DNA of 64,000 nucleotides from Galbibacter orientalis DSM 19592 (GTDB lineage: Bacteria > Bacteroidota > Bacteroidia > Flavobacteriales > Flavobacteriaceae). How positions within the stretch are numbered: the stretch's first letter is position 1; each line of letters opens with the position of its first letter. This document shows positions 1 through 64,000 of this stretch, piece by piece. The translations under genes and the position numbers were made by a program. The notes beneath the pieces are model-generated. The model made no database searches and was not told the DNA's origin. It worked only from the letters and a program-made list of their open reading frames with translations. Location of the stretch: assembly GCF_000260115.1 (NCBI RefSeq), contig NZ_JH651379.1, positions 1,240,001-1,304,000 on the forward strand. The letters are read 5' to 3'.

Positions 1-51
1 ATATCTTTTTAGACAGCCTTCTTTTATTATAATAATTTAAATGCAACTAAT

Positions 52-1836
52 TTACTGCTTCAGCCAAGCTTCGCGGTGTTTTTCTACTCTTCTTTTTGCT
101 TTTTCATTTAAAGAAATGGTGTAAGTTGGGTCGCTAGTTAATGTTAGCTTCGTTTCTTTTTCTACACCAAATCTGCTGTAGGTAACAGTAATAACATCGC
201 CTACTTTTTTATCAGCAAGAACTTTTTCAACTGTATTATCATTGTTTAATTTTTTAGCGTCGATTGCTAAAATAATATCTCCAGCATCCAATCCTGCTTT
301 ATACGCTGGACTTCCTTTTTTTACATTTCGGGTAATTTCATTATTAGAGTTGGTATTAAAACCAGTATAAATTTTTTCTTCATCTTGAGAATAATCAAAA
401 CCTACACTTTCAAAAAGGGTTGCGTAATCTGGCATTTCGCTTTTATAGATATATTTATTAAAGAAATTATCGGCAAATGGCTTTCCAGCATATAAACTTA
501 AAGTAAAATGTAAATCGTCTATTGTATATGGATTTTCTTTTTTGCCTTGTTCCTGCCAAAGTTTCTTCATATAATCGTCTAGATTGAGTCCGTTTTGACG
601 CAGCGATAAGTCTAATGCTAATCCGAGTACACTTCCGTAGGAATAATAAGAAATAAAAGTATTTTCTCTATTTACAGGGTCTACAGAGGTTGCAGCATCT
701 ACAAAAGGCGCTTGATAGCTCATTTCAATCGGGTTAAAATAGTTGCGTGCTGGAGAGTTCCAAACATAATTAAAAGTGCCATTTATACTTTTAGCATATT
801 CTTCTGGAGTAATAACACCTGCTCTGCATAAAATAAGGTTGGTATAATAGCTTGTAAAACCTTCTGCAAACCATAAGCAACCACTCATGTTAGCTCTAGA
901 AAAATCAAAAGGCTCTAAAGATTTTGGTCGCAAGCGCTCTACATTCCAAGAGTGAAAATATTCATGAGAAACAGTTCCGATATTATTTTTCATACCTCCA
1001 TTTTCCAAGCCTTCAGAGTCGGTTAGAATTGTGGAGTTTCGGTGTTCCATTCCATCACCGCTAGCATTTTCAACATAGCATGCCAAGAAGGTATATTTAC
1101 CATAATCATAGTCTGGAAGTTCACCAAAAACATCTTTTTCAGCCAAAACAATACGCTTAACTTTTTCAAAATACTGATCTAATAATTCATCCGAAGCCGT
1201 GTCGTGCAATACAAATTCTATGGTATAATCTTTTCCGTTAGAATTTACTGTAAAAGAGCGGATTTTATAATCGCTAATTTCTGTAGGACTATCAAAAAAA
1301 TATTGAAAATTAGGAGCAGAATACGTATTGTCATTTTCTTTTTTGAGCTGTGTAGCTACTTTCCAGTTGAGGTCTTTTCTTACGTCAAAAGTAATTTTTA
1401 CAGGAGATTCCAGCATTTGAGTGGCATACATAAAAGTAGCTGGCATATTTAAATGCGCATGAGACTCGTCAATCTGACTATAAGTTCCATCTCCACGATT
1501 TCCAAACAAGGTGTAATATACAGTAGTTGCTCCTTTTGGATTTGCAATAATCCATTCATATGGGTTATTGCGAATAATCTTTAAGGTATCCCCCTCATCA
1601 TTTACAGCGCTTACACCATAAACATTTTTTGCAAATTCATGCAGTGCATACCTGCCAGGAGAGCTCCTGCTCATCCTAATATGTAGAGAATCGTTAGTTG
1701 TATTTGGAAATACAGCTGTAATTTGAGCCTCATGGTGTACGGCATTCTCAAATGAAATTGTATAATTTACGGGAGTTTGAGCTTTCATTAATAAGGAAAG
1801 CATCAAAAAACTTGTGAAACAAAATGCTCTTTTCAA
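52..1836 (-). CDS. M61-family metallopeptidase with PDZ domain
   Basis: Secreted zinc aminopeptidase of the glycyl-aminopeptidase (M61) family, probably periplasmic. Residues 1-20 form a signal peptide ending in MKAQ. The zinc site HEYFH lies at 291-295, with the third ligand Glu325 in WFAEGF, and the GMEH motif at 262-265 is typical of the family. A PDZ domain follows near the C-terminus (about 495-575; GSPAYKAGLDAGD), as in most M61 proteins. The length of 594 residues is normal. It is transcribed divergently from bioF and has no obvious functional link to it. The substrate is unknown. Confidence 0.93.
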   Translation of the reverse strand: MKRAFCFTSFLMLSLLMKAQTPVNYTISFENAVHHEAQITAVFPNTTNDSLHIRMSRSSPGRYALHEFAKNVYGVSAVNDEGDTLKIIRNNPYEWIIANPKGATTVYYTLFGNRGDGTYSQIDESHAHLNMPATFMYATQMLESPVKITFDVRKDLNWKVATQLKKENDNTYSAPNFQYFFDSPTEISDYKIRSFTVNSNGKDYTIEFVLHDTASDELLDQYFEKVKRIVLAEKDVFGELPDYDYGKYTFLACYVENASGDGMEHRNSTILTDSEGLENGGMKNNIGTVSHEYFHSWNVERLRPKSLEPFDFSRANMSGCLWFAEGFTSYYTNLILCRAGVITPEEYAKSINGTFNYVWNSPARNYFNPIEMSYQAPFVDAATSVDPVNRENTFISYYSYGSVLGLALDLSLRQNGLNLDDYMKKLWQEQGKKENPYTIDDLHFTLSLYAGKPFADNFFNKYIYKSEMPDYATLFESVGFDYSQDEEKIYTGFNTNSNNEITRNVKKGSPAYKAGLDAGDIILAIDAKKLNNDNTVEKVLADKKVGDVITVTYSRFGVEKETKLTLTSDPTYTISLNEKAKRRVEKHREAWLKQ

Positions 1837-1949
1837 AGTATTTAGGTTTAATGTTAGTTTTATTGAAAGGACAAGATACCAATTTTTAATTTTTGAGCTA
1901 AAAAAGTAATCGCATTTTCTTTTGTAGGGTTTGCGGTAACTTGAACGTT

Positions 1950-2062
1950 TATGTACTTTTACTCACTAAATGAGTTTTTATAGCTTTAAAGTCTGTTCTG
2001 AGTTGCCACAGGGCTTATGTTGAATTGTTTTTATAGAGTTTTCCCTAACGCCTTACGGACTT
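1950..2062. repeat. Diverged intergenic repeat, copy 1
   Basis: The 300-base divergent gap between the M61 gene and bioF contains no gene. It holds a stretch resembling 3984-4090: both carry TTTACTC-CTAAATGA near the start and a TTT(A)TAGAG(T/C) segment about 85 bases later. The similarity was judged by eye and is imperfect. No clear biotin operator was recognised here. Confidence 0.3.
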
Positions 2063-2136
2063 AACCAACTTGTAAGATGTAGACATTTAGATGTTAATTT
2101 TACTTGTTCCTAAATATAACTTAAAGTAGCATTGGA

Positions 2137-3315
2137 ATGACCAATTTTCCTAAGAAATTATCTAAAAAGCTAGCGACAAGAAAGCTTGAAAATGCATTTA
2201 GAGTTTTACCTGAAGCATCTAATTTAATAGATTTTTCATCTAATGATTATTTAGGGTTTTCTAATGCTGAGCTAATTTTTTCTGAGACACAAAACATTCT
2301 GAAAGAACGTAGCATTTATTCAAATGGAGCTACTGGATCTAGGTTAATAAGTGGAAATTCTTTGTTTTATACTGAAGTTGAAAAAGAAATTAGCACTTTT
2401 CATAATAGTGAAGAAGCGCTTGTTTTTAACTCGGGTTATGATGCCAATCTAGGGTTCTTTTCTTCTGTGCCACAGCGAGGGGATATTGTTTTGTTTGATG
2501 AGTACATTCATGCCAGTATTCGAGATGGAATTAGGTTGAGTACTGCTAAGGCTTTTAAGTTTAAGCATAACGATTTAAAAAATTTAAAAGAGCAGCTTTT
2601 GAAGTTTTCTTCGGAAGATAATGAAGTTTTTGTGGTTACTGAAGCTGTGTTTTCTATGGATGGCGATAGTCCTAATTTAGTATTGCTATCCGATATATGT
2701 GAAGCCTATCAAGCTCATTTAATTGTAGATGAAGCGCATGCCGTTGGAGTTTTTGGAACAAATGGAGAAGGATTGGTACAAAGTTTAGGGTTAGAAAATA
2801 AAGTTTTTGCTCGGATAATTACTTTTGGGAAGGCTTTTGGATGCCATGGAGCAGCTATAATAGGAGCTTCAGAATTAGTTAGTTATTTAGTCAATTTTGC
2901 AAGAAGTTTTATTTATACTACAGGTTTACCTCCGCATTCTTTAGCGACTATAATGAGCGTTTACAAGCAATTAAAGGAAAATAATAAGCAATCTCTTTTC
3001 AGAAGTAATTCAGAAAAGCTTAAAAATAATATTGATTATTTTAAAACTACTTTTAAAGCGAATAAGAGTGCGTGTAATTTGTCTTTAAAATATATTGAAA
3101 GTGATTCTCCAATTCAATGTTTTATAATTCAGGGAAATGAAACTGTAAAATTAATTGCAGAAAAAATAAAGGGAAAAGGTTATAATGTAAAACCTATACT
3201 GTCTCCTACAGTTCCAAAAGGGGAAGAGCGATTACGGTTTTGTATTCATAGCTTTAATTCTTTTAACGAAATTTCTGAAGTTTTAAGCTTATTTTTCGCT
3301 CAATATAAAAACTGA
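2137..3315 (+). CDS. bioF: 8-amino-7-oxononanoate synthase (biotin synthesis)
   Basis: PLP enzyme of the alpha-oxoamine synthase family. It condenses pimeloyl thioester with L-alanine to give 8-amino-7-oxononanoate (KAPA). The PLP-binding Lys232 sits in ITFGKAFG, and the cofactor-contacting DEAH motif is at 198-201. SNDYLGF and NGATGSRLISG are family motifs. Its 392 residues are full length. bioD follows after 42 bases, so the two are probably co-transcribed. Confidence 0.95.
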   Translation: MTNFPKKLSKKLATRKLENAFRVLPEASNLIDFSSNDYLGFSNAELIFSETQNILKERSIYSNGATGSRLISGNSLFYTEVEKEISTFHNSEEALVFNSGYDANLGFFSSVPQRGDIVLFDEYIHASIRDGIRLSTAKAFKFKHNDLKNLKEQLLKFSSEDNEVFVVTEAVFSMDGDSPNLVLLSDICEAYQAHLIVDEAHAVGVFGTNGEGLVQSLGLENKVFARIITFGKAFGCHGAAIIGASELVSYLVNFARSFIYTTGLPPHSLATIMSVYKQLKENNKQSLFRSNSEKLKNNIDYFKTTFKANKSACNLSLKYIESDSPIQCFIIQGNETVKLIAEKIKGKGYNVKPILSPTVPKGEERLRFCIHSFNSFNEISEVLSLFFAQYKN

Positions 3316-3357
3316 TTTTGTAATTTTAGCTATTATACTAATAATAAATACTACCCT

Positions 3358-3978
3358 ATGAAGTCTTGTTATTTTGTAACAGGTATTTCCACAGAAGTTG
3401 GAAAGACTATTGCTTCGGCAATTATTGTAGAGGCCTTGCAAGCAGATTATTGGAAACCTATTCAATCTGGAGATTTAGACAATTCGGACACTAGAAAAGT
3501 TCATACTTTAATCTCTAATACAGAAACTAAATTTCATCCTAATAGCTATTCCTTAAAAGTGCCTATTAGTCCGCATGCTGCTGCAGCTATTGATAACGTA
3601 GAAATAGATATTACTAAAATTAAAGTGCCAGAAACCAATAACAAGCTTGTTATTGAAGGAGCAGGAGGAATCTTGGTGCCTTTAAATAATAAGCATACTA
3701 TTATGGATATTATCAGTCCTAAATATAAAATTATTGTAGTTTCTCGGCATTATTTAGGAAGTATAAATCATACATTACTTACCGTAAATCTTCTTAAAGA
3801 GCATGGTTTTGACGTGTCTATTTTGTTTAGTGGGAAGGAACATCCTACTACAGAAGAAATTATTCATAAAATGACTAATGTGCCTGTAATTGGACGAATT
3901 GATGAGGAAAAAGAATTTACCAAAGAGGTGATTCTAAAGTATGCCAAAAAATTTAAACCTGTATTAGAAAAACTATAG
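3358..3978 (+). CDS. bioD: Dethiobiotin synthetase
   Basis: ATP-dependent synthase that closes the ureido ring of 7,8-diaminononanoate with CO2 to give dethiobiotin. The P-loop GISTEVGKT is at residues 9-17, the EGAGGILVPL motif is in the middle of the protein, and the final YYWKP-like element is QADYWKPIQSGD near residue 30. At 206 residues it is typical. It follows bioF closely. Confidence 0.95.
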   Translation: MKSCYFVTGISTEVGKTIASAIIVEALQADYWKPIQSGDLDNSDTRKVHTLISNTETKFHPNSYSLKVPISPHAAAAIDNVEIDITKIKVPETNNKLVIEGAGGILVPLNNKHTIMDIISPKYKIIVVSRHYLGSINHTLLTVNLLKEHGFDVSILFSGKEHPTTEEIIHKMTNVPVIGRIDEEKEFTKEVILKYAKKFKPVLEKL

Positions 3979-3983
3979 TATTT

Positions 3984-4090
3984 ATGCTGTACATTTACTC
4001 GCTAAATGAAATTTAAATACTGAGGTCTTGGTGTTGATTGCTTTTTAGAGCAACCTTCTTATGTCTTGCGGTTTTGCCCTGAACTAGTAT
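3984..4090. repeat. Diverged intergenic repeat, copy 2
   Basis: Intergenic stretch between bioD and the DUF1398 gene that resembles 1950-2062 in the order of several short blocks. No promoter or hairpin could be assigned with confidence. Confidence 0.3.
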
Positions 4091-4126
4091 TATTTCAAGC
4101 AATAAACAAATTATAAAGCGAAAAGG

Positions 4127-4519
4127 ATGTTTACAGTTCTACAAATTCAAGACGCACACTCAAAGGTAGAGAGTGGAGCAGATTTTCCAAAGTATATTCA
4201 GGATATTAAAGCGCTTGGAGTAGAGGCGTTTGAAACCTTTGTAGCAGATAGTCATACCGATTATTTTGGTAAAAACAATTATAAAACTAGTTCTTTAGCT
4301 GTTTATGATACTCTAAATATTTCAGAAGAAAGTAATAAAGAACGCTTTATTGCATGTATAAAAGCGCATCAAAAAGGAGCAACAGATTATGTTACTTTTT
4401 GTAAAGATTGTGCTGAAAATGGTATTGAAAAATGGATTGTGGACCTCGGGAAAATGACTTGTATTTACTACGATAAAAAAGGAAATGAAATTCTTGTTGA
4501 AAATATTCCGAGTGTCTAA
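4127..4519 (+). CDS. DUF1398 family protein (YbcV-like)
   Basis: Small soluble protein of 130 residues with the DUF1398 pattern: an N-terminal GADFPKYIQ segment, a central VADSHTDYFG motif, and a C-terminal half about a cysteine-containing CKDCAENG followed by W-IVDL. The family has no established function. It lies between bioD and bioA on the same strand, but a role in biotin synthesis is not implied by anything in the sequence. Confidence 0.8.
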   Translation: MFTVLQIQDAHSKVESGADFPKYIQDIKALGVEAFETFVADSHTDYFGKNNYKTSSLAVYDTLNISEESNKERFIACIKAHQKGATDYVTFCKDCAENGIEKWIVDLGKMTCIYYDKKGNEILVENIPSV

Positions 4520-4536
4520 AAAGTGTATTCTTTTCA

Positions 4537-4775
4537 TTTTAAAATATTGTTGTCCGATAAAAGTTAACGGAATTTATTGGACTCCACTTATATCAAGGTT
4601 TAAATGAGGTATTCAAAATAAGATCCCTTGCTATTAATAAAATGAATGAAAAGAATATTTTAGTAATGTTATTTCTTTAAACTACTTATTTTATGATAGT
4701 TAATATTTAGTCTTTGCTCTTTTTTCTTATAGCGAAGCGGTCTTATATTTTTTCTCGGACAACAATATTTTAAAA
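4537..4775. repeat. MITE-like element with perfect 21-bp terminal inverted repeats
   Basis: 239-bp non-coding element. The left end 4537-4557 (TTTTAAAATATTGTTG...) is the exact reverse complement of 4755-4775 (...CAACAATATTTTAAAA). Related, more diverged copies occur at about 22683-22913, 24333-24544 (inverted) and 25940-26050 (inverted, partial). It occupies most of the 311-base gap in front of bioA. No open reading frame of note lies inside. Confidence 0.8.
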
Positions 4776-4830
4776 TATAAAAGAATCCGCATCTTTGTAG
4801 TGTAATTGTTGATATACAAAAACACTATTT

Positions 4831-6099
4831 ATGACACTTTCAGAAAGAGATAAAAAGCATCTTTGGCATCCTTTAACCCAACATAAATTACACCCAGAAT
4901 CTATTGCGATTACGCATGCAAAAGGAGCTGTTTTGTATAGTGAAGAGGGAAAAGAATATATAGACGGAATAGCTTCTTGGTACACCTCTGCATATGGACA
5001 TTGCCATCCATATATTGTTGAGCGAGTAAAAAAGCAAGTGGAAACACTAGATCAAGTTGTTTTTGCAGGACTTACACATGAGCCTGCAGTTAAGCTTTCT
5101 GAGGAATTAATAAAGATACTTCCAGGTAACCAAAATAAATTATTTTTTTCTGATAGTGGTTCTACCTCTGTAGAAGTAGCTATAAAAATGTCATTGCAAT
5201 ATCATTTTAATAGAGGGGAGAAACGCAATGTATTAATAGCCTTTGAAGAAGGTTTTCATGGAGATACTTTCGGCGCTATGTCGGTTTCTGGTTTATCGGT
5301 TTATAATGGTCCGTTTGAAGAATTTTTTCTTTCCGTAGAGAGGATTCCAGTACCAAATGGACAGAATAATCAAGAGGTATTAAAGCAATTACAAACTATT
5401 ATTGCTGAAAATAAGGTGGCTAGTTTTATATACGAACCTTTAGTACAAGGAGCTGCAGCTATGAAAATGCACGATGCAGAAGGGTTAGAACTACTAATAA
5501 AAGAATGTAAAAATAGTGAGGTTATTACTATTGCCGACGAAGTGATGACTGGTTTTGGGAAAACTGGAAAAAACTTTGCCTCACTTCATTTAGAAACATA
5601 TCCAGATATTATTTGCATGAGTAAAGCGCTTACGGCTGGAATGGTGCCAATGGCTATTACAAGTTGTACCGAAGAAGTGTATCAGGCATTTTATAGTGAC
5701 GATATTGGGAAAGGCCTATTTCACGGACATACCTATAGTGCCAATCCAATTGCGTGTGCTGCAGCACTTGCAGGAATAGAATTACTCCAAACCGAAGAGA
5801 TGCAAGCTAACATTCAAAGAGTTATAAAACTGCACGAAAATTTTGATAAGCACATTAAAAATCATCCTAAAATAGCGAGCACTAGACAGTGTGGGATTAT
5901 TTATGCAATAGATTTGAATGTAGAAATGGAGCGTTATGGAAATCTGCGAGATAAATTGTTAAATTTCTTTTTAGATAACGAATTGTTTATGAGGCCTTTG
6001 GGTTCTACGCTCTATATTTCTGCGGCTTATGTAATTACCGATAAACAATTGCAGAAAATTTATGATAAGATTGAGTTTTTGATTGAAAAAATACTATAA
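4831..6099 (+). CDS. bioA: Adenosylmethionine-8-amino-7-oxononanoate aminotransferase
   Basis: Class III PLP aminotransferase that converts KAPA to 7,8-diaminononanoate (DAPA) with S-adenosylmethionine as amino donor. The N-terminal LWHPLTQ and ASWYTS (Trp50-Tyr51) motifs distinguish BioA from other class III enzymes. IADEVMTGFG (Asp236) and the PLP-lysine motif MSKALTAG (Lys265) are present. It has 422 residues and is intact. The MITE-like element lies directly upstream and may carry or disturb its promoter. Confidence 0.95.
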   Translation: MTLSERDKKHLWHPLTQHKLHPESIAITHAKGAVLYSEEGKEYIDGIASWYTSAYGHCHPYIVERVKKQVETLDQVVFAGLTHEPAVKLSEELIKILPGNQNKLFFSDSGSTSVEVAIKMSLQYHFNRGEKRNVLIAFEEGFHGDTFGAMSVSGLSVYNGPFEEFFLSVERIPVPNGQNNQEVLKQLQTIIAENKVASFIYEPLVQGAAAMKMHDAEGLELLIKECKNSEVITIADEVMTGFGKTGKNFASLHLETYPDIICMSKALTAGMVPMAITSCTEEVYQAFYSDDIGKGLFHGHTYSANPIACAAALAGIELLQTEEMQANIQRVIKLHENFDKHIKNHPKIASTRQCGIIYAIDLNVEMERYGNLRDKLLNFFLDNELFMRPLGSTLYISAAYVITDKQLQKIYDKIEFLIEKIL

Positions 6100-6138
6100 A
6101 TTAGCATTAGAAACATAAACTTATTAGCGTATCATTCA

Positions 6139-6726
6139 ATGATTCATCCGCATACCGAGCTGCGATTTATTTCTGATGAAATAGGTCATGGCGTTGTGGC
6201 TACAAAATTGATTCCAAAAGGAACAATTACATGGGTTCAAGACCAATTAGATTTGGTGCTTACTCCAGACCAAGTTGCTAACATGAGCAACGATTATCAA
6301 CAAATTATTGATTATTTTACCTTTAGAAACAATAAAGGAGAGTATGTACTTTGCTGGGATATGGCAAAATATGTAAATCACAGTTTTAAAAGTAATTGCT
6401 TAACTACCCCTTATGATTTTGAAATAGCAATCCGAGATATTTATCCTGGAGAAGAGCTAACAGACGATTATGGGTATTTAAATATAGCAAAACCTTTTAA
6501 GGCTAAAGACGAGGGAACCCGCCGTAAAACTGTATATCCCGACGATTTACTTAAATATCATTCGGTTTGGGATAAACATTTAAAAGAAGCTTTTCAGGAT
6601 ATTAGTTCGGTAAATCAACCGCTAAAAACATTTTTAAATCCTAAAATGAAGCGTAAAGTAGAAAAAATAGATAAGGGAGAAGCTGTGTTAGATTCTATCC
6701 TTACTTGTTATTACGCAGATAAATAG
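6139..6726 (+). CDS. SET-domain protein
   Basis: 195-residue protein with a compact SET (lysine methyltransferase) fold. The S-adenosylmethionine-binding N80-H-S82 motif and the EELTDDYGY motif (105-113) are both intact. Bacterial SET proteins of this size are common in Flavobacteriia and their substrates are mostly unknown. It begins 39 bases after bioA and probably shares its transcript. Confidence 0.85.
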   Translation: MIHPHTELRFISDEIGHGVVATKLIPKGTITWVQDQLDLVLTPDQVANMSNDYQQIIDYFTFRNNKGEYVLCWDMAKYVNHSFKSNCLTTPYDFEIAIRDIYPGEELTDDYGYLNIAKPFKAKDEGTRRKTVYPDDLLKYHSVWDKHLKEAFQDISSVNQPLKTFLNPKMKRKVEKIDKGEAVLDSILTCYYADK

Positions 6727-6740
6727 TATTAACATTAAGG

Positions 6741-6891
6741 AGAGGTCTAAAAAGTAATTCATAGTAGTCAAATTGATTTCGTCGAATAGTTGTCAAACTG
6801 AGCTTGTCGAAGTTTCAAACAACTAACCCTCAGTAAAATCCTTCGACAAGCTCAGTTTGACATTTAGAGTTTAGATACTTTTTAGACCTCT
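6741..6891. repeat. Nested palindromic repeat (REP/MITE-like)
   Basis: Outer arms 6741-6756 and 6876-6891 are perfect 16-bp inverted copies (AGAGGTCTAAAAAGTA). Inner arms 6791-6812 and 6841-6862 are perfect 22-bp inverted copies containing ACTGAGCTTGTCGAAG. The sequence can fold into one long interrupted hairpin between the SET gene and the VF530 gene. It is non-coding. Confidence 0.85.
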
Positions 6892-6982
6892 TTATTATGT
6901 TTTATACTTTGTAAGGAGCGCAACCTTTTTCTTATCACTATCTTTGTTGTCTTTATATAGTATACATTAAAATTTAGCTATA

Positions 6983-7228
6983 ATGAGTGATAAAGCTCCT
7001 TCAAAACAAGAGCAACCGAACAATCCATTACATGGAGTTAAGTTGGTAGATATTCTGGAAGAATTAGTAGCTACCTATGGCTGGAAGGAAATGTCTGAGC
7101 GCGTAAATATTAATTGCTTTAAAAGTGATCCTTCCATAAAATCAAGTCTTAAATTTTTACGAAGAACGCCATGGGCCAGAGAAAAAGTAGAACAAATGTA
7201 TTTGTATATGAATGGAAGGAAAAAGTAG
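6983..7228 (+). CDS. VF530 family DNA-binding protein (DUF2132)
   Basis: 81-residue protein matching the VF530/DUF2132 pattern: [20 protein letters not shown], and the C-terminal [16 protein letters not shown]. Members adopt a small helical fold and are annotated as DNA-binding. A possible -7 box TATCTTTG lies about 45 bases upstream of the start, so it likely has its own promoter after the palindromic repeat. Confidence 0.88.
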
Positions 7229-7459
7229 GTTACTCGAGAATCGAGATTTGAAGGCTCCAAAGCTAACTCTGAGTTAAGCGAAGGGTCCTTACTGAAATAT
7301 TTTTAGTTTTTCCTTCTAGTACCCCGTAAGCATGCTCCGAGGGAGTTTGCTTTTATAAATTATTAAGAAGTAAAAGTCAATTTCTATGTAAACTTTAGCT
7401 TAATTTACCCTGAAATTAAGGTTTTATTCAGAGTTTATTCTCTCCATCTGATTTAAATA

Positions 7460-7496
7460 AAAAGCCAAGGATTCTATATAAAGTCCTCGGCTTTTA
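7460..7496. terminator. Bidirectional hairpin terminator
   Basis: Arms AAAAGCCAAGGA and TCCTCGGCTTTT pair with a single mismatch and carry T runs on both strands. It lies between the convergent VF530 and beta-galactosidase genes. The remainder of the 316-base gap (7229-7544) shows only a fragment (about 7325-7350) resembling the 3' end of a repeat also found at 22.6, 29.1 and 34.9 kb. Confidence 0.75.
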
Positions 7497-7544
7497 GCAA
7501 CGGCAAAAATATGATGGATTATTTTATTACATGCGGTTTCTCAT

Positions 7545-10934
<3,390 letters not shown>

Positions 10935-10975
10935 TTATAATTTGTTTTAGTATTATATCTTTTCCTGAAAAAAAA

Positions 10976-12415
10976 TCATTCAAAAGAAAAAATAGGATTT
11001 GGGGTATGTGCTATTTTCATGATGGAGTCCATTTGTTTTACAATCTCTGGATGTTGATCGGCAATATTTTTAGACTCCGAAGGATCTTTAGCTAAATTAT
11101 ATAATTCAATAGGCTCCTCTCTGTTTTTATTTACTTCCAAACGTATAGCTTTCCATTGATTTTTACGCACTGCTTGCTTTCCTCCGCCTTCAAAAAACTC
11201 CCAATAGAGATATTTATGGGTTTTTTGTGTTCCTTTACCAAATAACTCATTCACAAATGAAATTCCATTACTTTTTGCAGATGGAGCTTTCACTCCAGAT
11301 AACTCTGTAAGTGTTGGCGTAATATCCCAAAAAGCTGCTATATGGTTACTGGTCTGTCCTGCTTTAATTTTTTCTGGCCAACTAGCTATAAAAGGTTCGC
11401 GGATACCGCCTTCATAGAGGTCTCTCTTTACACCTTTATATATACTACTGCTTTTAAAAAATTCCACATCTTCTATAGTTCTGCCCCCTTCTATATGAGT
11501 GCCGTTATCACTGGTGAAAACCACTAAAGTATTCTCATCAAAACCTTTGCTTTTTATTACTTCCATTACACGACCTATATATGCGTCCATACTGGTTACT
11601 AAAGCAGCATAGGCAGCTTTAGGGTATTTTTGCTTTCCGTAATGTCTTCCAGATGGCCATGCCTTCTCTGGCATAAATATACTTTGCCCTTGATCGTTTT
11701 TGTATAATTTTAAATACTTATTGGGTACAACCAATTCTGCATGAGGAACCGTAAAAGAGAGGTATAGGAAAAAGGGATTTTCTTTTGTTTGATTTTCAAT
11801 GAAACCTACAGCTTTATCAGTAAAAATTTCATTTGCGTAACTATTTGGTGGGGTAGCAATCTGTGCCATCTCTCCTTTTTTAATAGTCCATAATGAATCA
11901 GGTTGTTGAAAATGAGCATCTACATGATGTAAATGTCCTGTGAAATAATCCCAGCCTTTTTTCTCCGGAGACCCCTCTGTTGTTTCTGTACCTAATCCCC
12001 ATTTCCCAAACATAGCTGTAGTATAGCCTCTTTTTTTGAGTATTTGAGAAATTATAGTGTCTTTAGTTCTTAGTGGGAACTCTCCATTTCCGCGTATGTA
12101 GCTTATTCCAGTATGTTGCCCTGTCATTAAACTAGCCCTAGAAGGAGCACAAACAGTGCTTCCAGCATAGAAATTGGTAAACTTCATTCCTGTAGAAGCT
12201 AATTTATCTATGTTTGGAGTTTGAATATACTGTTGTCCATAACATCCTAAATCTCCAATTCCCATATCATCAGCAATAATAAAAACAATATTTGGTTTTT
12301 GAGAATGATTAGATATTGTTACTGTTTCATTTTTCTTATTGTCTTTTCCTTTACATGAAGCAGAAAATAATAATCCTGTAAAAACCAATATTAGAAAGTA
12401 ATATCGTAATTCCAT
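10976..12415 (-). CDS. S1-family sulfatase lipoprotein
   Basis: Type I sulfatase that removes sulfate esters, probably from algal polysaccharide. The formylglycine site is Cys89 in CAPSRASLMTG, and the metal-binding ADDMG lies at 48-52. The N-terminus LLFSASC gives a lipobox with Cys21, so the enzyme is predicted to be membrane-anchored. It has 479 residues with a complete C-terminal domain. It depends on a formylglycine-generating enzyme encoded elsewhere. It is co-directional with the GH2 gene and forms the core of a small polysaccharide-use locus. Confidence 0.93.
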   Translation of the reverse strand: MELRYYFLILVFTGLLFSASCKGKDNKKNETVTISNHSQKPNIVFIIADDMGIGDLGCYGQQYIQTPNIDKLASTGMKFTNFYAGSTVCAPSRASLMTGQHTGISYIRGNGEFPLRTKDTIISQILKKRGYTTAMFGKWGLGTETTEGSPEKKGWDYFTGHLHHVDAHFQQPDSLWTIKKGEMAQIATPPNSYANEIFTDKAVGFIENQTKENPFFLYLSFTVPHAELVVPNKYLKLYKNDQGQSIFMPEKAWPSGRHYGKQKYPKAAYAALVTSMDAYIGRVMEVIKSKGFDENTLVVFTSDNGTHIEGGRTIEDVEFFKSSSIYKGVKRDLYEGGIREPFIASWPEKIKAGQTSNHIAAFWDITPTLTELSGVKAPSAKSNGISFVNELFGKGTQKTHKYLYWEFFEGGGKQAVRKNQWKAIRLEVNKNREEPIELYNLAKDPSESKNIADQHPEIVKQMDSIMKIAHTPNPIFSFE

Positions 12416-12463
12416 TATTTGTATTTGATTCTTATACTGTTTAAAAACTTTATTTAACCCATA

Positions 12464-12721
12464 TTAAATGAGGTTTAATGTCTGAAAAAATCTTAAGCTA
12501 CTATGTAATAAAACTTTAAGCTTGATAAGTAGGCTTCCGTACCTGTTAAATTTTCCGTCAAAATCTGTTACAACTCCTTTAGTTGTTCCATGCACCGATA
12601 CATTTGCTCCGGGGATCGGTACTCCGGTTTCAAAATCAGTTACTGTTCCATTTAGTTGCTTTTCCTGACCATAAGAAAACCAAGTAAAAAAAGTAACTAA
12701 TACAATTAGAATGTTCTTCAT
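12464..12721 (-). pseudogene. 5' stump of a SusC-like TonB-dependent receptor
   Basis: Encodes a signal peptide and the start of the carboxypeptidase-D-like domain that begins SusC-type receptors (GTVTDFETGVPIPGANV...GVVTDFDGKFN). Homology stops after about 58 residues. The remaining residues to the stop are unrelated. In the neighbouring frame, the DNA after the break reads TGTEAYLSSLKFYYIVA followed by a stop at 12493, which looks like the C-terminus of a different secreted protein. A deletion therefore appears to have fused the head of susC to the tail of another gene. It sits upstream of the sulfatase and GH2 genes on the same strand. Confidence 0.75.
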
Positions 12722-13230
12722 AATTACAAATTAGTTTTGATGATTTTAGTTAGATTTGTATAAAAATCTTTGTTGTTATTTGATAAAAGTATAAAATACT
12801 TTCATTATCGCAAAATAAATAAGTATTTTTTATTTCAAAACCTTTCTTTTTGTAATTTATTTTTATTATTATTTTCGTTTTATTCAATCTTTCTCATTTG
12901 TAAGTAGTTATATACAATTATTACGCAAAAAGAATTTTTTTAAAGTATAAAAGAAAGTAAACGAATTTATTTAGTTTCGAATAGAGTAAATGAAATAGGG
13001 TGTTGGATGCTATAAAAACAAATAGCTCAAGCAACGTTATTTATAAAGAATAATTTTAGTCTCTTACAGAGAGATTAATCAATTTGGAACTATTTATTCA
13101 GGCAATAGTGCGTTATATTTTCGATATTAACTAAATATACTCAGCAGTTAATTTTTTATAACTCATTGCATTTTCTCATTTTTCAGTATTAAATAGTAGC
13201 TTTGCATTTGATAATGTAGATGAATTACCA
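12722..13230. other. 509-base non-coding divergent region
   Basis: No gene is visible. The region is extremely AT-rich. A TAGCTTTG box at 13197-13204 fits the Bacteroidota -7 consensus TAnnTTTG and is placed about 27 bases before the start of the beta-ketoacyl synthase gene. The promoter for the minus-strand carbohydrate locus must also lie here but was not pinpointed. Confidence 0.45.
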
Positions 13231-14388
13231 ATGGATAAAAAAATTGCAATTACTGCACTTTCTTCAATTTCTGCACTTGGAAGTGTTACTCAAGAAATTT
13301 GGAACAATTACCTTAATAAAAATCATTTTTTAAAAGAACACGACTTTAATTCTCAAAAGGCTTTAGTAGCTTCTTTGTCGGACGAAAGTAAAGACAAAAT
13401 AGAGGCTTTAAGAGTCTCGGATATTAAATATAAGAGTTTAGATAATTCTGTTTTGTATGCTATGTTAACTGCACGTGATGCGGTAAAGCAAGCAGGATGG
13501 GAAACTGGAGATGACTTCGGAATTAATATTGGTTCCTCACGTGGAGCAACTGCTTTATTTGAAAAATACCATGAGGAATATTTAAAAGAAGGGAAATCTA
13601 GTACGCTTGCTTCTCCTACAACTACTTTAGGTAATATATCTTCTTGGTTGGCGCACGACTTACAATCTGAGGGGCCAGAACTTTCGCATTCTATTACTTG
13701 TTCTACTGCTTTGCATGCGCTTGTAAATGGTGTGGCATGGTTAAAAAGTGGGATGAGTACTAAGTTTTTGGTAGGCGGGAGTGAAGCGAGTTTAACCCCT
13801 TTTACTATTGCTCAAATGAAGGCTTTAAAGATTTATGCTGAAAACAATGGAGATACGTATCCATGTAAGGCATTAGATTTTAATAAAAATCGAAATACAA
13901 TGGCTTTAGGAGAAGGTGCTTCGGTTATTTGTATGGAAACAGATACTAGTAAAAAGGTCTTGGCTTATGTTGAAGGAGTAGGATATGCTACGGAAGTACT
14001 TAAACACAATATTTCTATTTCTGATGATGCTGAGTGTTTTCAGAAATCGATGAAAATGGCATTAAAAAATACTAATTTAGAGGAAGTAGATGTTGTAGTG
14101 ATGCATGCGCCAGGAACTATTAAAGGAGATAGTACCGAGGTAAAAGCAATAGAAAAAGTGTTTGGAAACGTAATGCCTGCTTTAACAACCAATAAATGGA
14201 AAATAGGCCATACCTTTGGAGCTTCTGGTTTATTGAGCTTAGAGCTAGGTGTTTTAATGATGCAACATCAAAAATTTATTGAAGTTCCATATATTGAACA
14301 TACAGTAAAACCAAAACAAATAAAAAAAGTTTTAGTTAATGCCGTTGGTTTTGGAGGCAATGCAGTAAGTGTATTGTTGTCTCTTTAA
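13231..14388 (+). CDS. Beta-ketoacyl synthase (KAS II-like) of the biotin locus
   Basis: Thiolase-fold condensing enzyme of 385 residues. The catalytic triad is complete: Cys157 in SITCSTALHA, His292 in MHAPGTIKGD, and His327 in KIGHTFGASG. The protein is shorter and more diverged than housekeeping FabF (no long N-terminal RRVVVTG motif), so a specialised substrate is likely. It lies 217 bases upstream of bioB on the same strand, which suggests, by inference only, a role in making the pimeloyl precursor. It is not the KAS III-like BioZ. Confidence 0.85.
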   Translation: MDKKIAITALSSISALGSVTQEIWNNYLNKNHFLKEHDFNSQKALVASLSDESKDKIEALRVSDIKYKSLDNSVLYAMLTARDAVKQAGWETGDDFGINIGSSRGATALFEKYHEEYLKEGKSSTLASPTTTLGNISSWLAHDLQSEGPELSHSITCSTALHALVNGVAWLKSGMSTKFLVGGSEASLTPFTIAQMKALKIYAENNGDTYPCKALDFNKNRNTMALGEGASVICMETDTSKKVLAYVEGVGYATEVLKHNISISDDAECFQKSMKMALKNTNLEEVDVVVMHAPGTIKGDSTEVKAIEKVFGNVMPALTTNKWKIGHTFGASGLLSLELGVLMMQHQKFIEVPYIEHTVKPKQIKKVLVNAVGFGGNAVSVLLSL

Positions 14389-14525
14389 CTATGTTTTTAA
14401 AAGAAATTGAAATTTTTTTATACAAGAGAAAATTGTGTTTGAAGGGAAGTTAACCAAATGGAATTACTATTTTTGAATTTTAAAATGAAGTTGGCTTAGG
14501 GATTGAGAGGTATGTTTGAGCTCTT

Positions 14526-14582
14526 CCTGATTTTTTATCAGGGAAGCGAGTAACGAAAGCCCGACCAGACTTTTTTGTCTGG
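14526..14582. promoter_or_regulatory. Two tandem stem-loops in the bioB leader
   Basis: CCTGAT-T5-ATCAGG (14526-14542) and CCAGAC-T6-GTCTGG (14565-14582) are perfect 6-bp hairpins with T-only loops. Each is followed by GGAAGC or a close variant. They end 23 bases before the bioB start. They could be transcript-stabilising or attenuating structures or a dispersed repeat. No known biotin riboswitch exists to compare with. Confidence 0.4.
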
Positions 14583-14605
14583 GAAGCCCCGAAATATTAG
14601 TTTTT

Positions 14606-15706
14606 ATGAGCGAAATAAGACATAATTGGACGCAAGAAGAGATTTTAGAAATTTATAATAAGCCTTTGATGGAGCTGCTTTATGAGGCGGCAACCATCCA
14701 TAGGTTGCACCACGACCCGAATACGGTGCAGGTGTCTACGTTACTTTCTATTAAAACAGGGGGGTGTCCAGAAGATTGCGGGTATTGTCCACAAGCAGCA
14801 CGTTATCATACCGATATTGAGGGGAACGATTTAATGACGGTGCCACATGTAAAAGCGCAGGCATTGCGTGCAAAAGCGGCAGGAAGTTCTCGTGTTTGTA
14901 TGGGAGCAGCGTGGAGAAATGTAAAAGATGGTCCAGAATTTGACCAAGTTTTAGAGATGGTTCGTACCATTAATAAATTGGAAATGGAGGTTTGCTGTAC
15001 GCTCGGAATGATTACAGAAAACCAAGCACAACGTTTGGCAGAAGCAGGTTTATATGCTTATAATCATAATTTAGATACTTCTGAAGAATATTATAAAGAG
15101 GTAATTTCTACCCGTGGTTTTGAAGACCGATTAGAAACCATTGATAATGTTAGAAAAACTAATGTTACTGTTTGTAGTGGTGGAATTATTGGAATGGGAG
15201 AAAAAGTAGAAGATCGTGCCGGAATGTTGGTGGCACTTTCTACGTTGAGTCCGCAACCAGAATCGGTGCCAATTAATGCGTTGGTAGCTGTAGAAGGGAC
15301 ACCAATGGCTGAGGAAAAACCAGTAGAAATTTGGGACATGATTCGTATGGTGGCAACTACACGTATTGTAATGCCACAAACGCAAGTACGTTTATCGGCA
15401 GGAAGAACTCAAATGAGTAGAGAAGGACAAGCCATGTGTTTCTTTGCTGGTGCAAATTCTATTTTTGCAGGAGATAAATTATTAACAACTCCAAATCCAG
15501 ATGTAAATGAGGATATGGAAATGTTTAAAATGTTGGGGTTAAATGCGCAGAAGCCTTTTGTTAAAAAAGCACAACCAGAATCTGTTGACGCAGAAAAATC
15601 TCAGTACAAGCCCTTAGGAGAAAAGCCAAAATGGACGCGTCCAGGACATTCTATAGAAAGAAACGAATTGGCAAAAGAACAAGGAAAAACAGCCAAAATA
15701 GTATAG
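14606..15706 (+). CDS. bioB: Biotin synthase
   Basis: Radical-SAM enzyme that inserts sulfur into dethiobiotin. The 4Fe-4S cluster cysteines are in the CxxxCxxC motif GGCPEDCGYC (Cys54, Cys58, Cys61). YNHNLDTS, the second-cluster region (CSGG), and RLSAGR are family hallmarks. At 366 residues it is full length, with a charged C-terminal tail. It is the last step of the pathway whose other genes are bioF, bioD and bioA in this window. bioC/bioH are not seen. Confidence 0.97.
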   Translation: MSEIRHNWTQEEILEIYNKPLMELLYEAATIHRLHHDPNTVQVSTLLSIKTGGCPEDCGYCPQAARYHTDIEGNDLMTVPHVKAQALRAKAAGSSRVCMGAAWRNVKDGPEFDQVLEMVRTINKLEMEVCCTLGMITENQAQRLAEAGLYAYNHNLDTSEEYYKEVISTRGFEDRLETIDNVRKTNVTVCSGGIIGMGEKVEDRAGMLVALSTLSPQPESVPINALVAVEGTPMAEEKPVEIWDMIRMVATTRIVMPQTQVRLSAGRTQMSREGQAMCFFAGANSIFAGDKLLTTPNPDVNEDMEMFKMLGLNAQKPFVKKAQPESVDAEKSQYKPLGEKPKWTRPGHSIERNELAKEQGKTAKIV

Positions 15707-15833
15707 TCTAATTTATATAAAAGAACACCGTTTTTAAGGTTTAAACCATCACAATTGTTTGTAATTATAGTAGTTTATAGCCTATAATTGCAAACAATTT
15801 GTACTTTTATATAGTTTATTACAAGTTATTTTT

Positions 15834-16700
15834 ATGAACTTAAGAGAGATTCCTCGTTTAAAAACGATTTCTAAGGACGACTTTATTAAGCAGTATGTAA
15901 AACCTCAAAAGCCTGTTGTAATAGAGCAATTAACTCAAGATTGGCCAGCGTATAAAAAGTGGCATCTTAACTATATAAATGAGGTTGCAGGCGATAAAAT
16001 TGTTCCTTTGTATGATGACAGACCTGTAACGCATGAAGATGGTTTTAATGAGCCTCATGCAAAAATGAAAATGAGTGAGTATATTAACTTACTAGAATCA
16101 AAACCTACCAATTACCGTATTTTTCTTTATAATTTAATGAAAGAAGTACCATCATTGCAAACCGATTTTAAGTGGCCAGCTATTGGTTTGAAGTTATTTA
16201 AACAACTGCCAATGCTTTTCTTTGGAGGGGAAAATAGTAAGGTGTTTATGCATTTTGATATAGATTACTCTAATATTCTTCATTTTCATTTTCATGGGAA
16301 AAAGCAGTGTATTATTTTCCCACCTAGCCAGTCAAAATATATGTATAAAGTACCGCATTCTTTGATTTCTCGAGAGGATATTGATTTTGATAATCCAGAT
16401 TACAAAAAATGGCCAGCTTTAAAAAATGCAGAGGGGTATATAACTCATTTAAACCATGGAGAGATGTTGTATATGCCAGAAGGATATTGGCATTATATGA
16501 AATATGAGACGCCTGGTTTTTCTATGAGTTTACGGTCATACCCTAGAAAAGTAACGAGTCTTTTTAAAGCTACCTACAATGTGTTTGTTATGAGAAATTA
16601 TGATAATTTAATGCGTAAATGGAAAGGACAAGCTTGGATTGATAAAAAAAATGAACGTGCTATTATAGATACTCATAAAGAACTTGGAATAGAATCATAG
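15834..16700 (+). CDS. Cupin-like (JmjC/FIH-type) Fe(II) oxygenase
   Basis: 288-residue protein of the cupin-like domain family related to factor-inhibiting-HIF hydroxylases. The metal triad is visible as His140-Phe-Asp142 and His220 (MPEGYWHYM). The N-terminal PVVIEQLTQDWPA is the usual entry motif. It presumably hydroxylates a protein or small molecule using 2-oxoglutarate, and the substrate is unknown. It is a single gene, 127 bases downstream of bioB. Confidence 0.82.
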   Translation: MNLREIPRLKTISKDDFIKQYVKPQKPVVIEQLTQDWPAYKKWHLNYINEVAGDKIVPLYDDRPVTHEDGFNEPHAKMKMSEYINLLESKPTNYRIFLYNLMKEVPSLQTDFKWPAIGLKLFKQLPMLFFGGENSKVFMHFDIDYSNILHFHFHGKKQCIIFPPSQSKYMYKVPHSLISREDIDFDNPDYKKWPALKNAEGYITHLNHGEMLYMPEGYWHYMKYETPGFSMSLRSYPRKVTSLFKATYNVFVMRNYDNLMRKWKGQAWIDKKNERAIIDTHKELGIES

Positions 16701-16797
16701 AAACGGTTTAAGCTTTTTCTGCTTCCTGAAAAGAGCTCTATTTAATCAATCTCACTTTATCTCTTTTAAACAAAATAAATTCAAATAAGTTCTTGAT

Positions 16798-17085
16798 ATG
16801 AATTATTACGCCTTAACATATAAAACCGCTGATAACTATTTAGAAGAGCGACCAAAATACAGAGCTGAACATTTAAAATTAGCTACTGAATTTGTGGAAA
16901 AAGGATATTTAGTTTTAGGAGGTGCTATGGAGAACCCTGCCGATGAGGCTTTGTTAATTTTTAAGGCTGAAAGTGATAAAATAGCCATCTCTTTTGCTGA
17001 AAACGACCCATATGTTAAAAACGGACTTGTAAAATTGTGGAGCGTTAGAAAATGGAATGTGGTTGTAAATAGTTTTGAGAAATAG
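16798..17085 (+). CDS. YciI family protein
   Basis: 95-residue dimeric alpha/beta-barrel protein of the YciI/DGPF group: an N-terminal MNYYALTYKT strand, the RAEHLKLATEFVEKG helix carrying the conserved His, and the C-terminal DPYVKNGLVKLWSVRKWNVV. The function is not firmly known; the fold relates to muconolactone isomerase. It is convergent with recX. Confidence 0.85.
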   Translation: MNYYALTYKTADNYLEERPKYRAEHLKLATEFVEKGYLVLGGAMENPADEALLIFKAESDKIAISFAENDPYVKNGLVKLWSVRKWNVVVNSFEK

Positions 17086-17103
17086 GGGGTAGGTCTAAAC
17101 TTA

Positions 17104-17577
17104 TTAATCAATAAGCTCATTTACTTTATCGTATACTAAATGCGATTCCCAGCCACGGTATAATAAGTAATCTGCTATTTTTTTCTTTTTTTTAAAACGG
17201 TCCTTTTCTGTAATTTGATTAGCCCTTTTTTCTGCTAAGGCATGTAAAGTTTTATAGTAATCTTCTTCTGAAATTTCCTTCAAAGCTGTTTGAATATTGA
17301 ATCTCGAAATTTCTCGAAACTTAAGCTCGCGAACAATTCTGTTTTTTCCCCATTTTTTTATGTTGAATTTTCCCCGAGCAAAACTTTTGGCAAAGCGTTC
17401 TTCATTTAAAAAATTATGCGCTATGAGGTGTGCAATAATAGTGTCTATTGCTAAGGGAATCATTTTCATATCTCTTAACTTATTTACTACTTCTTTATGA
17501 CAACGGTCTTGGTAGGCGCAGTAACTCTCTAGTTTGCGTTTGGCTTCTTCAACGGTATACGACTTGACGTTATTCAT
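17104..17577 (-). CDS. recX: Regulatory protein RecX
   Basis: Predicted RecA modulator made of three-helix repeats: AKRKLESYCAYQDRCHKEV, LNEERFAKSFARGKFNIKKWGKNRI and LLYRGW near the end. At 157 residues it is a normal RecX. The start at 17577 (MNNVKSYTVEEA) is preferred over an ATG 15 bases further upstream, because family alignments begin near this point. Confidence 0.88.
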   Translation of the reverse strand: MNNVKSYTVEEAKRKLESYCAYQDRCHKEVVNKLRDMKMIPLAIDTIIAHLIAHNFLNEERFAKSFARGKFNIKKWGKNRIVRELKFREISRFNIQTALKEISEEDYYKTLHALAEKRANQITEKDRFKKKKKIADYLLYRGWESHLVYDKVNELID

Positions 17578-17650
17578 GGTGTAAAGGAACAAAAAAACAT
17601 AAACTTACTTCTAGAAAAATTAGGATATTGAAGCAACAATTAACTCACAA

Positions 17651-18162
17651 GTGATGATTAGTTACAATAAATCACAATTAAACACATCGAGACCAGAGTA
17701 TAAAGCAATGATAATAGGCTTTTGTTTGTTTTTATTTATTCCTATTATATTTTTTTCATTTTTGATTATTAATATGGAGTTTGAAGAACATATAATTTAT
17801 GGGGAAATAGCTGATTTTAAAATTATAAGTGATAGTCTAGTAGATACAAGTACTCATGGAGGTGATAATAGTGTCACTCATTTATGTAATATAGAAGGAT
17901 TAGATAAAATATTTTTGAAATCTGAAATAGTATTAATAGCTATTTAGATGAAAAGAATGAATTAAATTTTGTGAGCAATGTAAAAGGAGATACTGTAACT
18001 GTTAAAAGTATAGGTGAGGAGTCGGCCAAAATATTACAATGGAAAGATATAGAATTGAGTACTCCTTTAAATTTTTGGGGTAAGTTTTGGCTGTTTATTT
18101 TAATACTCCTAAGGCTCTCTTTTTTCTTATGTAAAACCATTTATTTAACAATAAAAATCTAA
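17651..18162 (+). pseudogene. Frameshifted small membrane protein
   Basis: A first reading frame (17651-17947) encodes a hydrophobic N-terminal segment and a polar stretch. The continuation (NSYLDEKNELNFVSNVKGDTV, then a second membrane segment) runs in the next frame to 18162. Reading 'LKSEI(V)' into 'NSYLDEKNEL' near 17930-17945 would give one protein of about 170 residues with membrane segments at both ends. Either a real one-base indel or an assembly error separates the halves. The family is not recognised. Confidence 0.6.
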
Positions 18163-18204
18163 TTACCCTTTTGAGTGCCAGCTTTAAAGCTCGTGCCAAG
18201 TATG

Positions 18205-18450
18205 AGTAAGAAGCAAGAAAAAGTAAAAAACACTCCCTATAATCCCCTCAAGGGGTAGTTATGCGGAGCAGAGCATGGTGTAAAAAAGGAGTCCGAATTA
18301 ATCCCCCCTTGGAAGGGGGCTAGGGGGATGTAAAACCCACGATGGTGCGCAATTGTATCGCATTCCAAAGGGGATTACCACACGAAAGGATTTGTGCGGC
18401 TAGGGTATTTGGGAATTATGTAATGGGCACGAGCGACACTTGAGCTACCA
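18205..18450. repeat. Intergenic repeat block upstream of the acetyltransferase
   Basis: Contains ATCCCCTCAAGGGG followed by AGTTATGCGGAGCA, then GGTGCGCAATTGTATCGC and ACGAAAGGATTTGTGCGG. The same phrases, slightly changed, recur at 19745-20130, on the other side of the next gene. It is non-coding. Confidence 0.65.
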
Positions 18451-18514
18451 TGGGGGAGGTAGATAACTAAAAGAATTTACTTATATTTAGTTTTACTAAT
18501 TTAACTAACCAATT

Positions 18515-19615
18515 TTGAAACAACTTAAAGAACGCTATTTATCGTTAGACGTATTTAGAGGACTTACTCTTTTTTTAATGATAATTGTTAATACTCCTGG
18601 CTCTTGGAGTTTTATTTATAAACCATTACACCATGCACCTTGGAACGGATTTACGCTAACCGATTTAGTTTTTCCTACCTTTTTATTTGTCGTAGGAAAT
18701 GCAATGAGTTTTAGTCTTAAAAAGTTTGAAGAAATAGGAAATACAGCATTTCTTAAAAAAGTTTTTAAGCGTACTTTCCTTATCTTTTTAATAGGATTTC
18801 TATTGTATTGGTTTCCATTTTTTAAAGATGGAGCATTAAAACCAATCTCCGAAACTAGAATATTTGGGGTATTACAACGCATAGCATTATGTTATTGTTT
18901 TGCAGCGCTTATACTTCATTATTGGAAACCAAAAGGAGCATTAATATTTAGTGTAATTGCCTTAGTTGGATACCATATAATTTTATTATTATTTGGAGAT
19001 CTTACTATGCAAGGAAATGCTGCTATAAAAGCAGATTTATGGCTAATAGGCTCTTCTCATATGTATAAAGGCGAAGGTTTTCCGTTTGATCCCGAAGGAG
19101 TTTTAAGCACATTACCTGCTATTGTAAATGTAATTGCTGGATATTTTGCTGGTGTTTTTCTTCAGCAAAAAGGAAAAACATATGAAGCTATTGCAAAACT
19201 AACTATGGTAGGTGGGGTATTAATTTTTCTTGCCCTAGGGTGGGATTTGTTATTGCCTATCAATAAAAAGCTCTGGACAAGTTCTTATGTTTTATTAACT
19301 GTGGGAATTGATGTTATGGTGCTCTCTATTTTAGTGTTTGTTATTGAAATTTTGAAGAAGCGGAGTTGGACCTATTTTTTTGAGGTATTCGGTAAAAATC
19401 CTTTGTTTATTTATATTCTTTCAGGGGTATTTGCAACCTTATTATTCACTTTTTCTATAGGAGAAAGTTCGGCTTATGGATGGATTGCTGAGAACGTATT
19501 TATGTCGTGGATGGGCAATCTATTTGGCTCTTTAATGTTTGCATTGGTTTTTACAATGATCCTTTGGTTAATTGCTTATTATATGGATAAGAAGAAAATT
19601 TATATTAAGGTTTAA
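18515..19615 (+). CDS. HGSNAT-like membrane acetyltransferase (DUF5009-type)
   Basis: 366-residue integral membrane protein related to heparan-alpha-glucosaminide N-acetyltransferase and bacterial NagX. The N-terminus RYLSLDVFRGLTLFLMI, the histidine loop HHAPWNGFTLTDLVFP and about ten membrane segments support this. It would transfer acetyl groups across the inner membrane to an amino sugar, but the substrate is not shown. The start is TTG, giving the usual short N-terminus before LDVFRG. It is flanked on both sides by related intergenic repeats. Confidence 0.85.
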   Translation: MKQLKERYLSLDVFRGLTLFLMIIVNTPGSWSFIYKPLHHAPWNGFTLTDLVFPTFLFVVGNAMSFSLKKFEEIGNTAFLKKVFKRTFLIFLIGFLLYWFPFFKDGALKPISETRIFGVLQRIALCYCFAALILHYWKPKGALIFSVIALVGYHIILLLFGDLTMQGNAAIKADLWLIGSSHMYKGEGFPFDPEGVLSTLPAIVNVIAGYFAGVFLQQKGKTYEAIAKLTMVGGVLIFLALGWDLLLPINKKLWTSSYVLLTVGIDVMVLSILVFVIEILKKRSWTYFFEVFGKNPLFIYILSGVFATLLFTFSIGESSAYGWIAENVFMSWMGNLFGSLMFALVFTMILWLIAYYMDKKKIYIKV

Positions 19616-19734
19616 GTAAATGTAGCTGTTTAAAAAGCAATTAAACGGTATGTGTTATTCTAAACTTGATGAAAGGTAGGGTTTGAGGGATTTTTAGAAG
19701 TTTGATATCTATAGTTTACTTTTTAGACAGCCAT

Positions 19735-20130
19735 ACATTATTCTTCCCGCTGGTGCGCGATTGTATCGCGTTCCACGAGGTATTATGACAAATTACATGC
19801 ATTTTTTTAGGAGCAATAAAGGATAACTACCACGCGAAAGGATTTGTGCGGAAACGGAGGTATTACTCGTAATAGAAGAAACGGTGGCTGAAATGAGGAA
19901 AAAGTGAAATAAACACCCTTACACCCCTATAATCCCCTCAAGGGGATAGTTATGCGGAGCACGAGTAAATTCCCCTTTGAAGAGGTTAGTAGATGCGGAA
20001 ACCCAAATCAAATTCCCCCTTTAAAGTGGGCTAGGGGGATGTCAGAATACACAAATAGTAAACAAGACTAGGGAAATACTATAACAATATAACACCTCCG
20101 CTGGTGCGCGATTGTATCGCGTTCCACAAA
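19735..20130. repeat. Intergenic repeat block downstream of the acetyltransferase
   Basis: The 590-base gap holds no gene. GGTGCGCGATTGTATCGCG occurs at about 19752 and again at about 20104. ACGCGAAAGGATTTGTGCGG (about 19831) and ATCCCCTCAAGGGG...GTTATGCGGAGCA (about 19933) match the block at 18205-18450. Confidence 0.65.
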
Positions 20131-20153
20131 ATAATAATAGTAGTAATAAATAT

Positions 20154-20203
20154 AAAACTACCGCATTTGGATATATTTATTAAATTCCAAATGCGGTAGT
20201 TTT
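20154..20203 (-). terminator. Strong hairpin terminator of creD
   Basis: Perfect 18-bp inverted repeat: arms 20154-20171 (AAAACTACCGCATTTGGA) and 20186-20203, with A/T runs at both sides. It sits three bases beyond the creD stop on its transcript. Confidence 0.85.
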
Positions 20204-20206
20204 ATA

Positions 20207-21553
20207 TTACTTATTCTCCCAATCTATTTTTTTAGAGAAATACATAATGGCAGCTAGAATTACAAATAATCCAATGCTTCCTACTAACAGTGCATAATCT
20301 TCTAATTGAATAATTACATATATAAATCCATATAAAGCAAATAGGGATATTCCGATTAAGGCCGCAAACTTGTTGCTTTTTAAGATGGATTTAGAATATA
20401 ATGAAACCAAGGCCAATACAGCAAGTGTTGCAATAACATACGCTTTTAAAAAGGAGCTATGTTCAGAAATAGATATCAGCAGGGTGTAATACATAACCAG
20501 TGCCAGTCCAATCATTACATATTGAAAAGGATGGATGTATACTTTACTAACTAATTGAATGAGTAGAAATACTAGAAATGTGAGTCCAATTACCAAGAAT
20601 CCATATTTTGAGGCACGTTCACTTTTAGCATATTCATTTACAGGTATAATAAGGTTTGCTCCAAATGCAAAGGGAGTTAAATCTGGCAGCGAGTTGTAAA
20701 AAGTTTGCTCAAATTGCCTGTTTATTTGCAACACTTTCCATGAAGCTTTAAATCCATCTTTTGAGATTTCTCTAGAACCATCTTCGGGTAAAAACATTCC
20801 GTCAAAGCTTGGAGATGCCCAGTTGGACGCTATGGAGGCTTTGGTTGTTTTCCCTATTGGAATAAACTTTACTGCCTCACTTCCATTAATTTTAAGTTCG
20901 AATTTAAAATTTATTGCTTTCTGGTTCATCATAGAAAAATTATCAATAGAACTACTTTCAATAGTGTTTAGTGCCGAATTGTTGTAAATTGGAGCCATAG
21001 AAAACTTCTCATTTCCTAACTCTGTCTCTACGGTATTTCGGATTCCTTTTAAATTTGATGTCTGAATAATAACAGTAGCTTTATTCCAAAGAATGTTCTC
21101 TGGTTGAAGAGCTTCCAATTCAAAATTAATAATAGGGAATTTTCCTTCCACAGTTATATCTGAGGTAAAAACAACCGACTTATAGATGCTTCTATTAAGA
21201 GGCTTAGTTTTTACTTTGGAATCTATATTTAACGTTTCCGGAAAAAAATAAGCGTAGTGAGTATATTCTTCCTTTTTAATATCATACAAATTGGTTTCGC
21301 TGTTTAAAGATTTAACTTCTTTTATTTCTTTATAAGGAACCTTTAGAATAGGTCCAGATATTATAATTTCATTTCCCCATTTATTGTTAATCTCACTTAC
21401 TACTTCTTCTTGCCTATGTTTGCGTTCTTTGATGAGGTCTTGTACAAATGCTAGCGGAATAAGTAAAATTAGAATTAACATCCCTACCGTAAACATTTTT
21501 GCAGTTATGGATTCTTGTATCCAGGTGACTAATTTGCTTCTTTTTTGTTCCAT
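20207..21553 (-). CDS. creD: Inner-membrane protein CreD
   Basis: 448-residue CreD family protein: an N-terminal anchor (SITAKMFTVGMLILILLIPLAF), a large periplasmic domain with VVFTSDI and FYNSLPDLTPFAFGANL, and a C-terminal bundle of about five membrane segments. In Flavobacteriia this gene often travels with a small winged-helix regulator and a membrane protein, as it does here. The molecular function is unclear; in Enterobacteria it is linked to envelope integrity. A palindrome shared with the neighbouring operon lies 18 bases upstream of the start. Confidence 0.92.
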   Translation of the reverse strand: MEQKRSKLVTWIQESITAKMFTVGMLILILLIPLAFVQDLIKERKHRQEEVVSEINNKWGNEIIISGPILKVPYKEIKEVKSLNSETNLYDIKKEEYTHYAYFFPETLNIDSKVKTKPLNRSIYKSVVFTSDITVEGKFPIINFELEALQPENILWNKATVIIQTSNLKGIRNTVETELGNEKFSMAPIYNNSALNTIESSSIDNFSMMNQKAINFKFELKINGSEAVKFIPIGKTTKASIASNWASPSFDGMFLPEDGSREISKDGFKASWKVLQINRQFEQTFYNSLPDLTPFAFGANLIIPVNEYAKSERASKYGFLVIGLTFLVFLLIQLVSKVYIHPFQYVMIGLALVMYYTLLISISEHSSFLKAYVIATLAVLALVSLYSKSILKSNKFAALIGISLFALYGFIYVIIQLEDYALLVGSIGLFVILAAIMYFSKKIDWENK

Positions 21554-21570
21554 TTTTGTTGTATTTAAAG

Positions 21571-21589
21571 TACTTTGAATTTCAAAGTA
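21571..21589. promoter_or_regulatory. Palindromic operator upstream of creD
   Basis: TACTTTGAATTTCAAAGTA is a perfect 8-bp inverted repeat with a 3-base centre, and is preceded by TTTAAAG. The same site with a different centre is in front of the regulator operon at 22512-22530. It probably binds the winged-helix protein encoded between them. Confidence 0.65.
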
Positions 21590-21605
21590 TATGATTAAAA
21601 AAATA

Positions 21606-21893
21606 TTAATTGATTAATTTTTCTAGCGCTTCTATATGTTTTTTAAATTCTAGTTTTCCAATTTTAGTGGCTTTATAATTGGTATGAGGTTTCCTGCCAA
21701 TAAAAGTTTTTTCTACGGAAATATATTCGGCTTTTTCAAGTGCTTTTAAATGACTCGCTAGGTTTCCGTCTGTTACATTTAAGAGTTCTTTTAAACGATT
21801 AAAATCGGCTGCTTCATTTACTGCTAAAACAGACATGATCCCTAAACGTACCCGATGGTCAAATAATTTATTTATGTTATCTATGATTCCCAA
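21606..21893 (-). CDS. Winged-helix transcriptional regulator
   Basis: 95-residue one-domain DNA-binding protein (MarR/ArsR-like, HTH_27 type): HRVRLGIMSVLAVNEAADFNRLKELLNVTDGNLASHLKALEKAEYISVEK contains the recognition helix, and GRKPHTNYKATKIG forms the wing. It has no ligand domain. Its start overlaps the end of the upstream membrane gene by 13 bases, so the two are translationally coupled. It likely represses its own operon and creD through the shared palindromes. Confidence 0.88.
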   Translation of the reverse strand: MGIIDNINKLFDHRVRLGIMSVLAVNEAADFNRLKELLNVTDGNLASHLKALEKAEYISVEKTFIGRKPHTNYKATKIGKLEFKKHIEALEKLIN

Positions 21894-22504
21894 TGTGATG
21901 CTTTTTTTTCTTCAACAAACATAATACTTCCGTAAATGATATGAAAAAGCCCAAATCCAATCATCCAAAACCAAAAACCATAACCAGGAAATGCAGCGCA
22001 AATAAGTCCTAAAATAATTTCAGCAATTCCTAAGTATTTTATATTTCCAATAGTATATTTTGATGCGTTAACAAGCGCCAGTCCATAAAAAATAAGCATA
22101 AGAGATGCTGTGAGACCGTAATGTTGACTATTTAATTTTAAAATGATATAAATACCACCAGTTACTAGTGGTATTAAAAAGTTTATAACTAATCTATAAG
22201 TAGTAATATCCCAAATTTTTGCATTGTGCTTTTTGGCTTTTCTAGAAGTTAAAAAAATAGCAGTAGCAATACTCAACACTAATACTAGTAACGCTATTAA
22301 AACTATTTCAAAAAACTTTGTGCTCCCATAATTCAATTGCTCGTGTGGTTTTGGAAAAAGATAGTAATAGGTAAATAGTCCGCCAATAATAGCGTAACAA
22401 CCTGCAAAAATTCCTGAAACACCACTAAGAGAGATAAATCTTGATGAGCGATTCATCATATCTTTAATGTGTCCTATATCTTTTAAATAATTATCGTTTG
22501 TCAC
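21881..22504 (-). CDS. Multi-pass membrane protein co-transcribed with regulator
   Basis: 207 residues with an N-terminal amphipathic stretch (KDIGHIKDMMNRSSRFISLSG) and about six membrane helices; the last one is followed by a short charged tail. This arrangement is typical of the uncharacterised membrane protein found beside winged-helix regulators in Flavobacteriia. It may act as a sensor or partner. It shares no specific enzyme motif. Confidence 0.75.
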   Translation of the reverse strand: MTNDNYLKDIGHIKDMMNRSSRFISLSGVSGIFAGCYAIIGGLFTYYYLFPKPHEQLNYGSTKFFEIVLIALLVLVLSIATAIFLTSRKAKKHNAKIWDITTYRLVINFLIPLVTGGIYIILKLNSQHYGLTASLMLIFYGLALVNASKYTIGNIKYLGIAEIILGLICAAFPGYGFWFWMIGFGLFHIIYGSIMFVEEKKASHWES

Positions 22505-22511
22505 TTTAAAG

Positions 22512-22530
22512 TACTTTGAAAAACAAAGTA
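22512..22530. promoter_or_regulatory. Palindromic operator upstream of the regulator operon
   Basis: TACTTTGAAAAACAAAGTA, a 7-bp inverted repeat with a 5-base centre, preceded by TTTAAAG as at creD. It starts 8 bases upstream of the start codon at 22504, a position suited to autorepression. Confidence 0.65.
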
Positions 22531-22581
22531 AATGTAAATTTTTATATTTTCAAAATACTAATCTTAAAAAAAATGATTTTT

Positions 22582-22684
22582 AAATCCCTCATTGAGGGTT
22601 TTATTCCCCGAAGTTCTATGTCGAAATGGATTAAATTATTTTCCTTTAAATATCTCGTAGGCTTGCTTCAAGGTAGTTGATTTA
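22582..22684. repeat. Dispersed intergenic repeat (CCCTC-hairpin family), copy 1
   Basis: Begins with the hairpin CCCTCATTGAGGG and ends with TCGTAGGCTTGCTTCAAGG. Similar sequences occur at 29072-29201 and 34821-34947; shorter parts are at 36629-36672 and 7325-7350. Non-coding. Confidence 0.6.
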
Positions 22685-22913
22685 TTGTTGTCCGATAAAA
22701 GTTAACGGAGTTTATTGGACTTCACTTGTATCAAGGTTCAAAATGAGGTTTTCAAAATAGCTCCCTTCCTATTAATAAAATGAATAAAAAGAGGGTTTTA
22801 GCAATATTATTTTTTTAAAATACTTATTTTGTGGTAGTTAAGATTTATTTTTTGTTCTTTTTTCTTGTAGCTAAGCGGTCTTGTATTTTTATTCAGGCAT
22901 TAATGTTATCAAA
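22683..22913. repeat. MITE-like element, diverged copy 2
   Basis: Starts with ATTGTTGTCCGATAAAAG and stays alignable to the element at 4537-4775 through its length (GTTAACGGAGTTTATTGGAC..., CTATTAATAAAATGAAT..., TAAGCGGTCTTGTAT). The right terminal repeat has decayed. It lies just upstream of gntP. Confidence 0.65.
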
Positions 22914-23001
22914 TCTTAAACTAAGGCTTCAATATTTTTATTATATTCGGAAGGTTTAATTTTTATAAACCAATTATCAACCACAAAATTACCGCCAACT
23001 A

Positions 23002-24324
23002 ATGCCTTTATTAATTGTTCTTTTAGGAATACTTCTGCTCTTTTTATTAATAGCCAAGTTTAAACTCAACGCTTTCTTATCATTTATAATTGTCTCTTTA
23101 TTTGTAGGAATAGCTGGGGGAATGGATATATTAGTTGTTGTAGATTCTATTCAAAAAGGGATAGGAAATACCCTTGGTTTTTTAGTACTTATTTTAGGGC
23201 TCGGAGCCATGCTCGGAAAATTAGTTGCAGATAGTGGAGCAGCACAGCAAATAACAGCCAAACTCATAGATAAATTCGGAAAGAAAAACATTCAATGGGC
23301 AGTTGTACTTACAGGATTTATTGTGGGAATACCAATGTTTTATTCTGTTGGCTTCGTTATTTTAATTCCGCTAGTTTTTACGGTGGCTATAGCTACGCAG
23401 ATGCCACTTTTATATGTAGGTTTACCCATGTTAGCATCTTTATCGGTTACTCACGGGTATTTACCGCCGCATCCTGCACCAACAGCCATTGCCGATCAAT
23501 TTAATGCAGATATTGGAAAAACATTAATCTACGGAATAATAGTTGCAATTCCTGCTATTATTGTAGCTGGTCCATTACTTTCTAGAACTAAACTCATCAA
23601 AAAAATAAATGCAACTCCATTAAAAGAGTTCTATAATCCAGTTGTTTTAGAGGAAAATCAGATGCCGAGTATGAGTATCAGTATTTTTACGGCATTACTC
23701 CCTGTAATTTTAATTGGGATTTCAACAATTGCAAATCATTTTTTAACGGAAGACTTGTTGGTCGCTAAAATTTTCAGCTTTATAGGAAACCCAGTTATAG
23801 CAATGCTTATAGCAGTTTTAACAGCTATTTATACGCTGGGACTTTCTAGAGGGAAAAAAATGCCTGAAGTAATGGATTCACTTACCGCTTCTATTTCTAG
23901 TATTACAATGGTACTTTTAATAATTGCGGGTGCTGGGGCTTTAAAACAAATTTTAGTAGATAGTGGTGTGAGCGATTATATTGCCGATTTAATAAAGGAT
24001 TCTAGTTTGTCACCTTTACTTTTGGCATGGCTTATTGCAACTGTAATTCGTGTTTGTGTAGGTTCTGCAACCGTAGCAGGACTCACAACAGCTGGGATTG
24101 TGTCTACTTTAGCACAAGCAGATGGCGTGAATGCAGAATTAATGGTGTTGGCTATTGGATCGGGGAGTTTAATGCTCTCCCATGTTAACGATAGTGGTTT
24201 TTGGCTCTTCAAAGAATATTTTAATTTATCTGTAAAAGAAACACTTTCTACATGGACGGTTATGGAAACTACAGTCGGAATAATGGGGCTTCTAGGTGTT
24301 TTGCTATTAAATATGTTTGTTTAA
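23002..24324 (+). CDS. GntP-family permease
   Basis: 440-residue inner-membrane carrier of the gluconate:H+ symporter family, with about 12-14 membrane segments. Family motifs include ADSGAAQQITAKLIDKFG, YSVGFVILIPLVF, THGYLPPHPAP and SATVAGLTTAGI. Members carry gluconate, other sugar acids or D-serine. The genes that follow (RidA, D-threonine-aldolase-like, dipeptidase) make an amino-acid-type substrate as likely as gluconate, and no gluconate kinase is nearby. Confidence 0.92.
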   Translation: MPLLIVLLGILLLFLLIAKFKLNAFLSFIIVSLFVGIAGGMDILVVVDSIQKGIGNTLGFLVLILGLGAMLGKLVADSGAAQQITAKLIDKFGKKNIQWAVVLTGFIVGIPMFYSVGFVILIPLVFTVAIATQMPLLYVGLPMLASLSVTHGYLPPHPAPTAIADQFNADIGKTLIYGIIVAIPAIIVAGPLLSRTKLIKKINATPLKEFYNPVVLEENQMPSMSISIFTALLPVILIGISTIANHFLTEDLLVAKIFSFIGNPVIAMLIAVLTAIYTLGLSRGKKMPEVMDSLTASISSITMVLLIIAGAGALKQILVDSGVSDYIADLIKDSSLSPLLLAWLIATVIRVCVGSATVAGLTTAGIVSTLAQADGVNAELMVLAIGSGSLMLSHVNDSGFWLFKEYFNLSVKETLSTWTVMETTVGIMGLLGVLLLNMFV

Positions 24325-24332
24325 TAAAATAA

Positions 24333-24544
24333 TTAATGTTAGAACAAAAATACAAGACTGCTTCGCTACAAGAAAAATGACCAAACTTTAACTATCATAA
24401 AATAAATAGCTAATAAAAATATCGTTATTAAAATCTATTTTCTGTTGATACTTTTTAATAGTAAGAGACTATTTTGGAAGCCTTTTTTAAATTATGAAAC
24501 AAGTGGAGTTTAATAAATTCTGTCTACTTTTATTAGATAATAAT
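24333..24544. repeat. MITE-like element, inverted diverged copy 3
   Basis: Reverse-oriented relative of 4537-4775: ATACAAGACTGCTTCGCTACAAG at the left and a decayed TTTTATTAGATAATAATG end at the right, with AACTATCATAAAATAAATAG inside. It fills the gap between gntP and the fucosidase gene. Confidence 0.6.
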
Positions 24545-24559
24545 GAAAAAAAATAAAAT

Positions 24560-25885
24560 ATGAATCTAAGAATTTTAGTACTATTTTTTCTAGCGAGTAC
24601 TAGTATAAACGCTCAGCAGTTTCAAGATGATAAAGATAAAATGCAGTGGTTTGGAGATGCTAAGTTGGGTGTTTTTATTCATTGGGGTTTGTATTCTGTA
24701 AATGGAATTGACGAATCATGGTCTTTTTATAATGGCTATATTTCTCATGAAGATTATTTAAAACAAACTAGCGGATTTACAGCTAGCAAATACAATCCAG
24801 AGGAATGGGTAGATCTCATTAAAGAGTCTGGAGCTAAATATTCTGTTATTACCTCTAAGCATCATGACGGATTTGCACTCTGGAATTCTCGTTATGGCGA
24901 TTTTGATGCGGTAAAAAGTGCAGCAGCTAAAAAAGATGTTCTAACTCCTTTTGTTACAGCTTTACGTAATAACAATCTAAAGGTTGGAATTTATTACTCA
25001 CTTCCAGATTGGTCATATCAAGATTATACACATTTTACACGAGATAGCATACGGTATAAAATTGGGGAGGAGTCTAAGAGATGGGATAAGTTTTTAAGAT
25101 TTTACCAAGGACAATTAAAAGAATTGTCGGATAATTATAACCCAGATTTATACTGGTTTGATGGCGATTGGGAGCATTCTTCGGAAGAATGGGAAGCTCC
25201 AAAAGTGCGACAAATGTTATTAGATAAAAATCCAAATACCATTTTAAATTCGAGATTAAAAGGACACGGAGATTATGCAACTCCAGAGCAAGGAATGCCA
25301 ATTACTAGACCAAAAGATGAATATTGGGAGTTATGCATGACGATGAATAATTCTTGGGGGTATCAAAAAAATGATCATGATTATAAATCACTAAACCAAA
25401 TTATAGGCATTTTCACTGATGTTATTGGAAATGGTGGTAATTTATTGTTAGATATCGGTCCAAAGGCAGATGGTTCTATTCCAAAAGAACAAGTTGCTAT
25501 TTTAAAAGGTTTGGGGAGATGGACTTCTAAACATAAAGAAGCTATTTATGGAACAGTGGCTGGAATACCAAAAGAGCATTTTTATGGCGCTTCAACCTTA
25601 TCAAAGGAGGGAAATATTTTATATCTTTTTGTAAAAGGAAATCCAGAAGGAGAAGTTATTGTAAGAGGATTAAAAAATGACATAAATAGGATATGGGTAG
25701 TAGGAGAAGGCACTAAGCTTTCTCATAAAGTTGTTGGAAGTGTGTATTGGAGCGAATATCCAGGAATAAAATACATTCAAGTTCCAGATACAGTTTTTGA
25801 TGAAAATATGACTGTTTTAGCGTTGCTTTTGGACGGGAAAGTAGATTTGTATCGAGAAGATGGCGCTGTAATTGAAAGCAATTAA
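24560..25885 (+). CDS. GH29 alpha-L-fucosidase, secreted
   Basis: Glycoside hydrolase family 29 enzyme of 441 residues with signal peptide (ending SINAQ). FGVFIHWG-type motif is LGVFIHWGLYS at 36-46, and SKHHDGFALWNS (99-110) and the nucleophile Asp201 in YWFDGDW are clear. It releases alpha-L-fucose from glycans in the periplasm or outside. It is bracketed by inverted copies of the MITE-like repeat, and its neighbours are amino-acid genes, so it may be a passenger here. Confidence 0.92.
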   Translation: MNLRILVLFFLASTSINAQQFQDDKDKMQWFGDAKLGVFIHWGLYSVNGIDESWSFYNGYISHEDYLKQTSGFTASKYNPEEWVDLIKESGAKYSVITSKHHDGFALWNSRYGDFDAVKSAAAKKDVLTPFVTALRNNNLKVGIYYSLPDWSYQDYTHFTRDSIRYKIGEESKRWDKFLRFYQGQLKELSDNYNPDLYWFDGDWEHSSEEWEAPKVRQMLLDKNPNTILNSRLKGHGDYATPEQGMPITRPKDEYWELCMTMNNSWGYQKNDHDYKSLNQIIGIFTDVIGNGGNLLLDIGPKADGSIPKEQVAILKGLGRWTSKHKEAIYGTVAGIPKEHFYGASTLSKEGNILYLFVKGNPEGEVIVRGLKNDINRIWVVGEGTKLSHKVVGSVYWSEYPGIKYIQVPDTVFDENMTVLALLLDGKVDLYREDGAVIESN

Positions 25886-25939
25886 TAAGTTTTCTAAAAG
25901 AAAAGAGTTTGTTTGCTGAACTTATCAAACATATATTAA

Positions 25940-26050
25940 TGAGCATTAATGTCCGAGAAAAATACAAGACCGCTTCGCTATAAGAAAAAAGAACAAAGAC
26001 TAAATATTAACTATCATAAAATAAGTAGTTTAAAGAAATAACATTACTAA
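25940..26050. repeat. MITE-like element, inverted partial copy 4
   Basis: TGTCCGAGAAAAATACAAGACCGC followed by TTCGCTATAAG and AACTATCATAAAATAAGTAG matches, in inverse orientation, the right half of the element at 4537-4775. The left half is missing. It lies just upstream of the RidA gene. Confidence 0.6.
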
Positions 26051-26079
26051 AATCAATTGTTTAACTTAAATTTATTTGT

Positions 26080-26544
26080 GTGAAAAAGCCTTCAGAAAAA
26101 ATAAAAGAATTAGGATTAATACTGCCTCCAGCACCAAAACCAGCAGGAGTATATCGCCCAGTTTTGGTAGTAGATAATTTCTTGTATGTATCTGGACAAG
26201 GACCTGTAAATACCGATGGAAGTTTGATGTTTGGAAGAGTAGGGGATGATGTAAATTTAGAAGATGGATATGCTGCTGCTAGGCAAGTAGCACTCACAAT
26301 GCTTTCTACTATTCAAACTCATTTTGGAGATATTGATAAAATAAAACGAGTGGTAAAGGTATTGGGGATGGTAAATTGTACCCCAGATTTTAGAAAACAT
26401 CCTTTAGTAATAAATGGATTTAGCGAATTAATGGCGGAAATTTTTGGAGCAGAACACGGAATTGGAGTTCGTAGTGCAGTAGGAATGATGCTTCCCGATA
26501 ATATTCCTGCAGAAATAGAAGCAATGTTCGAACTTCATAAATAA
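26080..26544 (+). CDS. RidA-family enamine/imine deaminase
   Basis: 154-residue YjgF/YER057c/UK114 protein. LPPAPKPAGVYRPVLVVDNFLYVSGQGP gives the N-terminal region, and GVRSAVGMMLPDNIPAEIEAMFEL the conserved C-terminal arginine motif. It would hydrolyse reactive enamines released by PLP lyases, which suits its position before a PLP-dependent aldolase. The start is GTG. Confidence 0.9.
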   Translation: MKKPSEKIKELGLILPPAPKPAGVYRPVLVVDNFLYVSGQGPVNTDGSLMFGRVGDDVNLEDGYAAARQVALTMLSTIQTHFGDIDKIKRVVKVLGMVNCTPDFRKHPLVINGFSELMAEIFGAEHGIGVRSAVGMMLPDNIPAEIEAMFELHK

Positions 26545-26835
26545 CGTAAGTTAGACATAAGAATTATGAAAATATAAGAGAACTGGCCTATTTAAAAAGT
26601 ATTGAAAATCAAGGAAGCCGTATGGGATTATAGATAAAAAGCTGTTTGAGCGTAGCGAGTTCTTTTTATTTGTGGAGGGTGTTTCCGTAGATTTTCTCAT
26701 GCTTTTTAAATCAGTCTTGACTTTTTTGTTTCGTTTTTGTGTCAAGACAAAAATGAAAATTGACTTAGGTGATTGAAAATAATATGGTTAAATATACGCT
26801 ATGTTGATATATAGAACTCACGTTAAATAGAAAAT

Positions 26836-27939
26836 ATGAATTGGTACGAAATTTCAAACATTGATACAATTGCTACACCAGCGCTACTAGTATTTCCAGA
26901 GCGGATAAAATTAAACATTCAAAGAATGCTTGAGATTTCAGGAGATGTAAATCGACTAAGACCTCATACAAAAACGCATAAAACTGCAGAGGTAATAAAA
27001 TTGCAACAAGAGGTAGGAATTAATAAATTTAAGTGTGCTACTATTGCTGAAGCAGAGTTATTGGCAAAATGTGGTGCCAAAGAAATTCTTCTGGCAATGC
27101 AACCTGTTGCTGAAAATATAAATCGCTTTTTTAAACTGAAGGAAACGTATCCAAACTCTTATTTTTCAACACTTGTAGATAATGATTTAATACTTGAGCA
27201 AATTAATAAATTGGCAGGTGAAAAAAGTATGAAAGTCGGTCTTTGGATGGATGTAAATGTTGGGATGAATAGAACAGGCATTGTGCCAGATGAGAAAGCT
27301 TTTAAGTTATTTAAATCGCTCATAGCTTCAGAGAATATTATTGCAGAAGGCTTCCATGTATACGATGGACATTTACGAAACCCCAATTTTAATCAACGTA
27401 AAAAAGATTGCGATACTGCTTTTGAAAAAGTTTTATTGCTAAAAGCTAAGTTGGAGAAAGAGAGTTTCAATGTAAAACATATTATAGCGGGAGGTTCTCC
27501 TTCTTTTCCAGTACATGCGTTAAGGGATGATGTCGATTTGAGTCCTGGTACAACCTTGCTTTGGGACGCTGGCTATGGAGATTTGTTTCCAGAAATGAAA
27601 ATGCTTCATGCGGCAGTTTTGGTTACTCGAATAATTAGTAAACCTTCTGAGGGGATTTTGTGTTTAGATTTAGGACATAAATCGCTTGCCTCAGAGATGC
27701 CTTTTCCAAGAGTAAAGTTTTTAAAACCAAACGACTTTGAGCAAATAAGTCAGAGTGAAGAGCATTTTGTGGTTAAAACTAAAACTCCTGAAAAATATAA
27801 TATAGGTGATGTTTTTTATGCTGTACCGATGCACATTTGTCCTACCGTTGCAAAATACCAAGAGCTTAAGGTGGTAAAAAATAACGCTGTTGTAGGAACT
27901 TGGGACGTAGTGGCTAGAAATCAGAAAATAACTATTTAG
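26836..27939 (+). CDS. D-threonine-aldolase-type PLP enzyme
   Basis: Fold-type III PLP enzyme with an alanine-racemase N-terminal barrel and a D-serine-dehydratase-like C-terminal domain, 367 residues. The PLP-lysine motif RPHTKTHK is at 42-49. The C-terminal metal site VPMHICPTV is present. It could cleave D-threonine/beta-hydroxy-D-amino acids or dehydrate D-serine-like substrates. RidA upstream and the dipeptidase downstream support D-amino-acid catabolism. Confidence 0.88.
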   Translation: MNWYEISNIDTIATPALLVFPERIKLNIQRMLEISGDVNRLRPHTKTHKTAEVIKLQQEVGINKFKCATIAEAELLAKCGAKEILLAMQPVAENINRFFKLKETYPNSYFSTLVDNDLILEQINKLAGEKSMKVGLWMDVNVGMNRTGIVPDEKAFKLFKSLIASENIIAEGFHVYDGHLRNPNFNQRKKDCDTAFEKVLLLKAKLEKESFNVKHIIAGGSPSFPVHALRDDVDLSPGTTLLWDAGYGDLFPEMKMLHAAVLVTRIISKPSEGILCLDLGHKSLASEMPFPRVKFLKPNDFEQISQSEEHFVVKTKTPEKYNIGDVFYAVPMHICPTVAKYQELKVVKNNAVVGTWDVVARNQKITI

Positions 27940-28000
27940 TAGGATATAGAAAGGATTATATTTCAACACTCAACATTCAACATTCAAAATAAAAAAAAAT

Positions 28001-29071
28001 ATGTTTATACTTGATGCGCACCTAGATCTTTCCATGAATGCTATAGATTGGAATAGAGACTTACGATGGACAGTTGAAGAAATCCGTGCTTATGAAAAAG
28101 GTATGACCGATTTGCCTGGGAGATCCGCAAATACAGTGTCTTTGGATGCTATGCGAAAAGGGAATGTTGGGGTGTGTGTAGCCACGCAAATAGCACGTTA
28201 TGTAAAAAAAGACAATCCCTTACCAGGTTGGAATTCTCCACAACAAGCATGGGCACAAACCCAAGCGCAATTAGCTTGGTATTTGGAGATGGAAGCTCTA
28301 GGAGAGATGAAGCAGATTAGAAATGTGAATGAGCTAGACTCACATTTGGAGTACTGGAATCATTCGGATGATTGTAATAAAGCGATTGGTTTTATTCTAA
28401 GTTTAGAGGGAGCCGATTCTATAGTTTCTATGGAGCATTTACATAAAGCGCATGCATATGGATTGAGAGCTATTGGTCCTGCGCATTATGGACCAGGAAC
28501 TTATGCTTTTGGGACAGATTCTGTAGGAGGAATAGGTGAGAAAGGAAAGGAATTGCTTAGAGAAATTGAAAAACTAAACTTAATCTTAGACGCCACACAT
28601 TTATGCGACCAAAGTTTTTGGGAAGCTTTGGATGTTTATAATGGTGCCATTTGGGCAAGTCATAATAATTGCAGGACTTTAGTAAATCACAACAGGCAAT
28701 TTTCTGATGAGCAAATTAAAGAATTGCTTAAAAGAAATGCTGTAATTGGAGTAGTAATGGATGCTTGGATGATGGTTCCTAATTGGGTGCGAGGGAAATC
28801 TACTCCTAAAAGTATGGATGCTTCTTTGAAGCAAGTGGTAGATAATATCGATCATATTTGTCAGCTTGCAGGAAATACTTCTCAAGTAGGAATAGGCTCC
28901 GATTTAGATGGCGGTTTTGGATTAGAGCAAAGCCCACATGATATAGATACAATAGCCGATTTACAAAAAATTCCAGAATTACTAAAAGCACGTGGATATT
29001 CAGAAAAGGATATTCAAGGAATTATGCATGGAAATTTCTTGAAGTTTATAAGAAGGGTTTGGAGAGGGTGA
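28001..29071 (+). CDS. Membrane-dipeptidase family (M19) hydrolase
   Basis: 356-residue zinc hydrolase related to renal dipeptidase. The metal motif H7-x-D9 (DAHLDLSMN), LEGADS, the ASHNNCR loop and IGSDLDGGFG are present. There is no signal peptide, so it is probably cytoplasmic. M19 enzymes cleave dipeptides, including ones with a C-terminal D-residue, which would feed the aldolase upstream. It begins 61 bases after that gene. Confidence 0.9.
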   Translation: MFILDAHLDLSMNAIDWNRDLRWTVEEIRAYEKGMTDLPGRSANTVSLDAMRKGNVGVCVATQIARYVKKDNPLPGWNSPQQAWAQTQAQLAWYLEMEALGEMKQIRNVNELDSHLEYWNHSDDCNKAIGFILSLEGADSIVSMEHLHKAHAYGLRAIGPAHYGPGTYAFGTDSVGGIGEKGKELLREIEKLNLILDATHLCDQSFWEALDVYNGAIWASHNNCRTLVNHNRQFSDEQIKELLKRNAVIGVVMDAWMMVPNWVRGKSTPKSMDASLKQVVDNIDHICQLAGNTSQVGIGSDLDGGFGLEQSPHDIDTIADLQKIPELLKARGYSEKDIQGIMHGNFLKFIRRVWRG

Positions 29072-29201
29072 GTTTTAATCCCTTATAGAGGGGCTAATTC
29101 TCCAGAGCATGTCCTGAGTATATAAAGGGTTCTGTCTCGAAATGAGTTAAATTTGTTTTCTTTGAGGATCTTGTGAGCTTGCCCCGAGGCAGTTGATTAA
29201 T
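29072..29201. repeat. Dispersed intergenic repeat (CCCTC-hairpin family), copy 2
   Basis: Begins CCCTTATAGAGGGG, contains TCTCGAAATGAGTTAAATT, and ends TTGTGAGCTTGCCCCGAGG. These align by eye with 22582-22684 and 34821-34947. Confidence 0.55.
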
Positions 29202-29318
29202 TATATGAAATAGTTCTAAATATAGAAAATATTCACTATATTTGATATGATTCATCGATATAATTTTACAATTTATAGATGTTTTTAATAATAGTTACTA
29301 ACTTAAAATTATTAAAAC

Positions 29319-29978
29319 ATGAAAAATTTATTCCTTCAAACACGTTCTTTTTGGAGTGTTACTATGTGCTTATTATTACTTACTTTTTGTTTAATAGGGT
29401 GCGAAAAGGAGCAAATTACATTTGAAGATCCTACAGTGATAAATGCTAAAAATTGATTCCAATTAAATAAAGTTGAAAACAATTTTGAACTATTAAATTA
29501 TGTAAATTACATTGATTGGAAGAATGCCAAATCGTTCACTGATGAAAGTACAAAAGTTCTAGAAATACCTCTTATTTTAGAAGAAAATATCAGACTTAAT
29601 TCTGATAAGGACTTTACGTTATATAATAGATTAATTATTAAAGAGGTTATAGAAACTGGTAAATTATCATCCTTTATTGTTAATATCTTTGTGAGAAATA
29701 GTAAACTAAATGATATTGATGATTTGAATTACTTTAATATTCCAGTTGATTTTTCGGGAAAAATAATTATAATGAATACTAATAGTAGGAGTGTTTATCT
29801 TAATACTATTTTTAATGGTGAATCAAAAAATAAAGATTTAATAGCTAAAGCTCCCGCTGTTTGTTATGAAATTATTGAATTATTTGACACTGGTCCACCC
29901 CGACCAACTGGTATTAAATTTTGTGATACGAGTGGTAATGTAGAAAATCTAAGTACAGGCAGTCCAAACTATCCACAA
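29319..29978 (+). pseudogene. 5' part of a lipoprotein gene, with in-frame TGA, split by IS91-type element
   Basis: From ATG 29319 the frame gives a hydrophobic leader and lipobox (LTFCLIGCEKE). A TGA at 29454-29456 interrupts it, and the same frame then stays open for 174 further codons to the insertion element. The residues around the stop, NAKN-stop-FQLN, resemble the AKNWF opening of related flavobacterial lipoproteins, so TGG to TGA is the likely change. The reading frame would continue from PNYPQ directly into HGGNRGGSS at 32368. The gene is thus broken twice. Confidence 0.8.
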
Positions 29979-29985
29979 TAACTAA

Positions 29986-30020
29986 GCGTTCGTGTGGTCG
30001 GTACGACCAAACATGAACGC
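29986..30020. repeat. Imperfect hairpin at the IS91 origin end
   Basis: GCGTTCGTG...GGTCG pairs with CGACC...CATGAACGC around a short GTA centre. A smaller hairpin (AACCG...CGGTT) follows at about 30032-30050. Placed beyond the transposase 3' end, this fits the oriIS end where Y2 transposases start rolling-circle transfer. Confidence 0.6.
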
Positions 30021-30254
30021 CGTGTTGACTGAACCGGTAGTTGATCGGTTAGCCTACTATGGGGATTGGTTTATTTTTTAAGAGGAGTTTAAGGGGGTGT
30101 TCCAGATTTATTTTTATTTCGTATGTCACTCAACAATCGTTTTTCTGCCTTTTCAAGATAGCTAAATCAAGTATTCATGTTTTACAAAGTTTTTTTCTTT
30201 CATTAATTTAAAATTTAGCCAATAGCTGCCTGTTACGTGCTTGGCAACGTTATT

Positions 30255-31376
30255 TTATTGAGGGGTATGTAACTGATCTATCCAGTATTTTGGCGGACCT
30301 CGAGCTGTAAATGTTGTAATGGTTATTAAGTGTCCTTGTCGGCATTTAGGGCATATATTGTGTAATAACGGTGGTTTTTCTTTTAACCTTACAGGATCAA
30401 GCGTTTTCTTTAATTCAGCTAAATTTTGCCTTTTATGATAAGAGCTCAGCATACCATAATGTCTGATACGGACAAAACCTTTGGGCAGTATGTGTAAAGC
30501 AAAACGTCTGATGAACTCGGCATCTGGTAAGCACATTGAAGAGCGTTTGCCGCCATGCCGGTAATCTTTCATCGAAAAGGTCACAGAACCATTCCCGACA
30601 TCCTGTATGCGATGGTTACTAATGGCTATTTTATGGGTGTAGCGCCCTAAGTATTCTATTACTTGTTCGGGACCTAAAAAGGGACGCTTACAATACACTA
30701 CCCAGGGCTTTTTAAATAGGCTATTATAAAAACCTGATAACATCTCCAGATTAGGCTCTTTTCGTAATTGTGACACAAAGCGTGCTCTGAACACCTTACT
30801 CATGGCTTTTACAGGGAACAGGTATTTTCCTCTGTGTTTTACTGGTTTCCATCGTCCTGAAGGTGTTAATCCGCCTCCAGGAACAATACAATGCAGATGC
30901 GGATGCAACGATAAATTTTGTCCCCAGGTATGCAGTACTGCAATCATTCCCGATCGAGCGCCTAAAAATTTAGGATTGTTCCCAAAGTCATGAATCACCT
31001 GCCAGGCCACTTTAAAAAGGATGTTATAAAGTGGTTTAGGCATATAAAGGCACAAGCGGTTAAGTTCCTGTGGCAGTGTGAATACCACATGAAAGTAAGG
31101 CACGGGTAACAGTTCAGCTTCGCGAGCCCGTATCCACTGTTCTTTTTGATGTCCCTGGCACTTGGGACAATGACGATTTCTGCAACTGTTATAGCTTAAG
31201 TGTAAGGTGTTACAATCTGGATTATTACAACGGTCTATGTGACCACCCAAAGCTAGGGTTCTACATTTTCGGATGGCATGTAAAGTCCGATGTTGCCAAC
31301 TGGTATAGCAATAGGCCTGTAAATGGTCTTGATTGCGTTCTAACACCTGAGCTACTTCGTAGGTAGCACAACGCAT
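30255..31376 (-). CDS. IS91-family Y2 transposase
   Basis: 373-residue HUH-type rolling-circle transposase. An N-terminal zinc-binding domain uses Cys50, Cys55, Cys65, Cys70 and Cys73 (CRNRHCPKCQ). The metal-binding histidines are in LHPHLHC (158-162), and the twin tyrosines Y242 and Y246 are in EYLGRYTHK. The gene looks intact. It starts 2 bases after the recombinase stop, so the two form one operon. Confidence 0.95.
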   Translation of the reverse strand: MRCATYEVAQVLERNQDHLQAYCYTSWQHRTLHAIRKCRTLALGGHIDRCNNPDCNTLHLSYNSCRNRHCPKCQGHQKEQWIRAREAELLPVPYFHVVFTLPQELNRLCLYMPKPLYNILFKVAWQVIHDFGNNPKFLGARSGMIAVLHTWGQNLSLHPHLHCIVPGGGLTPSGRWKPVKHRGKYLFPVKAMSKVFRARFVSQLRKEPNLEMLSGFYNSLFKKPWVVYCKRPFLGPEQVIEYLGRYTHKIAISNHRIQDVGNGSVTFSMKDYRHGGKRSSMCLPDAEFIRRFALHILPKGFVRIRHYGMLSSYHKRQNLAELKKTLDPVRLKEKPPLLHNICPKCRQGHLITITTFTARGPPKYWIDQLHTPQ

Positions 31377-31378
31377 AG

Positions 31379-32128
31379 CTATTCGCTATATAACCGATCT
31401 AACGGACTAAAAGGCTTTTGCCTACCTAATTGCGCCACATGAAGGTAAACCAGCGTGGTTTGGATATCGGCATGCCCCAACAACTCCTTTATACTAATAA
31501 TATCCAATCCCATTTCCAGTAAATGGGTAGCATAACTATGCCGAAAACTATGTGTAGTCACCTGTTTTTTAATGCCACTATGTTTACGGGCTTCGCGTAT
31601 AATCCACTGTATACCCCGGGTAGATAACGGCACAGGTGTACCTTCTGAATGATTGCCGTTAAAGCACCAGATACGAGGATGTTCGGCTGAGATATAGGTT
31701 TTAAGACCTCGAATTTGCAGATCAGATAAAGGAACGTAACGATCCTTGTTACCCTTACCCTGACGGATATGTAGCATCTTTCGATCGAAATCCAGATCCT
31801 TTAACTGAAGGTTACGAAGTTCGAAGCAACGTAGTCCACACCCGTATAGCATAGCCAGTACCAATCGGTGTTTGAGTAGTTTTGGCGTTTTAAGAAGACG
31901 TTTTACCTCTTGACAGCTTAATACTACGGGAAGTCTGTTTGGACGCTTAATGGCTGGAAGTACCACGCGCATCTTCTGTAACTCATAGATACGATACAGA
32001 TACCTTAATCCGTAAACCGTATGTTTAAAAAAACTCTCTGATGGTGTTTTGTTTTTAGATTTTAAAACATGGAGATAATCTAAAATTTGTTCCTCATCCA
32101 AATCTAGTGGACTACAGTTAAAATGCAA
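31379..32128 (-). CDS. Tyrosine recombinase of the IS91-type element
   Basis: Catalytic residues are all present: Arg100 (GCGLRCFELRNL), His193-x-x-Arg196 (HSFRHSYA), His219 and Tyr228. From the TTG start listed, the N-terminal core-binding domain is incomplete. The same frame continues upstream (KSHTLIEKACHSV...LYRKLERSVTLSGKS) back to an A8 run at 32269-32276, directly behind an ATG at 32279 that is out of frame by one base. With seven A the protein would be about 300 residues, the usual size. Expression may need transcriptional slippage on the A run. Confidence 0.88.
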   Translation of the reverse strand: MHFNCSPLDLDEEQILDYLHVLKSKNKTPSESFFKHTVYGLRYLYRIYELQKMRVVLPAIKRPNRLPVVLSCQEVKRLLKTPKLLKHRLVLAMLYGCGLRCFELRNLQLKDLDFDRKMLHIRQGKGNKDRYVPLSDLQIRGLKTYISAEHPRIWCFNGNHSEGTPVPLSTRGIQWIIREARKHSGIKKQVTTHSFRHSYATHLLEMGLDIISIKELLGHADIQTTLVYLHVAQLGRQKPFSPLDRLYSE

Positions 32129-32367
32129 GGTGATGTGTGCTAAACAACGTGCATAATTGGTAAGCGTGCTTTGGCTTTTTCCTGATAACGTTACAGAGCG
32201 TTCTAGTTTGCGATATAAATCTGTAAACTCAGGTACAGAATGACACGCTTTTTCAATGAGCGTATGACTTTTTTTTCATAATTTTAATATTTCAAGATTT
32301 AATATGACTTAAAGGTAGCCAAAAGTGACTTTACTGCACTGGAAAGCTACCTTTAGGTTTAGTTCAA

Positions 32368-33078
32368 CATGGGGGAAATAGAGGAGGAAGTAGTACATCT
32401 AGTACAGATAATTATAAAATCACCGCAAACCTTACAGGTAAAGCCAAGTGTGTGTATGATAAACTAAATATAACAAGTAATAAGTTTAAAAATGCCATAC
32501 AAAAGTTTGATGGCGATTTTCCTGTAAGCCATTTGACTTTTAATATTAATAATTCACTTCCAAGTGGTAATTATGGAATAACAAAAAAGCCTGCTAATTA
32601 TAATATTACAATTGAGATGAGTAATACACAACTTTCAAAAATATCTGACCTAGGAAGTGTTGTAGCGATTACACATGAGATAATTCATGCAGAAATATAC
32701 AGGAAAATGTTAAGTGCTGCAAAAAAAGGAGATTTGAATCAAGGAGAGTATTCAACTCAGGACAGAATAAATTATATAAATTCATTGGCTGATAACTTTC
32801 CTGGATTATATGATTATTATTGGAAAAGATACAAGCCTACATGGAATCATAATTTAATGGCACAACATTATAGAAATACAATTGCAGATATAGTGCAACA
32901 ATTTGATAATAATAGATTGTCAAGGCAGATATATGTTGATATTGCATGGGCAGGCTTAAGAATCTTAGAGGATAGAAAAGAATCTGATGCATGGTCTAAT
33001 TTATCTCCTTCAGAACAAAACAGAGTGCTTTTAAATCTAAAAAATAACTTTTTTAATGGAATTTCAAATTGCAAATAA
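32368..33078 (+). pseudogene. 3' part of the split lipoprotein gene (zincin-like domain)
   Basis: Continues the frame of the gene truncated at 29978: a Gly/Ser/Thr linker (GGNRGGSSTSS), then ANLTGKAKCVYDKL and a domain with the zinc-protease-like motif THEIIHAEIYRKM. The restored protein would be about 457 residues, a surface lipoprotein with a C-terminal metallopeptidase-like domain. Such proteins occur beside polymorphic effector and immunity genes. Downstream, a GTG at 32452 could start an isolated fragment. Confidence 0.75.
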
Positions 33079-33079
33079 A

Positions 33080-33583
33080 ATGAAAACCTTATTTTTTTCT
33101 ATTTTATCTTTTTTTTGTGCGACTATATCTTTTTCTCAAGACAAAGAGTTTTATACCTTATATAAGGGAGGAGAAAAAGTTCAAAAAAAAATAGTCTACA
33201 TATACTTTAATAAGGATTCTATAGGGAATTCTGTGGATATCCAAAATGATACTATTTACTTTGTGTACGAAGCAAGAATACATGCATACGGAAACTCATT
33301 TGAAACTCTTACAGATAGGTTCCAAAATAAAGAAGGGATAAAGCTATATGATAAATTAAATAAAAATGATATTGATAATTTAATATATAGTATGGAAGAT
33401 TTATACAAAATAGAAGAAAAGCAAATAAAGAAAGACCGTAATAGAGTTGAGAATGAAACAGGATTTAAAGGACTTCCTCCAATAGGTCGTCATGCTGATT
33501 TAGATATACGTATATGTGTGCCTAACAATAATGAGGATACGTTTCGTATTTATAAAGTGAATTGGTTATATGAAGTTTTTTAG
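33080..33583 (+). CDS. Small secreted protein, unknown function
   Basis: 167-residue protein with a signal peptide (MKTLFFSILSFFCATISFSQ); the start at 33080 is chosen because the upstream ATG at 33056 would put eight polar residues before it. The mature part is rich in charged residues and shows no family motif I recognise. It begins one base after the stop of the broken lipoprotein gene, so the two were co-transcribed, possibly as an effector and its accessory or immunity protein. Confidence 0.65.
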   Translation: MKTLFFSILSFFCATISFSQDKEFYTLYKGGEKVQKKIVYIYFNKDSIGNSVDIQNDTIYFVYEARIHAYGNSFETLTDRFQNKEGIKLYDKLNKNDIDNLIYSMEDLYKIEEKQIKKDRNRVENETGFKGLPPIGRHADLDIRICVPNNNEDTFRIYKVNWLYEVF

Positions 33584-33632
33584 GATATGACATTATAGAA
33601 GGATTATAAATGTAAATATTTAAGAATATATA

Positions 33633-33659
33633 TAGCCTTTCTCTGTTTGAGAAAGGCTA
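33633..33659. terminator. Bidirectional hairpin terminator
   Basis: TAGCCTTTCTC-TGTTT-GAGAAAGGCTA, an 11-bp perfect stem between two convergent genes. Confidence 0.8.
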
Positions 33660-33678
33660 GTTGTTTATAGGTAATTGT

Positions 33679-34731
33679 TTATACCTCTTTCAGGCTTTTC
33701 ATATCAATAACAAATCGGTATTTTACATCCGATTTTACTACCCTATCAAAAGCTGTATTGATATTTTGGATGTCTATCATCTCAACATCAGAAACAATAT
33801 TATGCGCTCCGCAAAAATCTAACATCTCTTGGGTTTCTTTAATACCACCAATCATTGAGCCAGCTACACGTTTTCTGCCCATTACTAATGCACCACCATG
33901 AACAGGATCTATTGGCTCAATGGCACCAACTAATACCATAGTTCCATCTCTTTTTAATAGCCCTAGGTATGGATTAATATCATGGCCAACAGGGATAGTA
34001 TTTAATAAAAAGTCAAAACTAGCTGTATGCTCTTGCATTTGGGTGTTGTCTTTAGAGATTAATACATCATCAGCCCCCAAAGATTTTGCATCAGTTGCTT
34101 TTTCTGGAGAAGTGGTAATCATAATAACTTCGGCGCCTAAAGCATGAGCAAATTTTATTCCCATATGGCCAAGTCCTCCTAAACCAATAACGCCAACTTT
34201 GTCTCCTTTTTTAACATTCCATTCTCGTAGTGGTGACCATGTTGTAATTCCAGCACAAAGAAGTGGTGCAGCAGCTTTTGTATCTATATTTTCTGGTACT
34301 TTCAATACAAAATCTTCTCTAACAGTTACTTGTTCAGAATAACCTCCAAAGGTATGCCCGCCCAAATCTTTATCTTTTCCATTGTAAGTTAGTATTGCTC
34401 CATTTTCGCAATATTGTTCTAGGTCTTCTTTACAAGAGTTACACTCTTTGCAAGAATCAACCAAGCAGCCTACTCCTACTAAATCTCCTACTTTAAATTT
34501 TGTTACTTTAGATCCAATTTCTGTAACTCTACCAATAATTTCGTGACCAGGAACTACAGGATATTTTGAGTTTTTCCAATCGTTTCGTACTTGGTGGATA
34601 TCACTATGGCAAACCCCGCAAAAATCTATTTCAATTTTTACGTCATTCTCTTTTGTATTTCTACGTTCTATTTTATGGGGAATTAAATCTGCATCGTTTG
34701 ACAATGCCGCATATGCTTTTACCTGACTCAT
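33679..34731 (-). CDS. Zinc-dependent alcohol dehydrogenase (YahK/CAD-type)
   Basis: NAD(P)-dependent medium-chain alcohol dehydrogenase. The catalytic-zinc motif is GVCHSDIHQ...GHE, the structural-zinc cysteines lie in GCLVDSCKECNSCKEDLEQYC, and the nucleotide fold is GLGGLGHMG. The sequence fits the aldehyde reductase YahK/cinnamyl-alcohol group. The start at 34731 (MSQVKAYAA) is chosen, because the 21 residues upstream are a hydrophobic run not found in the family. 350 residues. Confidence 0.92.
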   Translation of the reverse strand: MSQVKAYAALSNDADLIPHKIERRNTKENDVKIEIDFCGVCHSDIHQVRNDWKNSKYPVVPGHEIIGRVTEIGSKVTKFKVGDLVGVGCLVDSCKECNSCKEDLEQYCENGAILTYNGKDKDLGGHTFGGYSEQVTVREDFVLKVPENIDTKAAAPLLCAGITTWSPLREWNVKKGDKVGVIGLGGLGHMGIKFAHALGAEVIMITTSPEKATDAKSLGADDVLISKDNTQMQEHTASFDFLLNTIPVGHDINPYLGLLKRDGTMVLVGAIEPIDPVHGGALVMGRKRVAGSMIGGIKETQEMLDFCGAHNIVSDVEMIDIQNINTAFDRVVKSDVKYRFVIDMKSLKEV

Positions 34732-34820
34732 AACTAAATTTAATTTTGTTAGTAAGAGCAAGTTATTTAATAGTTTATAGAATAATATTAACACATGTTA
34801 ATTTAAGAATCAACAAAAGT

Positions 34821-34947
34821 TAAATCTCTCATTGAGGGTTTTATTTCCCAAAGCTTGTCCAGAGTTTACAGAAGAGCTCTACATCGAAATGGATTACATT
34901 ATTCTCCATTGAATACCTCGTAGGCTTGTTTCGAGGGAATTTATTTT
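34821..34947. repeat. Dispersed intergenic repeat (CCCTC-hairpin family), copy 3
   Basis: CTCTCATTGAGGGTTTTATT, then TACATCGAAATGGATTAC, then CTCGTAGGCTTGTTTCGAGGG. This is the closest relative of 22582-22684. Confidence 0.6.
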
Positions 34948-34993
34948 ATTAAACATCAACTTAACAGCCTGAATTTTAGTGGAGTAAATAAAA

Positions 34994-35034
34994 AAAACCA
35001 CGCTTACAAATAGTTATTTGAATGGCGTGGTTTT
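34994..35034 (-). terminator. Terminator of the RNase G gene
   Basis: Arms AAAACCACGC and GCGTGGTTTT enclose a smaller CAAATA/TATTTG pairing, with T runs on the minus transcript. It lies 12 bases beyond the stop. Confidence 0.8.
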
Positions 35035-35045
35035 AGAAAAATATT

Positions 35046-36596
35046 TTAAAATTTTAAATTATTACCGTCTTTGTCTTTAAAGCGGTATTCTAGATATGTG
35101 TAAGCATCTCTTGGTAAAATCTTGACCCATTTTTTATGTTCTAAAAACCATTTAGAACGTACGGATGGAAATCCTTTTGTTAAATATGCAGCAATAAATG
35201 GGTGTGTATTAAGTACAATTCCATTTTTACTGTTCTTGCTTTGCATGATGCGTTCTAGATCGAAAGTAATTTTGTTTATTAAAACAATTGGGGCTTCAAT
35301 TTCACCACCATTTCCGTTCGGGTTTTCCTCACGGGTTTTAATATTCATTTCTGGTCTTACGCGTTGTCTTGTAATTTGTATGAGGCCAAACTTACTTGGA
35401 GGTAGGATTTTGTGTTTGGCTCTATCGTCTCGCATTTCTTCTCTTAAATGGTCGAATAGTTGTCTTCGATTGTCGGCATTTGCCATATCTATAAAATCAA
35501 CAACAATAATGCCTCCCATATCTCGTAATCTTAATTGGCGTGCTACTTCAGAAGCAGCAATTAGATTAACCTCTAAGGCGGTGTCTTCTTGAGACTTTGC
35601 TTTGTTAGAACGATTTCCGCTATTTACATCTATAACATGTAATGCTTCGGTGTGTTCTATAACCAAATACGCCCCTTTACTGGAGGATACGGTTCGTCCA
35701 AAAGAAGTTTTTATTTGTCTCTCAACTCCATATTTTTCATAAATAGGAATATTTGATTCATACAATTTTACAATAGATTCTTTCTCTGGTGCAATTTCAT
35801 GCAAGTAATCTTTAATTTGAAAATAAAGCGTTTCGTCATCTACATAAATTCCAGTAAAATCATCGTTAAATACATCTCTTAAAATAGAGGCTGCCCGATT
35901 CATTTCACTTAAAACTTTAGATGGATAATTTGCCTTATAAATTTTTTTGCACAACGCTGTCCATTTTGCTAACAGGTTGTTTAAATCTTTGTCTAGTTCG
36001 GCGACTTTTTTGCCTTCTGCCACTGTTCGCACAATCACTCCAAACCCTTTTGGGCGGATGCTTTGTACAAGCCTTTTTAAACGATCTTTTTCTTCTTTAC
36101 TTTCTATTTTTTGAGAAACAGAAACTCGATCAGAAAAAGGAACCAATACCAAATACCTTCCGGCTATAGATAGCTCAGAACTAATTCGGGGTCCTTTTGT
36201 AGAAATAGGCTCTTTTACAATTTGTACTAGTATAGATTGATTGGCTTTTAAAACGTTGTTTATTACGCCATTCTTGTCTATATCTTTTTCAAATGGGAAG
36301 TCTTTTAAAGAGAAATCTTTTAATTTACCTGTGCTTACACGTTTTATGAATTTCAACAAGGAGCTCAATTGTGGGCCTAAATCGTGGTAATGCAAAAATG
36401 CATCTTTTTCGTATCCTACATTTACAAAAGCTGCATTTAAACCAGTAACTGGTTTTCTTACTTTTGCAAGCATAATGTCACCCACGGAAAAGTCGCTACT
36501 TTCTTCTTCCTTGTGTAATTCAACAAGTTTTCCATCCTTTAATATGGCAAAATCAACGTCAGAGGAACTAGATCTTACAATTAATTCTTTATTCAC
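35046..36596 (-). CDS. rng: Ribonuclease G (RNase E/G family)
   Basis: 516-residue endoribonuclease for rRNA maturation and mRNA turnover. An N-terminal S1 RNA-binding domain (GDIMLAKVRKPVTGLNAAFVNVG...AFLHYHDLG) is followed by the catalytic domain with HVIDVNSGN and GGIIVVDFIDM, which supply the metal-binding aspartates. It is transcribed with, and downstream of, the small basic-protein and HU genes. Confidence 0.95.
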   Translation of the reverse strand: MNKELIVRSSSSDVDFAILKDGKLVELHKEEESSDFSVGDIMLAKVRKPVTGLNAAFVNVGYEKDAFLHYHDLGPQLSSLLKFIKRVSTGKLKDFSLKDFPFEKDIDKNGVINNVLKANQSILVQIVKEPISTKGPRISSELSIAGRYLVLVPFSDRVSVSQKIESKEEKDRLKRLVQSIRPKGFGVIVRTVAEGKKVAELDKDLNNLLAKWTALCKKIYKANYPSKVLSEMNRAASILRDVFNDDFTGIYVDDETLYFQIKDYLHEIAPEKESIVKLYESNIPIYEKYGVERQIKTSFGRTVSSSKGAYLVIEHTEALHVIDVNSGNRSNKAKSQEDTALEVNLIAASEVARQLRLRDMGGIIVVDFIDMANADNRRQLFDHLREEMRDDRAKHKILPPSKFGLIQITRQRVRPEMNIKTREENPNGNGGEIEAPIVLINKITFDLERIMQSKNSKNGIVLNTHPFIAAYLTKGFPSVRSKWFLEHKKWVKILPRDAYTYLEYRFKDKDGNNLKF

Positions 36597-36899
36597 TCTG
36601 AATGAATTTTTATCTGTTTTGATATTTTAATTCCCTCACAGAGGGTTTAATTTTCCGACGCTTTCCGCGGAAAAGTATTATAAATAAACAAAATTGCTTA
36701 GTATTATACCCTTAATAGGAATTAAAATTGCAAAACTGATGGATTAAACAATAAAATTTGTTTCATCTAAAAAAAATGAAATAAATTTTTACTACAGGTT
36801 TTTTTGAATAAACCCAACGAAATTTACCCTAGCGTTCTTGCTAAGATTAAATTTCTTTTTCAATGAACGTTTGTATAATGAGTATACAATCACATAAAA
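36597..36899. other. Non-coding gap upstream of rng
   Basis: About 300 bases without a gene. 36629-36672 repeats the start of the CCCTC-hairpin family (CCCTCACAGAGGG). The rest is AT-rich and presumably holds the rng promoter, which I could not place. Confidence 0.4.
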
Positions 36900-36931
36900 A
36901 AGAAAAAGTAGTTATCTAACTACTTTTTCTT
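36900..36931 (-). terminator. Hairpin overlapping the stop of the 29-residue gene
   Basis: Perfect 15-bp stem (36900-36914 and 36917-36931) with a 2-base loop. It includes the stop codon and last codons of the small basic-protein gene, followed by T residues on the minus transcript. Confidence 0.75.
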
Positions 36932-37009
36932 GTGACGGTTAGCTCTTCTTCTTTTCTTACGCTTATGCGTAGCTACCTTATGTCTTTTTCTTTTTTTACC
37001 GCTTGGCAT
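36920..37009 (-). CDS. 29-residue highly basic protein (AURKAIP1/COX24-like, mS38-related)
   Basis: Reads MPSGKKRKRHKVATHKRKKR and continues with nine more mostly basic residues; over half the residues are Lys, Arg or His. This matches the tiny proteins of Bacteroidota annotated as AURKAIP1/COX24-domain, related to the mitochondrial small-subunit protein mS38, which suggests a ribosomal location. The gene is separated by 25 bases from HU on the same strand and closed by its own hairpin. It is easily missed because of its length. Confidence 0.75.
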   Translation of the reverse strand: MPSGKKRKRHKVATHKRKKRRRANRHKKK

Positions 37010-37034
37010 CGACTTTAATTTTTTATATTAATAC

Positions 37035-37325
37035 TTATTTTACTTCTACGCTAGTTTTAACACCCTCTACAAATACTTTTGCGGGTTTGAAAGCTGGGAT
37101 ATTGTGAGCAGGAATCTTAATAGTTGTGTTTTTAGAAATGTTTCTTCCTGTTTTTTCTGCTCTAGTTTTGATAATGAAACTACCAAAACCTCTTAGGTAA
37201 ACATTATCACCGCTTTCTAATGAGTTTTTCACCTCTTCCATAAAGGATTCAACAGTTGCCTGTACATCTCCCTTTTCCATGCCAAGTTTCTCTGAAATCT
37301 TAGCTACAATGTCTGCTTTAGTCAT
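37035..37325 (-). CDS. HU-family DNA-binding protein
   Basis: 96-residue nucleoid protein with the HU/IHF pattern: MTKADIVAKISEKLG helices, the GDNVYLRGFGSF strand motif, and the DNA-contacting arm NISKNTTIKIPAHNIPAFKP. It is the first gene of the minus-strand unit HU, small basic protein, and possibly rng. It is divergent from mutY. Confidence 0.95.
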   Translation of the reverse strand: MTKADIVAKISEKLGMEKGDVQATVESFMEEVKNSLESGDNVYLRGFGSFIIKTRAEKTGRNISKNTTIKIPAHNIPAFKPAKVFVEGVKTSVEVK

Positions 37326-37432
37326 TTTTTTATATTTGTTTACAGTGTTATAAATTTAGGGGATGCAAATATATAAATTAATTACCCAATAAATAAACTG
37401 TAAATAATTAAAATTTAACTAAATAAAGCTAT

Positions 37433-37440
37433 TATTTTTG
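37433..37440 (+). promoter_or_regulatory. mutY: Likely -7 box of the mutY promoter
   Basis: TATTTTTG fits TAnnTTTG and lies 19 bases before the ATG at 37459. This argues against a start at the TTG at 37438, which falls inside the box. No good -33 box was seen. Confidence 0.5.
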
Positions 37441-37458
37441 TACACGATAAAGAAACAT

Positions 37459-38502
37459 ATGGATTTTAAAGGCGTTATCATGCATTGGTATGATAAAAAT
37501 AAAAGGATTTTACCATGGAGAACAACCAAAAATCCGTACAATATATGGCTTTCTGAAATCATGCTTCAGCAGACTAGAGTGGAACAAGGACTCCCTTATT
37601 ACCTAAAGTTTACCGAAAAGTATCCTACAGTTTTTGATCTTGCACAGGCTTCGGAAGAAGAAGTTTTGAAATTGTGGCAAGGACTTGGCTACTATTCTAG
37701 AGCTAGAAACTTACATACAACAGCTAAAAAAGTTGCTTTCGAATTTGATGGAAACTTTCCTGATAACTATAAGGATTTAAAACAACTAAAGGGAGTGGGA
37801 GATTATACGGCTAGTGCTATTGCCTCTATTTGTTATAATGAAATAACGCCTGTTGTAGACGGGAATGTATATAGGGTTCTAGCTAGATTTTATGGGATAG
37901 ATCTACCAATTAATAGTACCGAAGGGGTTAAATATTTTAAATCTTTGGCAGAAGAATTAATAGATACTCAAGACCCAGGCACTTACAACCAAGCATTAAT
38001 GGAGTTTGGAGCAAAGCAATGTAAACCTCAATCTCCAGATTGTAGTATTTGTGAGCTTCAGTCTAAATGTGTTGCTTTTAATAAGAACGAAATTTCTTTA
38101 CTTCCTGTTAAATTAAAAAAGACGAAGGTTAAAAAGAGATATTTTAATTATTTAATTATTACGGATGATAAAAAAACAGTCCTTCAACAGCGAACAAAGA
38201 AGGATATATGGCTTAATTTATATGAATTCCCTTTGATTGAAACTTCTTCAGCAATAAAAATAGACGATTTAATAAAGCACGAAGACTTTTTAAAACACAC
38301 AAAAGGCTACACTTTTGATGTGAATTTGTATAATGAGGAGTCTAAAGTTCATAAATTATCACATCAACATATATATACTCAGTTTTGGATTGTAACTTTG
38401 CAGAGCGAATTAAAAAACGGGATTTCTGTAGATAATGTAAGAGATTATCCTGTACCTGTGCTAATTGCAAATTTTGTTGAAGAGTTTGGATTTAATAGTT
38501 AG
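37459..38502 (+). CDS. mutY: A/G-specific adenine glycosylase MutY
   Basis: Base-excision enzyme that removes adenine opposite 8-oxoguanine. The helix-hairpin-helix LKGVGDYTASAIASI with the following Asp, the 4Fe-4S cysteines (CKPQSPDCSICELQSKC) and a C-terminal NUDIX-like 8-oxoG recognition domain are all present. The start at MDFKGVIMHWYDKNKR is preferred. It heads the conserved flavobacterial run mutY-ssb-gldE-gldD. Confidence 0.95.
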   Translation: MDFKGVIMHWYDKNKRILPWRTTKNPYNIWLSEIMLQQTRVEQGLPYYLKFTEKYPTVFDLAQASEEEVLKLWQGLGYYSRARNLHTTAKKVAFEFDGNFPDNYKDLKQLKGVGDYTASAIASICYNEITPVVDGNVYRVLARFYGIDLPINSTEGVKYFKSLAEELIDTQDPGTYNQALMEFGAKQCKPQSPDCSICELQSKCVAFNKNEISLLPVKLKKTKVKKRYFNYLIITDDKKTVLQQRTKKDIWLNLYEFPLIETSSAIKIDDLIKHEDFLKHTKGYTFDVNLYNEESKVHKLSHQHIYTQFWIVTLQSELKNGISVDNVRDYPVPVLIANFVEEFGFNS

Positions 38503-38646
38503 TGCGTTTTAATTGCAAACAAATACTTTTAAAGTTGAAGTTGCAATTTGAAGGACATCTTGTAAATTACCATTTTTTTGCAATGAAAATTTAGTAATTT
38601 TTAATACATTTATAAATTAACGAAATAGATTTTAAGAAATAATATT

Positions 38647-39135
38647 ATGAGTGGAACGTTAAATAAAGTAATGCTGATTGGTCACTTAGGAGACGACGTG
38701 AAAATGAATTATTTTGAAGGAGGCAATTGTATTGGACGTTTCCCGCTAGCAACCAATGAAACGTATACAAACAGACAAACAGGAGAGCGTGTTTCTAATA
38801 CCGAATGGCATACTGTTGTAGTACGTAATAAAGCTGCCGAAGTTTGTGAGAAATATTTAAGCAAAGGTGATAAAGTTTATATTGAAGGACGCTTAAAAAC
38901 AAGACAGTGGCAGGGAGAAGATGGAAATATGAGATATACCACAGAGGTACAGGCAACAGATTTTACTTTCTTATCTAATAAAGGAGAAAGTGCAGGAGGG
39001 GCTCAGCAAAATGCTTCTTCGCCTAGTCAAAATCAAAGTAGCAATAACCAAAATACAGAATCGCCTCAGCAGCATCATCAAGCATCGGAACAATCGCCAT
39101 TATCTCCAGATGCAGATGACGATTTACCATTTTAA
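38647..39135 (+). CDS. ssb: Single-stranded DNA-binding protein (chromosomal)
   Basis: 162 residues: an N-terminal OB fold (MSGTLNKVMLIGHLGDDV...TEWHTVVV...KVYIEGRLKTRQW), a Gln/Ser/Asn-rich linker, and the acidic tip DADDDLPF that recruits partner proteins. It differs from the shorter, tip-less SSB at 61955. Confidence 0.96.
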   Translation: MSGTLNKVMLIGHLGDDVKMNYFEGGNCIGRFPLATNETYTNRQTGERVSNTEWHTVVVRNKAAEVCEKYLSKGDKVYIEGRLKTRQWQGEDGNMRYTTEVQATDFTFLSNKGESAGGAQQNASSPSQNQSSNNQNTESPQQHHQASEQSPLSPDADDDLPF

Positions 39136-39160
39136 CCAAGTTTAATCAAAACAAAAACCT

Positions 39161-40480
39161 TTGGACCCAGAGCCCTCGAGTTTATTTTCAATTTTATTAT
39201 TTATTGACACAACTTCAATTATTAAATTGATAGTTTTAGTTGTATTACTTGCTTGTTCTGCTCTTATTTCTGGAGCAGAAGTAGCCTTTTTTTCACTTTC
39301 TCAAACAGATGTTAACGACGTCCAAGACAAAAAAACTACCGTAGGAAACATAATTGTAAAGCTACTAGACAAACCAAAAAAGTTATTAGCAACTATTTTG
39401 GTTGCCAATAATTTTATAAATATTGCCATTGTATTATTGTTTAGTTCTCTCGGAAATTTTTTCTTCGGAGGCTTAGAGGGAAGAATTTTAGGAATTATAG
39501 AAGTGCGTTTTATTGTGGAAGTAGTTGTTGCTACTTTTCTAATTTTGCTCTTTGGAGAAATTCTTCCAAAAGTATATGCAAATAGAAACAAGCTCAAATT
39601 TGCTTATTTTATGGCATATCCCTTGAATGTTTTAGATACACTTTTCTATCCTTTAAGTATGCCAATGCGCTCCATAACCATCTTTTTACAAGATAAATTA
39701 GGAAAACAGCGTACCAATATTTCAATAGATCAACTTTCTCATGCATTAGAACTTACCTCGGAGGAAGATACAACAATAGAAGAACAGAAAATCTTACAAG
39801 GAATTGTTTCTTTCGGAAATACGGATACACGACAAGTAATGCAGCCTCGAATAGATGTTTTTGCATTAAATGAAGAGATGAAGTTTCAGGAAATTGTGGA
39901 TGAGATTATTAAGAATGGCTATTCTAGAATTCCAGTTTTTAAAGATAATATGGACAATGTAACTGGAGTTTTATATGTAAAAGATTTATTGCCATATCTA
40001 GATAAAAAGAATTTTGATTGGGCTTCTTTAAAAAGAGAGCCTTATTTTGTTCCTGAAAATAAAAAATTAGACGATTTATTGAAGGAGTTCCAAGAGATGA
40101 AAAAGCATTTAGCTATTGTTGTGGATGAATATGGAGGGACTTCGGGATTGGTAACTTTAGAAGATATTATTGAAGAAATTGTAGGAGATATTAGTGATGA
40201 ATTTGATGATGAAGATCTTGTTTATTCTAAATTAGATGAAAAAAACTTTGTCTTTGAAGGAAAAACAGCATTAAAAGACTTTTATAGAGTTATTGATATT
40301 GAAGATGAAAGTATTTTTGAAGACAATAAAGGAGAATCTGAAACCATAGCAGGATTTGTTTTGGAAATAGCGGGAAGCTTCCCAAAAAAAGGAGAAAATA
40401 TTGTTTTCAATAATATTACCTTTAAAATTGAAGCGTTAGATAAAAAGCGAATCAAACAAATAAAAGTTACACTTCATTGA
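39161..40480 (+). CDS. gldE: Gliding-motility protein GldE (CNNM/CorC-type membrane protein)
   Basis: 439-residue membrane protein with a CNNM/DUF21 transmembrane domain (residues about 10-200), two CBS domains (MQPRIDVFAL..., HLAIVVDEYGGTSGLVTLEDIIEEIVGDI), and a C-terminal CorC/HlyC transporter-associated domain. Next to gldD it is the gliding and type IX secretion-associated GldE. The start is TTG, giving MDPEPSS. Its stop overlaps the gldD start by 4 bases. Confidence 0.94.
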   Translation: MDPEPSSLFSILLFIDTTSIIKLIVLVVLLACSALISGAEVAFFSLSQTDVNDVQDKKTTVGNIIVKLLDKPKKLLATILVANNFINIAIVLLFSSLGNFFFGGLEGRILGIIEVRFIVEVVVATFLILLFGEILPKVYANRNKLKFAYFMAYPLNVLDTLFYPLSMPMRSITIFLQDKLGKQRTNISIDQLSHALELTSEEDTTIEEQKILQGIVSFGNTDTRQVMQPRIDVFALNEEMKFQEIVDEIIKNGYSRIPVFKDNMDNVTGVLYVKDLLPYLDKKNFDWASLKREPYFVPENKKLDDLLKEFQEMKKHLAIVVDEYGGTSGLVTLEDIIEEIVGDISDEFDDEDLVYSKLDEKNFVFEGKTALKDFYRVIDIEDESIFEDNKGESETIAGFVLEIAGSFPKKGENIVFNNITFKIEALDKKRIKQIKVTLH

Positions 40481-41037
40481 AAAAAGCAATCTTTATAAAC
40501 ATATTTATTTTAAGCGTAGTTTTATATTCATGTGGAAATGATCCAGTTCCAAAACCTAATGGAATGCTTCGTTTGGAATATCCTACTGCTTCTTATATTT
40601 CAGTAGAGAGAGTATGTCCTTATATTTTTCAAGTGAATAAAGAAACAACGGTAAAGACCTCTAACAATTGTTCCATGACGGTTGATTATCCGCAAATGAA
40701 TGCGAGTATCTATATTACGTATAAGCCCGTTAAGAACAATTTGGACAAATTATTACGAGATGCTCAAAAACTTACTTATGAGCATGTAGCTAAGGCCGAT
40801 AATATCCAAGAACAGCCATTTGTAAATCCAGATAATAAGGTTTATGGAATGTTTTATTTGGTAACAGGCAATGCGGCTTCGGCTTCTCAATTTTATGTAA
40901 CCGATAGCACTTCTCACTTTCTAACAGGGTCATTATATTTTAACACCAAACCTAATTACGACTCGGTACTTCCAGCCGCTAAATACTTAGAAGAAGATAT
41001 TAGAAAGATTATGGAAAGCCTAAAGTGGCAAAATTAA
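40477..41037 (+). CDS. gldD: Gliding-motility lipoprotein GldD
   Basis: 186-residue lipoprotein (SVVLYSCGNDP lipobox) needed for gliding in Flavobacteriia. PKPNGMLRLEYPTASY and the C-terminal AAKYLEEDIRKIMESLKW are typical. The TTG start overlaps the gldE stop (TTGA), so the pair is translationally coupled. A second copy of its last 20 codons lies at 48197-48256. Confidence 0.94.
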   Translation: MKKAIFINIFILSVVLYSCGNDPVPKPNGMLRLEYPTASYISVERVCPYIFQVNKETTVKTSNNCSMTVDYPQMNASIYITYKPVKNNLDKLLRDAQKLTYEHVAKADNIQEQPFVNPDNKVYGMFYLVTGNAASASQFYVTDSTSHFLTGSLYFNTKPNYDSVLPAAKYLEEDIRKIMESLKWQN

Positions 41038-41056
41038 CTACCTAAATAATATATTA

Positions 41057-42023
41057 ACCCGTTGTGCATTTAGGCAATATTGATTTTTAGGTTATTGATA
41101 TTTCTGTTGAATTCAAATATGTTTATATATTGAATGACCGTCATAGCCGTAATCTTAGATAATATTCTGTTTTTGAATCCCTCAAAAGATTTAGCATAAT
41201 TCCTTCGAATCATAAATTGGTCGCAAAGTTGAGAAAACAATGTTTCAATACGCTTTCTGGATTTCTTAAAAACGTACGGCTGCTCCCTATAGTTATGCTG
41301 GTTTGTTCTCATAGGGGTTTCAAGTCTAATATTATGATATTCAAATAAATTCAATTGATATTCAGCCGACAAATACCCTTTATCACCAAGTAATATGCAA
41401 TCACTTAATTGATGCTTTATATCCTTTAAATAATTAATATCGTGCACAGAGGCTGGACTAATATCCATACTTTCGATAACACCCTGAGCAGAACAGACAG
41501 CATGTAATTTATATCCATAATAATGGCTTGATTGACTTGCACAATATCCTTTTTCGGGCAGACTGTAGTTTTGTTCTTTACATATCTTACTTCTAGCGCT
41601 TCTTGATAATTTACAGACCTCTAACGGCATACTGTCAACAATATAACAATGCTCAGATTTATTCAACTTTCTCACTAATGCCTTGCGAAGTGATTCTCTA
41701 AAAGAAAACAACTTACGCTTTCTTCTATTGTAGACACTGCGCTCTATTTTGCTGGATAGACCAGCAGGTAACATTCGAAAAAGCTGGCATTCACTATCAA
41801 CACTCATATATTCTGATGTTAAATCAATAGCTATAAGCTCTTTATCTCTTAATTTAGGTTTACGGATTTGATGTAAATAATCCATTTTACAATCCAATTC
41901 TTTTAAAACCTTGAGGATTTTGTCGTAATTTGCTTGAAAGTTGTGCATATAAATTATAGTGTGGTTACTACAATTTACTGCATTTTAGCAGTTTGCACAA
42001 CTTTTTCTAAATGCACAACGGGT
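41057..42023 (-). mobile_element. IS982-family insertion sequence
   Basis: 967-bp element with perfect 17-bp ends, ACCCGTTGTGCATTTAG at 41057-41073 and its complement at 42007-42023. It is flanked by a 7-bp target duplication TATATTA (41050-41056 and 42024-42030). The right duplication ends with the A of the next gene's ATG. Confidence 0.95.
41070..41948 (-). CDS. IS982-family transposase
   Basis: 292-residue DDE transposase. The catalytic acids appear in CYIVDSMPLEVC, LLGDKGYLS and KRIETLFSQL. It appears complete. Its 3' end lies inside the left terminal repeat. Confidence 0.93.
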   Translation of the reverse strand: MHNFQANYDKILKVLKELDCKMDYLHQIRKPKLRDKELIAIDLTSEYMSVDSECQLFRMLPAGLSSKIERSVYNRRKRKLFSFRESLRKALVRKLNKSEHCYIVDSMPLEVCKLSRSARSKICKEQNYSLPEKGYCASQSSHYYGYKLHAVCSAQGVIESMDISPASVHDINYLKDIKHQLSDCILLGDKGYLSAEYQLNLFEYHNIRLETPMRTNQHNYREQPYVFKKSRKRIETLFSQLCDQFMIRRNYAKSFEGFKNRILSKITAMTVIQYINIFEFNRNINNLKINIA

Positions 42024-42029
42024 TATATT

Positions 42030-43598
42030 ATGTTGCGTATACTAATTTTAATAGTATTGATTCTTCCATGGTTTTCATGGTCGCAGGCTGCGGATATCGA
42101 CAAGGAGTATTTCTCTGTTGCTTATGTGAAATTACCTTCTCATCCTATTTTAAATGAGAACGAGCGAACTTATAATGTTTCAAGTACAATAGACGAAACC
42201 GTAGGGAATTTAATTTCTGAAACAGCTATTTCTAACGATATCCAAATACAAGGATTTAGAAGAGAAGAAGTAGCACCTAAAGTACATGTAAAGTTAAATT
42301 TATCGAGTTTTTTAATCGATCCCCAATCGTTTTCTATTGACAGTAAGCTTATAGAGGTAAAAGACGATGATGGGAATGTTGTGCGGTCATATTATGTATA
42401 CCGTTATTTGTTTAGTTACAAAGTAAGAGGAGGGTATATGGTTGAAAATCCGTTTGAACTTAAAATGGAAAATAACCTAGACAGAGTGGAGAAATACGCT
42501 TCAGATTATTTTAACAGTAAACAAGAGGCTTACGCACATTACGATGTAAATAAAGAGGAGATAAAAGAAGAAATACTTTATAATTTTGTGGAGTATGTTA
42601 GTTATAGAATAGATGATATAATAAACTCGGCTTTTGGATATAGACCCTATAAAACGAATGCTTATTTATGGATATTAGATTCAAGAAATAATCCGCTTAC
42701 AGAGCCTCAGAAAACAGAATTTAGCAAGGTAAAAGCGATAATGAGTGGAATAAACCATGAAGCTCCAATTGAAGAAACTAGAGAAGCATTATCTCCAATA
42801 GTTGAAGCGTTTGAACAAATGGCTAATCAAATAGAAGGAGATTCTAGAAGAGAGCGAAAGGTAAAATTTGCTTGTTTATATAATTGCGCTATTCTATCAT
42901 ACTATATGGACATCCCTAGTCAAGCCATAAAATATGCTGAAATGATTTTTCCACTTAAGTATAGCGATACAGATGCAGAAGAGTTAATAAATACCGCCAG
43001 TGATTTAGATAAAATACTAGCCGCAAATATGGTAGATAGTAGAAGAATGGTAGTTCCAATAGATGAGAAATTTAATGAGGTAGAAGTTGAAGAAGTAAGT
43101 AGTTTTGCATATTTGGTTACCGTTGAGAACGATACATTAATCGCAAATATGAATTATCAAGATCTTGCAATGGTAGGAGCAGAAGCAAAGGTATATTTAC
43201 CCGATGAGAACGGAAATTTAAAGCTAAATATATTTAATGCAGCAGATTTAAAAGAATTAGTTTTTGATGAGAACAACATATATGTTCAGAAGGAATTTAT
43301 TTCATACAAAAACAACCCTCGGGCTAAGTCGCCAGAAAAATATTTGGTACGAAAAGAATTTGAAACAGAAGAGCTTTCTATGTATGCATTTCTAGACGAT
43401 GAGGTTGTTTTCTTTATAAAAGATGAAGAGGTAGGTTATTCTAACCGTTCGTATAAATTTTTGATGGGGTTTAAAAATGAGTTAAAAAAGTTTACAGGTT
43501 CTTGTTCTAAAGTAAATGAGTTGATAGATAAGAACTATTATAAAAACAATACGGCAAGCTTACGCAGTTTTATTGAAGATGTTGTGTATTGTGAATAG
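42030..43598 (+). CDS. Secreted protein of unknown function downstream of gldD
   Basis: 522-residue protein with a signal peptide (MLRILILIVLILPWFSWSQA). The middle region resembles helical repeats (EQMANQIEGDSRRERKVKFACLYNCAILSYY...), and the C-terminal part appears beta-rich. I recognise no family. The IS982 insertion ends on its start codon, so its native leader and ribosome-binding region now lie about 970 bases away, and expression would depend on the element. It is followed by a terminator and a convergent propeller gene that is also broken. Confidence 0.75.
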   Translation: MLRILILIVLILPWFSWSQAADIDKEYFSVAYVKLPSHPILNENERTYNVSSTIDETVGNLISETAISNDIQIQGFRREEVAPKVHVKLNLSSFLIDPQSFSIDSKLIEVKDDDGNVVRSYYVYRYLFSYKVRGGYMVENPFELKMENNLDRVEKYASDYFNSKQEAYAHYDVNKEEIKEEILYNFVEYVSYRIDDIINSAFGYRPYKTNAYLWILDSRNNPLTEPQKTEFSKVKAIMSGINHEAPIEETREALSPIVEAFEQMANQIEGDSRRERKVKFACLYNCAILSYYMDIPSQAIKYAEMIFPLKYSDTDAEELINTASDLDKILAANMVDSRRMVVPIDEKFNEVEVEEVSSFAYLVTVENDTLIANMNYQDLAMVGAEAKVYLPDENGNLKLNIFNAADLKELVFDENNIYVQKEFISYKNNPRAKSPEKYLVRKEFETEELSMYAFLDDEVVFFIKDEEVGYSNRSYKFLMGFKNELKKFTGSCSKVNELIDKNYYKNNTASLRSFIEDVVYCE

Positions 43599-43605
43599 AA
43601 TAAAG

Positions 43606-43631
43606 AAAGAGGAGTTTTTAAACTCCTCTTT
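43606..43631. terminator. Hairpin terminator
   Basis: AAAGAGGAGTTT-TT-AAACTCCTCTTT, a perfect 12-bp stem between convergent genes. Confidence 0.85.
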
Positions 43632-43667
43632 TACCTTATAAGTACATTGTATTTAAATCGATAGTGT

Positions 43668-44358
43668 CTATTCTGATTTAAAAACTTTAACCTGATTTTT
43701 TACACTATAATAAATATCATCGGTAGCATAATCTACATCGTAAATTGGTCTTAGATTATCAACAGTTATTTTATCTAGTTCTTCTCCTGTTTCTTTATCT
43801 ACTTTTATTAATAAGCGTTCACCATTTTCTCCTTTAGCAAAAAGAATAGCATATTTGTTTGTTTCTTGTAGGGCATTGTGTCTTTCCTTAGCAAAAAGCA
43901 TTGCTGCAGCGGTAGCTATATAGCCTGCATCGCCAATTGCTTTAGCTTTATCACCAAAAACTGCCGAAGTAGAACTTCTACTTACTATATTTCCTTCAGA
44001 ATCTCTGTAGTAAGTATTTGTAGTAGAAGTTGCACCAGCAACAGCAAAGCCAATATTTGCAAGTCCTAGCCCTATATTTTTTAGTACACGACCTGTTTCT
44101 CCAGGTTGCTTGTATTGGTTATGAAATATAACTTTTCCACTTTTATCAACTCCAACAACTTCATTTAACCCTGTTATTGTTACATTATTAGGGAAAATTT
44201 CTAGACTTGTTAAATCTTTTTCATTTTTAAGTTTTAATTCTGCATAAGGCTCGGGTTTTTCAGTACTGTTTTCATCAAATCGGTAGAGCTCTTCATCGTT
44301 GTATATAATAAAGTTTCCAGAGTTTTCATTGTATTCAGCAAATGTTGGTCGCTTTTCG
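43668..44358 (-). pseudogene. 3' part of PQQ-like beta-propeller gene, cut off by IS21
   Basis: Encodes the last 227 or so residues (from RPTFAEYNENSGNFIIY to the stop) of a propeller-type protein whose first part lies at 46906-48102. The remainder contains a Gly/Ala-rich segment (KNIGLGLANIGFAVAGATS) and terminal blade-like strands. A spurious ATG inside the IS gives it a false start. Removing the IS and one target copy restores ...KLNEK-RPTFAEY... in frame. Confidence 0.85.
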
Positions 44359-44511
44359 TGGAAATTCTTGCCAAACTGACCCATGTAATCCTGCGAAAGT
44401 GACCCACTGAATCCTATTTAAAGTGACCCGGGTATTCCTGTCTAAATTGACCCACCTCTAGAAAGAGCATGTATTAAATAACTTGTATGGTTATAATCAA
44501 GAAAAATAACC

Positions 44512-46056
44512 ATGGCAAACATACATTTAGACATGCGAAAAATCAAACAACTATATCGTTTACATACTCAAGGAGTTAGTAAGCGGAGCATCAGTAAACA
44601 ACTTGGTATATCCAGGAATACTGTTCGCAAATACATCGAATTATTACTAAAGAGCAAGCTTACAAGTGAAGAGGTTGATAAGCTTGGTTTTGAAGATTTA
44701 CGTATATTATTGCATATTGATGAGACCCACATAACGACTCGTCATGAGTATGTTTTTAAGTTATACCCAGAGGTAAGCAAACGCCTTAAAAAGGTTGGAG
44801 TTACTCGTTACATGATCTGGGAGGACTATTATCAAAATAAAAAGGTATTTATCTCTTATTCTAGATTTTGTCATTTGTATAGAGTTTGGTCTCGTACTCA
44901 AAATCCAGTCATGCGATTTAACCATAAGGCTGGGGATAAAATGTTTGTGGACTTCACAGGAAAGAAATTAGCTATCATAGATCCCGCTACTGGTTTACTA
45001 AAAGAAATGGAAGTATTTATTGCTGTACTAGGAGCAAGCGGCTATACCTATGTAGAAGCTTGTCGTTCACAAAAACGAGAGGATTTTATTGGGTGCATAG
45101 TAGGTGCATTACATTTTTTCGGAGGCGTTCCTAGAGCAATAGTAACTGATAACTTAAAGTCAGCTGTTACAAAAAGTAGCAAGTATGAGCCTATCCTTAA
45201 TGAGAGTTTATTGGCTATGGCAACTCATTATGATACCACGATACTTCCAACAAGAACCTATCGTCCAAGAGATAAGGCACTAGTAGAAAATGCTGTAAAG
45301 ATTATCTACACAAGAGTTTTTGCTCCATTAAATGGGAATGATTATTATACCTTAAGTGCTTTAAATGAAGCTGTATTAGAACTCACGGGGAAGCATAATA
45401 AAATTAACTTTCAAGCAAGGGACTGTTCTAGGTTAGATTTATTTACATCTTTGGAGCAAGAAGAATTATTGCCATTGCCTACAGATAAATATCAACTACG
45501 TGCCTACCTAATGGGAACAGTATATAAGACCTCTCATATCCACATTAATAAAGATAAGCATTATTACAGCGTTCCTTATCGTTATATAGGAAAGAAGGTT
45601 CGCATCATTTATACAAAAGACACCGTTGAAATTTACTATAAGCAAAAACGGATTGCTGTTCATAAAAGAGGCTTAAAACGTCATGGTTACACTACCGATA
45701 GCGAGCATATGCCTTCAACACATCGTTATGTAGCTGATTGGAATCCTGACACCTTTTTAAATTGGGCTGAAGGTATTGGAGGCCATTGTAAAACTTTCAT
45801 CACTTTATTATTAGGAAAAAGACAACATCCTGAACAATCCTATAAATCTTGTGCTGGTGTATTAGGGCTAGCTAAAAAAGTTGGGAATGAACGTCTTGAT
45901 AATGCTTGTAAACGAGCTTTAGATTATGAACGCATCAATTATCAAAGTGTTAAAAGTATTCTTGAAAAAGGATTGGATTTTATACAGGAAGATACCAATA
46001 CAGAATCTACAATCCCTAAGCATGGAAACATCAGAGGGGGCGATTATTATAAATAA
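44512..46056 (+). CDS. istA: IS21 transposase IstA
   Basis: 514-residue transposase with an N-terminal helix-turn-helix (GVSKRSISKQLGISRNTVRKYIE) and a DDE integrase core (MFVDFTGKK, VTDNLKSAV, KALVENAVKIIY). It is complete and is followed by istB after 17 bases. Confidence 0.96.
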   Translation: MANIHLDMRKIKQLYRLHTQGVSKRSISKQLGISRNTVRKYIELLLKSKLTSEEVDKLGFEDLRILLHIDETHITTRHEYVFKLYPEVSKRLKKVGVTRYMIWEDYYQNKKVFISYSRFCHLYRVWSRTQNPVMRFNHKAGDKMFVDFTGKKLAIIDPATGLLKEMEVFIAVLGASGYTYVEACRSQKREDFIGCIVGALHFFGGVPRAIVTDNLKSAVTKSSKYEPILNESLLAMATHYDTTILPTRTYRPRDKALVENAVKIIYTRVFAPLNGNDYYTLSALNEAVLELTGKHNKINFQARDCSRLDLFTSLEQEELLPLPTDKYQLRAYLMGTVYKTSHIHINKDKHYYSVPYRYIGKKVRIIYTKDTVEIYYKQKRIAVHKRGLKRHGYTTDSEHMPSTHRYVADWNPDTFLNWAEGIGGHCKTFITLLLGKRQHPEQSYKSCAGVLGLAKKVGNERLDNACKRALDYERINYQSVKSILEKGLDFIQEDTNTESTIPKHGNIRGGDYYK

Positions 46057-46073
46057 TTAAATCATTATAAATT

Positions 46074-46802
46074 ATGAATGACCAAACATTACAACAAATG
46101 AAACAACTAAGGCTATATGGCATGCATAGAGCCTTTACGACAACACTAGAAGCAAATCATCTAGCATATACTAATGATGAGCTAGTAGCGTATTTATTAC
46201 AATCTGAATGGGATGATAAACACAATAGAAAAATAGAACGATTAACCAAAGCAGCCAAGTTTAGATATAAAGCTTCTGTAGAAGAGATATCTTTTGAATC
46301 CAGCCGAATGATTGACAAAAACCTATTAATTAGGTTCACATCGTGCGAGTTTATTAAAAACAAGGAAAACATACTCATTACAGGAAGCACAGGTGTTGGT
46401 AAAAGCTTTATTGCCTCAGCTATTGGATACCAAGCTTGTTCTCTAGGGTATAAAGTCAAATATTACAATATCAATAAGCTTTTTGCTAAACTCAAACTAG
46501 CTAAAGCAGACGGTTCATACATGAAAGAAATCGATAGAATAGAAAAACAGGATTTGCTCATTCTTGATGATTTTGGACTTCAAGAACTTGATACTAATAA
46601 AAGACAAGCTTTTATGGAAATCATCGAAGACAGACATGGAAAACGTGCTACTATCATAGCCTCACAACTACCAATTATGGGATGGCATCAAATTATCGGA
46701 GAACAAACTATTGCTGATGCTATTTTAGATCGACTGGTACATGCAGCACATAGAGTGGAACTTAAAGGTGAATCCATGAGAAAAAAAAGAAAAAAACAAT
46801 GA
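46074..46802 (+). CDS. istB: IS21 helper ATPase IstB
   Basis: 242-residue AAA+ ATPase, DnaC-like, that helps IstA with target capture. Walker A is GSTGVGKSF and Walker B is DLLILDDFG. It is complete. Confidence 0.96.
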   Translation: MNDQTLQQMKQLRLYGMHRAFTTTLEANHLAYTNDELVAYLLQSEWDDKHNRKIERLTKAAKFRYKASVEEISFESSRMIDKNLLIRFTSCEFIKNKENILITGSTGVGKSFIASAIGYQACSLGYKVKYYNINKLFAKLKLAKADGSYMKEIDRIEKQDLLILDDFGLQELDTNKRQAFMEIIEDRHGKRATIIASQLPIMGWHQIIGEQTIADAILDRLVHAAHRVELKGESMRKKRKKQ

Positions 46803-46905
46803 TAAATTTTATATTTTTATAAGCACAAAACTGCTCTTTTTAGAACCTGTTTTACTATGCTCAATTTAAACAGGAATGGGTGGGTCAACTTTACAGGAAT
46901 TTACA

Positions 46906-48102
46906 CTTTTCGTTCAACTTTAAATTTTTTCTCCATATTTTTTCACCTGTTTTATAATTTACCATATTTGCGTAGGTGGCAGTTATGTATAAAACACGAC
47001 CGTTTTTAGTTTTTTCAAGAAAATAAATAGGATCCTCTTCATCATCACATATTTTTACATCTTTTTTCCACATTTTCTCACCTTCTTTATTAATAAGCAT
47101 CATTTCATCATCATACACATACAAGAAATCGGTACCAATGGGAACAACACTCTTAATTCCTTTACCTTTAGGATCTTTTTTCCATACTTTTTCACCAGTT
47201 GTATAATCGTAGAAATTGAATCCTTTCTGATGTGCTAAAAGCATTTTATCTTGCCAATCTTCAAAAAGAACAACATATTTGGTAGTTAGTTTTTTATCCC
47301 ATATTTGGGTGCCATTTTCTGCATTATACAGCATTACTTCGTTTTTGTTGGAAATTATTCCTTTACTTTCTATAGTTACTACTTTTGCTCCGTCTAATGA
47401 TCTTTTGAAATCAATAATATCACCAGAGTCTACTTTCCATAATAATTCTCCTGTTTGCTTATCTAGCACGAAGAATTGTTTTTTAATTAAAGAAAAAACT
47501 TTATCGTTGGTATAATCCATTTTGTCTAGATCTCCAATTTTATTCATTCCAGCTATTTTACTCACGGTTTGTAACCATTCTGCATAGGTTTCAGAAACAA
47601 CGGTTTGCCATTCGAACTTTTGTTCTGGAATATTGTATTTAGCAATTATGAGTTCTTTGCCTTTAACACCTCTTAGTAAAAAGGCATTTTCATCAAAAAG
47701 ATATTCCGCTTGGAAATACTCTGCTTCGCCTTCAGCAGAAAAAAGTATTTGCCCATCATAACTATTAATAACAAAGAGTCTTCCGTCAAAAAATTTCTCA
47801 ACAAAGGGAGTGGATTCAATAACATTAAACTTGGTATAATCAATCCCTCCAGTAGTTAAAAATTCAGCTGCCATATCGACTCCTGTACGTTGAGGGGCTG
47901 GTTTCTCCCAAATAATTTTTTCTTGTTCGGGGTCGTAAGCATATACCTTGGCGCCATCTGAAATTACAGTAATGCCGTTGAAAGGTACAACTAGAAGGTC
48001 GTCTACTGTGTTTTCAAAATCTAAAGTTTTAGAGGCTTCTCTCTGTGAGAAGCTAAGCTGCGTTGCAAGAAGGCAGCATAAGATAAGTACTATTTTTTTC
48101 AT
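46906..48102 (-). pseudogene. 5' part of PQQ-like beta-propeller gene, cut off by IS21
   Basis: Signal peptide (ending LSFSQ) and about 399 residues of beta-propeller repeats with the W-K/R pattern of PQQ-like blades (YDPEQEKIIWEKPAP, TGELLWKVDSGD, TTGEKVWKKD, YKTGEKIWRKN). After KLNEK the frame runs into the IS end. The whole gene would encode about 626 residues, a secreted propeller protein of unknown ligand. Confidence 0.88.
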
Positions 48103-48196
48103 TTTATTTACATAATTTGATAGCTCTAAATATAGAAAAAAGTAATCATTTAGAGGTAAATAGATAATTTTAGTTAGAATATTTTTTATGTATTTA

Positions 48197-48256
48197 CGTA
48201 AGAGATACTTAGAAGAGGATATTAGAAAGATTATGGGAATAGTTCATTGGAAATAA
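48197..48256 (+). pseudogene. Duplicate of the gldD 3' end
   Basis: Encodes RYLEEDIRKIMGIVHWK followed by a stop, against KYLEEDIRKIMESLKWQN in gldD. The central 32 bases differ from gldD by a single base. There is no start or upstream homology, so it is a remnant of a partial duplication. It is the only recognisable content of the 337-base gap 48103-48439. Confidence 0.8.
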
Positions 48257-48439
48257 GATACTCCTTCTCCAAGAATAACTTATTAGTGCTTTCAAATTCT
48301 CAAATTATAGCTTAAAAAAATAATTAAGTAGGGTAAATCTTAATGTTTAATCAAAAATTTACTACTTATTGATGTTAAATTATGATTTTATATTTGTAGG
48401 AGGTGTCTTTATAAAGGTCTAATTATAAATATAATATAT

Positions 48440-49306
48440 ATGTCTATCTCAAAAACATATCCGAGATTTCTCCTTACTACACTACTTTTTTTGTCTTTTG
48501 TAACAAGCACGCTAACTGCTCAAGATTCTGTGGATATAATCACCATGCTAAATGGAGATATTAAAAAGGGGAAGGTAATAAGTGTAAATTCCGATGCTAT
48601 AAAGTTTACTTATGTTGGGGAAAGTTTGGAATATGAGATTTCCAAAGAGGAAATAAATCAAATTCAATTTTCCAGTGGTAGGGTAGAAGTTGTGAATGAG
48701 CCAAAGCAAGCTTCTAGTTTGATAGCAAATAATTCATCTTCAGGAAGTACTAAAAATAAAGTGGCTGTGTTACCTTTTTCTATTGTATCTAATGATGATG
48801 CCATAAAACCTGATGTTTTTGGGGTGCAAGTACAAAACGATTGTGCAAATATTTTGCGAGAAGAGAGTGCGTTTGCTGTAACTATTCAAGACCCAATGAC
48901 TACAAATGCATTATTGGCTAAAAAAGGAATAGATGCAGCGGCTATAGCTACACTTTTACCAACTGAATTAGCTTCTATACTTGGAGTGGAATATGTTATG
49001 TATGGCGCAACTGAAGTTATAAATGAAGGAACAAGAACTTATGGTAGTGATGTAGTTTCTTACAAGGATAAAGAAAAGGAGAAAGACAGAAAAAATACAG
49101 AGAATAAAGGGGTAGCAATAGCTTCATCTAATTCTTCAACAACAATAAGCTACGATGTAAAATTAGATTTAAAAATCTTTAACGATAAAGGGGAAAATAT
49201 ATATGCAGAGTCTAGACATCCTTTTGGATTGGGGATTGATGCGTATCACTCAGGGTTAAAGTATATGATTAAACGTTGCCCTTTTGGTAGTAAGTATAAA
49301 AAATAA
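48440..49306 (+). CDS. Secreted protein, unknown (possible CsgG/LpoB-like fold)
   Basis: 288 residues with a signal peptide (ending STLTAQ). Residues about 30-75 form a short beta module (TMLNGDIKKGKVISVNSDAIKFTYVGESLEYEISKEEINQIQF) seen in several Bacteroidota secreted proteins. The rest (KVAVLPFSIVSNDDAIKPDVFGVQVQ...ASILGVEYVMYG) reads like the nucleotide-free domain of CsgG/LpoB-type proteins; this is tentative. A charged Lys/Asp/Glu stretch occurs near residue 215. A terminator follows. Confidence 0.6.
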   Translation: MSISKTYPRFLLTTLLFLSFVTSTLTAQDSVDIITMLNGDIKKGKVISVNSDAIKFTYVGESLEYEISKEEINQIQFSSGRVEVVNEPKQASSLIANNSSSGSTKNKVAVLPFSIVSNDDAIKPDVFGVQVQNDCANILREESAFAVTIQDPMTTNALLAKKGIDAAAIATLLPTELASILGVEYVMYGATEVINEGTRTYGSDVVSYKDKEKEKDRKNTENKGVAIASSNSSTTISYDVKLDLKIFNDKGENIYAESRHPFGLGIDAYHSGLKYMIKRCPFGSKYKK

Positions 49307-49308
49307 TT

Positions 49309-49344
49309 AAAAAATGCCTTCAAAACTTAATTTTGGAGGCATTT
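49309..49344. terminator. Bidirectional hairpin terminator
   Basis: AAAATGCC...GGCATTTT with inner TCAAAA/TTTTGG pairing and flanking A/T runs, between convergent genes. Confidence 0.75.
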
Positions 49345-49366
49345 TATTTGATTAAGATGTCAAAAA

Positions 49367-49789
49367 TTACTTTTCATTTAACAATAACTCAGCATTTTCA
49401 ATACTGGTATTGATTTCTTGTTTTAAGGCTTTTACGTTTTCTTCTTCTTCTTTTAATAATTCCTTTTTTTCTTCGGAGAGTTCTTTTCCGTTAAGGATTT
49501 CTTCATGGTCAAAACGTTCTCCAAAACTCTGCATCCAATCCATCATTGATTTATGTGCTGCTTGAAGGTCTTTTTTTGCCGCTTCATATTGCATTCCAGT
49601 TTCTGTGGAATCTACTTTTGCGTTTAGCGCGCCAATTAATTTAGTTATGGTATTCATTTTAGGCATCAAGCTATCGTGTACAGCCATTACCATTTCCATT
49701 TTAGAAGGCTCTGAACTTTGTTTTTTCTCTTGCTTGCAACCAATTACGCTAAATGAGATTGCTAAAATTATTAATAATAATTTTTTCAT
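49367..49789 (-). CDS. Small lipoprotein with coiled coil
   Basis: 140 residues: lipobox SFSVIGCKQ, then a wholly helical, charged mature region (HDSLMPKMNTITKLIGALN..., ELSEEKKELLKEEEENVKALKQEI) likely to form a coiled coil. No enzyme motif is seen. It is 40 bases downstream of the PepSY gene on the same strand. Confidence 0.7.
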   Translation of the reverse strand: MKKLLLIILAISFSVIGCKQEKKQSSEPSKMEMVMAVHDSLMPKMNTITKLIGALNAKVDSTETGMQYEAAKKDLQAAHKSMMDWMQSFGERFDHEEILNGKELSEEKKELLKEEEENVKALKQEINTSIENAELLLNEK

Positions 49790-49828
49790 TTTTAATGATT
49801 TTTTATTTTCAATAGACTTTCAAATATT

Positions 49829-51088
49829 CTATAGTTGGGTTTGTAGTTTTTTCTTGTTAAAACTCCCAATAAGAGCAAAAATACAGATTAATATAACACT
49901 TAATCCAAATAGAGGGAGTAGAATACAAAGAATTCCAACTAGAATAACAACACCATAACTTGCTTTAAAAGATGCTGGAACTTTTGGAATTCCCCAATCT
50001 CCTTTGCGTTTTCGTAAAGCATAGGAGATTAATGCGGAAAGACTCATTAGGAATAAAACTGCCCCTGCAAAAATCATTAAAATCCAATTCCACTTTCCAA
50101 ATTGCCCTTGGTGAAAAGCCATCAACCACATTCTGCCGCGCATTAAAATTCCAACATCTTCCCAATTGTGTTGCAATACTTGTGCTCCAGTATGCGGATT
50201 AAAATGAATCATTTTTTGGTCATTTTGATTTGCATAATATGTGTTGGAAACACTGTAAACCCCGTTTTTCCCTTTTGGAAAACTTATTTTTACCTCCCCA
50301 GGAAGGTTTAGCAGTTTTGCTTTTACTACCATTTCATCTAAGGAAATTATAGGAGCGTTTTCAGGGTTGTTATTTACACTAAACTTATTCCAAGTGGAAG
50401 GGTAACCCGTGTTGGTTTTCTCTTGAACCCATTTAAATCCAGCTCCCCAAATATCTGTCCAAGGTAATCCTCCAGCTAGAATTATTAGGAATAAAATGGA
50501 CATCCAAAATCCAGTAATAGCATGGGTGTCTCTAAAAAAAGTACGTTTACCTAGATTTGTTCTCGGAATAAAATAACCTTTTATTTTCCAACCACGTTCT
50601 GGCCACCAAATAAATAAACCAGTAAGGATTAAAACTACCATCCAGCAGGCAATTAATTCAACTACTTTAGTTCCATATTTCCCCATGAGAAGCTCTCCAT
50701 GAAGTTTTCTTACTTTATACATAAACGATTTTTGGGGCAATATTTCTCCAGAAACGTCTCCTTTATACGGATTTACAAATAAACTGCTAGCATGTCCAAA
50801 CATTCCAGAAGTAAATTCGGTTGCTTGAGTTTCTTCAGAAGAAAGAATCATCCCGTTAGGCTTTTTTACCGCATTTTCTTTGGCTATTTCCCATTGCTTT
50901 TGGTAAGAAATTGCCTTCCCTTGTGCTGCTACTTCTTTTACGGGTTTATAAATGGGAGCTTCGTATTGTGCTTTAAATAGATATATTACTCCAGTAACCG
51001 AGAGTAAAAGTATGAATGGAAGCGAAACAAGGCCTGCAATAAAATGCCATTTCCAAAGCCACTTGTTGAGTTTAGTGTTTTTTTTCAT
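49829..51088 (-). CDS. PepSY-associated membrane protein (PiuB-like)
   Basis: 419-residue inner-membrane protein of the PepSY-TM family: LNKWLWKWHFIAGLVSLPFILLLSVTG at the start, a periplasmic PepSY region, MYKVRKLHGELLMG, RDTHAITGFW, and a final hydrophobic pair. Members take part in iron-siderophore reduction or uptake. The gene begins 5 bases after the TonB-dependent receptor and is surely co-transcribed with it. Confidence 0.88.
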   Translation of the reverse strand: MKKNTKLNKWLWKWHFIAGLVSLPFILLLSVTGVIYLFKAQYEAPIYKPVKEVAAQGKAISYQKQWEIAKENAVKKPNGMILSSEETQATEFTSGMFGHASSLFVNPYKGDVSGEILPQKSFMYKVRKLHGELLMGKYGTKVVELIACWMVVLILTGLFIWWPERGWKIKGYFIPRTNLGKRTFFRDTHAITGFWMSILFLIILAGGLPWTDIWGAGFKWVQEKTNTGYPSTWNKFSVNNNPENAPIISLDEMVVKAKLLNLPGEVKISFPKGKNGVYSVSNTYYANQNDQKMIHFNPHTGAQVLQHNWEDVGILMRGRMWLMAFHQGQFGKWNWILMIFAGAVLFLMSLSALISYALRKRKGDWGIPKVPASFKASYGVVILVGILCILLPLFGLSVILICIFALIGSFNKKKLQTQL

Positions 51089-51093
51089 CTGTA

Positions 51094-53429
51094 TTAAAAT
51101 TTATAACGAATTCCTACATGAAAAGCACGCGGATTTCCAATGCTGTAATTATTTTCTTTACTGTATTGGTTAAAAGACGCCCTTGTAGAATAGAGGGTAT
51201 CGAAAATGTTTAAAGCATGTGCCCAAATTTCAAATTGTTTGAGTTGGTAGCTAGCCCGTAAATTAAAAATATTATGTCCATCATAGGTTGCGGTGCTAAA
51301 AGTTCCATCGCCATTATCTATTTGGTTTTCGAAACTAGTATTGTATTTTCCTACCAATTCATATTCTAAACCAAGCATAAAATTTTTAATGAAATTAGGG
51401 TGATAATTTATTTGAGTGTTCCCTAAAAGACTAGGAGCCGTTTCTTGGTCGGTGTTAGAATAATCTATACCCCTTCGTAAAATTTAATGTAGCGATGCTT
51501 TGCAAAACTTCCATTGTGGGTTAAGCTTAATTCTGGAATTGGTTTATAGGTTATTCCATATTCAACTCCGTAAGAGCGTGTTTCTCCAGCATTGGCATTG
51601 TAAAATTCATCGTTAGTATCTCGCAAGGTTACTAAGGTGTTTTTTCCGTCTAAAATGTAAAGTGCAGCATCCAGTTTCCATTTTTCAGATACAAAATATC
51701 CACCTATTTCATAATTGTCATAGTGGCTAGGCTTTAAGTCAAAAACTTCTCCACCAACACCTACATAACTATTTCTGTATAAAGTAGAAGTCTGCGGGGG
51801 TGTAAATCCGTTTGAATAATTAGCATAGACACCAGAACGGTTTGTAAAGTTGTAATTAAAACCAATTTTAGGAGCAAAATTATCATAATTATTTTCCGAA
51901 TCTTTAGGCCCTGCCTGCCCGTCTAACATATTATTGTAATCATAATCAAAGCGGTCGTAACGTAATGCAGCTGTAATTTTTAAGTTTTCAATAGGATTAA
52001 TTTCATACTGAAGAAAACCAGCATAATTAAATATATCGGCATTGTAATTAAGTATGTAATCCCCATTGTTTAAATTATAATCAGTATTAATTCCTGTAGA
52101 TGGATCCACAAAAACAGTTATAGATTCTGCAACATAAGTCTGCGGAGAATAATCGGCGGTTGCCCCAATAATTAATGATGAGTTTGCAAAATCAAAATCT
52201 TTTTTATGCTGAAGTAAACCAACAAAACTATTGTAAGTATTAGAGTTTATTTCTCCAGAACCTTCTCCCGTTAATTGTCCGTTTTGTCTAATTTGACGAA
52301 TTCGATACGACGGAATTTGATCCATAGTATTGTTTCTGAAAACAAAGTTGAACGAAGTTTTATTTTTTTCATTCCAAACCTTATCTAATGTGGATCTAAA
52401 GCGAAAAGCTTTGGCTACCCTTTCAGTAAAAGTTTGATCGCTTTCATAATTCCCTGCTTGATAATCTTCTTCTGTTAAAGAACCAGACATATCTGACCGA
52501 TAATCTACCATATCAAAAATATTTGTCCATCGAAGCGATGGATCTATTTGATACACAGTTTTAAAAGTAACCGCAAATTTTTCGTAATCGCTATGTTGTA
52601 TTGGACCATTATTTCTCTGAATGTATTGTGTGCCGAGGTAGAGTCCTAGTTTTTCACTTACATTTTTTGAAGCATCAAAAGAATACTTTGTGAGTCCTAA
52701 ATCGTTAATTTCAAAACCTAAACTCCCTTGTAATTCTGGAGTAGGTTCTTTGGTGATAAAGTTAAAGCTTCCTCCAATAGCTTCGCTTCCATAGATGCTA
52801 GAAGCAGAGCCTTTTAAAATTTCTACTCTTCCAAAAGAAACATCGTTCATTTCCAATAGAGCATTATGGTTAAAAACTGCTGTAGGTCTAATTGGAAGTC
52901 CGTCTTCTAAATATAAAAACAAAGATTTTGTCGAGATAGGAGAACGTACAGCCATCATATGTTGTTCGTTGCTCGATGCTTTGGAAGTAGACATATAAAT
53001 ACCTGGCGCTTGATTAACTAATTGCTCAATTCCAAAAGGCTTTGTTTCTTCTATGGTTTTTGCACTAATAACCGAAATAGCACCCGGAACTTCCGAACGC
53101 TTTTGTTCTTCACGACTAGCAGAAACTATTATTTCTTCCAAATTCTCGGTGCTTTCTTTGAGAATAATGGTATTAAAATGGTTGTTTAATACGATCCTTC
53201 TTGTTTCATACCCCATGTATTTTACAATAACTTTAGGGGCGTTTAGCGTAATGGAAAAATTACCATTTACATCTGTAGAAACTCCTTTATTTTGATTGTT
53301 TTCTGATATAATTGTTACTCCATCTAATGGAGTGTTTTGTGAGTCTTTTACTTGCCCTTTAAATGCATTTTGTGCAGTAAGAGTATATCCCATCAAGAAA
53401 ATGACGGTTGCTATAAATATATTTTTCAT
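51094..53429 (-). pseudogene. TonB-dependent siderophore-type receptor, frameshifted
   Basis: Signal peptide, carboxypeptidase-like domain (GQVKDSQNTPLDGVTI), plug (EVPGAISVISAKTIEETKPFGIEQLVNQAPGIY), and most of the beta-barrel run to residue 654. The frame then ends after KFYEGV. The barrel continues one frame away (IDYSNTDQETAPSLLGN...) and finishes with GNPRAFHVGIRYKF at 51094. One extra G in the G4 run (C4 on the plus strand, 51470-51473) would restore about 779 residues. It may be a true mutation, a phase-variable tract, or a sequencing error. The PepSY neighbour suggests iron uptake. Confidence 0.85.
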
Positions 53430-53443
53430 TGGTTTACGTTAGC

Positions 53444-54052
53444 TTATAAAGAATATTGAAGTCCGAAGGTTAATGTTTCTTGATTTTTTAGTTGAATACC
53501 ATTCATGTTTTGATAGATAGGAAGCGCTGCTTCAAAACCAAAACGTAAATTTTTCAAACTTCCTTTAAAGGCATATAAGTTGAAGCCTATACCTGCTTCT
53601 GCATATGTTTTTCCACTGTTTGCAGTGTCTGCTGTTACAACCATCATCGGATTTAAATCTGGATTCTCACCTTCTATTTTTCCGAGAGATGCCCACTTTA
53701 TACGCCCAGAAAAGCTAAACCATTGGTTAACAGGCATTGATATCCAGTTATTAATGCTGTATTCGTTTCCTAAGCGGTATTCGTTATCATTTTCTCCAAA
53801 ACGGAAAACCCCTTTAATTTGTGACCCAAACGATAGGCGTTCCCATTGTTTTAAATAAGTAAGTCCTAAGTTGGTATCAAAAGTGCCGCTTCCAATTTGC
53901 ATGGGGTAAGGTAGAATTGTTTCGTTTGGAGCAGACATTGGAGTAATGTCTTTTTTGTCTATGCTTCCTGTTGGCAATGAAACACCTACTTGAGCATGTA
54001 ATTGCTGACTATTTTTATTGAAAAATGTATACAGAGCTACAAGTTTAAGGTC
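53444..54052 (-). pseudogene. Outer-membrane transporter-like gene lacking its 5' end
   Basis: The last 203 codons (DLKLVALYTFFNKNSQQLH... GVSLPTGSIDKKD... to LTFGLQYSL) of a beta-barrel protein of the 'transporter' type found beside metal TonB receptors. The frame runs upstream to 54052 without a suitable start and then meets a stop inside tRNA-derived sequence. The N-terminal part, with signal peptide, has been replaced by the junction with the mobile element. Confidence 0.75.
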
Positions 54053-54096
54053 TCATAACCCGAAGGTCACTGGTTCGAGTCCAGTTCCCGCTACTA
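54052..54096 (+). other. 3' half of tRNA-Met(CAU): element attachment site
   Basis: CTCATAACCC (anticodon loop with CAT at 54054-54056), the T-arm GGTTCGAGTCC, and acceptor strand TCCCGCT plus A are those of a Met-CAU (initiator-like) tRNA. The 5' half (acceptor, D-arm, first anticodon-stem strand) is absent and replaced by coding sequence of the truncated transporter. This matches the att core of a tyrosine integrase that uses the tRNA 3' end. Confidence 0.75.
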
Positions 54097-54104
54097 GGAA
54101 AAAC

Positions 54105-54134
54105 AAGGGTTTCAAGAGATTGAGACCCTTTTTT
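54105..54134 (+). terminator. Hairpin with T run after the tRNA fragment
   Basis: GGGTTTCA-AGAGAT-TGAGACCC with one wobble pair, followed by T6. It probably derives from the terminator region of the tRNA or the element end. Confidence 0.6.
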
Positions 54135-54305
54135 ATTTCCACCTAGTACAGAATAAGTACAGAATCAGCTTTTTTTTGATTCTTTATATAATTTGTATTC
54201 ATTCTAAACTATTTGAAGGTAAGTTTAATTAATTTTCATTCTAAAAGCATTATTTCCTACATTGAAGCTGAAAAAAAATTAGCCAAACAAAACTCAGCAA
54301 AATCA

Positions 54306-56264
54306 ATGTTACCTCTAACTAAATCTCGCTTTAAATTAGGATTAGAATGCCCAAATAAACTTTACTTCACTTCAAAAAAAGAATTTGCTAATACACATTT
54401 GGAAGATTCATTTTTAATAGCCTTGGCAAAAGGAGGTTTTCAAGTAGAAGCCTTGGCTAGATTACACTACCCTAACGGAATCTTTATAGATACTGAAAAT
54501 TACGAATATGATAAAGCAATTCAACAAACTCAAATTTGCTTCCAAAAAGATAATGTAGCTATTTATGAAGCTGCATTTGAAAGTGAAGGTCTTTTTATTC
54601 GGACGGACATTGTTTCTAAGAAGGGAAATCATATTAAACTCATCGAAGTTAAAGCAAAATCCTTTGACCCTAGTGATGAATTTCTTTTTGTAGGAAAACG
54701 AGGTGGTATAAATAGCGGATGGAAATCTTATTTATTCGATTTGGCTTTTCAAAAATATGTAGCACAAAAGGCTTATCCAGAGTTTACATTTGAAGCTTAT
54801 TTGTTAATGGCAGATAAAACTAAGGTTGCAAAAGTAGATGGACTAAATCAATTGTTTCGTATTCCTAATAATGGTAACCCTAGAGCGTATACTGTAACCA
54901 GTATAACTTCCCTTAACGAAATTGGAGATTCTGTGCTTTCAGAAATTAATGTTGATGCTATCATTAATGCTATTATGGATAATAGACATCCTTATTTCGA
55001 TAATCTTTCATTTAAAGAATCTATTGAACTTTTTAAGGAGGCTTATCAAGCCAACAGGTATCTTAATTGGCCTACAGATTTTAGCAGTTGTAAAAACTGT
55101 GAATTCAAAACTTCAAAAGAACAAGAGATTCAAGGATTGCAATCGGGGTTTAAATATTGTTTTGAAAAACAACATAATTGGTCTCCAACAGACTTTGATA
55201 AACCTAATGCTTTTGAAATATGGAATTTTAGAGGGAAGAACTTGGTTGCCGAAAACAGATTGTTAATGACAGACATCACAGAAGAAGATATTAATGTCAA
55301 ACCCAGTGCAGGGAAATTATCAGCTTCAGAAAGACAATGGTTACAGGTAGAAAAGGCTCAACAAAGCGACACCTCTATTTTTGTACTGAAGGAGGAATTA
55401 AAGGATGAAATGGATAATTGGATGTTCCCCTTACATTTTATTGACTTCGAAACCAGCACCGTGGCGTTACCTTTCACAAAAAACAGAAGACCCTATGAAC
55501 AAGTTGCATTTCAGTTTTCACATCATCAATTGAATGAAGATGGAAGTATTGAGCATAAAAATCAATACATCAATAACGTCCCCGGAGAATTTCCGAACTT
55601 TAAATTTGCAAGAGCATTGAAAAAGGCTCTTGCAAATGACAACGGCACTATTTTTAGGTTTGCAGCTCATGAAAACACCATTGTCAATGCCATCATTGAC
55701 CAGTTACAAGCAAGTAATGAAAGTGATCGTACTGAACTCATAACTTTTTTGAAATCTATATCCACGGCAACAAAAAATAATGCTGACTATTGGGATGGAT
55801 ATCGAAGTATGGTAGATCTTAATAAAGTTGTTAAGGATTATTATTATAACCCACTTACAAAAGGATCTAATAGTATAAAAGCAATACTTCCCGCAAGTTT
55901 AAATTCTAGCCCCTACTTACAGGAAAAATATGGAAGACCTATTAATGAAATTGGTGTTGGAAGTTCCAATTTTGAAAAGAATCATATTTGGTTGCATAAA
56001 AAGGAAAGTGTGATAATCAATCCATATGAAATGTTACCTCCTCTTTTTCAAGGTTGGAGTATAACTGATTTGGAAAATACCCTCTCTGAACTGGAAGGTG
56101 TTGCTGATGGAGGAGCTGCCTTAACAGCCTATGCTAAATTACAGTATATGGATATGGAGGAAAATGAACGTCAAGAAATCACAAACGCCCTACTGAAATA
56201 TTGTGAACTTGATACTTTGGCTATGGTAATGGTATATGAACATTTCCAAGAATTAATAAAATAA
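54306..56264 (+). CDS. DUF2779 protein: Cas4/RecB-like nuclease joined to DnaQ-like domain
   Basis: 652 residues from the ATG at 54306 (MLPLTKSRFKLGLECPNKLYF); the 31 upstream codons look non-coding. The N-terminal half has a PD-(D/E)xK layout: Asp101 in FIRTDIV and Glu114-x-Lys116 in IEVKAKS. Cys15, Cys262, Cys265 and Cys285 could bind a 4Fe-4S cluster, as in Cas4/AddB. The C-terminal DUF2779 region begins FIDFETS (Asp380, Glu382) and ends YCELDTLAMVMVYEHF, a DnaQ-like exonuclease pattern. A role in DNA defence or repair is inferred. The WYL gene starts 2 bases later. Confidence 0.8.
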   Translation: MLPLTKSRFKLGLECPNKLYFTSKKEFANTHLEDSFLIALAKGGFQVEALARLHYPNGIFIDTENYEYDKAIQQTQICFQKDNVAIYEAAFESEGLFIRTDIVSKKGNHIKLIEVKAKSFDPSDEFLFVGKRGGINSGWKSYLFDLAFQKYVAQKAYPEFTFEAYLLMADKTKVAKVDGLNQLFRIPNNGNPRAYTVTSITSLNEIGDSVLSEINVDAIINAIMDNRHPYFDNLSFKESIELFKEAYQANRYLNWPTDFSSCKNCEFKTSKEQEIQGLQSGFKYCFEKQHNWSPTDFDKPNAFEIWNFRGKNLVAENRLLMTDITEEDINVKPSAGKLSASERQWLQVEKAQQSDTSIFVLKEELKDEMDNWMFPLHFIDFETSTVALPFTKNRRPYEQVAFQFSHHQLNEDGSIEHKNQYINNVPGEFPNFKFARALKKALANDNGTIFRFAAHENTIVNAIIDQLQASNESDRTELITFLKSISTATKNNADYWDGYRSMVDLNKVVKDYYYNPLTKGSNSIKAILPASLNSSPYLQEKYGRPINEIGVGSSNFEKNHIWLHKKESVIINPYEMLPPLFQGWSITDLENTLSELEGVADGGAALTAYAKLQYMDMEENERQEITNALLKYCELDTLAMVMVYEHFQELIK

Positions 56265-56266
56265 GT

Positions 56267-57265
56267 ATGGGAAAGTTACCTAAGAATATTCAGTTGCGAT
56301 ACCGTGTCATTGATCGTTTACTTAGAGATTATGATACCGTTAAAACAACCATGATAATTGATAAAATATTTGAAAGGCATGATATTTCAGTTGGCAAAAC
56401 TACAATTCAGAAGGACATAAGAAATATGATGATGGATTATCATGCTCCTATAGAATATGATAATTCAAAAAAGGCCTACTATTATCCCGAAAACGTAGAT
56501 GAAATTTTTCCAATTATAGAATTGTTAAATGAAGAAATTGATGCCTTGCTCTTTTACTTTAAAACCATAAATCAATATAGAGACTATCCCATATTCACGG
56601 AAATATCTATGACCACAAAGAAAGTTATAGATTCATCAAACATTCCATTGAAAACTAAAGAGCTTTTTGAACAAGATACTTTACTGGAAACGGAAAGACA
56701 TCCTTTAATACCAGGTCTAGGACTAATCACTGGATTGCTTGAAAGTATTGCAAATCAAAATATAATTGAAGTTAATTATAGACGCCATAATAAAGATCCA
56801 AAGAAGCATTTAATTAAACCGCTATTATTAAAGGAAGACAAATTATTATGGTATTTAATTGGAATCAATATTAAATATGATAGCTTGATAACTTTTGGAT
56901 TAGATAGGATAATTAGTTTTAAGAATACTGGTGAAGATTTTGAGAAAATTGAATTTGATAGCCAAGAATATTTTAAACATTCTTTCGGGGTGACTGTTAC
57001 GGATGAAGACCCTATTGAAGTGATTATTTCTTTTAATTCAAGACAGGGACATTATCTTAAAACGCTTCCCATTCACAACACACAGGAGATAATTGAAGAG
57101 AACTCAGAGTTTTTAATCATTAAAGTTATGGTAAAACCATCTTATGAATTCTACTCAAAAATTCTTAGTTATGGTTCGGATGCTAAAATAATATCTCCAA
57201 AGTCTGTTATAGATAAGGTGATAGACACCTTAAATAAAGCCAAAGACCAATACCTATCTCCATAA
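56267..57265 (+). CDS. WYL-domain transcriptional regulator
   Basis: 332-residue regulator: an N-terminal helix-turn-helix (MIIDKIFERHDISVGKTTIQKDIRNMM) and a WYL domain that literally contains WYLIG (IIEVNYRRH...LIKPLLLKEDKLLWYLIG), then a WCX-like C-terminus. WYL proteins often control defence loci, as BrxR and CapW do. It may regulate the nuclease gene it is coupled to, the ubiquitin-like operon downstream, or both. A terminator separates it from the latter. Confidence 0.9.
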   Translation: MGKLPKNIQLRYRVIDRLLRDYDTVKTTMIIDKIFERHDISVGKTTIQKDIRNMMMDYHAPIEYDNSKKAYYYPENVDEIFPIIELLNEEIDALLFYFKTINQYRDYPIFTEISMTTKKVIDSSNIPLKTKELFEQDTLLETERHPLIPGLGLITGLLESIANQNIIEVNYRRHNKDPKKHLIKPLLLKEDKLLWYLIGINIKYDSLITFGLDRIISFKNTGEDFEKIEFDSQEYFKHSFGVTVTDEDPIEVIISFNSRQGHYLKTLPIHNTQEIIEENSEFLIIKVMVKPSYEFYSKILSYGSDAKIISPKSVIDKVIDTLNKAKDQYLSP

Positions 57266-57290
57266 ATTAAAAAATATAAATATTTTTTTT

Positions 57291-57327
57291 CATGGCGCAC
57301 TTAGATTGCGCCATGTGGTTGTTTTTT
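57291..57327 (+). terminator. Terminator between WYL gene and ubiquitin-like operon
   Basis: CATGGCGCA...TGCGCCATG, a perfect 9-bp stem with 7-base loop, followed by TGGTTGTTTTTTT. It isolates the next operon, which must have its own promoter within about 40 bases (57328-57366). Confidence 0.85.
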
Positions 57328-57366
57328 TGTAGAGTAAAATAATTTTTAATCTAAATTCATTGCAGT

Positions 57367-57639
57367 ATGAAGAAAGAAAAAATAACCATAAAGGTTCTGA
57401 TAGAGAATGACAGAATCTATGTAGATGATTACAATGCCAACCAGAAAGTTCAGGTAATTGTAAATAAAACTTTAGCAAATCTTAATATAACAGCTGAAGG
57501 GAGAGAGCTTCGTCACGAGGATGGAGAGCCTATTACTGACTTTTCAAAAACAATTGAAGAAGCCAATATCCAAGATGGAGAATGCCTCCGATTTGTTAAA
57601 AAAAGCACCAAGCCTGACAGAGATAAAGGTTTTGCATAA
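57367..57639 (+). CDS. Ubiquitin-like modifier (single beta-grasp domain)
   Basis: 90 residues with a beta-grasp pattern: KEKITIKVLIENDRIYVDDY forms the first hairpin, then a helix (VIVNKTLANLNI), EGRELRHEDGEPITDFSKTIEEANIQDGECLRFVKK. It resembles the Multi_ubiq-type modifiers that sit next to E1/E2 genes. The C-terminus is RDKGFA, so removal of Phe-Ala would expose a glycine as in ubiquitin. The stop overlaps the E2-E1 start by one base (TAATG). It would be activated by that fusion and processed or removed by the JAMM peptidase. Confidence 0.82.
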   Translation: MKKEKITIKVLIENDRIYVDDYNANQKVQVIVNKTLANLNITAEGRELRHEDGEPITDFSKTIEEANIQDGECLRFVKKSTKPDRDKGFA

Positions 57640-59324
57640 TGGAAACATTTTTATGGCACGAAAAGGAAGCTTTAAAAAACCTTTACGAGAGTGAAATTGA
57701 TATTCTAAAAAGGGGGCTAAAAGGAGATTTTAAGTTATTCAAATTATTTGATCCAGCTACAACAGATGGTAGAATTGTTGCAGTTGGAGAACTTTCATTT
57801 GGGAATAATCAGAAGCAAGATTTGCAAATTATTTTTCCAACGAAATATCCTTTTGCTCCCCCAAAACTCATTTCAGTTAATACTCAAAGGGATAATGACG
57901 GTAATTTAATTGAAGGTATTCAGCCTAAACATTTCAATAAAGGAAACCAATACAATGATGCTTCTTTATGTCTTTTTGAGAAAGAATTATGGAATAAAGA
58001 AGAACATAATATTGCTTGGACTTTAAGAAGGGCTCAAAAATGGTTAGTCAGAGCTAATTCTCCAGAAGGGTTTTCTAAAGAAGAAATAATTGAAGAGTAC
58101 CCTGCTATCATGCCACATTTGGGGCAAGTGCTTTTACCAAAAAGCATAGAACTCCCAAAAGGCTCTAATTCAGGACAGTTTGTTTTGACACAATTCAAGC
58201 CGAATCATTATATCCTAGAGCAAAATGTTTTAAGTAAGACTCCATTTACTTTAAGCATTAATAAAGAGGTTTTTAATTGGTTTGCCTTTGATAAAAAGTT
58301 GACACAAAAAGAACTCCTTTCAAATATTAATGCACAGGCTTTTATTAATATTCTATCCAAATATTTTGGTGTAAATCTTGCAGACTTAGAAACTAAGAAT
58401 CTTGCATTTTATTTACCGGCAGAAGAAAATCCATGGTACTTTTTCAAATTTAACTTACAACAGGTTAATGGCCAATTAATAATTAGTAACCCTATTTATT
58501 ATATCTCTAGAACGATAAGTAATGAACTCTATTTAAGGAGCAAAGATATTTTTGATGATAAAATATTAATAAACAAAAACGTTACGATTATTGGTGTTGG
58601 TGCTATTGGCAGTGAAGTTGCAAAATCATTAGCTAAAAATGGTGTAGGTAATTTTAATCTATTTGATATAGATACTTTTGAAATTGGAAACTCCATTAGG
58701 CATGCTGCTGACTTATACTATATTGGAGAGAAAAAAGTAGAGGTAGTAAAGCAATTAATATTAAGGTCTAATCCCAATATTTCTGTAAATGCCTATCATC
58801 AAGATGTGCTGAACGATAATGGTTTGCTTGAATCTGCATTAAGTAAAAGTGATTTATGTATTGTTTTAACTGCTGAGGATTCCGTCGATTATTTAATTAA
58901 TGATAATTACATTAAAAATTTTAATTATCCATTTGTATTTGCACGAGCTTCAACAGGAGCGTTCTCCGGAGCCATTCAAGTGGTAGATTCTGATAGTGCA
59001 TGTTTAAGATGCCTAAGCTTGGAAGGAATCGATGTATTACCTCAACCTAAAAGCAAAGTCAATTTTTCAGAATTGAAACGAGAATACGGAAGTTGTTCTA
59101 GTCCTGCATTGCCTGGTTCTGAAATCGATACGAAAGAAATAGCTCTACAAGTTGCTAGGGTTGCTATACAATGCTTAATGCATAATGAAAGTTCCAATTA
59201 CCCAAAACTTGCCCACAAACTGCTTTTTTGGCATGGTCCGTATGGGTCTAAAAATCGTAAGCCTTTCACTTGGGAAATGAAAAACCATGAAAAATCCAAA
59301 TCTTGTAAGTTATGCAATCCATAA
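57639..59324 (+). CDS. E2-E1 fusion for ubiquitin-like conjugation (Cap2-like)
   Basis: 561 residues. The N-terminal E2 (UBC-fold) domain, about 1-150, contains IIFPTKYPFAPPKL, His98 and the catalytic Cys111 in NDASLCLF. After a linker domain, the ThiF/E1 adenylation domain (about 305-561) has the nucleotide loop GVGAIGSE (319-326), FDIDTFEIGNSIRH, a probable transfer Cys486 in YGSCSSPALPG, and two CxxC pairs (455/458 and 556/559) for zinc. This is the Cap2 architecture of type II CBASS, but no CD-NTase is adjacent. The JAMM gene overlaps its end by 13 bases. Confidence 0.9.
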   Translation: METFLWHEKEALKNLYESEIDILKRGLKGDFKLFKLFDPATTDGRIVAVGELSFGNNQKQDLQIIFPTKYPFAPPKLISVNTQRDNDGNLIEGIQPKHFNKGNQYNDASLCLFEKELWNKEEHNIAWTLRRAQKWLVRANSPEGFSKEEIIEEYPAIMPHLGQVLLPKSIELPKGSNSGQFVLTQFKPNHYILEQNVLSKTPFTLSINKEVFNWFAFDKKLTQKELLSNINAQAFINILSKYFGVNLADLETKNLAFYLPAEENPWYFFKFNLQQVNGQLIISNPIYYISRTISNELYLRSKDIFDDKILINKNVTIIGVGAIGSEVAKSLAKNGVGNFNLFDIDTFEIGNSIRHAADLYYIGEKKVEVVKQLILRSNPNISVNAYHQDVLNDNGLLESALSKSDLCIVLTAEDSVDYLINDNYIKNFNYPFVFARASTGAFSGAIQVVDSDSACLRCLSLEGIDVLPQPKSKVNFSELKREYGSCSSPALPGSEIDTKEIALQVARVAIQCLMHNESSNYPKLAHKLLFWHGPYGSKNRKPFTWEMKNHEKSKSCKLCNP

Positions 59325-59782
59325 AGAAGGTTCATTATAAAAAACAAGCGATTGAAATGTTTCAATCCGAAATTGAAAAATTTGAAGGCTTGGAATCCGG
59401 CGGTGTGCTTATAGGTCATTTGGAAGATGATGTGTTAATAATAGACAAGGCTTCAAACGGAGGACCAAATGCAGTCCATGAAGAGTTTTATTTCAGAGCC
59501 GATCCTAATTATATTGATATGTTTATCGATATGGAAATCGCTAATTCTGATTGTAAATTACGATATATAGGCGAATGGCACACGCATCCACAAATAGACC
59601 CTACTCCCAGTGATTTAGATTTACAATCTCTAAATGAAATATCTGAATCATCTGGAGATTTTTGTATATTATTAATTATAGGGGCTATTAATTTTCAGCC
59701 AAAATTCTTTTCTAAACAAGCGATCTCAATTATTAAACATGTTAAAGAGCGTAAGTTCTACCTACTCAAGTTAAATCCTTAA
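59312..59782 (+). CDS. JAMM/Mov34 metallopeptidase (deubiquitinase-like, Cap3/BilD-type)
   Basis: 156-residue zinc isopeptidase. The JAMM motif is complete: Glu28 (LESGGVLIG), His90-x-His92, Ser100 and Asp103 (HTHPQIDPTPSDLD). It would trim the modifier precursor after Gly88 and/or remove it from targets. It starts inside the E2-E1 gene and closes the operon. Confidence 0.92.
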   Translation: MQSIKKVHYKKQAIEMFQSEIEKFEGLESGGVLIGHLEDDVLIIDKASNGGPNAVHEEFYFRADPNYIDMFIDMEIANSDCKLRYIGEWHTHPQIDPTPSDLDLQSLNEISESSGDFCILLIIGAINFQPKFFSKQAISIIKHVKERKFYLLKLNP

Positions 59783-59901
59783 TTTTTATAAATTGGATTA
59801 AGTTTTTATGATTCATGTTTCCTCGTTATAACTAAAATAGTTAAGAATATATCTATCCAATATTCCCGAAAATTAAACTCGCAAAATATTTCTCGGAAAA
59901 G

Positions 59902-59937
59902 GGACGGCATAAAGCCGTTCCGATGTCTCTTTTTATT
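59902..59937 (+). terminator. Hairpin followed by T run downstream of the operon
   Basis: GGGACGGC-ATAAA-GCCGTTCC, a near-perfect stem, and TTTTT about ten bases later. It probably ends the ubiquitin-like operon. Confidence 0.55.
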
Positions 59938-60016
59938 CCGTTTCCTTTCCACTCCAAAATTTTGGCTTCCGTTTGTGTTGTGCTCAAATATTGTTTAATC
60001 TAAAAATTTCATTATC

Positions 60017-60424
60017 ATGGAAACAAAAACAAAAGCAAACGGCGTAGCAAAAAATCAAAGTGCAACCGTTAAAAAAGAGGTTCAAAAGAAATTAACCCAG
60101 GATGCTATCGGGAAAAACGTAACACCGGAACCTAAAGTGATTTCTCAAAAATCTGAAATTAGTCTGGATGAACGTATCCAGAAGTTTGAGAAGTTAAGAG
60201 GTTTAGCAACTCAACGGGAACGTTTAGCCGAGACCTTAACCGAACTTACCAAGTTCAACTACAATCAGGATGGTTCGAGTAGCTTCTTTATTCGGGATTC
60301 TCGTCATTTGGAATTTAAGACCACCAATTCAAATCTTATCAAATTGGTAACATCACATTTACAATCCACCTTGGAACAGCGTAAAGCTGAAATTGAACAG
60401 CAGATTGTTCAATTTGAGCTCTAA
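60017..60424 (+). CDS. Conserved mobile-element protein, unknown function
   Basis: 135 residues: a Lys/Thr-rich disordered head (METKTKANGVAKNQSATVKK), then a helical core (DERIQKFEKLRGLATQRERLAETLTELTKF), a short beta part (SSFFIRDSRHLEFKT), and a final coiled-coil helix. It resembles small proteins commonly found in Bacteroidota conjugative elements near DUF932 genes. Function unknown. Its leader TTTAATCTAAAAATTT is shared with the genes at 57367 and 60503. Confidence 0.65.
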   Translation: METKTKANGVAKNQSATVKKEVQKKLTQDAIGKNVTPEPKVISQKSEISLDERIQKFEKLRGLATQRERLAETLTELTKFNYNQDGSSSFFIRDSRHLEFKTTNSNLIKLVTSHLQSTLEQRKAEIEQQIVQFEL

Positions 60425-60446
60425 CGCTTAAAGTGTTGTTTTATCA

Positions 60447-60480
60447 GAAAGCCTACTCCCAAGAGTGGGCTTTCCTTTTT
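60447..60480 (+). terminator. Hairpin terminator
   Basis: GAAAGCCTACTC-CCAA-GAGTGGGCTTTC with one wobble pair, followed by a run of T. Confidence 0.8.
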
Positions 60481-60502
60481 TTTAATCTAAAATTTTAGTA
60501 TC

Positions 60503-61339
60503 ATGTATTTAAATCATTTACAACAGGACGAGATTTTTATTCCATCAGAAATAAAATCTTTTGAAAGTATTACCGGAATTCAATCCCGTAGAGGGCTTGA
60601 AAATGTTATTGTATCCAATGGTAAGATTGTCAATGTGGTATCCAAAAGCTATGGGCATATCCCTAATGAATTGTTTTTCCACAAAGCAGAACAACTTTTA
60701 GTGGATGCCAATCTAAAGTATAGTAAACGAACCATCAACCGAAATGACAGATCGTTTGTAGTTGATTTTATTATTGACAATGACAATTTGTTTAAACTTA
60801 AAAATAAGCAAGATCACATACTACCCATGCTTCGTTTTAAGAACTCTTATGATGGGAGTGAAAAAACTTCAGGTCACTTTGGCTTTTACAGAAAAGTATG
60901 CTCCAACGGGCTACATGTGTCACAAGCTAAAATTGCCTTTTCCATCAGACACACTAAAAACAGTACGGATTTGATCATGCCAAACCTAAATCGGCTTTTC
61001 GATAAATTTCTGGATAATGAGTATTATGGTGTAACGCAGAAGTTTAAAGAACTAGAAGCCATCGAAATTATCGATACTATGGCCTTTGTTAAAGACATTC
61101 TGGATAAAACAAAATTGTTCCGTTTTGAATGTAGTGACCATAACGACGAGCCTTCCAAAAAATCACGAGAGCTTATTGAATTGATTGAAAATGAGTCATC
61201 TTCAATTGAAGCAAGACCCTCATTGTGGACGGGATACAATGCCTTTAACTGGATGCTACACAATAATCTAAAAAAGGGGTTTGCACAACAGGAAAAATTG
61301 GATAAAGTACTGTTTGATGAAATTTATGAAATAGTTTAA
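60503..61339 (+). CDS. DUF932 (phage/plasmid-like) protein
   Basis: 278-residue protein of the DUF932 family, found on plasmids, phages and conjugative elements. SRRGLENVIVSNGKIVNVVS, FFHKAEQLLVDANLKY, NSYDGSEKTSGHFGFYRKVCSNGL and SLWTGYNAFNWMLHN are the family blocks. The biochemical role is not established. Confidence 0.85.
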   Translation: MYLNHLQQDEIFIPSEIKSFESITGIQSRRGLENVIVSNGKIVNVVSKSYGHIPNELFFHKAEQLLVDANLKYSKRTINRNDRSFVVDFIIDNDNLFKLKNKQDHILPMLRFKNSYDGSEKTSGHFGFYRKVCSNGLHVSQAKIAFSIRHTKNSTDLIMPNLNRLFDKFLDNEYYGVTQKFKELEAIEIIDTMAFVKDILDKTKLFRFECSDHNDEPSKKSRELIELIENESSSIEARPSLWTGYNAFNWMLHNNLKKGFAQQEKLDKVLFDEIYEIV

Positions 61340-61358
61340 TCTTTTTAAATACTAAGGT

Positions 61359-61390
61359 TACTCCAGTACCTTTAAACTGGAGTATTTTTA
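61359..61390 (+). terminator. Hairpin terminator after the DUF932 gene
   Basis: TACTCCAGT...ACTGGAGTA, a 9-bp stem followed by TTTTTATTT. Confidence 0.8.
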
Positions 61391-61840
61391 TTTAATAGCT
61401 GTACATGGTTTTGTTCAGCCCATTACCCTACATACCGCTTCTCTTTATTTCGGGTAAAGCACTTCTCAAAAGACATCTTGGACACAAGCCTTTGGTTTTA
61501 TTGTAATGACACTTTATGAATTCATATTAAGTAAAATGGCACACCAACATAAAATCAAAGGCTTACGTCCGCTTCATCGGAATTCCTTTGTTGCATTTAG
61601 TTTCACTTCCTGATAGTTCTCGGTTCTTCATAATAGGGTTTTTATACCCTCCCCGCCGTAACTGTTATTCTTTTTTTGACCGCAAAACACCAACATTTTG
61701 GAGTTGACCGGACTGCATAAGCCGCTCCCTTTACTCGCTTTTATAAGTCCTTGTCAATCCAAAATATTGAAATCGTGTAAGCATCAAAAAAAGATAACAG
61801 CTATACGGCTCTATGGGAAGTAAATCAAAACCAGTTTATC
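61391..61840. other. 450-base non-coding region in the mobile element
   Basis: No reading frame of convincing quality. Base composition is less AT-rich than the flanks, with pyrimidine-rich plus-strand tracts. Such a gap between DUF932 and SSB could hold regulatory RNA or a replication/transfer site, but nothing specific is visible. Confidence 0.35.
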
Positions 61841-61951
61841 ATGAAATCACCAGTAAAATATCAATTCGGAAGTGAAACTAAAAAAAATCAAAAAAGAAAA
61901 ACGCTGCCGGATATAATAAGTAAATCAATGTTTAATTTTTTAAATTTTTAA
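61841..61951 (+). CDS. 36-residue basic protein upstream of ssb
   Basis: MKSPVKYQFGSETKKNQKRK, then LPDIISKSMFNFLNF. It ends 3 bases before the ssb start. The placement and basic composition suggest a small translated protein or leader peptide. Homology cannot be judged here. Confidence 0.4.
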   Translation: MKSPVKYQFGSETKKNQKRKTLPDIISKSMFNFLNF

Positions 61952-61954
61952 GTC

Positions 61955-62293
61955 ATGAGTACATTAAGAAACAAAGTACAGTTAATCGGAAACGTAGGTC
62001 AAGAACCTACCATTACTACACTAGACAACGGTAAAAAAGTTGCTAGAATTTCATTGGCTACCAATGAGAATTACAAAAATTCCAAAGGCGAAAGACAAAC
62101 CAATACCAACTGGCATACCATTGTCGCTTGGGGTAAAACTGCCGACATTATCGAAAAGTATGTTAGCAAAGGCAAAGAGGTTGCTATTGAAGGAAAATTA
62201 ACCTCTCGTTCATACGAGGACAAAGAAGGCGTAAAACGCTATGTTACCGAAGTGGTTACTTCTGAAATCTTATTACTAGGGGGTAACGATTAA
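61955..62293 (+). CDS. ssb: Single-stranded DNA-binding protein (element-encoded)
   Basis: 112-residue OB-fold SSB (LRNKVQLIGNVGQEPTI...TNTNWHTIVAWGKTADIIEKYVSKGKEVAIEGKL). It lacks the linker and acidic C-terminal tip of the chromosomal SSB, ending LLLGGND. It is therefore a compact, mobile-element type that may not recruit host partners. Followed by a terminator. Confidence 0.93.
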   Translation: MSTLRNKVQLIGNVGQEPTITTLDNGKKVARISLATNENYKNSKGERQTNTNWHTIVAWGKTADIIEKYVSKGKEVAIEGKLTSRSYEDKEGVKRYVTEVVTSEILLLGGND

Positions 62294-62299
62294 AACAAC

Positions 62300-62340
62300 A
62301 AAGAGGGTGTGACCGTCGAAAGTAGCACCCTCTTTTTATT
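62300..62340 (+). terminator. Hairpin terminator after ssb
   Basis: AAAGAGGGTG...CACCCTCTTT, a 10-bp perfect stem followed by TTATT. Confidence 0.8.
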
Positions 62341-62362
62341 ATTCACTTTAAATAAAGGAACA

Positions 62363-62812
62363 ATGAACGACAAAGTTAACGAAATACAGATAAGCTACCG
62401 TGAAAAAATCGGTACATTGAAATCAAACCCTATTAAAAGTTCGTCGCAAGCTGCGGAATTACTCTTTAAGAATTGGGATAAAAACACCATAGGTTTAAAC
62501 GAAACCTTTAAAATCCTATTGCTGAACAACTCCAATAAGGTAAAAGGGATTTATCCATTATCGACCGGAAGCATTACAGGTACTTTGGTTGATATTCGCA
62601 TCCTATTTGCCATTGTATTAAAAACTTTATCGGTGGGCGTTTTATTGGCGCATAACCATCCGAGCAATAAATTGGAACCGAGCGAAGCCGACAAAAGATT
62701 AACCGATAAAATCAAACAAGCGGCACAGCTTTTGGATGTTGCCGTACTTGACCATATCATTATAACGCCTGATGGTGGGTATTATAGCTTCGCTGATAAT
62801 GGATTATTATAA
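62363..62812 (+). CDS. radC: RadC-like JAB-domain protein
   Basis: 149 residues from ATG 62363 (MNDKVNEIQISYRE); an upstream in-frame ATG lies inside the terminator and is unlikely. It contains the RadC JAB motif HNHPSNKLEPSEAD (HxH-x7-S-x2-D) without the N-terminal helix-hairpin-helix. Such short RadC proteins are standard in Bacteroidota mobile elements. They are unrelated in role to the JAMM peptidase of the ubiquitin-like operon. Confidence 0.92.
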   Translation: MNDKVNEIQISYREKIGTLKSNPIKSSSQAAELLFKNWDKNTIGLNETFKILLLNNSNKVKGIYPLSTGSITGTLVDIRILFAIVLKTLSVGVLLAHNHPSNKLEPSEADKRLTDKIKQAAQLLDVAVLDHIIITPDGGYYSFADNGLL

Positions 62813-62814
62813 AA

Positions 62815-62922
62815 ATGAATGTTATGGAAACAAGCAATAAAGAATTTGAAAACTGGTTGGAAGCATGTCAAGACCAAGGAAACTATCCCGATGATTTTGA
62901 CCCTAACCTATATGATTTGTAA
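62815..62922 (+). CDS. 35-residue acidic protein
   Basis: MNVMETSNKEFENWLEACQD, then QGNYPDDFDPNLYDL. It begins 2 bases after the radC stop. The acidic, aromatic tail is typical of tiny conserved element proteins. Moderately supported by its position and composition. Confidence 0.5.
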   Translation: MNVMETSNKEFENWLEACQDQGNYPDDFDPNLYDL

Positions 62923-62941
62923 GGAACTTAATTTTAAAATT

Positions 62942-63139
62942 ATGGTCTATTTGAATTATAACAATCTCGATAATGACACCCAAAATCGTTTGCTTTCCAT
63001 GTCCAAAAAGGATGTCGAAAGCCGTTTTGGGGAGCAATTAAAGAACTATGCCAGGGAACATTATGTCAATTACGAAGCCCTATTGGAAGAAGAAGCCATA
63101 CGAAATCTATACAATTATAAGTATATTTTCAATATCTAA
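62942..63139 (+). CDS. Small conserved mobile-element protein
   Basis: 65 residues: MVYLNYNNLDNDTQNRLLSM, then SKKDVESRFGEQLKNYAREHY-NYEALLEEEAIRNLYNYKY. Fully helical and charged. The start at 62942 is preferred, because upstream codons of this frame overlap the 35-residue gene. Function unknown. Confidence 0.65.
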   Translation: MVYLNYNNLDNDTQNRLLSMSKKDVESRFGEQLKNYAREHYVNYEALLEEEAIRNLYNYKYIFNI

Positions 63140-63159
63140 ACAACAAATCACACCAATCT

Positions 63160-63186
63160 AGCCCATTTATTATAATGGGCTTTTTC
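63160..63186 (+). terminator. Hairpin terminator
   Basis: AGCCCATT-TATTAT-AATGGGCT followed by TTTTT. Confidence 0.85.
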
Positions 63187-63514
63187 GATGTGTAAATCCT
63201 TAAAAATTGTATCTTTAGAACATTGAATAACAACATCTTTTGGTCATTACTTTTTTTATTTGACTTTCCTTAAATGACCAATTCATAAATGAAAATAGAG
63301 CATCCAACTTTGGTTGGGTGTCTGAGAAATTTTGTCCCTGCGGGACGGAAATCGAAGAGCAAGAGGGTAACACGCGATGCGGTGTTTCGATTTGCTTAAA
63401 ATTTATAATTAACTGGTTTTCAGTTGATTATAAATATATTAATTGTGCTGATTTTCAGGAGTTTGCAGCAAAACTTCTGAAACCCATGATAAACAGGCAA
63501 TTTTTTGCAGCAAA
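63187..63514. other. Non-coding region upstream of the mobilization gene (possible oriT)
   Basis: About 330 bases without a convincing gene. Features: a short hairpin GTCCC-TGC-GGGAC at 63334-63346, and a 12-base direct repeat TTTGCAGCAAAA at 63462-63473 and 63504-63515, the second touching the start codon of the mobilization gene. The location suits a transfer origin or an operator of the mob operon. Confidence 0.4.
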
Positions 63515-64000
63515 ATGAAGAAATTTTCAACATACGGCTTCTCTGGGATCAATGTCAAAAAAGATATTGCCGAACGCTTTCGGGCTTTTTCCAAATCTGT
63601 TTCCAAATCGCATTCGGAAACCTTAGAGGCTATGTTAAACTTCTTTAAGTGGAACAACCTTAACCCTAATGATAATCTTGGAGTTAAAGCCGATGATACC
63701 AAAAAACGAATCAATGCCCTAATTGCTATTGTTCGTAACATCGAAAAACAACAGACCCTGCCCACCAAAGCCATGTTGGATACGCTCTTTCAGGAAATAA
63801 CACAATCAGAAGAACAAGAGGAAATTGAAATGACAAAAGATCCTTTTGATTTTGGTACTCCTGAAACCATTACCAGGGATACCGAATTGGAACATTACCG
63901 AAATCGTTTTGAAGAGATACAACAGGAACTCAGTGGTTATAAAAATCAGATGGATGTTTTATGGCGACAGTTAATATATACAAAGGGAACTTTTGGAAAA
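63515..64000 (+). CDS. BfmA/BtgA-like mobilization protein (partial, runs off the end)
   Basis: 162 codons visible from MKKFSTYGFSGINVKKDIAE. The N-terminal part resembles a ribbon-helix-helix DNA-binding domain (IAERFRAFSKSVSKSHSETLEAMLNFFKWN), followed by helical, coiled-coil-prone sequence. This fits the BfmA/BtgA mobilization proteins of Bacteroidota elements, which act with a relaxase expected just downstream. Confidence 0.75.
   Translation, partial: MKKFSTYGFSGINVKKDIAERFRAFSKSVSKSHSETLEAMLNFFKWNNLNPNDNLGVKADDTKKRINALIAIVRNIEKQQTLPTKAMLDTLFQEITQSEEQEEIEMTKDPFDFGTPETITRDTELEHYRNRFEEIQQELSGYKNQMDVLWRQLIYTKGTFGK

What the first reader, a model, noticed from the sequence alone, without database searches (positions are those of the whole stretch)
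57367..59782. Three-gene ubiquitin-like conjugation operon: free modifier, E2-E1 fusion, JAMM peptidase, without CD-NTase
The three genes overlap (1 and 13 bases) behind their own terminator-isolated promoter. They encode a beta-grasp modifier, a fused E2 (Cys111) and E1 (GVGAIG loop, Cys486, two CxxC pairs), and a complete JAMM peptidase. Known relatives: type II CBASS uses a Cap2 E2-E1 fusion with Cap3, but its conjugated protein is the CD-NTase itself; Bil systems use a free modifier but separate E1 and E2 genes. This operon combines the Cap2-like fused enzyme with a free modifier. Its place in a mobile element next to a nuclease and a WYL regulator suggests anti-phage defence (inference).
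Basis: partly seen in the sequence, partly recalled or inferred. Interest (0 to 1): 0.92.

Follow-up and report, generated by a model that had tools for sequence, protein, structure and literature searches.

The report
Three-gene bacterial ubiquitin-like tagging operon
A mobile DNA element in a Bacteroidota bacterium carries a compact ubiquitin-like protein-tagging system that pairs a free-standing tag protein with a fused enzyme of the kind best known from a different anti-virus pathway, and the same three genes were found in two other, distant bacteria.

Summary
Window 57367-59782 encodes a 90-aa ubiquitin-like modifier, an E2-E1 fusion (C111, GVGAIG, C486, two CxxC) and a complete JAMM peptidase, overlapping by 1 and 13 bases, behind a hairpin. 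The trio recurs in two distant Bacteroidota (modifier/fusion/JAMM identity 67/64/53% and 52/55/47%), with no CD-NTase beside any copy. It seems rare. On an E1 tree the three form one clade (100/100) apart from the sampled CBASS, 6A-MBL, '6c' and separate-E2 rows; the branching between groups is unresolved.
New here: (1) all three modifiers end KPDRDKGFA, conserved at protein level; of 560 distinct ORFs of 90+ aa in fetched DNA only five end GFA: these three and two CD-NTases just upstream of Cap2. (2) Upstream regulators differ: WYL in two loci, in G364 a pair resembling CapK/CapS behind a type IIG R-M gene; CapW, CapK and CapS are published DNA-damage controllers of such operons. (3) The window's element also carries BrxL, PglZ, AbiE and an integrase.
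Best reading: reversible conjugation of a beta-grasp modifier by a Cap2-like enzyme, probably antiphage: a new variant of a known kind. Function is inferred, fold models were poor, and the defining Bub papers could not be read.

The parts
56267..57265 (+). WYL-WCX regulator (CapW/BrxR-like by architecture), likely controller of the operon
   Evidence: Pfam WYL 2.6e-8, WCX 1.9e-8; 41% identical homologue at the same place in L009; an N-terminal HTH is read by eye only
57291..57315 (+). hairpin followed by T-rich sequence between WYL and Ubl: likely terminator; could also be a regulator site (inference)
   Evidence: L009 has a hairpin of other sequence at the same place, with 9-bp outer arms 7 nt apart by eye (the fold pairs further in), and L003 has a hairpin plus T-run
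57367..57639 (+). 90-aa ubiquitin-like modifier (DUF2604/YukD-like)
57610..57636 (+). codons for the invariant tail KPDRDKGFA; predicted conjugation end (Ala90, or Gly88 after trimming)
57639..59324 (+). 561-aa E2-linker-E1 fusion (Cap2-like architecture)
57969..57971 (+). codon of predicted E2 catalytic Cys111
58593..58610 (+). E1 nucleotide-binding loop GVGAIG (residues 319-324)
59094..59096 (+). codon of predicted E1 Cys486
59312..59782 (+). 156-aa JAMM/JAB isopeptidase (Cap3-like)
   Evidence: Pfam Prok-JAB 3.4e-10; PADLOC JAB 7.1e-26; NCBIfam Cap3 model 54.2 bits against a cut-off of 200; motif invariant in three copies

Best explanation
A self-contained reversible ubiquitin-like conjugation system. 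The E1 half adenylates the tail of the small beta-grasp modifier and passes it through E1 Cys486 and E2 Cys111 of the same polypeptide to lysines of a target; no E3 gene is evident in the operon. The JAMM peptidase cleaves the bond. Because the tail ends -GFA like some CD-NTases encoded beside Cap2, I think the terminal Ala90 is the joined residue (about 3:2 over trimming to Gly88; lowered from 2:1 on rereading that only the last residue is conserved in cGAS tails). A WYL repressor, or in another host a CapK/CapS-like pair, switches the operon on during DNA damage or phage infection. Shown by sequence: the domains, motifs, gene order and recurrence. Inferred: catalysis, the joined residue, the target, the regulation and the antiphage role.
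For: The trio is intact in three diverged genomes. Catalytic residues are invariant and align with Cap2-like enzymes. The tail KPDRDKGFA is kept with synonymous codon changes in 3 of 3, also where the genes do not overlap (L003). Of 560 distinct ORFs of at least 90 aa (both strands) in 55 held sequences, 5 end in GFA: the three modifiers and two CD-NTases just upstream of Cap2 genes. Nine of 9 proteins read upstream of Cap2-type genes on plasmids end in Gly or Ala (7 of the 9 are annotated as nucleotidyltransferases), against 95 of 560 ORFs in general. PMC10097602 (passages): the last residue of 1,583 cGAS proteins of Cap2/Cap3 operons is highly conserved as Gly or Ala, and the E. cloacae cGAS ending in Ala was conjugated. 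Defence context: BrxL, PglZ, a second WYL, AbiE and an integrase on the same element; type IIG R-M, AbiEi and Fic beside the trio in G364. Regulators: PMC13373217 (section 7 and passages).
Against: No experiment. Both AlphaFold models are poor (pLDDT 54 and 43.6). The residues before the last vary in cGAS tails (PMC10097602), so GFA is not a general Cap2 signal; only 2 of 9 upstream proteins read end in GFA, and 1 of 3 further upstream ORFs ends in Lys (L043). The Cap2 proteins next to the two GFA-tailed CD-NTases lack C486 and the CxxC pairs and are not the trio's nearest kin, so the shared tail may be coincidence. CapK assignment is by eye: the 288-aa protein has no relevant Pfam match up to E 10, no PDB match up to E 1 and only a weak PADLOC match, to DrmA (8.9e-4); PADLOC matches the other protein only in its winged helix, to CasR and CARF3 models among others. 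A JAMM pre-processes the Bil modifier (PMC11354881 passage), which would fit cutting after Gly88. Bub operons have no shown antiphage effect. L009 lies between apparent housekeeping genes (by eye), not in an evident defence island.
Confidence: 0.55

Rival explanations
1. Same system, but with classical processing: the JAMM peptidase removes Phe89-Ala90, and Gly88 is the residue adenylated and conjugated, as in Bil and eukaryotic ubiquitin.
For: A conserved Gly third from the end and a JAMM in the operon; BilC is reported to expose BilA's C-terminal Gly (PMC11354881 passage).
Against: The residues that would be cut off, FA, are as conserved as the Gly, and the same GFA end occurs on two CD-NTases next to Cap2 genes.
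Confidence: 0.27
2. A DNA-damage or stress pathway of the host, not an antiphage system; the mobile element carries it as cargo.
For: L009 sits between apparent housekeeping genes (by eye); the authors of PMC13373217 say Bub operons may mediate more global stress responses.
Against: Other defence-type genes share the element or locus in 2 of 3 cases.
Confidence: 0.17
3. A derivative of type II CBASS whose CD-NTase is supplied in trans.
For: Cap2-like architecture (first Foldseek match 7to3_A, from a poor model); -GFA tail.
Against: No SMODS match in the own genome or G364. The one match in L009's genome lies on another contig, and its tail ends in neither Gly nor Ala. The fusion's best PADLOC E1-E2 matches are 99, 86 and 115 bits and lie over the E1 half, against 642 and 672 bits over the full length for two Cap2s from CBASS loci.
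Confidence: 0.03
4. A sulfur-carrier or small-molecule pathway (ThiS/MoaD, MccB-like) rather than protein conjugation.
For: The E1 half matches ThiF, MoeB and MccB.
Against: A fused E2-like domain with conserved Cys and a JAMM gene; no sulfurtransferase or biosynthetic partner was noticed by eye in the three loci.
Confidence: 0.04

Closest known systems
Type II CBASS Cap2/Cap3
   Same: E2-linker-E1 fusion followed by a JAMM gene; first structural match of the fusion is Cap2 7to3 over its length, but from a poor model and with TM-score 0.24; protein encoded just upstream with a Gly/Ala end in 9 of 9 plasmid loci read, GFA in 2
   Different: Upstream protein is a 90-aa ubiquitin-like protein, not a CD-NTase; sequence match to CBASS E1-E2 models lies over the E1 half
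Bil (BilABCD)
   Same: Free ubiquitin-like modifier, E1, E2 and JAMM; the BilA homologue in L027 also matches DUF2604
   Different: BilA has two Ubl domains and E1 and E2 are separate proteins (PMC11354881 passage); the trio's modifier matches no PADLOC family up to E 1, BilA included
Bub operons (Gong 2025, Ye 2026; not readable here)
   Same: Putative immune Ubl operons controlled by CapW, CapH+CapP or CapK+CapS (PMC13373217)
   Different: Gene make-up could not be checked here; recalled as having separate E1 and E2
Type 6c operons of Iyer et al. 2006 (pNGR234a)
   Same: E2-E1 fusion plus JAMM (PMC1779556 section 14; L035)
   Different: E1 in another clade; the small upstream ORF is Pro/Gly-rich, not ubiquitin-like
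6A-MBL system
   Same: E2, E1 and JAB domains; the NCBIfam model matches the E1 and JAMM parts below its cut-off
   Different: One E2-E1-JAB polypeptide with a metallo-beta-lactamase-fold partner; other E1 clade

Membership tests
Type II CBASS | CD-NTase gene in the operon | tested here: not met
   none seen in the window or the two homologous loci; SMODS absent from the own genome and G364; other CD-NTase models not searched genome-wide
Type II CBASS | Cap2 full-length E2-E1 profile | tested here: not met
   PADLOC E1-E2 best 98.9, 86.0 and 114.6 bits, over the E1 half; two Cap2s from CBASS loci 672 and 642 bits over the full length
Type II CBASS | E1 inside a CBASS clade | tested here: inconclusive
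   trio is one clade (100/100) apart from both sampled CBASS groups, but the branching between groups is unresolved
Bil | BilA two-domain modifier | tested here: not met
   90 aa, one domain; no PADLOC match up to E 1
Bil | separate E1 and E2 genes | tested here: not met
   one fusion of 543-561 aa in 3 of 3 loci
Bub | Bub protein set (Gong 2025, Ye 2026) | not testable with these tools
   papers not held
Ubiquitin-like modifier (beta-grasp) | sequence membership in a Ubl family | tested here: met
   DUF2604 29.8 bits against cut-off 25 for the window protein; DUF2604 and YukD match 3 of 3 members at E up to 1, YukD below its cut-off for the window protein
Ubiquitin-like modifier (beta-grasp) | beta-grasp fold | tested here: inconclusive
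   AlphaFold pLDDT 54; Foldseek: nothing at E <= 0.001, first three ranks are phage baseplate or injection-device proteins, then Ufm1, ubiquitin, SUMO and bacterial Ubl complexes among others; profile against PDB sequences: designed ubiquitin E 0.21, BilA E 0.53
JAMM/JAB isopeptidase | E-xn-HxH-x7-SxxD zinc motif | tested here: met
   E28, H90, H92, S100, D103 invariant in three copies
E2 (UBC-like) | E2 domain with catalytic Cys | tested here: inconclusive
   C111 on a Cys in 14 of 14 fusions; UQ_con 7.6e-4 and Prok-E2_B 0.0045 for the L003 protein, RWD 0.0073 for the window protein, each below the curated cut-off

The most novel reading that the evidence does not exclude
The Cap2-type E2-E1 fusion is a cargo-agnostic tail-conjugation machine. 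In CBASS it joins a CD-NTase, in this trio a beta-grasp ubiquitin-like protein wearing a CD-NTase-like -GFA tail joined through alanine, and in the '6c' relatives a Pro/Gly-rich, probably unstructured peptide ending in -VG. The trio would then be a separate class of bacterial ubiquitin-like pathway, and a missing link between CBASS and Bil.
Probability: 0.33. Interest if true: 0.85.

Novelty: new variant of a known kind. Interest (0 to 1): 0.63.

Why it matters
Reviews of which I read passages treat the bacterial fused enzyme Cap2 as acting on a non-ubiquitin cargo (PMC12355090) and name Bil and Bub as examples of complete Ubl pathways (PMC12687455). A three-gene pathway in which the fused enzyme comes with a true ubiquitin-like modifier would show that cargo and enzyme type are exchangeable. 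It gives direct tests: which tail residue is joined, and whether one enzyme type can serve unrelated cargos.

Tried and rejected
Led nowhere or weak. (a) AlphaFold with three-row alignments gave poor models; Foldseek on them is reported only as consistent. (b) The DUF2604 genome search missed the window's own genome, a failed positive control, so its tally (4 of 395, all below the cut-off) says nothing about frequency. (c) Viral contigs gave no relative with the single fusion or with alignment A1 and no match to the tail as a DNA pattern; in plasmids (320 records) and phages (6 records) no match covered 80% of the fusion, and plasmids held no match to the modifier. (d) hhalign of the modifier profile with one BilA homologue failed (probability near 0). 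(e) The sigma-70 scan was at chance and the terminator scan near it. (f) One search had no genome known to match, so its 0 of 98 shows little. (g) The genome-contig scan uses exact peptide patterns of one protein and finds close relatives only.

Considered and rejected: a CD-NTase just outside; tail conservation as a by-product of gene overlap (in L003 the genes do not overlap and codons differ synonymously). First tree: of 23 rows 3 had no domain found by my motif rule and 2 were misplaced (L032, L034), so it was redone with 22 rows (L027 dropped as a very long branch). The L009 JAMM row began one residue after its Met. Tail counts leave out L040 (its upstream ORF looks split between frames), L042 and L043, whose ends I read, and L041, whose upstream gene was not held.

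Papers. Read: outline, section 14 and figure/table text (parts 1 and 3 of 3) of PMC1779556; section 7 and passages of PMC13373217; passages of PMC11354881, PMC12687455, PMC12355090, PMC11153139, PMC10097602. Not held: Chambers 2024, Gong 2025, Ye 2026, Burroughs 2011, Ledvina 2023. A full-text search for DUF2604 found 0 papers. I make no other claim that something is not in print.
Full report
Observation. The 90-aa protein matches DUF2604 above Pfam's cut-off (29.8 against 25 bits), the 561-aa protein ThiF (2.1e-26), and the 156-aa protein Prok-JAB (3.4e-10). The N-terminal half of the fusion is hardly recognised by Pfam in the window copy (RWD, E 0.0073), but the L003 copy matches UQ_con (7.6e-4) and Prok-E2_B (0.0045), below their cut-offs. 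The predicted helix, four-strand meander and helix order is that of an E2, in a low-confidence model. In an alignment of 14 fusions (3 trio, 4 '6c', 7 CBASS-type) C111 falls on a Cys in 14 of 14 and C486 in 12 of 14.

Recurrence. One locus came from the genome collection (L009, a Paludibacter MAG) and one from a phylum sample (G364, another class of the phylum). Both hold the complete trio in the same order. Identity to the window is 67/64/53% in L009 and 52/55/47% in L003 for modifier/fusion/JAMM. The trio looks rare. In the phylum sample 7 of 395 genomes matched at E 1e-15 or better, but only the own genome and G364 over the full length, the other five over the E1 part. The class sample gave the own genome and one E1-only match of 395, and G364's class G364 alone of 244. 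A further class gave 0 of 98, without a positive control. The samples overlap, and only the best few candidates per genome were scored. In L009 WYL plus trio lies between genes that look like housekeeping genes by eye.

Modifier and tail. DUF2604 and YukD match all three modifiers at E up to 1. DUF2604 also matches, above its cut-off, the second domain of a protein that PADLOC calls BilA at 145 bits (L027). So the modifier lies in ubiquitin-like sequence space, even though AlphaFold with three rows failed (pLDDT 54) and searches of solved structures gave nothing significant. All three end in KPDRDKGFA, with synonymous codon differences, and in L003 the modifier and fusion genes do not overlap, so the protein itself is conserved. 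The proteins encoded just upstream of nine Cap2-type genes on plasmids all end in Gly or Ala, two in GFA and a third in RFA. Seven of these nine are annotated as nucleotidyltransferases; L049 is called hypothetical and L050 CobQ. Three further upstream ORFs, read less carefully, end in GA (L040), SA (L042) and SAK (L043). Of 560 distinct ORFs of at least 90 aa in held DNA, both strands and chance ORFs included, five end in GFA: the three modifiers and the two CD-NTases of L031 and L038; 95 end in Gly or Ala. PMC10097602 (passages) reports the last residue of cGAS in Cap2/Cap3 operons as highly conserved Gly or Ala, the residues before it as variable, and conjugation of an E. cloacae cGAS that ends in Ala. 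I therefore lean to Ala90 as the joined residue; Gly88 after trimming is a close rival.

Enzyme kinship. On a 22-row E1 tree the trio is one clade (100/100). The '6c' (100/99), 6A-MBL (100/100) and separate-E2 (95/92) sets each form another. CBASS splits in two, though one CBASS clade is not rejected (AU p 0.099). The branching between groups is unresolved. By path and by profile the nearest E1s are those of separate-E2 operons (L034, L024). PADLOC's E1-E2 models match the trio best at 99, 86 and 115 bits over the E1 half, against 642 and 672 bits over the full length for two Cap2s from CBASS loci. The low-confidence model still finds Cap2 7to3 first, over its length but with TM-score 0.24. 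The architecture is thus Cap2-like while the sequence family is separate.

Regulators. The window and L009 have homologous WYL-WCX proteins (41% identical) upstream of the trio, with a hairpin of different sequence in between; hairpins in all three loci fold better than shuffles (z -2.9, -5.4, -3.4). In G364 the place is taken by a 200-aa protein with a C-terminal winged helix (HTH_24 1.4e-5; PADLOC CasR and CARF3 models match that part) and a 288-aa protein in which I read STAS- and GHKL-like motifs by eye (no relevant Pfam match; weak PADLOC DrmA match). They lie just downstream of a type IIG restriction-modification gene that is split into two ORFs. PMC13373217 (section 7 and passages) reports capK always followed by capS, 88 of 443 pairs immediately downstream of an R-M system, 348 of 443 followed by a known or predicted immune operon (CBASS, Bil and Bub among them), and CapW, a WYL protein, as another DNA-damage-responsive controller of Bub operons. 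The G364 CapK-like protein lacks the N-terminal HTH of published CapK. The paper gives Ser54 as the phosphosite of E. roggenkampii CapS; the G364 protein has a serine at 53, in what I read by eye as the matching motif.

Element. The window's trio lies in a segment of about 27.3 kb whose likely ends carry a 23-bp direct repeat (window 54143 and L021:17481). It holds a DUF2779 protein, WYL, the trio, DUF932 and RadC, an SSB-like ORF (by eye), a DUF5712 protein (relaxase by recall), a T4SS coupling protein, a second WYL, BrxL, AbiEi/AbiEii and a tyrosine integrase, PglZ, and two ORFs that I read as an IS21-type pair by eye.

Mechanism and limits. Domain content and invariant residues make reversible conjugation of the modifier the natural reading. 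Shared loci with defence genes in 2 of 3 cases and regulators of the kind used by other immune operons make an antiphage or anti-element role likely. Target, joined residue and phenotype are not shown. I could not read the papers that define Bub or the 2011 survey of prokaryotic ubiquitin systems, so priority is open. Verdict: a real, recurrent, apparently uncommon system and a new variant of a known kind, with one bolder generalisation (a cargo-agnostic Cap2-type enzyme) worth testing.

Noticed in passing
L029, L030, L035, L036, L044, L045, L046, L047: ORF directly upstream of the E2-E1 gene: In 8 of 8 '6c' plasmid loci read (of 12 records; L044 and L047 have the same peptide) a small Pro/Gly/His-rich, probably unstructured ORF lies just upstream of the E2-E1 fusion; 7 of 8 end exactly in VG, the eighth in VGQQ. 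Candidate non-beta-grasp modifiers; 7 of 8 are not in the incomplete PLSDB gene table.
   Followed up: partly
L021:3010-9514 (own genome, downstream of the window): WYL regulator, BrxL (937 bits), PglZ (737 bits) and an AAA ATPase next to an IS21-like pair (by eye) on the same element: a BREX-like fragment.
   Followed up: partly
L021:14209-16042: AbiEi/AbiEii-type toxin-antitoxin pair beside the tyrosine integrase.
   Followed up: no
window 53444-53977 (-) and L021:17594-18010 (-): Two ORFs that look like the two halves of one outer-membrane-type protein gene split by the element; described by eye only.
   Followed up: no
window about 54055-54097: A stretch that looks by eye like the 3' part of a tRNA gene; ARAGORN and an Rfam scan do not confirm it.
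   Followed up: partly
L027:6668-9514 (genome G126): A Bil-type locus with BilA and BilB by PADLOC, plus JAB-like and E1-like ORFs (by eye); BilA's second domain matches DUF2604.
   Followed up: partly
L054 (genome G541, another contig than L009): A SMODS nucleotidyltransferase ORF with tail NFHGND, next to an E2-like small ORF and an HNH-like ORF (both by eye): perhaps a separate short CBASS-like locus.
   Followed up: partly
L009:11592-12386 (-): A patatin-like ORF (by eye) 1.4 kb downstream of the JAMM on the opposite strand; patatins serve as CBASS effectors elsewhere, here probably unrelated.
   Followed up: no
   Followed up: no
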